Assembly: GCA_027064085.1 (NCBI GenBank)
Contig: JAMOQH010000120.1
Coordinates: forward strand, 1 to 36,708
Direction of reading: 5' to 3'
Length of the DNA stretch: 36,708 nucleotides
From: a bacterium
GTDB lineage: Bacteria > UBP6 > JAFGXH01
The stretch's first letter is position 1, and every line of letters begins with the position of its first letter. A model generated the notes under the pieces. It saw only the letters and a list, made by a program, of their open reading frames with translations. It was not told the origin of the DNA and did not search any database. This document shows positions 1 to 36,708 of the stretch, piece by piece. A program made the position numbers and the translations under genes.

Positions 1-1703
1 AACTTATCTTCTTTAGCTGTAAAAAAGCTATAATCTGGGTCATTCCATACATCATAGAGTCTTCCTGGTGGATAGGACATCATAAAACCACCATATTCGC
101 ATCTTGATATACCTGGGCCAATTATATCTTCTCCTATTCCAGTTGAATAAAAGGTCATATCTGATTCTTGGTCATGTTCACCAAGCCAAGTCATTTTATA
201 TTTATATTTTTTATCATTGGGGTCTGTATCAAAAATAAAAACAACATTTCCTATTTCACCTTGTAGCTTTTCATATTTTTTTACATAAATGCCATCTTGC
301 TTTCTAATTGTTTCTTTAATATCAACACCTTCAAAAAATGATGTCGTAAATTTCTCAGATTTAATTAATTCACTTAATAAATGTCTTTTTGCTCTTAGTT
401 TAATGAAATCAGCAAAGTTTTCAATTATAATATCTTCAGGTTGATGAGAACAAATATTGCTTCTATTAAATTTTTTAGACCAATCTTCTTCTTTTTTTTG
501 CTTTTTTCTCATTTTCATAGGATTTTTAGATGGCCTTTTTTCTCGTTTTCTTATAAACATAGATTTATAATTTTTTAATTCATTAATATCAATTTGTGGT
601 AAAAAGCTTTCTTCTGGTTGATAAGGATAATAAGCTAAAATTTGTATTAATTCCCATGCATAATTGTCATCAATATTTGCTTTTGCCGATTCTATTATTG
701 TAAAATAATCAGGTAAAATTTTATTTTGTAAAATAGATATATTTCTTGCAAATTTAACCATGTTCTTTAATTGCCAAGGATAGAATTCTTCTTTGTATCT
801 TATTTTATATATTTGGGAAGTTGACTTATAAATTTGATATAGCAAACTCCGTCTGTCATAATTTTTAAAATTTAAAAATTCTTTTTCTAAAACCTCTAAA
901 TTATATAATTCTTCAGCGGTTTCTTTATACTTTTCTTCATAATTTCCTTTTTTACCATCTATAACTCCAAAAATCGCCTTAATTTTTTTAACTTTTTCAT
1001 CTTTTTTTAGTTTAAATTTAGTATTTTTACGGTAATTTTCATAAAACCAATTAAAAATTGGATAATCACTTAGTAAAGTACCTAGATTTTGTGGTGCAAG
1101 ACTAAAAAGCTTTGGTTTAGGAGTATAAGAAGCAAAAATAGATATTATATCGTTATCTATATTTTTTATGATTCCATTATAATGTGCAATGCCTACTACG
1201 GCTACAATTTTTTCATTATTCTTAGATAATTTTTTTAAATTATAAGCCATAGACTTTTCTCGTAAATTATCTTGTTTTACCTTTTTAAAATCAAAATTTT
1301 TGTATTTGTTAAAAAAATCTTCCCACGATTCTTGCTCAATAAAGAAATTTTCATAAAAAGGGTCATTGTTTTCATAATATGAAATTGCATCACTATCAAT
1401 AAAGGCTATTTTTTTATTGTTATCTAAGGCAAATCTAATAGCTTCAACAAAAGGGTCTGTTGGTTCAATTAATATATAATATTTTTCTTTATTCCTGCTT
1501 TCATAAGTCAAAATTGTAACTTCAGGGAGAGTTTTTATCCCTTTTATGTAAATATCTCTAGCCCAAGAAGGTAATTCTACTGCTACTATATCAGGATTTA
1601 ATGATAAAAGCATTTTTCTTAATTTTACTGTAAAAAATAATGTTCCATGAAGAACAGGTGCTAGATAAATATTATTTTTTATTTTAAATATATCATAATT
1701 CAT
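1..1703 (-). CDS. Large protein with TraB/ChaN-like N-terminal domain, partial (cut by left edge)
   Basis: Reading the minus strand from an ATG at 1703 gives about 567 codons with no stop up to the window edge, so the C-terminus is missing. Near the N-terminus the protein has HGTLFFTVK, then NPDIVAVELP, a segment EPTDPFVEAIRFA, the element KIAFIDSD, and later VAVVGIAHYNGI. This order (GxxH-like start, PDxVAVEL, acidic-Ala helix, IDxD, VVGxxH) is that of the TraB/PrgY-ChaN-EreA superfamily, to which DUF5682 also seems to belong. The middle is Lys-rich and helical. Near the visible end is a Gly/Pro-rich conserved-looking stretch (GPGISRCEYGG) that I cannot assign. The start lies 20 bases after the MoxR ATPase stop, so the two genes are almost certainly one operon. 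Assignment to the superfamily is by motif reading; function is not established. Confidence 0.7.
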   Translation of the reverse strand, partial: MNYDIFKIKNNIYLAPVLHGTLFFTVKLRKMLLSLNPDIVAVELPSWARDIYIKGIKTLPEVTILTYESRNKEKYYILIEPTDPFVEAIRFALDNNKKIAFIDSDAISYYENNDPFYENFFIEQESWEDFFNKYKNFDFKKVKQDNLREKSMAYNLKKLSKNNEKIVAVVGIAHYNGIIKNIDNDIISIFASYTPKPKLFSLAPQNLGTLLSDYPIFNWFYENYRKNTKFKLKKDEKVKKIKAIFGVIDGKKGNYEEKYKETAEELYNLEVLEKEFLNFKNYDRRSLLYQIYKSTSQIYKIRYKEEFYPWQLKNMVKFARNISILQNKILPDYFTIIESAKANIDDNYAWELIQILAYYPYQPEESFLPQIDINELKNYKSMFIRKREKRPSKNPMKMRKKQKKEEDWSKKFNRSNICSHQPEDIIIENFADFIKLRAKRHLLSELIKSEKFTTSFFEGVDIKETIRKQDGIYVKKYEKLQGEIGNVVFIFDTDPNDKKYKYKMTWLGEHDQESDMTFYSTGIGEDIIGPGISRCEYGGFMMSYPPGRLYDVWNDPDYSFFTAKEDK

Positions 1704-1723
1704 ATAAGTATTAGTTCCTAAAA

Positions 1724-2551
1724 CTATACATAAGGCATAGCATCATCACCGGCAATCATTAAAACAGATTCAGTAAAATGTTTTCTTAATGGTTCACGAG
1801 GGTTTTGCTTTATTCTTTTAGAAATATATCTTCCTATATTAATTCCATCTCTTACAGAAAATTTTTCATCAGCATAATGTGCTTTTTGTAAAAAATTCAC
1901 TATATAGTGAACAATTTTATCATCCGCAAAAGGTAAGAATTCTTTTAAAATCATGTATTCTTCATCTTTATCAGGAAAATCTATCATAATTTGTGGCTGT
2001 AGCCTTGATTGAATGTAATCTGGTATTTCAAAAGTTGAAGCATCATCATTCATGGTTGTTACTATTCTAAAATCTTTATGAGCATGTATTTTTACTCCTG
2101 CAATTATAGATTCAACATATCGTCTATAATCAAGTAATGGAGCTAATGATGCCCATGACTTTTCACTCATTCTATTTCCTTCATCTAAAATACAAACTCC
2201 ACCTTTTACCATGGCGGTAACTAAAGAAGATGCGTGGTAAGAAATTTTATTTCCATCACTTATAATTGGTACAACAAGTAAATCTTCTGGCCTAGTATCC
2301 ACTGTAGCCTGAAAGATATAAATATCTTGTTTTCTGTAGTTTGCAGCAACTGCAGCTAAGGTAGTTTTTCCTACTCCAGGTTTACCAATTAATCTAGGAC
2401 TCATAGGACTGTCTTTTTCATCAACAACCATCCAAGCGGCTAAAAGCTGTGTTAAATACCTCTCTTGACCTATCCATTTTACTTTCATAATATCTGGTTT
2501 TGTTAATTTTATGTCAATCCCATCTATATTTATTATTTCTTTTTTTGCCAT
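1724..2551 (-). CDS. MoxR-type AAA+ ATPase
   Basis: A 275-residue single-domain AAA+ ATPase of the MoxR/CbbQ kind. Visible motifs are Walker A GKPGVGKTT (residues 56-64), Walker B VCILDE (119-124), sensor 1 asparagine N168 in TTMND, and a probable arginine finger R183 in the sequence QSRLQPQ. MoxR ATPases act as remodelling chaperones, normally with VWA-domain partners. Here the next gene downstream is the TraB/ChaN-like protein 20 bases away, and a VWA gene would have to lie beyond the left edge. It is short for the family (usually 300-330 residues) and ends soon after the small lid domain. It has its own consensus-like promoter directly after the histidine kinase stop codon. It is not linked to the DUF58/Bat genes at 32-35 kb, although those are common MoxR partners. 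Confidence 0.88.
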   Translation of the reverse strand: MAKKEIINIDGIDIKLTKPDIMKVKWIGQERYLTQLLAAWMVVDEKDSPMSPRLIGKPGVGKTTLAAVAANYRKQDIYIFQATVDTRPEDLLVVPIISDGNKISYHASSLVTAMVKGGVCILDEGNRMSEKSWASLAPLLDYRRYVESIIAGVKIHAHKDFRIVTTMNDDASTFEIPDYIQSRLQPQIMIDFPDKDEEYMILKEFLPFADDKIVHYIVNFLQKAHYADEKFSVRDGINIGRYISKRIKQNPREPLRKHFTESVLMIAGDDAMPYV

Positions 2552-2583
2552 TTTAATATTACTCCAAATAATTTTAAACCTAG

Positions 2584-2612
2584 ATTTTACTTATATTGCT
2601 TGAGTATGTCAA
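2584..2612 (-). promoter_or_regulatory. Sigma70-type promoter of the MoxR operon
   Basis: On the minus strand TTGACA (2612-2607), a 17-base spacer and TAAAAT (2589-2584) precede the MoxR gene. The -35 box begins on the base next to the kinase stop codon (2615-2613), so MoxR and its partner can be transcribed independently of the kinase. Confidence 0.7.
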
Positions 2613-4529
2613 TTATGATTTTAATTTACTAACTTTAGATAGCAATTTATTTATTATATCTACCTTTACAGGTTTTTCCAGTATTCCAAATATTTTATGC
2701 TCTTGAAATAAATCTTTTGTTATTTCAGCTGCCCAACCAGTAAGAATGATAATTTCTATGTTTTTTATATTTTGATTATTTCGTATTTTTTTTATTAGTT
2801 CCCAACCACTCATTTTTGGCATTCCAATATCCGTAATAACAATATCAAACTTTTCTTGATTTAATTTATTAAGAGCATCTATTCCATTTGAAACTGATAT
2901 AATGTTATACCCTATTTTTTTTAATATTTCGGTTGTTGGTAATCTAACAGAGTCTTCATCATCAACTAATAATATTTTAATATCTTTATTGATAACTAAC
3001 ACTTTATTTAAATTATTTTTATTGCCTTGTAAATTATGAATATCTTTTTGGCAAGGAAGTTTAATTGTTATTTTTGTTCCTATATTTTTTTTAGAAGAAA
3101 CCTCAATTGATGCGCTATGCTTATTTATAACTTTTAGTACTCCCATCATTCCTAAGCCTCGGCCTAAGCCAAAGCCTTTAGTTGAGTAAAATGGCTGAAA
3201 TAAATTATTTTTAGTTTCTTGGGTCATACCAATACCATCATCAACAATATTTATAACACAATGATTATTGAGTTTTTTTGCAATAATTTTAATTATTCCG
3301 TTTTTAGGTATAGCTTCAATAGCATTTTTTATCAAATTATAGAAAACGGATCTTAATTCTCCAATATTTCCATATATTTTTAAGTTTTTTTGATAATTTT
3401 TTTCAATTTTTATTTCAAAACCATCTTTTTCTTTTTCTCCTTTCCATAATGGCCTTGTTTGAGAAATTACTTCATTTAATATTTCATCTATTTTAATAAT
3501 TTTAAAATTACTATTATCTTGTTTTTTATCACCTAATCTCTGCAGTGATTTTACTCTTTCTGATGTATCATTTGTAATGGATTCCATAATATCTAGGTGT
3601 TTTTTTATTTCCTTTGTAATACTCATTAGTTTTAACAATTCAATATTACTAGAAAGGGCTTGTAGTGAGTTATTAAAGTCGTGAGCAATTGCACTAGCCA
3701 TTTCACCTATAGTTTTTAGTAATTGATTATTTAGTATGGTTTGTTCTAATTTTTTTCTTTCAGTGATGTCAGTTGCAAATCCAATAAATTTTTCTAAATC
3801 TCCATTTTTATTAAAAATACCAGAAACATGCATTTCAATAGGAATAATTGTTCCATCTTTTTTGATGTATTCTTTTTCGTAGATAATTGACTTTTTAGTA
3901 ATAGCAAGTTCTTTTAGTTTTTTTTCCTCAAGTTTATACCACTTAGGTGGAGTAAGTTTAAACCAGTTTATTGTTTCTAATTCTTTTTTTGAGTAACCTA
4001 GCAAATTTATTGCTGCTTGATTAAAATTAGATACTTTACCGTTTAAATACCCTATTGCTATTGCTGTAGGAGCGTTTCTCACAATATTTGCTAATTCTTG
4101 TTCATTAAGTAAAACTTTTTTTAATTTATTTTCTATTTTAACTCTTTGGCTTATATCTCTTGTAATCGCTAATGTATATGGGATTCCTTTTATTACAATT
4201 ATTTGAGCAGAGAGTAGTCCTCTTTTAATCTTTCCACTTTTAGATCTAAAATCTGCTTCTATGTTTTCGATATGGCCGTATTTTTTTAATGGAATAATTA
4301 ACTTATCTCTATCTTTTATATTGACCCAAATATTTAATTCAGTAGTTGTTTTGCCCATTACTTCTTCGGGTTCATATTCTAAAATATCTGAAAAACCTTG
4401 ATTTACTTCTAGATATTCTCCATTTAAATCACTTATTGTAATTGCATCATGGTTATTTTTAAAAGCGATTTTATATCTTTCTTCTGATTCATCAATATTT
4501 TCTATTATTGTTTTTTCATCATTTTTCAT
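2613..4529 (-). CDS. Soluble PAS-PAS hybrid histidine kinase with C-terminal receiver
   Basis: A 638-residue hybrid sensor kinase. There are two PAS domains (about 13-130 and 143-258), each ending in the PAC-type pattern TRDISQR and TDITERKK. A HisKA domain follows with the HDFNN box (phospho-accepting H283), then a HATPase with N-box NLIKNAIEA (398-406), G1 VDDGIGM (429-435) and a GLGRGLGMMGV G2 region. A receiver domain ends the protein, with acidic pair D523/D524, phospho-acceptor D567 and K619. No transmembrane segment or signal peptide is visible, so it should sense a cytoplasmic signal through PAS. No separate output regulator or DNA-binding domain is encoded nearby, so a phosphotransfer partner is presumably elsewhere. 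No terminator is visible after it; the MoxR promoter starts immediately. Confidence 0.93.
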   Translation of the reverse strand: MKNDEKTIIENIDESEERYKIAFKNNHDAITISDLNGEYLEVNQGFSDILEYEPEEVMGKTTTELNIWVNIKDRDKLIIPLKKYGHIENIEADFRSKSGKIKRGLLSAQIIVIKGIPYTLAITRDISQRVKIENKLKKVLLNEQELANIVRNAPTAIAIGYLNGKVSNFNQAAINLLGYSKKELETINWFKLTPPKWYKLEEKKLKELAITKKSIIYEKEYIKKDGTIIPIEMHVSGIFNKNGDLEKFIGFATDITERKKLEQTILNNQLLKTIGEMASAIAHDFNNSLQALSSNIELLKLMSITKEIKKHLDIMESITNDTSERVKSLQRLGDKKQDNSNFKIIKIDEILNEVISQTRPLWKGEKEKDGFEIKIEKNYQKNLKIYGNIGELRSVFYNLIKNAIEAIPKNGIIKIIAKKLNNHCVINIVDDGIGMTQETKNNLFQPFYSTKGFGLGRGLGMMGVLKVINKHSASIEVSSKKNIGTKITIKLPCQKDIHNLQGNKNNLNKVLVINKDIKILLVDDEDSVRLPTTEILKKIGYNIISVSNGIDALNKLNQEKFDIVITDIGMPKMSGWELIKKIRNNQNIKNIEIIILTGWAAEITKDLFQEHKIFGILEKPVKVDIINKLLSKVSKLKS

Positions 4530-4554
4530 GATTAATACTTAAAAATTCATCAAA

Positions 4555-4583
4555 ATACTAACTTTTATTTTATATAAAGTCAA
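4555..4583 (-). promoter_or_regulatory. Sigma70-type promoter of the hybrid kinase gene
   Basis: On the minus strand TTGACT (4583-4578), 17 bases, TAGTAT (4560-4555) lie just upstream of the kinase ATG at 4529. There is no strong ribosome binding site in the short leader. Confidence 0.55.
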
Positions 4584-4631
4584 TTTTTCTTTTTTTAGGG
4601 CATTACAAACGAATAAATCCGTTTTACATGC

Positions 4632-4656
4632 AAAATTTAGCTAAAATCTAAATTTT
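4632..4656. repeat. Inverted repeat, 9-base arms, 7-base spacer
   Basis: AAAATTTAG (4632-4640) and CTAAATTTT (4648-4656) are perfect reverse complements separated by CTAAAAT. It sits between the terminator of the TPR gene and the kinase promoter, about 50 bases upstream of the kinase -35 box. It could be an operator or a weak A/T hairpin; chance is not negligible in such AT-rich DNA. Confidence 0.4.
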
Positions 4657-4713
4657 ATAACTAAGTTTACATATAAAAATGTTAAATAAATAAACATCAT
4701 TTTTAAAACACTG

Positions 4714-4748
4714 TAATAAAAACCTACGGATGTGGGCCACATCCGTAG
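4714..4748 (-). terminator. Rho-independent terminator of the TPR gene
   Basis: Arms 4724-4735 and 4737-4748 (CTACGGATGTGG and its exact complement) form an 11-12 bp GC-rich stem. In the minus direction it is followed by GTTTTTATTA. It begins 12 bases after the TPR stop codon. The GC-rich stem stands out sharply from the surrounding sequence. Confidence 0.85.
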
Positions 4749-4760
4749 TGGTGGAGATAA

Positions 4761-5969
4761 TTAAATTAAAGTATTATTATCGTCTCCGCTTATGCTTGTT
4801 AATAAATCAATTTCACTTTCTTTTGCTAATTCTTCAAATAATGCAGGGTTTAATTGTTTTGCATATTTAAATAAATCATTACTCTCTTTTTCAAGATTAT
4901 ACCTTTTAAGTAGAAGTGCTGAATCAAACAATTTATATGTATTGGGATCAGATTTTTTTATGATATTTAAATGTATTGCTTTCCATGAAGATGCTGTATT
5001 TAGTTTTTTATGAATAATATATCTTAGTGCTTTAACTTTTATTGAGTTATATGTAACTTCCATTTCTTTTTTTATGTAATCTCTAGCTGATTCTAGGTTG
5101 TTGTTGTCTAGGGATATTAATGCTAATGAGTAGTTTAGTGTAGGAAGTAAATCATTGAGCCTATGTATTTGTTTAAATCTTTTAGATGCTTGTTCTATTT
5201 CTTTTTTTTGATATAACAATTTCGCTTCTGTAATATTTACCATTAATAAAACATTTAGATATTCCGGTTCAATTGTTTCTTTATTTATTGTATCTAAGGA
5301 TATGTCTCCTAGTATAGATTTCACTTTATGAATCATTGAAAATGCTTTGTTATAATTTTTAATAAATCCGAATGTTCTAGCCATGTTTAACCTAGGGGCA
5401 AACCATTCTTCGTTATAGCTAACTGATTGCTTAAAGTAAAATAGTGCCTTTTCAAATTTATGTTGTTTTATAAACCTTATACCTAGAAAATTATAGGTTG
5501 TTGATAAGCCATTTAATGCTGTTTCATATTCAGGATTAATTTGTAAAGCTTTTATGAAATAATTTGCAGAATCAATTAAATCTCCTTCTAGCATACTTAA
5601 GTTAGCATATGAGGTATAAACTTCGTATGATTCGGAGTTGTTTTTTAAGGCAAGTTCTAGATATATTTTAGCTTGTTTAAAGTTTTCTGTTTTATAGTAA
5701 ATTATGTTTGCAAGACCTATTAGGGTATAAATATGATTAGGGTCGTATTCAAGAGCTTTTCTTAATAATGTTTCTGATTCTTCTGTTTTCCCTTTTTCTA
5801 TGTATAAGGCTGCTAAATTATATAAGATATTACTTTCATTTGGAAATTGTTCATTAGCTTTTTCAAACAACTCCAAGGCTTTATCTATTTCATTATTATA
5901 AATTGCTTCATTTCCTTTGGTGATAATTGATTCTTTTGCATAATTTTTTAATGATATGATATTATCCAA
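4761..5969 (-). CDS. TPR-repeat protein, cytoplasmic
   Basis: A protein of about 402 residues built of tetratricopeptide repeats. Typical TPR helices such as ALELFEKANEQFPNESNILYNLAALY, followed by similar LLRKALEYDPNH and FIKALQINPEYETALNGL units, occupy roughly the first half. The second half is more divergent helical repeat. No signal peptide is seen. I place the start at the TTG at 5969, because GGAG (5979-5976) lies six bases upstream; another in-frame TTG at 6011 is overlapped by the -10 box and would precede the transcription start. The gene is monocistronic: its own promoter lies upstream and a strong terminator follows. TPRs mediate protein-protein contacts; the partner cannot be inferred here. 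Confidence 0.82.
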   Translation of the reverse strand: MDNIISLKNYAKESIITKGNEAIYNNEIDKALELFEKANEQFPNESNILYNLAALYIEKGKTEESETLLRKALEYDPNHIYTLIGLANIIYYKTENFKQAKIYLELALKNNSESYEVYTSYANLSMLEGDLIDSANYFIKALQINPEYETALNGLSTTYNFLGIRFIKQHKFEKALFYFKQSVSYNEEWFAPRLNMARTFGFIKNYNKAFSMIHKVKSILGDISLDTINKETIEPEYLNVLLMVNITEAKLLYQKKEIEQASKRFKQIHRLNDLLPTLNYSLALISLDNNNLESARDYIKKEMEVTYNSIKVKALRYIIHKKLNTASSWKAIHLNIIKKSDPNTYKLFDSALLLKRYNLEKESNDLFKYAKQLNPALFEELAKESEIDLLTSISGDDNNTLI

Positions 5970-6002
5970 ATAGTTCTCCAAAAGCTTAAAACAACTTATG
6001 TG

Positions 6003-6030
6003 AGTATACAAAAATATAGAAAAAAATCAA
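6003..6030 (-). promoter_or_regulatory. Promoter of the TPR gene
   Basis: On the minus strand TTGATT (6030-6025), a 16-base spacer and TATACT (6008-6003). It decides the start codon of the TPR gene, because the -10 box covers the upstream in-frame TTG. Confidence 0.6.
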
Positions 6031-6034
6031 TTTT

Positions 6035-6063
6035 TTGACTTATGAGAGCTTAATTTTTATATT
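6035..6063 (+). promoter_or_regulatory. Possible second promoter upstream of tRNA-Arg
   Basis: TTGACT (6035-6040), 17 bases, TATATT (6058-6063), divergent from the TPR promoter and upstream of the better-placed tRNA promoter. In this AT-rich intergenic region it may be fortuitous. Confidence 0.35.
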
Positions 6064-6099
6064 TTTTATAAATAAATAAGGAGCTTGTAAAAAATATTC

Positions 6100-6128
6100 T
6101 TGAAATTATCGTGTATTTAATATATAAA
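6100..6128 (+). promoter_or_regulatory. Promoter of tRNA-Arg
   Basis: TTGAAA (6100-6105), 17-base spacer, TATAAA (6123-6128). The tRNA 5' end is at 6139, so initiation about seven bases after the -10 box leaves almost no leader, as is common for tRNA genes. Confidence 0.6.
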
Positions 6129-6138
6129 AAGAAAGTGG

Positions 6139-6210
6139 GTCCTGATAGCTCAGTGGATAGAGCATTGGTCTCCGAAACCATGTGCGCAGGTTCAACTCCT
6201 GCTCAGGACA
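6139..6210 (+). tRNA. tRNA-Arg (anticodon CCG)
   Basis: A full cloverleaf can be drawn. The acceptor stem GTCCTGA pairs with TCAGGAC and is followed by discriminator A. The D arm is GCTC...GAGC, the anticodon loop CTCCGAA gives anticodon CCG, and the T arm is GCAGG-TTCAACT-CCTGC. The variable loop is four bases and the outermost anticodon-stem pair (27-43) is a T-T mismatch. CCA is not encoded. It reads the rare codon CGG. Confidence 0.93.
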
Positions 6211-6278
6211 TATTTAATTAATGACAAATTATTAATTATGTGCTTTAACTCCAAATTTTTATGTTTTTAGGTGGAAAA

Positions 6279-7148
6279 ATGAGATTAGTTATTGAACTTC
6301 AACCAGTATCAGATAGAAATCAATTATCGGATACTATTCAGTTTATGATACCCAAGTTAATAAAGTTTATTATTTCTAGAAGTAAAAATGAAAAGGCTAG
6401 TGTGTATAAGGATAGGAAGATATCAGAATTTTTAAATTATAATTTAAAAATTTCTCCTAAACCTAATATTTACGATAATACGATAATAATTGGTGAGAAC
6501 TATAAGTTAAATCTTACGATATCTAGTTATTCTAATGAAGTTATTGATATTTTGACAGATTCATTAAATAATTTAAATTATGTATTAATTTTAAATCATA
6601 AATTTAAGATTAATAATGTTGAATTACTTGAAATTTCAGACATAGTTACAGATAGAGTAAAGGTAAGACCTCTTTCTCCTATTTTATCAGGAGAAATAAA
6701 AGATGGGAGAAATTTCCCTTTTTACTATAAATGGAATGATAATAATTTTTTTAAAGCTATTATTTCACAAATAAAAGACGAGTATAAAAATATTTTTGGG
6801 GAAGATACTTCAGAATTAGAATTAAAAATTGAATTTGATAAAGGCTATTTGAAGCATCATACTTCTATTACTCAACTTGTTACTGTTCATAAAAGAACCC
6901 AGAAAGCTATTTGGTCTCCAATGTATATCTCTGGTGATAAAAAACTAATAGAGTTTACTCTAGATAGAGGTTTAGGTATTAATAGAGAAATCGGTTATGG
7001 AATGATTGAATCGTATACTCCTAAGAAAAGAGAAAAAATTAATTTGAAAAAGAAGATAAATATTGATGAATTACCAGATAATTTTGGGAATTTAATTGAA
7101 AATAATCCAATTCCCGAAGATGAGGATACTAGAGGATTATATGACTGA
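6279..7148 (+). CDS. Orphan Cas6-like RNA endonuclease family protein (RAMP fold)
   Basis: A 289-residue protein resembling Cas6, the CRISPR pre-crRNA endoribonuclease with two ferredoxin-like (RAMP) domains. Supporting features are the N-terminal strand MRLVIELQP, the mid-protein element VKVRPLSPIL (127-136) like the 'xxLSPIvv' segment of Cas6, and the C-terminal Gly-rich loop RGLGINREIGYGMIE (from about 230), the hallmark of the family. The ATG at 6279 is chosen because AGGTGG lies just upstream and it gives the normal N-terminus; an ATG 18 bases earlier is less likely. There is no histidine before residue 107, although many Cas6 enzymes carry a catalytic His in the first domain. The stop overlaps xseB by eight bases. 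No CRISPR array or other cas gene is in the window, so its RNA target is unknown. It could be a Cas6 serving a distant array or a repurposed RNA-binding protein. Confidence 0.7.
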   Translation: MRLVIELQPVSDRNQLSDTIQFMIPKLIKFIISRSKNEKASVYKDRKISEFLNYNLKISPKPNIYDNTIIIGENYKLNLTISSYSNEVIDILTDSLNNLNYVLILNHKFKINNVELLEISDIVTDRVKVRPLSPILSGEIKDGRNFPFYYKWNDNNFFKAIISQIKDEYKNIFGEDTSELELKIEFDKGYLKHHTSITQLVTVHKRTQKAIWSPMYISGDKKLIEFTLDRGLGINREIGYGMIESYTPKKREKINLKKKINIDELPDNFGNLIENNPIPEDEDTRGLYD

Positions 7149-7338
7149 AAGTAAGAATTTTGAAGAGATTTTAGAAGAGTTGAGGAATCTTGTTGAAAAC
7201 TTAGAATTAGACGAGGTTAGCTTGGAAAGTTCTGTAAAAAACTTTGAAAAGGGAATGGGTTTAATTAAAAAAGCTGAAAATATTTTAACTCAAGCCCAGA
7301 AAAAAATAGAAGTGATAGAGCAAAGCCAAAATAACTAA
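7141..7338 (+). CDS. xseB: Exodeoxyribonuclease VII small subunit
   Basis: A 65-residue protein with the family pattern NFEEILEELRNLVENLE followed by LDEVSLESSVKNFEKGMGLIKKAENIL and a short polar tail. XseB binds the XseA large subunit in the complex that degrades single-stranded DNA to acid-soluble oligonucleotides; the pair helps process damaged DNA. The ATG at 7141 fits the usual family start and length (60-80 residues) and is preceded by AGAGGA. It overlaps the end of the Cas6-like gene by eight bases, so translation is likely coupled. The xseA gene, often adjacent, is not in this window. Confidence 0.9.
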   Translation: MTESKNFEEILEELRNLVENLELDEVSLESSVKNFEKGMGLIKKAENILTQAQKKIEVIEQSQNN

Positions 7339-7350
7339 ATTTTTTGTAAA

Positions 7351-7380
7351 ATCTCCTAAAATCATCCCTAATCATCCCTA
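7351..7380. repeat. Tandem 10-base repeats upstream of the str promoter
   Basis: ATCATCCCTA occurs twice back-to-back (7361-7370, 7371-7380), preceded by a degenerate copy ATCTCCTAAA (7351-7360). The repeat ends about 35 bases before the -35 box of the rpsL promoter. The 10-base period places each copy on the same face of the helix. Confidence 0.55.
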
Positions 7381-7415
7381 AAAGTAGTTTTTTAAAAGCA
7401 TATATTAAAAAATAC

Positions 7416-7443
7416 TTGACTTTAACTTGTTTTTATATATAAT
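7416..7443 (+). promoter_or_regulatory. Promoter of the rpsL-rpsG-fusA cluster
   Basis: TTGACT (7416-7421), a 16-base spacer and TATAAT (7438-7443). An A-tract (TTAAAAAA) immediately upstream resembles an UP element, and a similar A-tract precedes the rpsJ promoter. The expected leader to the rpsL ATG is about 40 bases. Confidence 0.75.
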
Positions 7444-7490
7444 TGTTGGTCTGTTTGTGTGTTTTATTATACTTAATTTAAAGAGGATAA

Positions 7491-7865
7491 ATGGCTACAA
7501 TTAACCAACTTATCAGAAAAGAAAGAAAAAAAGCTGTTAAAAAAAGTAAAGTTCCAGCTTTAAAAGCGTGTCCTCAGAAGAAAGGTGTTTGTAGAAGAGT
7601 TTATACAGCTACTCCTAAAAAACCTAATTCTGCATTGAGAAAAGTTGCTCGTGTTCGTCTTACAAATGGAATGGAAGTTACTGCTTATATTCCAGGAGAA
7701 GGACATAATTTGCAAGAGCATTCAACTGTTCTTATAAGAGGCGGTCGTGTTAAGGATTTACCAGGTGTTAGATATCATGTTATTAGAGGAGTATTAGATA
7801 CTCAAGGTGTTGATGGAAGAAAACAAGGCCGTTCTAAATATGGAACTAAGAAACCTAAGAAGTAA
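7491..7865 (+). CDS. rpsL: 30S ribosomal protein S12
   Basis: A 124-residue S12 protein of the decoding centre. The signature [15 protein letters not shown] is present and the loop [13 protein letters not shown] follows. The lysines that mutate in streptomycin resistance are both wild type (K43 in TPKKPNS, K88 in GGRVKDL). AAAGAGG upstream of ATG is a good ribosome binding site. First gene of the translation cluster, 17 bases ahead of rpsG. Confidence 0.98.
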
Positions 7866-7870
7866 TTTAG

Positions 7871-8353
<483 letters not shown>

Positions 8354-8356
8354 TGT

Positions 8357-10444
8357 ATGGCGAAAGTTAAGAGACCAAAGCCTATTAAGGATGTTAGAAA
8401 TATTGGTATGATGGCTCATATTGATGCCGGTAAGACAACTGTCACTGAAAGAGTTTTGTTTTATACTGGTAAATCTCATAAAATAGGTGAGGTTCACGAT
8501 GGTGCTGCTGAGATGGATTGGATGGTTCAGGAACAAGAAAGAGGAATTACTATTACTTCTGCAGCAACAACATGTTTTTGGAAAGACAAACAGATCAATA
8601 TTATTGATACTCCAGGTCATGTTGATTTTACCGTTGAGGTAGAAAGATCTTTAAGAGTTTTGGATGGTGCAGTTGCTTTGTTTTGTGCCGTTGCTGGGGT
8701 TCAACCACAGTCTGAAACTGTTTGGAGACAAGCAAATAAGTACAATGTTCCTAGGTTGGCATTTGTTAACAAGATGGATAGAGTTGGTGCTGATTTCTTT
8801 AGAGTTGCAAAGATGTTGGAGTCAAATCTTGATGCTGAAGGTGTTCCGGTTCAAATTCCTATTGGTGAGGGAGAAGAGTTTCAGGGAGTTGTAGACCTTA
8901 TAGAGATGAAGGCTTATTATTTTGATGATTCGACTATGGGGCTTGATGTTATTGTTGAGGATATTCCTGAAGAGATGCTTGAGCTAGCTGAAGAGTATAG
9001 AGAAAAAATGCTTGAAGCCGCTGCAGAGCAAGATGATGCTTTAATGGATTACTATCTTGAGACAGGCAGTCTGTCAAGAGATCAGATTATTGATGGGTTA
9101 AGGAAGGCAATGGCGACAATGAGAGTGACACCTATGCTTTGTGGGACTGCTTTCAAGAATAAAGGTGTTCAACCTTTATTGGATTTGATTGTTGACTTGT
9201 TACCTTCGCCATTAGATGTTGGAAGTATAGATGCAATTTCATTAGATGATGGAAGTCCTGTTTCTATTGTTCCTTCTGATGAAGAACCGTTTTCTGGTCT
9301 TGCTTTTAAGATTATGACCGATCCTTATGTTGGCCAATTAACATTCTTTAGGGTGTATTCCGGAACAGTGTCTAAAGGTGATACAGTTGTTAATACAAAA
9401 ACAGGAAAGAAAGAAAGAATTGGTAGGATTTTGAGAATGCATGCAAATAAAAGAGAGGATGTTGAAACTCTTTTTGCAGGTGAAATAGGTGCTCTTGTTG
9501 GATTGAAGAATACTACAACTGGTGATACCTTATCTGATGGTGGGCGTTTGGTTCAATTGGAATCAATAGATTTTCCAGATCCTGTTATTTCAATTGCTAT
9601 TGAACCTAAGACAAAGCAAGACTTAGAGAAGATGTCAATTGCTTTGGGGAAGCTAGCTAAGGAAGATCCTTCCTTTTCTGTTAAAAATGATCCTGATACT
9701 GGTCAAACAATTATTTCTGGTATGGGAGAATTGCATTTAGAAATACTCGTTGATAGGCTTTTAAGAGAGTTTAATGTTGATGCAAATATAGGTGCACCTC
9801 AGGTTGCATACAGGGAAACAATTCTTAAAGCTGTTAAGCAAGATTCAAAATATGTAAAACAATCTGGTGGGCGTGGGCAGTATGGTCATGTTGTGATTGA
9901 GATTTCTCCGCTAGAGCCAGGTGAAGGTTTTAAGTTTGAAAATAAAATTGTTGGTGGTGTTATTCCAAGAGAGTATATTCCTGCAGTTGAAAAGGGAATT
10001 GTTGAGGCGATGGATAATGGTATATATGCTGGTTATCCCGTTGTTGATATTAAAGTTTCTTTGGTTTATGGTTCATATCATGATGTTGATTCGAATGAAA
10101 TGGCATTTAAGATTGCTGGGTCAATGGCAATTAAAGAGGCTGTTCGAAAAGCAAGTCCCGTATTATTAGAACCTATCTTTTCAGTAGAAGTTACTACTCC
10201 TGAAGAATTTATGGGTGATGTTATGGGTGATGTGAGTTCTAGAAGAGGAAAGGTTGTTGGAATGGAATCGTTTTCAAGATCTAGGTATCAGATAGTTAAA
10301 GCTGAAGTTCCTCTTTCTGAAATGTTTGGTTATGCTACTGATTTAAGGTCTAAGACACAAGGAAGAGCTGAGCCAGTTTATTTGTTTTCTCATTATAGTC
10401 AAGTTCCTGCAAGTGTTGCAGAGAAGGTTGTTAAGAATTCTTAA
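8357..10444 (+). CDS. fusA: Translation elongation factor G
   Basis: A 695-residue translocase GTPase. G1 is AHIDAGKTT, the switch I region carries [15 protein letters not shown]3 is DTPGHVDF and G4 is NKMD. Domains II to V follow, with the domain IV segment [15 protein letters not shown] characteristic of canonical EF-G. EF-G moves tRNAs and mRNA after peptide transfer and acts with RRF in ribosome recycling. In many bacteria tuf follows fusA in this cluster; here the next gene is rpsJ after about 93 bases with a new promoter. The fusA start overlaps a GGTGG ribosome binding site inside the end of rpsG. Confidence 0.98.
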
Positions 10445-10447
10445 GTG

Positions 10448-10470
10448 TTTTTTTAAACTATTTAAAAAAA
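10448..10470. repeat. A/T inverted repeat after fusA
   Basis: TTTTTTTAAA (10448-10457) and TTTAAAAAAA (10461-10470) are perfect complements around CTA. It directly precedes the rpsJ promoter and could act as an UP-like A-tract or a weak attenuator. A pure A/T hairpin is a poor terminator. Confidence 0.35.
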
Positions 10471-10474
10471 TAAC

Positions 10475-10503
10475 TTGATTTTATTTTGAGAATGTTTTAA
10501 TAT
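10475..10503 (+). promoter_or_regulatory. Probable promoter of the S10-type block
   Basis: TTGATT (10475-10480), 17 bases, TAATAT (10498-10503), located between fusA and rpsJ. It shares the upstream context TTTAAAAAAATAACTTGA with the rpsL promoter, which supports both being real. Confidence 0.5.
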
Positions 10504-10537
10504 GTATGGCTTTTAAAGTTCTTTAGATGGAGCAAAG

Positions 10538-10849
10538 ATGAACAAAAAGATTAGAATTAAATTAAAAGCTTATGATAATAAGTTGTTAGATGCGACTGTT
10601 TCTGATATTGTAAGTGTTGCGAAAGAGAAAGGGGCAAGAGTTGTTGGGCCAATTCCTTTACCAACCAAAATTAATAAATATACAATTTTAAGATCTGTAT
10701 TTGTTAATAAAAAATCTAGAGAGCAGTTTGAAATTCGTACTCATAAAAGATTGATTGATATAATTGTTACTTCTCAGACTGCAGATATTTTTGATAGAAT
10801 AGATATTTCAGCAGGCGTAGAAATCGCAGTTAAAACTTTCGATTTATAG
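10538..10849 (+). CDS. rpsJ: 30S ribosomal protein S10
   Basis: A 103-residue S10 with the family pattern [17 protein letters not shown] near the start, followed by [19 protein letters not shown] and [15 protein letters not shown]10 sits in the 30S head and also, as NusE, takes part in transcription antitermination. It begins the S10 gene block after its own probable promoter, with GGAGC ahead of the ATG. Confidence 0.98.
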
Positions 10850-10864
10850 TGATTGAGGTATATG

Positions 10865-11551
10865 ATGTTGAAAGGAATACTTGGTAAAAAAATAGGTATG
10901 ACACAGATCTTTACTGAAGATGGTCAGCGTGTTCCAGTTACTGTAGTGGAAGCTGGGCCGTTACATGTTTTGTCGGTATTGAAAGAAAGTGAAGGGAAAG
11001 GGCACCCTGTAAATGCTGTTGAGGTTGGGTTTGATGTTGTTAGAGAGATTAATCCTGAGCTTAAAGAGAAATTAGGGGAAGATTTTGATTTATCAAAAGC
11101 TCTTAGGTTAAATAAGCCTCGGCTTGGTCATTTAAAAAAGGCAGGTTTTGAGAAGAAGTTTGGTTTTATTAAGCAGATTAAGGTTGATAGCGTTGATGGT
11201 TTCACTGTAGGAGAGGTTCTTACTTTAAAGGACTTTGAGTTTTTTATGAAAGTTGATGTTCGTGGAATATCAAAGGGACGAGGTTTTGCTGGTCCTATTA
11301 AAAGACATGGGCAAAAGACAGGTAAGCAAACTCATGGTTCTCGTTTTCATAGAAAGCCTGGCTCAATGGGGCCTTCTGCTTGGCCCGCAAGAGTTTTTCC
11401 CGGTAAGAAGTTAGCCGGTCAGCTTGGTAATACAGCTGTTACGCTTCGTAATTTAGAGGTGATGAAGGTTGATGTTGAAAGAAACTTGCTTTTAATAAAA
11501 GGTGCTATTCCTGGGGCAAATGGTAATTACGTTATTGTTAGTGCTTCTTAG
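10865..11551 (+). CDS. rplC: 50S ribosomal protein L3
   Basis: About 228 residues. L3 is an early assembly protein near the peptidyl transferase centre. The N-terminus LKGILGKKIGMTQIF and the segment KRHGQKTGKQTHGSRFHRKPGSMG are diagnostic. I choose the ATG at 10865 because GAGG (10855-10858) is six bases upstream; the ATG at 10862 and a TTG at 10853 are also in frame. It lies 15 bases after rpsJ and 9 before rplD. Confidence 0.97.
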   Translation: MLKGILGKKIGMTQIFTEDGQRVPVTVVEAGPLHVLSVLKESEGKGHPVNAVEVGFDVVREINPELKEKLGEDFDLSKALRLNKPRLGHLKKAGFEKKFGFIKQIKVDSVDGFTVGEVLTLKDFEFFMKVDVRGISKGRGFAGPIKRHGQKTGKQTHGSRFHRKPGSMGPSAWPARVFPGKKLAGQLGNTAVTLRNLEVMKVDVERNLLLIKGAIPGANGNYVIVSAS

Positions 11552-11560
11552 AGGTTTAAG

Positions 11561-12184
11561 ATGAAGTTGGATGTATTTGATTTGAGTAATAATAAGGTTA
11601 ATGAGTTGGAAGTTAGTGATTCTGTGTTTGGTGCAGAAGTTAAAGAATTCTTGATTCATGATGTTGTTAAAGCTCAGTTAAGATTAAGGAGAAGCGGTAC
11701 AGCAAAAACAAAAGGTCGTTCAGAAGTTCATGGTACTACTAGAAAGATGTACAAGCAAAAAGGTACAGGTAGTGCTAGGCATGGCTCAAGAAAAGCTCCT
11801 TTGTTCCCAAAAGGTGGAACTGTTTTTGGTCCACGAGGTGTTATTGGTAAGTATCGTTTAAACAAGAAAGTAATGAAAGGTGGGTTGGTTTCTGCTCTTT
11901 CAATGCTTGTTAAGGAAGGAAAGGTTACTGTTGTTAAGAGCTTAACTCTTGAGAGTTGCAAAACGAAAGCCTTTTCTAGCGTTTTAAATGGTTTTGGTAT
12001 TCAGAAGGGCTTAGTTGTTCATGATTATGATGAAGATAAAAATGTTTATTTGGCGGGAAGGAATCTAAAAGATATTAAAGTTATTAAGACTGAAGGTGTT
12101 AATGTTTTTGATTTGCTGAAATATCAAAATATTTTTATTAGTGAAAGTGCAATTAAATCTCTTGAAGAAAGATTGGCTAAGTAA
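11561..12184 (+). CDS. rplD: 50S ribosomal protein L4
   Basis: A 207-residue L4, lining the exit tunnel and, in some bacteria, repressing its own operon. The extended tunnel loop is clear: KTKGRSEVHGTTRKMYKQKGTGSARHGSRKAPLF (about residues 49-82) and the following FPKGGTVFGPRG. It stands in the usual place between rplC and rplW. There is no evident L4-binding leader hairpin in the short rpsJ leader. Confidence 0.97.
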   Translation: MKLDVFDLSNNKVNELEVSDSVFGAEVKEFLIHDVVKAQLRLRRSGTAKTKGRSEVHGTTRKMYKQKGTGSARHGSRKAPLFPKGGTVFGPRGVIGKYRLNKKVMKGGLVSALSMLVKEGKVTVVKSLTLESCKTKAFSSVLNGFGIQKGLVVHDYDEDKNVYLAGRNLKDIKVIKTEGVNVFDLLKYQNIFISESAIKSLEERLAK

Positions 12185-12194
12185 GGGGTTCAAA

Positions 12195-12506
12195 ATGTTA
12201 AATGTTTATGATGTTATTAAGAAACCATTGATTACTGAAAGTACTACATCTTCTGAAAATGAAATGTTGAATAAGTATTATTTTATAGTTAATACAAAAG
12301 CTACTAAGGTAGATGTTAAAGATGCTGTTGAGAAGATGTTTTCAGTTGAAGTTGGTTCGGTTAATACAATGTTGTACAGAGGAAAGCCTAAAAGATTTGG
12401 TCTTCATTTTTCAAAAAGACAAAACTATAAAAAAGCAGTTGTTACATTGAAACCAAATTTTAAAATTGACTTCTATGCAGAAGAAGATTTAGAAGAAGAG
12501 GAGTAG
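12195..12506 (+). CDS. rplW: 50S ribosomal protein L23
   Basis: A 103-residue L23, located at the tunnel exit and the docking site for signal recognition particle and trigger factor. It has IKKPLITESTT at the N-terminus, the segment KATKVDVKDAVEKMFSVEV, and the family strand VNTMLYRGKPKRFG. The ATG at 12195 is preceded by AAGGGG and gives the normal family start; an in-frame codon within rplD would add 18 residues and is unlikely. The C-terminus is a short Glu-rich tail. Confidence 0.96.
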   Translation: MLNVYDVIKKPLITESTTSSENEMLNKYYFIVNTKATKVDVKDAVEKMFSVEVGSVNTMLYRGKPKRFGLHFSKRQNYKKAVVTLKPNFKIDFYAEEDLEEEE

Positions 12507-12509
12507 AGG

Positions 12510-13367
12510 ATGGCAATAAAAAGGTATAAACCTACATCAGCAGGGCGAAGAAATATGACTACTCTTCTTTTTAAGGGACAATATCTTAAAAAGAATGGAG
12601 AGGTTCTTGAAACTACAAGAAATATGCCTGAAAAGAGTTTGTTGACTACTAAGAAAATTAAAGCTGGTAGGAATTCTGCGGGGCGTATTACAGTTAGATA
12701 TCAGGGTGGTGGACATAAAAAGCATTATCGTGTTATTGATTTTAAAAGAAATAAACTTAATATCGAAGGTACTGTTAAGTCTATTGAATATGACCCGAAC
12801 CGTTCAGCTTTTATAGCATTGGTAGTTTATGCTGATGGAGAAAAAAGGTATATATTAGCACCTGATGGATTGGTTGTTGGAAATAAAGTTCTTGCGTCTA
12901 ATAGTGCTGATATAAAAGTAGGTAATTCACTTGAATTAAACAGTATTCCAGTAGGTGTGTTGGTTCATAATGTTGAGTTACAACCAAGTAAGGGTGGTCA
13001 GTTAGCAAGAAGTGCAGGTGTGTACATTCAGTTTCTTGGAAAAGAAGGGAAATTTGCTATCTTGAAAATGCCCTCTGGTGAAATGAGAAGAGTTCTTTTA
13101 ACTTGTAGGGCTACAATTGGAGTTGTTTCCAATATTGAGCATTCTAATGTTAAAATAGGTAAGGCTGGTCGTAATCGCTGGAAAGGTAAAAGACCAAGTG
13201 TTAGAGGTGTCGCTATGAATCCTGTTGACCACCCTCATGGTGGTGGTGAAGGTCGTAGCTCTGGTGGTCGTCATCCTGTTTCTCCTTGGGGAACACCTGC
13301 TAAAGGTTACAGAACAAGGAAAAATAAGAGAACGGACAAGTATATTATTAGTCGTAGAAAGAAGTAG
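12510..13367 (+). CDS. rplB: 50S ribosomal protein L2
   Basis: A 285-residue L2, required for subunit association and peptidyl transferase function. It begins [16 protein letters not shown] and carries the C-terminal signature [14 protein letters not shown] with the histidine thought to matter for activity. It ends in basic [18 protein letters not shown]. Only three bases separate it from rplW. Confidence 0.98.
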
Positions 13368-13376
13368 GGAGTAGAA

Positions 13377-13652
13377 GTGGCTAGATCTATTAAAAAAGGA
13401 CCATTTGTTGATGGGTATCTTCTTGTTAAGGCAGAGAAGGCTCACAGTGGTGAAATAAAAAAACTTATAAAAACTTGGTCTAGAAGATCAACTATCGTTC
13501 CTGAGTTTTTAGGTTTAACTATAGCAGTTCATAATGGTAGAAAGTTTATACCAGTTTTTGTGAATGAAAATATGATAGGTCATAAACTTGGTGAGTTTGC
13601 TCCAACAAGAACCTATTATGGTTTTGCTGCTGATAAAAAGAAAAAGAGATAG
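13377..13652 (+). CDS. rpsS: 30S ribosomal protein S19
   Basis: A 91-residue S19 of the 30S head. [37 protein letters not shown] and [13 protein letters not shown] are all present. It starts at GTG, one of several non-AUG starts in this cluster, preceded by GGGAG. It ends in a basic KKKKR tail, and its stop is 11 bases before rplV. Confidence 0.97.
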
Positions 13653-13663
13653 TGGGAGATAAC

Positions 13664-13996
13664 ATGGATGCGAAAGCTAAATTAAGATTTTTAAGGATTT
13701 CTCCAAGAAAAACCAGATTGGTGGTGGATATGATAAAGGGGAAATCGGTAGGCGAGGCATTAGCTCTTTTAAGATTTTGTAGCAAAGGGGCGGGGCAACC
13801 TGTATATAAGTTATTGAATTCAGCTATTACAAATGCAGAGAGTCTGTTTAATGCTGATGTTGATGAACTTTATGTTAAAACAGCTTATGTTAATGAGGGA
13901 CCAACCCTAAAGAGATATAAGCCAGCTGCAATGGGAAGAGCATCAAGAATTAGAAAAAGAACAAGTCATGTTACTATTATAGTTTCAAACGAATAG
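13664..13996 (+). CDS. rplV: 50S ribosomal protein L22
   Basis: About 110 residues. L22 reaches into the exit tunnel with its beta-hairpin. The family pattern LRFLRISPRKTRLVVDMIKGKSV is at the N-terminus and the hairpin GPTLKRYKPAAMGRASRIRKRTSH is near the end. I choose the ATG at 13664, with GGGAG (13654-13658) five bases upstream; a GTG at 13652 overlapping the rpsS stop is also in frame but lies before that site. Confidence 0.96.
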   Translation: MDAKAKLRFLRISPRKTRLVVDMIKGKSVGEALALLRFCSKGAGQPVYKLLNSAITNAESLFNADVDELYVKTAYVNEGPTLKRYKPAAMGRASRIRKRTSHVTIIVSNE

Positions 13997-14006
13997 GGAG
14001 GATATT

Positions 14007-14633
14007 TTGGGTCAAAAGGTAAATCCTATAAGTTTTCGTTTGCCAGTGAATAAAGATTGGCGTTCTAAATGGTTTAAAGATGATAAATCATACGTTGAGC
14101 TTTTACATAAGGACATTAAGATTAGAGAATATGTAAAAGAAAATAGAAAGAACTCTGGCATTTCTAGAATTGATATTGAGAGGATAGGTGATAAGAAGGT
14201 AAATGTAATTGTTTACACATCTAAAATGGGTCTCTTTATTGGTGCTAGAGGCGAAAATAAAGATAAACTTACTGCTGGGATATATAAAGATCTTGGTGAA
14301 AAAGTTGCTGTAAGACCAGTTGAGGTTAAGAGGCCTCAAGTTAGTGCACAGTTAATTTCTGAGAATGTTGCAATGCAACTCAATAAAAGAGTTTCTTTTA
14401 GAAGAGCTATGAAAAGAGCTATACAAGAAGCAATGAAGAATGGGGCAAAAGGTGTTAAGATTTTTTGTGCTGGTCGTTTGGGTGGTGCAGAGATGGCTAG
14501 AACAGAATGGTATAGAGAGGGAAGAGTTCCTTTACATACTCTAAGAGCAAATATAGATTATGGCTTTTCAGAGGCATTAACAACTTATGGTTTGATTGGG
14601 GTTAAAACACTCGTTTATATGGGTGATAAATAG
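14007..14633 (+). CDS. rpsC: 30S ribosomal protein S3
   Basis: A 208-residue S3, at the mRNA entry channel, with an N-terminal KH domain (GLFIGARGENKDKL is the GxxG element) and the C-terminal S3 domain containing GAKGVKIFCAGRLGGAEMART and GRVPLHTLRANIDYG. It starts at TTG, preceded by GGGAGGA. Length is standard for a short-tailed S3. Confidence 0.97.
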   Translation: MGQKVNPISFRLPVNKDWRSKWFKDDKSYVELLHKDIKIREYVKENRKNSGISRIDIERIGDKKVNVIVYTSKMGLFIGARGENKDKLTAGIYKDLGEKVAVRPVEVKRPQVSAQLISENVAMQLNKRVSFRRAMKRAIQEAMKNGAKGVKIFCAGRLGGAEMARTEWYREGRVPLHTLRANIDYGFSEALTTYGLIGVKTLVYMGDK

Positions 14634-14642
14634 GAGTTTAAA

Positions 14643-15050
14643 ATGTTAAGTCCTAAGAAGGTAAAACATAGAAAGACTTTTACGGGTCGAATTAAAGGTT
14701 ATGCTTATAGAGGTAATGAAGTTAGTTTTGGAGATTTCGGTTTAAAGTCTTTGGAGCATGGTTGGATAAGTGCAAGACAAATTGAAGCTGCTCGTGTTGC
14801 TTTAAATCGTTATATTAAAAGAGGTGGTAAAGTTTGGATTAGAGTTTTTCCAGATAAGTCTTTAACCAAAAAACCTGCTGAAACACGTCAGGGTAAAGGT
14901 AAAGGTGCTCCAGATTCATGGGTTGCTGTTGTTAAACCAGGAACTGTTATTTATGAAGTTGAAGGTGTAACTGTTGAGCAAGCAAAAGAAGCTTTTAGAT
15001 TGGCTGCTCATAAGTTACCCATCAAAACTAAATTTGTTGAAAGAGATTAG
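14643..15050 (+). CDS. rplP: 50S ribosomal protein L16
   Basis: A 135-residue L16, which positions the A-site tRNA acceptor end. [16 protein letters not shown], the segment [32 protein letters not shown] and the [16 protein letters not shown] motif are typical. It sits between rpsC and rpmC with nine-base or shorter gaps. Confidence 0.98.
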
Positions 15051-15058
15051 AGGTTCCA

Positions 15059-15247
15059 ATGGAAATAAAAGAGTTAAGAAATAAGAGTTTAGAAGAGTTG
15101 TTTACTTTAGAAAAGGAAACAAGAGAAGAACTCTTTAAGGTTCGCATGCAACATTATTCAGGTCAGTTACTAGATCCTTCCAAGGTTGGTAAGTTGAAAA
15201 AAAATGTTGCTAGAATTTTAACCGTTATTTCTGAAGTATCAGAATAA
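15059..15247 (+). CDS. rpmC: 50S ribosomal protein L29
   Basis: A 62-residue L29, two helices at the exit of the tunnel beside L23. The start MEIKELRNKSLEEL and the central FKVRMQHYSGQL, followed by the LKKNVARILTV helix, are typical. It ends 15 bases before rpsQ. Confidence 0.95.
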   Translation: MEIKELRNKSLEELFTLEKETREELFKVRMQHYSGQLLDPSKVGKLKKNVARILTVISEVSE

Positions 15248-15262
15248 GGGCTGAGGTTGATC

Positions 15263-15523
15263 ATGATGAAACAAACAAAAAGAAAAATTTTACAAGGTGT
15301 AGTAATTAGTGACAGAATGGATAAGACTGTTACTGTGGAAATAAATACTTTAGTTTTACATAAAAAATATAAAAAATATGTAAAAAGGAGAGTACGTTAT
15401 AAAGCACATGATGAAAAAAATCTTTGTAAAATAGGTAATAAGGTAGTGATAGAGGCAACTAGACCATTAAGTAAAACAAAGAGATGGAGAGTTGTGAGTA
15501 TTGTTGATCCAGTAGTAGCATAA
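15263..15523 (+). CDS. rpsQ: 30S ribosomal protein S17
   Basis: About 86 residues. S17 binds 16S rRNA helix 11 early in assembly. KRKILQGVVISDRMDKTVTVEI and YKAHDEKNLCKIGNKVVIEATRPLSKTKRW are the family segments. The ATG at 15263 is favoured by TGAGG (15252-15256) six bases upstream; an in-frame TTG at 15257 and an ATG at 15266 are alternatives. Confidence 0.95.
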   Translation: MMKQTKRKILQGVVISDRMDKTVTVEINTLVLHKKYKKYVKRRVRYKAHDEKNLCKIGNKVVIEATRPLSKTKRWRVVSIVDPVVA

Positions 15524-15533
15524 GGAGTATTAG

Positions 15534-15902
15534 ATGATACAAATGCAATCAATATTAAAGGTAGCTGATAACTCTGGTGGTAAGAGGGTTCAGTGTATCA
15601 AGGTGTTAGGTGGATCTAAGAAAAGATTTGCAACAGTTGGGGATATTATTAAAATTAGTATTAAAGAAGCTTTACCTAATGCGAAAGTGCAAAAAGGTAA
15701 TGTTTATAGTGCTGTAATTGTAAGAACTAGAAAAGAAGTTGCAAGAAAAGATGGTTCTTTTATTAAATTTAATGATAATTCAGTTGTAATCTTGAATGCC
15801 GCTTATGAGCCAATTGCTACTCGTATTTTTGGACCAGTGGCTAGAGAGCTTAGAGGTAAGAATTTTATGAAAATAGTTTCCTTAGCTCCAGAAGTACTGT
15901 AG
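15534..15902 (+). CDS. rplN: 50S ribosomal protein L14
   Basis: A 122-residue L14 at the subunit interface, where it forms part of bridges and binds RsfS. It starts [28 protein letters not shown], includes [23 protein letters not shown] and ends with [21 protein letters not shown], all characteristic. Length is exactly standard. Confidence 0.98.
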
Positions 15903-15916
15903 TGGGAGAATAAGAG

Positions 15917-16270
15917 ATGAGTGTTAAAAAGGCTAGTAAAAATAAATTAAGGCTTAAAACAGGAGATAAGGTTATCGTTATTTCTGGTAAAGATAAAGGG
16001 AAAATTGGTAATATAGTTAAAGTATTTACTGCAACTAGAAAAGTTTTAGTGGAAGATGTAAATCTTAAAACAAAACATAAAAAAGTAGATACTAATACAC
16101 AAGAAGGTGGGATTGTTAAAATTGAAGCACCTATACATATTTCAAATGTAATGTATTATTGTGAATCACTTGGTAAAGGGTCTCGTATTGGGTATAGAGT
16201 TAATAACGATCAAATGAAAGTTAGGTACTGTAAGAAGTCTGGTGAAGAGATTGAAGAGAATACTAAGTAA
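15917..16270 (+). CDS. rplX: 50S ribosomal protein L24
   Basis: A 117-residue L24, an assembly initiator for the large subunit. The KOW motif [20 protein letters not shown] is near the N-terminus and is followed by [12 protein letters not shown] and [10 protein letters not shown]. The C-terminus has a modest acidic tail. The preceding spacer carries GGGAGAA. Confidence 0.96.
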
Positions 16271-16284
16271 ATAGGAGATAGTGA

Positions 16285-16848
16285 ATGTATCAAACATTAA
16301 AATTGTATAATGAGGTTTCTCTACCTGAGTTAACTAAGAAATTTGAATACAAGAACCCTATGCAAATGCCTAAACTTGTTAAAATCAGTTTAAATATGGG
16401 GCTTGGTGATGCCATACAAAATGGTAAGCTTTTAGAGCAAGCCGTGGAGCAAATGTCAAATATTGCTACTCAAAAAGCGGTTATAACAAGAGCTAAAAAA
16501 TCTATTAACCAATTTAAAGTGAGAGAAGGTCAGGCTATAGGTTGTAGGGTAACTCTTCGTAAAGATAAAATGTGGAATTTCTTGGATAAGCTTTTTGGTG
16601 TAGCATTGCCTCGTGTTCGTGACTTTAAGGGTATTTCTTTTAAAGGATTTGATGGTAGAGGGAACTATACTTTCGGTATTAGAGAACAAATAATATTTCC
16701 TGAGGTGGACTATGATAAGATTGATAAAGTCTTGGGTATGAATATTACTATTGTTACTACTGCAAATACAGATGAAGAAGCAAGAGAGTTACTAAGAACT
16801 CTTGGTGCACCTTTTAAACAAAATGAAACTGGAGGAAAAGTTGGCTAA
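16285..16848 (+). CDS. rplE: 50S ribosomal protein L5
   Basis: A 187-residue L5, which contacts 5S rRNA and P-site tRNA. It contains [16 protein letters not shown], the T-rich loop region [26 protein letters not shown], and [25 protein letters not shown]. It is slightly longer than usual at the C-terminus, where its last eight bases overlap the start of the S14 gene. Confidence 0.97.
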
Positions 16849-17026
16849 GAAAGCATTAAGACATAAGGCTACACTCAAACCTAAATTTAAGGTTAGAACT
16901 TATAATAGATGTCCTGTATGTGGACGTAGTCGTGGTTTTATGAGAAAATTTGGAATGTGCAGAATATGTTTTCGTAATTTTGCATCAAAGGGTGAATTAC
17001 CAGGAGTAACAAAGTCAAGCTGGTAA
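16841..17026 (+). CDS. rpsZ: 30S ribosomal protein S14, zinc-binding type
   Basis: A 61-residue zinc-type S14. The four cysteines C24, C27, C40 and C43 form a CxxC...CxxC site (NRCPVCGRS and GMCRICFRN). The start is TTG at 16841: GGAGG (16831-16835) lies five bases upstream and the product then begins [10 protein letters not shown] with the exact usual length. An in-frame ATG further upstream inside rplE would be wrong. Its start overlaps rplE by eight bases, so translation is probably coupled. A strong promoter follows its stop. Confidence 0.95.
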
Positions 17027-17038
17027 AATTATTTTTTA

Positions 17039-17067
17039 TTGACAAATAAGTTGGAATTGTATATAAT
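17039..17067 (+). promoter_or_regulatory. Consensus sigma70 promoter before rpsH
   Basis: TTGACA (17039-17044), 17-base spacer, TATAAT (17062-17067): a perfect consensus match, located in a 70-base gap between rpsZ and rpsH where most such clusters are continuous. It should drive rpsH through rplQ separately from the upstream genes. Confidence 0.85.
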
Positions 17068-17079
17068 ACAAGGCCTTGT
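17068..17079. promoter_or_regulatory. 12-base perfect palindrome at the rpsH transcription start
   Basis: ACAAGGCCTTGT is its own reverse complement and begins on the base after the -10 box, so it spans the predicted +1 site. It may be an operator or may fold at the 5' end of the mRNA (4 bp stem with a GGCC loop). Confidence 0.5.
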
Positions 17080-17096
17080 TATTGTAGGAGTGTATA

Positions 17097-17498
17097 ATGT
17101 ATGTAAATGACCCAGTTGGCGATTTACTAACAAGAATTCGTAATGCTCATATGGCTAAACACAGTTCCTTAAGTGTATCTGCTTCAAAGATGAAAGAAAG
17201 AGTATTATCTGTTCTTTTAGATGAAGGATTTATTGCATCTTATGAATTGGATAAGAGTAATAAGTTCGATGAAATAAAAGTTGAATTGAAATATAATTCT
17301 AAAACGGGAGATCCTGTTATTTCAGAAATAAAGAGGATCTCGAAACCAGGAAGGAAGATGTATGTTAGTGCTGCAGAACTTCAACCATTTAAAAATGGAT
17401 TTGGAGTGTATGTTTTGACTACATCTAAAGGTGTAATTACAGATAGAAAAGCTAAAGAATTAAATGTTGGTGGCGAATTAATCTGTTCAATTTGGTAA
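17097..17498 (+). CDS. rpsH: 30S ribosomal protein S8
   Basis: A 133-residue S8. It starts VNDPVGDLLTRIRNAHMAKHSS and ends with YVLTTSKGVITDRKAKELNVGGELICSIW, the family signature. S8 is the autogenous repressor of the spc operon in E. coli. Here rpsH is the first gene after a consensus promoter. The start is ATG with GTAGGAG upstream. Confidence 0.97.
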   Translation: MYVNDPVGDLLTRIRNAHMAKHSSLSVSASKMKERVLSVLLDEGFIASYELDKSNKFDEIKVELKYNSKTGDPVISEIKRISKPGRKMYVSAAELQPFKNGFGVYVLTTSKGVITDRKAKELNVGGELICSIW

Positions 17499-17523
17499 AG
17501 CTGTTTTAGTTAAGGAGTTTTAA

Positions 17524-18051
17524 GTGTCTAGAATTGGAAAAAACCCTGTTATATTACCTGCGGGTGTTAGTGTTAGCATCAATGGCAGTCTTATTTCTGT
17601 AAAAGGGGGATTAGGTGAATTAACCTATACTAAAAGAGATGAAGTTAATGTAAGTCTTGAAGGTGAGTCTGTTGTGTTTTCTATTGAAAATCCAGAATTT
17701 TCTTCTTATTGGGGCTTAACTAGGACTTTGGTCGCAAATATGGTTGAAGGAGTTTCAAAGGGTTACTCTAAAACTCTAGAAGTGATAGGTACTGGTTATA
17801 AGATAACTCAAAAAGGCAAGTATCTTGTTTTCTTTCTTGGTCATTCACATGATATTTGGTATGAAGTTCCAGAGGGGCTTACTGCTGAAATTAAAGATAA
17901 TAAAGTAACTATAAAAGGATATGATAAGCAGAAGGTTGGTCAAGCTGCTGCTGTTATTCGTTCTTTTAGAAAACCTGAACCTTATAAAGGTAAGGGAGTT
18001 AGGTATCTTGGTGAAGTTATTAAGAGAAAAGCTGGTAAAAGCGGTAAATAA
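17524..18051 (+). CDS. rplF: 50S ribosomal protein L6
   Basis: A 175-residue L6 near the factor-binding centre. [14 protein letters not shown], the central segment [15 protein letters not shown], and the C-terminal [18 protein letters not shown] are typical. The start codon is GTG, with AAGGAG upstream. Length is standard. Confidence 0.97.
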
Positions 18052-18062
18052 TAGGTATTAAA

Positions 18063-18422
18063 ATGAGAGATAAGAAAGTATTAAGAGCTAAGAGAAAAAG
18101 AAGTATCAGAAAGAAGATATTTGGATCTGTTGAAAGACCTCGTTTAACTGTCTTCAAGAGTTCTAAGCATATTTATGCTCAATTGATTAATGATGAGACA
18201 GGTGTTACTTTGGCAAGTGCTTCAACTCTTTCTGCTTCAATTAAATCAAGTATTGATGGTAAGTCTAAATCTGAGAAAGCTGCAGTTGTTGGTAAGCTTA
18301 TTGCTGAATTAGCTATTAAAAAAGACTTTAAAAAAGTTGTTTATGATAGAAATGGATATGTTTTTCATGGTAGAATTAAGGTTTTAGCTGATGCTGCTCG
18401 TGAAAGCGGATTGGAGTTTTAG
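18063..18422 (+). CDS. rplR: 50S ribosomal protein L18
   Basis: A 119-residue L18, the 5S rRNA-binding protein. It contains [31 protein letters not shown] and the C-terminal [28 protein letters not shown] signature. Ten to twelve bases separate it from both neighbours. Confidence 0.97.
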
Positions 18423-18431
18423 GAGATATCA

Positions 18432-18944
18432 GTGGATAGAAGAGTATTAAATTATAACATACCTGAAGATGATTTGAGAGATAAGGTTGTATATGTTAAT
18501 CGTACAGCTAAAGTTGTTAAGGGTGGACGTCGTTTTGGTTTTGCTGCACTTGTTGTTGTTGGTGATGGAAATGGTCATGTTGGCTATGGTCTAGGTAAAG
18601 CAAAAGAGGTTATTGAAGCTATTCGTAAAGGGAAAGAAGCTGCAAAGAAAAATATTGTAGAAGTTCCTTTAAACGATAGGACTATACCTCATGATATCGT
18701 TGTTAAATATGGTGCAGCAAAAATTTTGATGAAGCCTGCTCCAGAAGGACATGGTGTTATTGCAGGATCAACAGTTCGTGCCGTAATGGAAGTTGCAGGT
18801 GTTGATAATATTGTTACTAAATTATTAGGAACTACTAATCCTCATAATGTTGTTAAGGCTGTGTTTAAAGGATTTAACACAATGAAGACAGCGGAGGAGT
18901 TTGCTCAAGAGCGTGGCAAAGATGTTTCTTATTATAGTAAATAG
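18432..18944 (+). CDS. rpsE: 30S ribosomal protein S5
   Basis: A 170-residue S5 that contributes to decoding fidelity. The N-terminal double-stranded-RNA-binding-like domain has [32 protein letters not shown], and the C-terminal domain [23 protein letters not shown]. The start codon is GTG after AGGAGAT. Confidence 0.97.
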
Positions 18945-18956
18945 AAGAGGTGTTTC

Positions 18957-19142
18957 ATGAATAAATTAAAGATAACACTTAAAAAAAGTCGAATTGGTGT
19001 AAAGCATAAGCATCTTGCTATTCTTGATGGATTAGGGTTAAGAAAAGTTGGAAAGACTGTTATTAAGGATAATGATCCTCGTATTAGGGGAATGGTAAAA
19101 AAGGTTCTTTATTTGTTGGATCTTCAAGAAATAAATGATTAA
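18957..19142 (+). CDS. rpmD: 50S ribosomal protein L30
   Basis: A 61-residue L30. [47 protein letters not shown] matches the family along its whole length. It starts at ATG after AGAGG. Standard position between rpsE and rplO. Confidence 0.95.
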
Positions 19143-19156
19143 TAGAGGTCTGTAAA

Positions 19157-19738
19157 ATGAAATTATCAGAATTAAAGCCTATTCAAAAGGCTAAAAATAT
19201 TAAAAGATTAGGAAGAGGACATGGTTCTGGACTTGGTAAAACCTCAGGAAAAGGACATAAGGGAATGAATGCAAGAAGTGGTGGTGGTGTAAGACCTGGT
19301 TTTGAAGGTGGTCAAATGCCTTTACAGAGAAGACTTCCTAAAATAGGTTTCTATAATAAATTTGCGACACCTGTTACTGTTATTAAAGCATCTGTTTTAA
19401 ATTCTTTTAATGACGGTGATGTTGTTAGTCATCAAACTCTCATTGAAAAAAACTTAATTAAGTTTAATAGAGCATTATTTAAAAGATTGTTTAGGAATTT
19501 AGATTCTAATGATTGGAGTCAACTTACTGAAAGACAGTTTAATTGGATGTATAAGAAATATCCTATTAAACTTATTTCTGATGCTACTGTAGTTGAAAAG
19601 AAATTAACATTAAAGTTAAATTATGTTTCTAAGTCTGTTGTTAAAATGGTTGAAGAAAAAAATGGAATTATTGAGTTAATTAAAACTAGAACTACTGGTA
19701 AAACTATCAAGAACTTGCGCGATACTAAGAATAATTAG
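19157..19738 (+). CDS. rplO: 50S ribosomal protein L15, with an internal insertion
   Basis: A 193-residue L15; the family is usually near 145-150. The N-terminal half is normal ([41 protein letters not shown]). After [18 protein letters not shown] there is an extra stretch of about 30 residues (roughly 104-136, including [10 protein letters not shown] and [11 protein letters not shown]) before the normal C-terminal domain ([19 protein letters not shown]-type KSV motif) resumes. The C-terminus is also extended by about 17 residues. The reading frame is intact throughout, so this is an insertion rather than a frameshift. Confidence 0.93.
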
Positions 19739-19746
19739 AGGTTAGA

Positions 19747-21105
19747 GTGTTAACTAGATTTTTAGAATATTTTAAGGTAAGAGAGTTAAGAGTTAGGATT
19801 TTTATAACGATTGCTCTTTTAGCTGCTTATCGTTTCGGTATATATATTACTACTCCTGGTACAAATAGGCATGTTATGGAGAAAGTATTACAAGAGCAAT
19901 CTCAAGGAACATTTTTTGGAATGTTTAACTTGTTTTCTGGTGGTGCTTTTAAGAACTTATCCATTTTTGCACTTGGTATTATGCCTTACATTTCAGCTTC
20001 AATTATTATTTCTTTACTGGTGGTTGTTATTAAGCCTCTTGAAAGAATGCAAAAAGAAGAAGGAGAGCAAGGTAGGCAAAAAATTACACAATATACTCGT
20101 TATGGGGCAGTATTGTTAAGCGTTGTTCAAAGTATTGGTATCTCATATTACTTAGAATCACTTAAATATTATGGTGAAACTATTCAATATGTAGTTTCTC
20201 CTGATATAGATAAGTGGGTTTTTAGATTTACAACCATGGTTACTTTAACTGGTGGAGCTGTATTGTTAATGTGGCTTGGAGAAAAAATAACTGAATTTGG
20301 TGTAGGTAATGGAATTTCCTTGATTATTTTTGCAGGGATTATTGTTAATTTACCAGATGCAATTATACAAACTGTAGTAAAGGTTAGGCAAGGTAAAGAG
20401 GGCGGTTTAGAGCCATTTGATGTGATTACCTTACTTGTTATTATGGCTGTGGTTATATCCTTTATTGTATTTTTTGAAACAGCATATAGAAAATTAAAGG
20501 TTCAGTATAGTAAACAAAGAGTTGGTGATGCTGGTGGTGTGATCCAAGAATCAAGTGTTTTACCTTTAAAAGTAAATGTTTCTGGTGTTATTCCTCCAAT
20601 TTTTGCTTCTTCATTATTGATGTTTCCTGCAACTTTAGCAGGTTTCTCACATAATAATATTGTTGGTAAGATTGTAGCTTTTTTCCAGTTTGGTACTTGG
20701 GGATATGATATAACTTATATTGTGCTAATTGTATTCTTTACATATTTTTATACTGCAATACAGTTTAATTCAAAAGATATGGCTGAAAATTTACAAAAAT
20801 CAGGCGGAGCAATTCCGGGTGCTAGACCAGGGGAAGAAACTATTAGTTATTTAGATGCAGTTGTTAATAGGTTGACATTTGCTGCTGCTATTTATTTAGT
20901 TGCTGTTAGTTTATTGCCTGCTATTTTAATTAAGTATTATGAAGTTCCTTTTTACTTTGGTGGAACATCTTTATTAATTGTTGTTGGTGTTGCATTAGAT
21001 ACTATTAATCAAATGGATTCTTATGTTATAAGTGGACAATATGATAGCTTGTCTAGTAATGATAGCTCTACTTCTAAAATAAGATCTAGAAGATATGAGG
21101 GGTAG
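19747..21105 (+). CDS. secY: Preprotein translocase subunit SecY
   Basis: A 452-residue, ten-helix channel subunit of the Sec translocon. Visible SecY features are the early helix IRVFITIALLAAYRFGIYITTPG-like start, the plug-region segment with GGAFKNLSIFALGIMPYISASII, WLGEKITEFGVGNGISLIIF, and the cytoplasmic loop RPGEETISYLD before helix 9. It starts at GTG with GAGG upstream. It sits between rplO and adk as in most bacteria. Confidence 0.98.
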   Translation: MLTRFLEYFKVRELRVRIFITIALLAAYRFGIYITTPGTNRHVMEKVLQEQSQGTFFGMFNLFSGGAFKNLSIFALGIMPYISASIIISLLVVVIKPLERMQKEEGEQGRQKITQYTRYGAVLLSVVQSIGISYYLESLKYYGETIQYVVSPDIDKWVFRFTTMVTLTGGAVLLMWLGEKITEFGVGNGISLIIFAGIIVNLPDAIIQTVVKVRQGKEGGLEPFDVITLLVIMAVVISFIVFFETAYRKLKVQYSKQRVGDAGGVIQESSVLPLKVNVSGVIPPIFASSLLMFPATLAGFSHNNIVGKIVAFFQFGTWGYDITYIVLIVFFTYFYTAIQFNSKDMAENLQKSGGAIPGARPGEETISYLDAVVNRLTFAAAIYLVAVSLLPAILIKYYEVPFYFGGTSLLIVVGVALDTINQMDSYVISGQYDSLSSNDSSTSKIRSRRYEG

Positions 21106-21108
21106 GGG

Positions 21109-21753
21109 ATGTATTTAATTCTTTTAGGTGCTCCTGGTGTAGGCAAAGGAACTCAATCTAAATATTTAGTTGAAAGTAAAGGATTTATCCAGTTATCAAC
21201 AGGTGATATTTTAAGAGCGGAAGTTAAAGCCAAAACGGATTTAGGTATTGTTGCTAAAGAGTGTATGGATAAAGGAACATTGGTTTCTGATGATATTGTT
21301 TTAAATATGATAAAAAATAAACTTATTGAAATTTCTGATAATGTTATTTTTGATGGTTTTCCAAGAACTTTAATTCAAGCTGAAAAATTTGTTGATATAT
21401 TAAAAGATTTAAATAAGAAAATTGATAAGGTTATTAATATTGCCTTAGATGATTCAATTATTGAAGACAGATTAGCAGGAAGACTTGTTTGTAAGTCATG
21501 TGGAAAATCTTATCATAAGATTTTCTTTAAACCTAGAAAGGCTGGTGTTTGTGATGATTGTGGTGGAGTTCTTTATCAGAGATCTGATGATAACTTAGAA
21601 AGTGTAAGGAACAGATTAGAGGTTTACCATTCAACAACTAAACCGTTAATTAATTATTATGATAAAAATGGGATTTTATATAATCTTGATGGAAATAAAG
21701 AATCTCTAGAATTATTTAATGATATAGTTAATGTGTTAGAGGAGGATATATAA
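21109..21753 (+). CDS. adk: Adenylate kinase with zinc-binding lid
   Basis: A 214-residue adenylate kinase interconverting ATP, ADP and AMP. The P-loop GAPGVGKGT is at residues 7-15, the AMP site includes [12 protein letters not shown] and DGFPRT (82-87), and the lid carries four cysteines C128, C131, C148 and C151 (CKSCG, CDDCG), a zinc-type lid as in many Gram-positives and some others. Its stop shares a base with the infA start, so the two are translationally coupled. Confidence 0.97.
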
Positions 21754-21995
21754 TGGCTAAAGGCGATCATATTGAAATGGAAGGAGTTGTTGTAGAGCCA
21801 TTACCAAATGCAATGTTTAAGGTAGAACTTGATAATGGACATAGAATTCTTGCTCATATTTCTGGAAAAATGAGAATGAATTTTATAAGAATTTTGCCTG
21901 GTGATAAAGTTATTGTAGAAATTTCACCATATGACTTAACTAAAGGCAGAATTATATATAGAACTAAAAATCAAACTAAAGGTGGTAAAAGATGA
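21753..21995 (+). CDS. infA: Translation initiation factor IF-1
   Basis: An 80-residue IF-1, a single OB-fold S1-type domain blocking the A site during initiation. [66 protein letters not shown] covers the whole fold. It is about eight residues longer than usual at the C-terminus (NQTKGGKR). It overlaps adk by one base and rpmJ by four (ATGA). Confidence 0.97.
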
Positions 21996-22105
21996 AAGTA
22001 AGAGCATCTGTAAAAAAAATGTGTGACAAATGTAAAGTTGTCAAAAGAAAAGGTGTTGTAAGGATAATTTGTGAAAATCCAAGACATAAACAGAGACAAG
22101 GTTAA
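21992..22105 (+). CDS. rpmJ: 50S ribosomal protein L36, zinc-binding type
   Basis: A 37-residue protein beginning [17 protein letters not shown] and ending [11 protein letters not shown]. The zinc ligands C11, C14, C27 and H32 are all present, so this is the zinc-dependent form. It starts at the ATG that overlaps the infA stop and ends 11 bases before rpsM, with AAGGAGG following its stop codon. Confidence 0.96.
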
Positions 22106-22116
22106 GGAGGGTTACT

Positions 22117-22485
22117 TTGGCTAGATTATTTGGGGTAGATTTACCTAAAAATAAGAGAATGGAGATTGCGTTAACCTATATTTATGGTATTGGAAAATCT
22201 TTATCTCAAGAAATTTTGAAGAAGGCTGATATTGACTTAAATTTGAAGACAGATAGCTTATCTGATCAAGATATAAGAAAATTAAGAGATATCATTGAAA
22301 ATAACTATGTTGTTGAAGGTGAACTTAGAAAAGAAGTTTCCATGAATATTAAAAGATTAATGGATCTTAATGTTTATAGAGGAATTCGCCATAAGAGACA
22401 TTTACCAGTTCGAGGTCAAAGAACTTCTACTAATGCTAGAACAAGAAAAGGGCCGAGAAAAACTGTTGTTAAGAAGAAAAAGTAG
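22117..22485 (+). CDS. rpsM: 30S ribosomal protein S13
   Basis: A 122-residue S13 at the top of the 30S head. It contains [25 protein letters not shown] and the C-terminal [29 protein letters not shown]. The start codon is TTG, six bases after AAGGAGG. Together with rpsC and rpsZ it is the third TTG start in the cluster. Confidence 0.97.
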
Positions 22486-22499
22486 TGGAGGATTAAAAG

Positions 22500-22892
22500 A
22501 TGGCTAAAAGGACACGTAAAGTTAGTAAAAAAAGAGTTAGAAAGAATATCCAAAGTGGTATTGCTCATATTCAAGCTACTTTTAATAATACAATTATAAC
22601 AATATCTGATGTTAGTGGTAATGTTATAGCATGGTCTAGTGCAGGTGTACAGGGATTTAAAGGTTCTCGTAAGAACACTCCTTTTGCTGCTCAATTAGCT
22701 GCTGCAGATGCTGCGAAAAAAGCTAAAGAACATGGACTAAAGTCTATTACAATTTATGTAAAGGGACCCGGTTCAGGAAGAGAGTCTGCAATTAGAGGAG
22801 TTGCATCTGAGGGATATAAGGTAACAATGCTAAAAGATGTTACCCCTATTCCACATAATGGATGTAAATCAAGAAAAAGGAGAAGGGTCTAA
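22500..22892 (+). CDS. rpsK: 30S ribosomal protein S11
   Basis: A 130-residue S11, lining the platform near the mRNA exit. The family run [43 protein letters not shown] and the C-terminal [16 protein letters not shown] are present. In most bacteria rpsD lies between rpsK and rpoA; here only 14 bases separate them. Confidence 0.97.
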
Positions 22893-22906
22893 TATAGGAG
22901 CTTTAA

Positions 22907-23938
22907 ATGAAGGATTGGGATAGAAGATCTCTAGAAATACCTATTAAGTTAGAGTATGATAAAAAATATGAAGATGACCTCTATTATGGGAAGTTTGTTT
23001 ACGCTCCTTTGGAAAAAGGATATGGAGTGACTATTGGTAATGCTTTAAGAAGAGTATTATTATCTTCTTTAAGAGGGAGTGCAGTTTCTGCAATAAAAGT
23101 TGAAGGTGCTCAACATGAGTTTTCAACAATTAATGGTGTTGTTGAAGATGTCACTTATGTAATATTAAATATAAAAGAAGTGAAATTTAATTATCATGAA
23201 GATAGACCATTATTTTTATCCTTGATTGTAGATGGTTATCAAGATAAAGAAAGAGTAATTAGAGCTTCTGATATTGAATTGCCTGGCCAAGTGACTATAA
23301 TGAATCCAGACCATAAGATTGCAACTTTGGCACCAGGTGGACAGTTAAATCTTGAAATGTATTTGACTATGGGTAAGGGCTATGTTCCTGCTGATGAAAA
23401 TAAAGCTAATGATAATTTATTTGATGATACATTTATTGCAATTGATGCAGTTTATTCGCCAATAAAAAAAGTTAATTTTACTGTCAGAAATGCAAGAAAA
23501 GGAACTAGAACAGACTATGATAAGCTAATTATTGAAGTTTGGACAGATGGTACAATACTACCAGTTGATGCAATTGGAAAATCTGCTAAGGTTTTAGTTG
23601 AATTTCTAAATCCTTTCATTAATTTTGAAGAAGAAGATGATGATGAAATAGTTTTAGACCTTAGTGTTGATGAAAATAAGGATGATGAAGTAAACGAAGC
23701 TGTTTATAGGCATCTTGACGAGTTGGAACTTTCTTTTAGGTCTGCGAATTGTCTTAAAAAAGCAAATATAAGATACATTGGAGAATTAGTTCAGAAATCA
23801 GAAAATGAACTACTTAAAATTAAGAATTTTGGTCGTAAGTCTCTTATGGAGATTAGAGAAATTGTTGATGATTTAGGTCTTGAATTAGGTAAAAACTACG
23901 GATTTAAGATTGAAGATGCTGAAAAATTTAAAAAGTAA
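22907..23938 (+). CDS. rpoA: RNA polymerase alpha subunit
   Basis: A 343-residue alpha subunit. The N-terminal assembly domain includes [41 protein letters not shown] long acidic linker (EEEDDDE, DENKDDE around 245-265) leads to the C-terminal domain with [25 protein letters not shown] and [22 protein letters not shown], which contacts UP elements and activators. Slightly longer than the typical 315-330 residues because of the linker and the C-terminal tail. Confidence 0.97.
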
Positions 23939-23949
23939 TAGAGGGTGAA

Positions 23950-24399
23950 ATGAGACATCTACATAAAGGAAGAAAATTAAATAAAACTGCTACTCATAGA
24001 AGGGCAATGTTTAACAATATGTTAGTTTCTCTTATAAAAGAAGAATCAATACATACTACTGATGCAAAAGCGAAGGAATTAAGAGGTTTAATTGACAAAA
24101 TGATTACTTATGCAAAGAAAAACACTAATGCAACAGTAAGACAAGCAAAGAAATATATCAAAGATAAAGAAGCTTTCAAAAAGTTATTCAATGAATTTCC
24201 TAACAGATTTGAGGGAAGAGTATCTGGATATACAAGAATTGTAAAATATAAGAATAGAAAAGGTGATAATGCTCCTATTTCTGTAATTGAATTTGTTGAT
24301 TATAAAAGACCAACTGCACTAACTGAAGATAGTGATGATGAGGTTGTAGAAGCTAATACTGAAACTGTAGAAGCAACAACAGAAGAAAAAGCAGAATAA
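23950..24399 (+). CDS. rplQ: 50S ribosomal protein L17, with acidic tail
   Basis: A 149-residue L17. MRHLHKGRKLNKTATHRRAMFNNML and TTDAKAKELRGLIDKMITYAKK are the family signature. The conserved part ends near residue 117 at VIEFVDYKRP, after which there is an acidic Thr/Glu-rich tail of about 30 residues. Last gene of the ribosomal cluster, followed by a strong terminator. Confidence 0.96.
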   Translation: MRHLHKGRKLNKTATHRRAMFNNMLVSLIKEESIHTTDAKAKELRGLIDKMITYAKKNTNATVRQAKKYIKDKEAFKKLFNEFPNRFEGRVSGYTRIVKYKNRKGDNAPISVIEFVDYKRPTALTEDSDDEVVEANTETVEATTEEKAE

Positions 24400-24421
24400 A
24401 TTATTCAGTTTTTTTTGATTT

Positions 24422-24467
24422 AAGCCATAATAATAGGAGTTTTTCTTGTTGTTATGGCTTTTTTTTT
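24422..24467 (+). terminator. Rho-independent terminator after rplQ
   Basis: AAGCCATAATAA (24422-24433) pairs with TTGTTATGGCTT (24449-24460) in a 12 bp stem with one G-T pair, and is followed by nine T residues. It closes the whole translation cluster. Confidence 0.92.
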
Positions 24468-24475
24468 GTTTTTAT

Positions 24476-24543
24476 GAAACTTCAACTACACTCAGTGTAT
24501 TTTCCGTTTTAAAAAGTAACCAAACAAAGTTTGTTTCTTTTTA
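24476..24543. repeat. Structured repeat element, copy 1
   Basis: Order of parts: TTCAAC (24481-24486); an inverted pair TACACT/AGTGTA (24487-24492, 24494-24499) around one C; TTTTC (24500-24504); a six-base spacer; AAAAAGTAACC (24511-24521); and the inverted pair AAACAAA/TTTGTTT (24522-24528 and 24530-24536) ending in CTTTTT. An outer stem, AAAC (24477-24480) with GTTT (24506-24509), encloses the first hairpin. Copy 2 at 36483-36548 has the same parts at identical spacing until the last palindrome. The 3' part, with A-run and T-run flanks, can act as a bidirectional terminator hairpin. It lies between the rplQ terminator and the ribosome binding site of the next gene. Confidence 0.75.
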
Positions 24544-24560
24544 TTATTATTGGAGGAAAC

Positions 24561-24821
24561 ATGGAAAATAATCATAATTTGATAATGAAAATTGAAAAAC
24601 TTATTGAAGAGATGGCAAATCAACAAAGAATAAAAGTTCAGAATGTGGCTAATGTTATAAATCCAAGGGTTACAAGAGAGGATATTTTAAATCCACAAGA
24701 TTTTCCCGAATTAAAATTTGACCCTCAGTTTAATTATGAAGATGGTTTACTTTCTGGAATTATTGCTGTTCAGACTGCAATAAGAAGAGAAAAAATAAAA
24801 GGAACAGAAAGAATTCTATAA
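24561..24821 (+). CDS. Small protein of unknown function
   Basis: An 86-residue acidic-basic mixed protein starting at ATG 24561, with GGAGG (24552-24556) upstream; an in-frame upstream codon exists but precedes the ribosome binding site. The N-terminal half is one predicted amphipathic helix (LIMKIEKLIEEMANQQRIKV), then VANVINPRVTREDILNPQDFPEL, a proline-containing segment, then FNYEDGLLSGIIAVQTAIRRE as a second helix. No membrane segment, signal or metal motif is seen. I do not recognise the family with certainty, but codon use and the strong ribosome binding site make it a real gene. No promoter or terminator was clearly seen for it. Confidence 0.75.
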   Translation: MENNHNLIMKIEKLIEEMANQQRIKVQNVANVINPRVTREDILNPQDFPELKFDPQFNYEDGLLSGIIAVQTAIRREKIKGTERIL

Positions 24822-24960
24822 AAGATTTGTTGTGATTTAATTTTCTTGAATAGATATTACATATATCATATAAATAAAGCAGGTTTTGGAGATAAATATA
24901 AAAAAGTATCTTATAGTTTTGTTTTTTCTTTCAATAACATATTTACCTCTGAAAAGTATT

Positions 24961-24989
24961 TTGAAAAATGGATAAAAAGTGTATATAAT
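24961..24989 (+). promoter_or_regulatory. Promoter of the amidohydrolase gene
   Basis: TTGAAA (24961-24966), 17 bases, TATAAT (24984-24989). The leader of about 72 bases holds a weak AGAGA/TCTCT hairpin and ends in a strong AAGGGGGAG ribosome binding site before the ATG at 25068. The rest of the 24822-25067 gap shows nothing else I can name. Confidence 0.75.
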
Positions 24990-25067
24990 ATTTAGTGCTA
25001 TCAGAAGAGGAGAGAATAAGTCATCTCTGCATTTGGAATAGGTTTTGAATATTTTTTAAGGGGGAGT

Positions 25068-26573
25068 ATGAAAATTTATAAGTCTAATATTATACCTGTA
25101 ACATCAGAAAATGAAACAGCAAAATATCTCATTACAGATAAGGATAAAATTATTTATGTTGGAAATAAAATTCCTAGTAAATATAGTCAGGTAGAAATTA
25201 TTAATCTTGAAAATAAGACTATTGTTCCTGGTTTTTTTGATACTCACACTCATTTTTCTTCATTTGGTTTTTTTATAGATAGTTTATCTGTTTTTACAAC
25301 TGCAAAATCAATAAAAGAAGTTTTAGATAATATAAAAAAATATGTTAGTGATAATAAAAAGAAATTTTATATTATGTTTGGAGTTTCTCCATTTTCTGTA
25401 AAAGAAAATAGATTACCTACAAAAATGGAGCTTGATGCTATAGAAAGTAAAAAACCTATTTTTATTGTTCAATATGATGGACATGCAGCTATAGGTAATT
25501 CTGCATTATTAAAAAAAGTTAAAGTATCAAAAGATATTGCTGGTTTTAATAAAGAATTGGGATATTTTTTCCAAGACTCATTCTATAAAGTTGTTAAATC
25601 AGTTACTTCAAAAGCTCCTCTTACAGATGCAATAAAAGGAATTAAAAATGGTGCTGATTATGCTGCAAAACAAGGAATTACATCTATTGTTGCTTTACAA
25701 GGAGAAGGATTCCCGCTTGATATGGATTTGAGACTAGTAAAGTTTTATTCTAAAAGGTTAAAAATACAAATTATTCCATATTTTCAAACTAGAAGTGTTA
25801 AAAAAATTAAAAGAGCTAAACTAAAAACATGGGGTGGATGTTTTGAATGTGCTATTGATGGCTCTTTTGGCTCTCTTGATGCTGCAATGAAAGAACCTTA
25901 TATGGTAAAAACAGATATAGAAGGTAATAAAGGAAAGATTTTTTATGACTATTCTGAAATAAGCACAATGCTTGAATATGCAAATAAAAATGATATTCAA
26001 GTAGCTATTCATGCTATTGGAGATAAAGGAATTGAAGAAGTTGTTAATGTTTTTCAACAATATACAAATGGAGAAAATAAAAATAATCATAGAATTGAAC
26101 ACGCTCTAATTTTAAGTAAAGAGGAAATAAAACGAATTGCAGATAACAAAATTCATATTGCCACACAACCTGCTTTTTTGGGCGATCCCCTTGAACCTAT
26201 TTCTTTACTCAAAAATATATTAGGAGAAGAACGATTTAGAAGATTTATGCCCCTTAAAGAAATGTTTGATGCTGGAATTGTAGTGAGTGGAGGAAGTGAC
26301 GCTCCTGTTACAATGCCAAATCCTTTAGCGGGTATGTATAGTGCAATGAATCACCCCGTTTCAGAACAGAGTTTAACAGCATATCAAGCATTACAGATGT
26401 TTACAATAAATGGGGCAAAAGGGGTGAGAATGGATAAAATACAGGGGAGTTTAGAAGTCAATAAATTAGCTGATTTTGTTGTTTTAGATAAAAACCCATT
26501 GAAAATAGATAAGAAAAATATAAAAAACATTAAAGTTGAGCAAGTATTTAAAAATGGTAAACGAATAGTTTAA
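25068..26573 (+). CDS. YtcJ-type metal-dependent amidohydrolase
   Basis: A 501-residue amidohydrolase (amidohydrolase_3 group). The first metal-binding motif is DTHTH (H60, H62). Further conserved elements are QYDGHAAIGNSALL, DGSFGSLDAAM, HAIGDKGIEE, NNHRIEHAL and the final SGGSDAPVTMPNP, whose Asp is the usual catalytic residue. The C-terminal strands ADFVVLDKNPL close the composite beta-sandwich. The fold hydrolyses amide or related C-N bonds in a mononuclear or binuclear site, but the substrate of this group is mostly unknown. No signal peptide. Single gene with its own promoter; its stop overlaps the stop of the convergent crcB gene by four bases. Confidence 0.9.
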   Translation: MKIYKSNIIPVTSENETAKYLITDKDKIIYVGNKIPSKYSQVEIINLENKTIVPGFFDTHTHFSSFGFFIDSLSVFTTAKSIKEVLDNIKKYVSDNKKKFYIMFGVSPFSVKENRLPTKMELDAIESKKPIFIVQYDGHAAIGNSALLKKVKVSKDIAGFNKELGYFFQDSFYKVVKSVTSKAPLTDAIKGIKNGADYAAKQGITSIVALQGEGFPLDMDLRLVKFYSKRLKIQIIPYFQTRSVKKIKRAKLKTWGGCFECAIDGSFGSLDAAMKEPYMVKTDIEGNKGKIFYDYSEISTMLEYANKNDIQVAIHAIGDKGIEEVVNVFQQYTNGENKNNHRIEHALILSKEEIKRIADNKIHIATQPAFLGDPLEPISLLKNILGEERFRRFMPLKEMFDAGIVVSGGSDAPVTMPNPLAGMYSAMNHPVSEQSLTAYQALQMFTINGAKGVRMDKIQGSLEVNKLADFVVLDKNPLKIDKKNIKNIKVEQVFKNGKRIV

Positions 26574-26932
26574 AAGACTAATTTTCCTATATAAAATCCT
26601 AAAACTGTTGCGATAAATGATAAAAATAGCATTAAAAAAGCGTATAGCAGTGCATTATAAACAGAATTATTTGTATAATGTGAAAATATTTCATAGGAAA
26701 ATGTAGAATATGTTGTAAACGCTCCCATAAAGCCTGTTGTTATCATAATTTTTAAACTATCATTTAAATTATTAGATTGTATAAAGAAAGCTAGTAAAAA
26801 TGAGCCTAAAATATTAATTAATAAGCTACCCGTTAAAAAAGAATGAAGGAAATATTTTTTAAGAAAGATACCTGCAAAGTATCTGCTACTAGCCCCTAAT
26901 GCTCCACCAATCATTACATAAATAAAGTTCAT
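26570..26932 (-). CDS. crcB: CrcB/Fluc fluoride channel
   Basis: A 120-residue, four-helix membrane protein. The Fluc signatures GGALGASSRY (9-18), LLINILGSFLLAF (37-49, with N40) and GFMGAFTTYSTFSYE (67-81, with the Thr/Ser/Phe track lining the pore) are clear. Fluc dimers export fluoride passively. The gene is last in the six-gene operon; its ATG is four bases after the MscS stop, with AGGAT inside the end of the MscS gene. No fluoride riboswitch was recognised ahead of it, and expression follows the operon promoter. A single copy is seen, which would form a homodimer. Confidence 0.95.
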   Translation of the reverse strand: MNFIYVMIGGALGASSRYFAGIFLKKYFLHSFLTGSLLINILGSFLLAFFIQSNNLNDSLKIMITTGFMGAFTTYSTFSYEIFSHYTNNSVYNALLYAFLMLFLSFIATVLGFYIGKLVF

Positions 26933-26935
26933 CTT

Positions 26936-28390
26936 TTATCCTATTGAGAAAAAATTAAGTATTTTGTTTTTAAGATTACTTTTTTCTTTGTCCAGTTCTT
27001 TTTTTAACTTCTTGTTTTTTACAATTTTTTCATTTTGTAATTTTCTTTGAGTAATCACCTCTGAAATTTTATCAATTAATTTTTTATTCTTCTTCAATAT
27101 TTCTGAAAAATCACTACTTTTTATAATATAAACCTCAACATCTCCATCAGCTTTAACTCCAGCTGTTGTCTTTTCTCCTGTCATTAATGACATTTCTCCA
27201 AAGAAATTTCCTGTTTTTAACTGAGCCACTTTGGCTTCATTAACAATGATTTTTACTGTTCCGGTTTTGATATAAAAGAATTTATCATTTTCAGTGTTTT
27301 GCTTCAATATATATTCTGTATCTGCATATCTCTTATATTGGGCGGCATTAATAATTATATCTAATTCATATTCTGTAAGTATTTGTAAAAAATCAATTTT
27401 AGTAAAAAAACTTTTGATTTCATTATATTCATCTTCCTTACTAATTCTTTTGTAATCTCTTCTAAATAAATCATATCTTGGTATAGGTATTTCCATACCT
27501 TCTCTTTCTAAGGCATAAAAAACTTTTGTTAAAACATTTGATCTTATTTGATAATATTTATAAGCATCTATAATTCTTAATCTGATTTCAAACTCAATAG
27601 CAAAATCACCATATTTAACAAAAAAGACCTCCCTGTCAATAATATTTTCAATATCTTTTGTTGCGTTTCTAACAACATTTATTACTTTATTGGGAATATT
27701 ATCATAAGTAACACCAAAAGGAATAATAGTATAATGTTTAAAGTCTTGAGAAGATAAAACCTTAATAGTGTTACTAGCTAAATCTTTGTTAGGTATAATA
27801 TAATGTTCATTTTCAAGAGTAATTATTTTAGTATATCTCCAGCTAAACATAACAATTCTACCAATTTTATCATTATATTTTATCCAATCATCTATCTTAA
27901 TGGTCGCTTCTGTTGATAATATAATTCCTGCAACCATATCACTTAATGTATTTTGTAACGCTAAACCAATTACTGCCGTAAGTACTGCAGATGTTGTAAA
28001 AATGGATGCGACAGAAACGCCATTAGCTTTTAAAAGAAACATTATTGCAATGAAAAAAATAATACCCTTTAGTATATCAATAAATATTTTGGGTGTTACC
28101 AAAATATTCTTAATTAAAATATCTATAACTAATGTCGCTAATATTCTTGCTGCAAAAAATATAAATATTGTGGTGTAAATAAAATGATAATATGGGTATA
28201 TTTTATAAGATTCTTTTATCCATTCTAAATTAACTGGTATTTTTAAAATTAAAAATATTATTATAGATACCGTATTAACAAAAGTTGCTTTTACTAATAC
28301 TTTAGTTTTTAAAATTTTAAAAAAAGATATATTAATAACAAATAGTATAATGCTTGATACAATAGAGGCAGAAATTAAATCTTTAATCAT
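26936..28390 (-). CDS. MscS-family channel with C-terminal cNMP-binding-like domain
   Basis: A 484-residue fusion of the bacterial cyclic-nucleotide-gated (bCNG) type. Several hydrophobic helices occupy 1-125; the MscS pore helix follows (VASIFTTSAVLTAVIGLALQNTLSDMVAGIIL, 127-158). The MscS beta domain carries YIIPNKDL and the domain ends in PIPRYDLF near residue 308. A cNMP-binding-like domain spans about 330-450, with FFGEMSLMTGEKTTAGV (397-412). The Arg that binds the cyclic phosphate in canonical sites (pattern GExxLxTGxPRTA) is replaced: here it is K407-T408-T409, so nucleotide binding is uncertain. A coiled, Lys-rich tail follows. It starts three bases after the upstream TPR gene and is coupled to crcB. 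Confidence 0.93.
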   Translation of the reverse strand: MIKDLISASIVSSIILFVINISFFKILKTKVLVKATFVNTVSIIIFLILKIPVNLEWIKESYKIYPYYHFIYTTIFIFFAARILATLVIDILIKNILVTPKIFIDILKGIIFFIAIMFLLKANGVSVASIFTTSAVLTAVIGLALQNTLSDMVAGIILSTEATIKIDDWIKYNDKIGRIVMFSWRYTKIITLENEHYIIPNKDLASNTIKVLSSQDFKHYTIIPFGVTYDNIPNKVINVVRNATKDIENIIDREVFFVKYGDFAIEFEIRLRIIDAYKYYQIRSNVLTKVFYALEREGMEIPIPRYDLFRRDYKRISKEDEYNEIKSFFTKIDFLQILTEYELDIIINAAQYKRYADTEYILKQNTENDKFFYIKTGTVKIIVNEAKVAQLKTGNFFGEMSLMTGEKTTAGVKADGDVEVYIIKSSDFSEILKKNKKLIDKISEVITQRKLQNEKIVKNKKLKKELDKEKSNLKNKILNFFSIG

Positions 28391-28393
28391 ATT

Positions 28394-30013
28394 CTAATCA
28401 AAATAACTTGGAATCATGAAGTCATAAATTTTAAATTGTTCAATTTTTTTGTTTATTTTTTCAAAATTAAATTCATATAAAAATTGGTTAAAACTATATT
28501 TTTGATTTAATATTTTTATATAGTTCTTGCTGTATTTGCTCATAAATTTTTTAAATAAATCTTTATCACTTTGTTTTTTCAAAAACTCTATATAACTTAA
28601 AATTGTTTTTCCAATTTCTAAATATTTCATCTCTTTAATATAAGAATCCGATTTTGTTTTAAGATATTTTATAAATTTTTTATAAAACTCTACATTATTT
28701 AATTCAAGAGTTTCTCTTATAACAAATGGTTCATAATATTGAGCAAAATCATTAATGCTTTTTTCCCTAAAGCTTTCTTTTGTCTTCTCATCAACATTTC
28801 CAGCTCTTTTTATTGCATCATCGGTCATACTTCCTAATATCTTTCTAATAACTTCATGTGAAATGGGATTAAGTCTAAATGCTAAACTATAATATTCTAT
28901 AGGAGTTTTAAATTTTTTTAAGTAATCAAGACCCATTGCTTTTTGTTTATATGGTTCGGATTCAAGTGATATTGCTTTTGCAAAATTTTCTAAAACATTG
29001 CCCATTAAAAAATTAATTTCATAAGAATCGGGATATTGATTAAGTAAATACTCTAAATTATATAATGCCTCTCTATATTTTTTATTTTTATTTAATCCTT
29101 TTGCTACACAATATCTTAAATCTTTAGAGTTAGGAATCATTTGTAGTCCTTCCTTGCAAATTGTAAATAATTGTTTAAATTTTTTCTGTTCATTATAAAT
29201 TTTTACTAAATTTAGATATATATCTTCTTTATTACTATAGAATTTTTTAATTTCTAGAGTATATTTTAATGCTTTATTGTAATCTTTAAGATTCAAATAT
29301 GCATTTGCTAAGAGCTTTTTTGTTAAGAATTTCTTTTTGTCTAGCTTTAAGGCTTTATTTAATGTTTCTATTGCTTCTTTATTATTATTAAAGCTAATTT
29401 GTAACTTACCTAATGAATTGTAATAGTAAAAATCATAAGGAGGAGATAAGTGTTTATATATATCATACACTATATCTTTTGCAAAATTAATTTTATATTC
29501 TAATGACAATATATTTTCATCTTTTTTTATTGCTTCTTTAAAGAATAAAATACTAGAATTCTTATCATCATTAAGGTAAGTTGTTACAGCTAAAAATAAT
29601 AACTTATCTTTACCTAATGTTTTATTATTTTTTAGTAAAAAATTCTTTATATTAGAAAACTTAACTTTACCATCTTTTTCCAAGCCTTTTTGTATAAAAT
29701 AATAGTTGTAATATTTATAGAAGTTTGCTAGTTCGTTATTTTCTAGTTCTTTTGCTTTAAATAATAAAATTAATGATTTAACATATTGTTTATCTGCTGC
29801 TAAAAACATTGCTAAATATAGTTTAATATTTGAGCTCTCTGGTTTATTAAGCAAGCTCTCTTTTAGATTAGTTAGAGCATTGTTGTAATTTTTAGTGGCT
29901 AGATCATTACTTGCCTTTAGTAAAAAAATTTCATATGATTTATCATCTAATTTGTTTTTTGAAAACAAATTAGATGATAATATTAGTATTGCAATTATTA
30001 TTATTATTTTCAT
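28394..30013 (-). CDS. Secreted or periplasmic TPR protein
   Basis: A 539-residue protein. MKIIIIIAILILSSNLFSKN looks like a Sec signal peptide without a lipobox Cys, so it is probably periplasmic. Then come TPR-like repeats such as YNNALTNLKESLLNKPESSNIKLYLAMFLAADKQY and NNKEAIETLNKALKLDKKKFLTKKLLANAYLNLKDYNKAL through about residue 400. The last 150 residues are helical but not clearly TPR (EPFVIRETLELNNVEFYKKFIKY). It lies ten bases after plsB and three before the MscS channel. TPR proteins often scaffold complexes; in this operon it could join the Bat-like proteins, as BatE-type TPR proteins do in other bacteria. This is inference. Confidence 0.85.
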   Translation of the reverse strand: MKIIIIIAILILSSNLFSKNKLDDKSYEIFLLKASNDLATKNYNNALTNLKESLLNKPESSNIKLYLAMFLAADKQYVKSLILLFKAKELENNELANFYKYYNYYFIQKGLEKDGKVKFSNIKNFLLKNNKTLGKDKLLFLAVTTYLNDDKNSSILFFKEAIKKDENILSLEYKINFAKDIVYDIYKHLSPPYDFYYYNSLGKLQISFNNNKEAIETLNKALKLDKKKFLTKKLLANAYLNLKDYNKALKYTLEIKKFYSNKEDIYLNLVKIYNEQKKFKQLFTICKEGLQMIPNSKDLRYCVAKGLNKNKKYREALYNLEYLLNQYPDSYEINFLMGNVLENFAKAISLESEPYKQKAMGLDYLKKFKTPIEYYSLAFRLNPISHEVIRKILGSMTDDAIKRAGNVDEKTKESFREKSINDFAQYYEPFVIRETLELNNVEFYKKFIKYLKTKSDSYIKEMKYLEIGKTILSYIEFLKKQSDKDLFKKFMSKYSKNYIKILNQKYSFNQFLYEFNFEKINKKIEQFKIYDFMIPSYFD

Positions 30014-30022
30014 AACTAAACC

Positions 30023-32500
30023 TTAATTAAAGATTAAGAAAGCTCTTAACTCATTGCTTATTTCAAGTAATTTATCTTTATTTGAAATAGTAATATATTT
30101 AATTTTACCCTCATAGTCTTTTTGTAAAATATCTATGTCAGTTAGCATTTTTATACAATTTTCAAATTTATTTTTATTTATTGATTCTTCATAATGAAAA
30201 TCAGAAATTCTTTTTCTAGCGGTATTAACAATATTAGATAGAAGGGTTCTATAGTTTTCTCTTTTATTCAATTTGATTAATTCACTAATACAAAATGAAT
30301 ATGCTTCTATAAACGGCATTAATATTGAGAAATAAAATTCGGGATTAAGATTTTTTGTAGCTCTATTTATTGTTATTGTATTATTTTCTTTTTTAAGGAT
30401 ATTTCTTTCAACCATATCTGTTAAAGTTTGTATGAAATTAATTTCATATTTATCATTAGGATTAAATATAAATTCATCTTGAAATATCAAACTTAAAAAT
30501 TTAGTATTCTTTTTTATATCTACTTTATTTGATGATTTTTTAACTGCAAAAATTAATAATGATTCATTTGTGAAATAGTGTAAAATATTATTTTTATAGT
30601 ATTCTATATTTGCTCTTTTAGAATTTAAAAGTTCATAAGTTTCAAGTTTTTCATCTATTAATACAATGTGTTTATTAGAAATGAAAAAATCTAATGCTTC
30701 TTCAAGTGCAAGGACAGGAGTAACTAATGTTTTTGAAAGAGGAGCTGCTTTTTTACTTAATTCTTTATGTACTGTTAAAAAATTTCCTAAAATATCGCTA
30801 AAATCAAACTTTTCTTTACTGTGTTCAGATAATAGTATTGTTCCAAGTATTGAAGATGCTGTAACGATTGATGTTTTATTTATACTATCTAGTATTTGAT
30901 ATGATACTTTATTTAAATGATATGAAATTACTTCTTCATTTGGTTTTTTTTCTGCGATTTTATTTTTTTTAAAATAATCATCTAGTTTTATTGCATTCGA
31001 AAATCTTATATAAACTTTACCAAAACGAGATTTTAATAACTTTCTATTACTTAATATTACATTTAAATTTTCTTTTTTCTTTTCTCCACCAGATAATTCA
31101 TTTACATAAGATTTTTCTTCAATAATTTTTTCATAATTAATTGCAACAGGTAATATTGCAATTTTTTTATTTATATTTTCCCAAAAGGAGTCAAAAAACA
31201 TTGATAACATCCCTGTTTTAGGTGGAAGCAATTTTCCTGTTCTACTACGAGTGCCTTCAATAAAGAATTCAATACTAAATCTATCTTTTAATAATTTAGA
31301 AAGATATTGTTTAAAAATTGTATAGTAAAATTCATCATGCCTAAAGCTTCTTTTTAGGAAAAATGCACCACTTCTTCTAAAAATATATCCCATTGGAAAA
31401 AATGCTAAGTTATCTCCTGCTGCAATATGTGGGGGAACAAGTCCTTTTAAGTAAAAAATATATGAAAGAACTAAGTAATCAATATGACTTTTATGAGAAG
31501 GAGCAAGTATTACTGTATGTGTTTTGAGTAATTCCTTTAATTTAATAATATCTTCATCTGGAATATCAATTTCACTATATAGTTTTGAAAAGACAAAACT
31601 TAAAGTTTTAACAAATTTTTGTATCATTGAAACATGATAATCAGCTGCAATTTTCTTTAAAATTTCTTTTGCTTTTTTTTCAGAATCAATTATACTTTTT
31701 TTCTTGAGTTTTGCTCTCTTTTTTATTGCATTTTGAATAACAGGCATTTTTATTATTTGCTCTATGTTGATATTTGGTTTTCTTATTGCTGGACCTGTAA
31801 TAATTTGAACTTCTTTTTCAAGTTTGAATAATATTTTAGCTTCTAAAGATTCTGCTAAATCAATATCAGATTTCTTAGGATTATTTTTTATAAAATCTAA
31901 TAAATTTATTGGTTCTAAAATTGACGAATAAGCATTTTTATAGTTTTTCATTAATTGATAAGATATTTTTATAAAATTATTAGATTTATTACCTTTTATT
32001 AACTTTTTAATGTTTTCAGGAGATTTTTCCAAAATTAATAGTTCTGGAAGAAAAATAATTTCTTTTTTAGTACTTTTTTGATATTTTACAATTTCCAAAA
32101 GAGGACTTTCTTTAAAATCAGTATTCCTTAATCCTAAAAACTTTGATTTTCTTAAGAAAATCATTGGTATTTTGTTTTTATCAAGAGTTTCAATTAATTT
32201 GTTTTTATTATTTCTCTCAATTTTATCTAAAGTTTTATTAAATAAACTTGTTGGAGTTTCCCATAAAAATGTTTTTAATTCATTTACATAGGATATTTGA
32301 TTTAATTTTAATGTACTTAAATTGTAATTAACATAAAGGTATTCTATAAAATCAACATTTTTAGCGATAAATACAGTTATTTTATTATTATCTTGATTTT
32401 CTTTTATTATATTTAAGTAATCATTTGTTTTATTTATTTTAGAAAGGTAATTATTGAAAAAACTATCTAAAATAAAACCATGTTTAAATTCTTTACTCAT
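30023..32500 (-). CDS. plsB: Glycerol-3-phosphate acyltransferase PlsB
   Basis: An 825-residue PlsB, which acylates sn-glycerol-3-phosphate at position 1 using acyl-CoA or acyl-ACP, the first step of phospholipid synthesis at the inner membrane. Block I is PSHKSHIDYL (H336-x4-D341), block II PMGYIFRRSGAFFLKR, block III EFFIEGTRSRTGK (411-423), and block IV AILPVAINYEKI. The segment LKGLVPPHIAAGDNLAFFP is nearly as in E. coli PlsB (807 residues). The N-terminal 280 residues are divergent and Lys-rich. It overlaps the Bat-like gene by eight bases. PlsB in an operon with membrane channels and a DUF58/Bat pair is unusual. Confidence in the enzyme is high. Confidence 0.95.
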   Translation of the reverse strand: MSKEFKHGFILDSFFNNYLSKINKTNDYLNIIKENQDNNKITVFIAKNVDFIEYLYVNYNLSTLKLNQISYVNELKTFLWETPTSLFNKTLDKIERNNKNKLIETLDKNKIPMIFLRKSKFLGLRNTDFKESPLLEIVKYQKSTKKEIIFLPELLILEKSPENIKKLIKGNKSNNFIKISYQLMKNYKNAYSSILEPINLLDFIKNNPKKSDIDLAESLEAKILFKLEKEVQIITGPAIRKPNINIEQIIKMPVIQNAIKKRAKLKKKSIIDSEKKAKEILKKIAADYHVSMIQKFVKTLSFVFSKLYSEIDIPDEDIIKLKELLKTHTVILAPSHKSHIDYLVLSYIFYLKGLVPPHIAAGDNLAFFPMGYIFRRSGAFFLKRSFRHDEFYYTIFKQYLSKLLKDRFSIEFFIEGTRSRTGKLLPPKTGMLSMFFDSFWENINKKIAILPVAINYEKIIEEKSYVNELSGGEKKKENLNVILSNRKLLKSRFGKVYIRFSNAIKLDDYFKKNKIAEKKPNEEVISYHLNKVSYQILDSINKTSIVTASSILGTILLSEHSKEKFDFSDILGNFLTVHKELSKKAAPLSKTLVTPVLALEEALDFFISNKHIVLIDEKLETYELLNSKRANIEYYKNNILHYFTNESLLIFAVKKSSNKVDIKKNTKFLSLIFQDEFIFNPNDKYEINFIQTLTDMVERNILKKENNTITINRATKNLNPEFYFSILMPFIEAYSFCISELIKLNKRENYRTLLSNIVNTARKRISDFHYEESINKNKFENCIKMLTDIDILQKDYEGKIKYITISNKDKLLEISNELRAFLIFN

Positions 32501-34361
32501 CTTTTACCCACAAAAAGCGTTTTACGAAAAATAATGTTTCTAAAAATATCATAAACATAAATACCATTATAAACCAATTTTTTAAAGGAATCAATAAATT
32601 ATTATTTGCAATTAAATCTAATGCCTTTTTATTTTTGATTATTAGTAAATTTGAACGATTTAGTTGTGAATTATAAGCAATTTTATTATGGTGTTGATAA
32701 ATTCCTGTTTTTAAATATTTTAAATCGTATTTGAAGTTTTCCAGATTTGATAAATCGGTTAAATAAAATTTATATATATTTAAATTGTCTTCTAATAAAT
32801 ATTTTATTATTGAAATAATTAAAGGAGCATAATTGGTTGATAACGGAAAATTGTTCCAATCTCTATCAACACTTGATGTATAAATAATTAATTTTCCTTT
32901 TTTTAATAACTTCTCTGCTATAAATGGAGTTCCATCATTTAAAGAAGCAATTATTTTAATATTCTGTTTAGTTGATAAGTTGAAATATTTATAAACAGGA
33001 TATGCTGATAGTTGATTCTTAACAAATAAAATATTTTTAAAAAATTTGTAATCATAATTAAAAAAATTAACAAATTTATATTTTTTTGTTTTTTCCATAT
33101 TTTTAAAATTTCTTAATGAAATTATATCTTTCCAGAAATAATTAAAATTTTTAATATTTGTATTACTACCCAAGGATATAAAAACTGATTTTCCTGATTT
33201 TAAGTATTCTGAAATAGCATATTGATTTTCATAATCATCAAAAATATTGTTTAAAAATATAATTAAATCATATTTTTTTATACTCTTACTTGTGATCCAT
33301 GATTTTTGTGTTAAATTAAATTTATATTTTTCATTACTACTATTTAAGGCATTCTTTAGATAAAAAGATTCATCTTGATATGATATAGTACTTGTTGAGC
33401 CATTTACAATTAAAATTTCTTTGGGCTTTATAGTATTTATAATAAAAAACTTGTAATTATCATAATTTAAATTATCAGATTCTAGTTGAAGTTTATATTT
33501 CTGTTCATTTGATTGTTTTTTTTCTTTTTTATCTCTTAAAACAGTGAAATTCATCATAATTTCTTTTGATGAATTTGGAGCTAATGTGATTATAGATGAA
33601 GATAGTTTATTATTATTTTGATATAAAGTTATTTTTTTAGTTTGCTTATTTGTTGAAGATGATTTTATTAATACTTTAAGTTGGTAACGGTTATATTCAA
33701 TTCTTTTTATTTTTAATTCTTTTATAAAAAAGTTATCTATATTTTTATGTTTAATTAATGAATATTTTATATTAGATGTATTTTTAGTGTCTTGATAATT
33801 TGATACAACAATTACTTTTTTATTTTTAAATTTATTTTTGTTTTTGATAAATTCAGAAATTGTGCTGTATTGGTAGTTATATGTAATTTTAATTTTATTT
33901 AGCAGATTATTTAATTGTGAAACAGAAACTATTATATGTTCTTTCCCATTATAAAATATAGAATTGGAATTAGGATTATTCTGAAAAAATGTTCTTATAA
34001 TTTCTTTAGCATTTTCAAAATCATTTTTTGATTTATCTGTTTTCAAAAGCATTTGATAATTATTATCTAAAACAATCATAGTATTATTATTGCTTTTAAA
34101 TGAAATTGAATTTTCTTTTTTCTTTATGGAGATATTTGTAATCAAAAAGATTATTGATAGTAAAACCAACAGCCTTAATAAAAATAAGATAAATTCCTTA
34201 ATTTTTAGTTTTTTTGATATTTTTTTATGTGATTTCAATATAAATATTAAACTTGGAAATTCAACTTCTTTAATGTTTTTTCTTTTTATTAAGTGAAATA
34301 GTATCAGGATTCCAATGGAGAGTAAAGAATATAAAAATAAACTATGCTTAAATAAAAACAT
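32493..34361 (-). CDS. BatA-like membrane protein with degenerate VWA and GATase-like region
   Basis: A 622-residue protein. The N-terminal double-transmembrane BatA module is clear: helix about 6-24, the motif VEFPSLIFI (33-41), basic loop, then LRLLVLLSIIFLI (about 62-74). After it comes a VWA-like start MIVLDNNYQML (95-105) in which the MIDAS serines are missing (D-N-N-Y-Q instead of DxSxS). A beta-rich middle resembles a carbohydrate-binding or Ig-like domain. The region KPKEILIVNGSTS...YDLIIFLN...SGKSVFISLGSN resembles the class-I glutamine-amidotransferase-like domain found in this family, without a visible catalytic Cys triad. A C-terminal membrane helix (about 594-614) ends the protein. 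Its ATG follows the DUF58 stop directly. Confidence 0.82.
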   Translation of the reverse strand: MFLFKHSLFLYSLLSIGILILFHLIKRKNIKEVEFPSLIFILKSHKKISKKLKIKEFILFLLRLLVLLSIIFLITNISIKKKENSISFKSNNNTMIVLDNNYQMLLKTDKSKNDFENAKEIIRTFFQNNPNSNSIFYNGKEHIIVSVSQLNNLLNKIKITYNYQYSTISEFIKNKNKFKNKKVIVVSNYQDTKNTSNIKYSLIKHKNIDNFFIKELKIKRIEYNRYQLKVLIKSSSTNKQTKKITLYQNNNKLSSSIITLAPNSSKEIMMNFTVLRDKKEKKQSNEQKYKLQLESDNLNYDNYKFFIINTIKPKEILIVNGSTSTISYQDESFYLKNALNSSNEKYKFNLTQKSWITSKSIKKYDLIIFLNNIFDDYENQYAISEYLKSGKSVFISLGSNTNIKNFNYFWKDIISLRNFKNMEKTKKYKFVNFFNYDYKFFKNILFVKNQLSAYPVYKYFNLSTKQNIKIIASLNDGTPFIAEKLLKKGKLIIYTSSVDRDWNNFPLSTNYAPLIISIIKYLLEDNLNIYKFYLTDLSNLENFKYDLKYLKTGIYQHHNKIAYNSQLNRSNLLIIKNKKALDLIANNNLLIPLKNWFIMVFMFMIFLETLFFVKRFLWVKDE

Positions 34362-35219
34362 TTATATACCAAATAAATTTAATATATTTAACTTAATATC
34401 TTCATCTGTATTAACAAGTATATATTTCATATTATTTCCTAAAAGCGTTTTTGATATGTTTCCATTATGGCGTTTTAATTCTTCAAGATATATCTTTTTT
34501 ATTGTTAATGGTTCGGTTACTAAGGTTTTATAGTTTTCCATATCTTTAAATCTAACTATCCCTTTGTAATTAAATTCTAGTTCTGCTCTGGTTAAAGTTT
34601 GTATAAAATAGAAGTCATAGTTAAGGGCTTTCATTTTTTTTATTTCTTTAAGCAAATCATCTGTTTCATACATAAAATCTGAAATTATAAAAATAGTACT
34701 GTTCTTTGTTTCCTTAATTTCTTGTATTATGGATAATTTTTTAATGATATTAATGTTTTTTTCTTCTTTTATTAGGTTTAACAAAATAGGAAAATCATTT
34801 GTTTGTTTTTTAAATCCCGAAAAATCATTATTTGAAACAAGAGATACTCCTGATTTACTTAAAAATATAATATGGCTTAGCACTCCAAATAATAATACTG
34901 AATAATCAAATTTGCTAATACTTGTATCTTTAAAATTCATGCTATTGGTAGAATCAACAATAAATATAGCATTACTATTGCTTTCGCTGTGGAATTTTTT
35001 AGTGTATAATTTTTCTGTTCTGGCATATTGTTTCCAGTCTATATTTTTTATTGAATCCCCTTCAATGTAGTTGTTATACTGATTAAATTCTATGGATTGT
35101 CCATTTTGATTAAATAATAAATCCCCATTTGAAAATAATTTTTTTGATGCTTTTTTTATTAGCTCTTCCTGTGGAATACTTTCTAATATATTATAAATCT
35201 TATTTAAATACTTTTCCAA
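34362..35219 (-). CDS. DUF58 (VWA-related) protein
   Basis: A protein of about 285 residues. The DUF58 signature is present: EFNQYNNYIEGDSIKNIDWKQYARTEKLYTKKFH (about 44-77), matching the pattern EFxxYxxYxxGDxxRxIDWxxxART. The VWA-type MIDAS-like motif DSTNS follows (89-93), and FIISDFMYE is a later VWA strand. DUF58 proteins usually work with MoxR ATPases and Bat proteins. I put the start at TTG 35219, preceded by GGGTG with five bases to the codon; an in-frame TTG at 35270 lies inside the -35 box of the promoter and cannot be the start. First gene of the six-gene operon. Confidence 0.85.
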   Translation of the reverse strand: MEKYLNKIYNILESIPQEELIKKASKKLFSNGDLLFNQNGQSIEFNQYNNYIEGDSIKNIDWKQYARTEKLYTKKFHSESNSNAIFIVDSTNSMNFKDTSISKFDYSVLLFGVLSHIIFLSKSGVSLVSNNDFSGFKKQTNDFPILLNLIKEEKNINIIKKLSIIQEIKETKNSTIFIISDFMYETDDLLKEIKKMKALNYDFYFIQTLTRAELEFNYKGIVRFKDMENYKTLVTEPLTIKKIYLEELKRHNGNISKTLLGNNMKYILVNTDEDIKLNILNLFGI

Positions 35220-35241
35220 ACATTCACCCAAATAATAACTA

Positions 35242-35270
35242 TATATATAATAGTAACTATAAATAGTCAA
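35242..35270 (-). promoter_or_regulatory. Promoter of the DUF58-PlsB-CrcB operon
   Basis: On the minus strand TTGACT (35270-35265), 17 bases, TATATA (35247-35242). The predicted start of transcription is about 15-20 bases before the DUF58 TTG, which gives a very short leader. Confidence 0.6.
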
Positions 35271-35307
35271 GTTGATAGCTACTTAAATTTAATATAAAAA
35301 TACTTCA

Positions 35308-35336
35308 TTGAAATAAGTAAGGAAATAATATATAAG
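35308..35336 (+). promoter_or_regulatory. Promoter of the SPL-family gene
   Basis: TTGAAA (35308-35313), 17 bases, TATAAG (35331-35336), divergent from the operon promoter. A hairpin AGGAAA/TTTCCT (35342-35358) follows in the leader, just upstream of the ribosome binding site. Confidence 0.5.
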
Positions 35337-35382
35337 AAATAAGGAAACGGGTTTTCCTGTTTTATTGTAAATGGAGATACAA

Positions 35383-36477
35383 GTGAAAGAATTTATACCT
35401 AAGGTTATTTTCATAGAGCCTGATGCAGACAAATATGAATATGCACAAAAAATATTAAATAAATTTCCTGATGTGGAAAGGCGATATGTTGAAGAATACA
35501 ATGAAAAAGAGATAGATTTGTTTAATTCCATAGAACATCCGATTACAGTTGGTAAAGAGATTTTACTTTTAAGGAAGTATAAAGGTTCTTTTTTAAAAAA
35601 ATGTCCTGGCTCAAAAGGGCTTTTATGTTGTAATTATTATGTAATAAATGTTGCTATGAACTGTCATTTTGATTGCACCTACTGTTCATTACAGAATTAC
35701 TTGAATACACAAGCTATGACCCTTTTTACTAACTTAGATGATATTTTAAATGAAGTAAGTGCTAAAATAAATGCTTATCAAGGAAGAGTTTTTAGAATGG
35801 GGACAGGAGAATTAGCTGATTCGTTGGCTATTGATGATATTACTGATTTGTCTAAAATATTAGTTCCGTTTTTTGCTGACAAAAGCAATGCTCTTTTGGA
35901 ATTAAAAACCAAGTCTAATGTAATAGATAACTTAAAGGATTTAAATCATAATGGAAGAACGGTAATTTCATTTTCAATGAATCCCCAATCAAGAATTGAT
36001 AGTGATGAATTGGGTACAGCAAGTTTAATTGAAAGGCTTATTGCTGCTAAAACTGTTGAATCATGGGGCTATAAATTAGCTTTTCATTTTGACCCTCTTG
36101 TTTACTGTGATACTTTTGAAGACGATTATGCAGAAGTTATAAAATTAATTTTTGAATATGTAAATAAAGATAACATTGAGTGGATTTCACTAGGTGGATT
36201 TAGGTTTTCAAAGGAAATAGCAGGAGCAGTAAAAGAGAGATTTCCCAAAAGTGATATGATTTTGGGTGAATTTTGGCTTAGTGATGACAATAAAATGAGA
36301 TATTACAAGAAAACAAGAAAAAAAATGTATTCTTTTGTAAGGTCTGAAATTATGAAATACCATAAAAAGGCACCTATCTATATGTGTATGGAATCAAAGG
36401 ATATGTGGGTAGATGTTTTTGGGTATATGCCTCATGTAGAAGAAAATGCAGAGAAATTATTTGATTTTAGGTATTAA
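35383..36477 (+). CDS. SPL-family (spore photoproduct lyase-like) radical SAM protein
   Basis: A protein of about 364 residues in the SPL family of radical SAM enzymes. The cluster-binding motif is CHFDCTYCSLQ (C94, C98, C101), C-x3-C-x2-C as in spore photoproduct lyase. NVAMNCHFDCTYC and the following YLNTQ, NLDDIL, the segment ELKTKSNVIDNLKDLNHNGRTVISFSMNPQ and AAKTVESWGYKLAFHFDPL follow the layout of SplB. However, where SplB has the hydrogen-donating Cys (FEAACTSD region), this protein reads VFRMGTGELAD, with no Cys. The start is GTG 35383, with GGAGA upstream; an ATG at 35371 comes before the ribosome binding site. The expected chemistry is SAM cleavage to a deoxyadenosyl radical, with an unknown substrate. 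The organism need not be a spore former. Confidence 0.9.
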   Translation: MKEFIPKVIFIEPDADKYEYAQKILNKFPDVERRYVEEYNEKEIDLFNSIEHPITVGKEILLLRKYKGSFLKKCPGSKGLLCCNYYVINVAMNCHFDCTYCSLQNYLNTQAMTLFTNLDDILNEVSAKINAYQGRVFRMGTGELADSLAIDDITDLSKILVPFFADKSNALLELKTKSNVIDNLKDLNHNGRTVISFSMNPQSRIDSDELGTASLIERLIAAKTVESWGYKLAFHFDPLVYCDTFEDDYAEVIKLIFEYVNKDNIEWISLGGFRFSKEIAGAVKERFPKSDMILGEFWLSDDNKMRYYKKTRKKMYSFVRSEIMKYHKKAPIYMCMESKDMWVDVFGYMPHVEENAEKLFDFRY

Positions 36478-36482
36478 TTTGT

Positions 36483-36548
36483 GGGCATTCAACCACAAAA
36501 TTTGTGTTTTCATGCCTAAAAAGTAACCAAACAAGTTTGTTTCTTTTT
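36483..36548. repeat. Structured repeat element, copy 2 (also bidirectional terminator)
   Basis: Same parts and spacing as copy 1: TTCAAC (36488-36493), inverted pair CACAAA/TTTGTG (36494-36499, 36501-36506) around one A, TTTTC (36507-36511), six bases, AAAAAGTAACC (36518-36528), then AAACAAGTTTGTTT ending in CTTTTT. Outer stem GGCAT (36484-36488) pairs with ATGCC (36512-36516). It lies between the convergent SPL-family and RND genes, and its A-run/T-run hairpin can end transcription from both sides. Confidence 0.75.
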
Positions 36549-36581
36549 CTGTTTTAATATTAAATATAGTATATTAAATAA

Positions 36582-36708
36582 CTAAACTTCATTTTTACCA
36601 AATTGTTTAAATTTGGAGATAATTAATATAAAAAAATACTTTATATCATCTAAAATTTTATAAATAACAGGAATTAAAAATAGTGTTAAAAGTGTTGCAA
36701 ATCCTATT
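36582..36708 (-). CDS. C-terminus of a probable RND-type transporter, partial (cut by right edge)
   Basis: On the minus strand a frame runs from the window edge to a TAG at 36584-36582 and gives 41 residues: GFATLLTLFLIPVIYKILDD and a short tail. That segment matches the last transmembrane helix of AcrB/HAE1-type RND exporters, which typically ends ...STLLTLFVVPVLY.... Only the end is present, so identity is tentative. It is convergent with the SPL-family gene. Confidence 0.6.
   Translation of the reverse strand, partial: IGFATLLTLFLIPVIYKILDDIKYFFILIISKFKQFGKNEV

Follow-up and report, generated by a model that had tools for sequence, protein, structure and literature searches.

The window, a stretch of 36,708 nucleotides that starts with the first base of contig C120 in a host assembly of 3.65 Mb and 195 contigs, opens with two adjoining reverse-strand genes, here called M (positions 1724–2551), for a MoxR-type AAA+ ATPase, and B (positions 3–1703), for its partner protein. 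Genomic comparisons strongly support the view that M and B are obligate partners with a shared inheritance across several bacterial phyla, and we put the chance that they make up a two-component cytoplasmic remodelling machine of the MoxR type, with B as the obligate partner, at about one in two.

The M gene encodes 275 amino acids matching the AAA_5 family (E = 3.5e-17) and retains intact AAA+ motifs (Walker A GKPGVGKTT, Walker B CILDEG, the TMN sensor and the arginine of SRLQP) that are invariant across 23 M sequences. The window protein and its Nitrospina counterpart are 57% identical. Chains of Midasin, CbbQ and NorQ were the PDB matches of the M profile, which gave other MoxR paralogues 30–44 bits, the MoxR proteins linked to DUF5682 11–17 bits and YehL −1.9 bits. 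Given these low scores for the DUF5682-linked proteins and YehL, M is, judging from the profiles, a distinct MoxR subfamily of its own and not of the YehL type, and any resemblance to the Escherichia coli yehLMPQ genes consequently sits in the partner domain and not in the ATPase. A sequence-only reading of the window had described a MoxR ATPase with its own promoter; the ATPase holds, and the putative promoter (TTGACA-17-TAAAAT, 2584–2612, reverse strand, 11 of 12 consensus matches) is the best promoter-like match in the region by consensus alone and just suggestive, because 12 such sites were found against 7.1 expected. Stop-to-stop frames of 963–1168 amino acids in some Nitrospirota were considered as M fusions and dismissed after four loci had been followed up.

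Downstream of M on the same strand, across the gap of 20 bases (1704–1723) given by the sequence-only reading, lies B, with 567 amino acids visible and its 3′ end cut by the contig end. Relatives of B are 599–644 amino acids long, and the window protein would therefore be short of roughly its last 70 residues. It is 49–51% identical to its homologues in two genomes from the family of the window genome (G001 and G002) and 30% identical to the Nitrospina protein. Searches of Pfam, NCBIfam and PADLOC assigned B to no family at cut-off; the weak Pfam matches of some members (Ribonuclease_T2, RolB_RolC and others) were judged to be due to chance. Neither M nor B contains a hydrophobic segment.

A scan of a one-genome-per-species collection with the single window B protein returned no matches; a profile scan located relatives of this protein, still without a family name, at 487 places. 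The best 80 of these 487 lie in Nitrospinota, Nitrospirota, Planctomycetota and Omnitrophota; 61 of these loci include M, and several of the other 19 are contig edges. B is carried by 56 of 77 Nitrospinota genomes (26 of the 31 good ones), and M stands directly upstream of B on the same strand in all 20 Nitrospinota regions fetched as well as at the Nitrospina locus (L012). There is usually one M-B copy per genome, and where B is diverged, so is M.

The association was followed in three surveys. The link between MoxR gene and partner proved conserved, so that neither of the two outcomes named by the sequence-only reading as refuting its view, a lack of significant TraB/ChaN profile matches and a lack of linkage in other genomes, came about. 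Among 294 Planctomycetota genomes, B was found in 45, M in 47 and both in 45; among 245 Nitrospirota, B was found in 36 (full-length in 35), M in 35 and both in 35; and among 41 relatives of the window genome the same four carried both genes. Fisher tests of co-occurrence gave p = 4e-51, 3e-43 (full-length B) and 1e-5, respectively, values that overstate the evidence given that the genomes are related and share ancestry within phyla. Kinship as a confounder is weakened because the pattern persists where the two genes are unlinked: in 10 planctomycete genomes over 200 kb of a single contig separate M from B, in G001 and G002 the two lie on different contigs, and a set of 12 genomes with many unlinked B genes holds exactly one M per genome. 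Over the three surveys only 2 of 86 M-positive genomes were without B, and full-length B without M occurred in none. Distances between B proteins and between M proteins were also highly correlated (Mantel r = 0.95), of which shared descent alone accounts for part.

A few genomes depart from this pattern. Two (G134 and G280, loci L207 and L208) are the sole M-positive genomes in which B was not detected, with an intact M and no B in the fetched surroundings. In the Nitrospirota genome G612, only the first ~150 residues of B are left, and M is absent at the same spot; this N-terminal remnant (6798–7415 in locus L205, G612:C1:1632000-1646000) directly precedes ligA, as if the two genes had decayed together at the locus usual for Nitrospirota. 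Four further genomes (G428–G430 and G433) have B without M, with the B gene at a contig start; the simplest reading is that the contig ends there and that M probably sits in the assembly gap.

The N-terminal part of B (1143–1703, reverse strand) was assigned to the TraB/ChaN/EreA/TIKI type by hhalign to DUF5682 and by structural matches. It carries four motifs, VLHG, VAVELP, FIDSD and VVGIAH, containing H19 (codon 1647–1649), E43 (1575–1577), D103 (1395–1397) and H174 (1182–1184, all on the reverse strand). They correspond to the GxxH-, PDxVAVEL-, IDxD- and VVGxxH-like motifs picked out by the sequence-only reading, and are not a product of chance, being invariant in the two nearest relatives of the window protein at an identity of just 49–51%. 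An alignment led by the window B matched DUF5682 over window residues 11–182 (E = 1.1e-12, probability 97.8%) and one led by Nitrospinota did so at E = 2e-9, against about 0.4 (negative) for reversed controls, 0.42 in the window-led case; moreover, the four positions of DUF5682 that pair with H19, E43, D103 and H174 are unvarying in 19 of 19 proteins. Profile comparison thus makes the N-terminal domain a diverged relative of DUF5682/YehM. Scored against single Pfam models, the window protein stays under the curated cut-offs, with 14.1 bits for PF18934 (DUF5682, cut-off 26 bits) and 17 bits for TraB_PrgY_gumN (E = 0.0055, cut-off 26.8); with E values up to 1 allowed, PF18934 matched just 5 of 20 members of the window's subfamily (subfamily I, see below), at best with E = 0.0033.

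For structural comparison we used a model of the Nitrospina B (pLDDT 87, pTM 0.75). The best matches of model residues 1–188 were chains of ciliate complex IV (Z = 9.2–10), with HopBA1 at Z = 6.5 and a TIKI-fold toxin domain at Z = 5.7. Ciliate complex IV holds a TraB-family protein (PMC10060162), for which the matched chain DQ is a candidate, and EreC, ChaN, HopBA1 and the toxin domain have been grouped in one fold (PMC7979712; PMC6254334). Foldseek alone gave no match to the B model with E below 0.001, and the fold assignment therefore leans on agreement between two methods. With these structures as its best matches the domain is predicted to adopt a TraB/ChaN/EreA/TIKI-type fold, and of the kinships for which the sequence-only reading had asked a profile check, that with DUF5682 is upheld by the hhalign result and that with TraB/ChaN is favoured by the model. 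Its broader description of B as a diverged DUF5682-type protein survives for this domain and fails for the C-terminal half, which found no match in DUF5682 by profile comparison.

Just after an insertion in the window protein lies a helical bundle (630–812, reverse strand, approximate limits) whose resemblance to AAA+ lids is only suggestive: model residues 237–314 superpose on the lid of BchI with Z = 6.7 (68 residues, rmsd 2.6), which is below the tool's safe level for helical bundles. The bundle is also collinear with helical segments of DUF5682, but the comparison reaches E of about 0.3 on its own and homology is not claimed. The most conserved segment of B by column entropy, SEKFTTSFFEGVDIKETIRKQDGIYVKK (276–359, reverse strand, window residues 449–476), corresponds to model residues 416–450, with a mean of 0.74 bits against 1.2–2.1 bits elsewhere in the protein, and has at the same time the lowest model confidence (pLDDT about 47–61). 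This combination fits a loop that becomes ordered upon binding, and the segment is a candidate flexible handle or partner-binding loop. Closer to the C-terminus, the Gly/Pro-rich motif that the sequence-only reading had remarked on, GEDIIGPGISRCEYGGFMMSYPPG (63–137, reverse strand), proved to be real and to rank with the family's best-conserved stretches, its GPG, YGG and PP being nearly or fully invariant. Modelled separately (pLDDT 80), the C-terminal half had no Foldseek match below 0.001 and Z scores of 5.5 at most, some of them to RNase H-like folds and not usable; such a missing structural match of a predicted model does not show a new fold.

B proteins fall into two subfamilies according to the His-Glu-Asp-His quartet. 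In subfamily I it is kept by 22 of 23 members, namely the window protein, those of G001 and G002, one Nitrospirota protein (G441) and 18 of 19 diverged planctomycete proteins. The 54 members of subfamily II, the clade that includes the Nitrospinota, Nitrospirota and Omnitrophota proteins, have His-[Pro/Ala/Cys/Gly/Ser]-Asp-[Asp, rarely His] instead, none of them having the Glu and hardly any the second His; in one of them Tyr replaces the first His. Subfamily II occupies one side of a single, fully supported branch in a tree built with the four trait columns left in, a minor flaw. As DUF5682 also has an intact quartet, loss is the likely direction of change, and the quartet was probably lost once, in this clade, with the M partner retained. 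Since these proteins lost the quartet and yet kept M, M's need of B does not seem to concern that site alone. A subfamily I protein from G133 (locus L211) has a degraded quartet, Pro-Glu-Asp-Leu, possibly a second, independent loss.

A VWA gene to the left of position 1 had been expected by the sequence-only reading, as part of a MoxR-DUF5682-VWA arrangement. No VWA or other third gene was found conserved beside B or M in relatives with complete loci, including G001 and G002, where B is complete and no VWA gene adjoins either gene; this, together with an M that is not YehL-like, leaves both expectations unsupported. The neighbours of M and B, as read from sequence, vary by lineage and have housekeeping roles: in Nitrospirota ligA lies downstream, planctomycetes have ribF, and another group has a dehydrogenase-like gene upstream. 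True DUF5682 loci in planctomycetes have the order MoxR-DUF5682-VWA_CoxE, the same families as yehL-yehM-yehP-yehQ of E. coli K-12. Some planctomycete genomes, among them Pan216 (G118) and G152, have a DUF5682 gene in addition to the B-M pair, and the two systems are therefore not interchangeable alternatives. A literature search for DUF5682 returned no papers, and one for YehM together with YehL returned two genome reports only.

Elsewhere in the window two loci were noted by eye. The 295 amino acid product of 6261–7148 (forward strand), adjoining an xseB-like gene, resembles a Cas6-like CRISPR RNA endonuclease in its C-terminal GLGINREIGYGMIE and its layout. On the reverse strand, 32493–35270 holds a DUF58-like gene followed by one for a BatA-like membrane protein. 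Such proteins are the usual partners of another MoxR ATPase; here there is no MoxR gene directly upstream of the pair and a SplB-like gene on the opposite strand instead.

MoxR ATPases are commonly thought to act through VWA partners, whose genes are usually, though not universally, found next to theirs. In the remodelling machine that we favour, M would form an ATP-driven AAA+ ring in physical complex with B, and B would bind the client and couple it to the ring, doing the job that the VWA proteins CbbO, NorD, ViaA and CoxE do for other MoxR ATPases. Since the C-terminal domain of B matched no known fold, this adaptor role is drawn by analogy with the VWA partners. B would combine a TIKI-fold domain, ancestrally a catalytic or ligand-binding site, with a helical bundle like an AAA lid and with a C-terminal domain peculiar to the family, in which one flexible segment is almost invariant; the client, on this view, would be a housekeeping protein and not an invader. 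It is established for MoxR ATPases generally that a ring remodels a client which a partner protein holds (PMC7159879). A bolder version, which we hold tentatively and think somewhat less probable, is that B-M constitutes a separate class of MoxR machine: a TIKI-fold protein would stand in for the VWA co-chaperone, the machine would serve a core process of nitrite oxidisers and planctomycetes, and the TIKI domain would have turned once from enzyme into pure adaptor.

The main rival, unlikely though still to be taken seriously, is an ATP-controlled hydrolase in subfamily I, where the TIKI-fold domain of B would be an esterase or peptidase with an EreC-like His-Glu-His site, M would control access of the substrate and the quartet-lost subfamily would be a regulatory pseudoenzyme. 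The near-constancy of the quartet in subfamily I and its counterpart in DUF5682 speak for such activity, as do EreC, which uses H50, E78 and H289 (PMC7979712) in the same order as the His/Glu/His of window-subfamily B, and a TIKI endopeptidase whose 2His/2Glu set is essential (PMC6254334). However, motifs alone do not amount to activity, conservation in B peaks in the C-terminal half and not in the TIKI-like domain, and the 54 subfamily II proteins keep M without the Glu and, nearly all, without the second His. We regard as rather improbable a diverged YehL-YehM-YehP type of system, with B as a shortened YehM and a VWA protein that could be encoded elsewhere as the third partner: although the N-terminal domain is related to DUF5682, DUF5682 loci carry MoxR and VWA_CoxE genes and the helical segments are collinear (if not significantly so on their own), a VWA gene adjoined B or M in none of the lineages examined, M belongs to a different MoxR subfamily, the C-terminal halves do not match, and Pan216 and G152 hold both systems.

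The recurrence of MoxR ATPases in proposed planctomycete conflict systems (PMC7159879) would agree with a conflict or anti-phage role akin to the MoxR-vWA ternary systems, a possibility also raised by the sequence-only reading. This now appears very unlikely for a pair that is usually single-copy, near-universal in Nitrospinota and flanked by housekeeping genes such as ligA, and in which variable effector domains were not seen; among the PADLOC models, B had no match and M had only weak generic AAA ones. The least credible of the explanations, to which we give hardly any weight, is that M and B are functionally separate genes that merely share descent; vertical inheritance of both within phyla would make part of the Mantel correlation expected, but it fits poorly with surveys in which M so rarely occurs without B and full-length B never without M, unlinked cases included.

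M-B can be described as a two-gene MoxR system without a VWA gene; because the two genes co-occur almost absolutely, their partnership could be put to a direct test with just the two purified proteins. With quartet-intact and quartet-lost subfamilies both tied to M, the system also lets one ask where the ATPase acts on B. Among known systems, the TraB/ChaN/EreA/TIKI superfamily (EreC, ChaN, HopBA1 and the TraB-family subunit of ciliate complex IV) resembles B in the predicted fold of residues 1–188 and, in the window's subfamily, in the His-Glu-...-His order, but in B this domain is joined to a helical bundle and to a C-terminal domain of a unique kind, B is cytoplasmic and MoxR-paired, and a large subclade lacks the catalytic Glu and second His. 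CbbQ-CbbO, NorQ-NorD and RavA-ViaA resemble M-B as two-component assemblies of a MoxR protein and a dedicated partner, CbbQ and NorQ being also among the PDB chains matched by the M profile; in contrast to these pairs, B has a predicted TIKI-fold domain and no recognised VWA domain, and M-B is without a metabolic operon context. YehL-YehM-YehP(-YehQ) of E. coli comprises MoxR, DUF5682, VWA_CoxE and SWIM proteins, whereas M-B has no VWA or SWIM gene and a different MoxR subfamily, and B (about 600–640 amino acids against about 760 in YehM) has an unrelated C-terminal half. In both, nevertheless, a MoxR gene immediately precedes that of a large protein with a related N-terminal domain and the same His-Glu-Asp-His order, and M-B may be seen as a simpler relative of the long-unexplained yehLMPQ operon.
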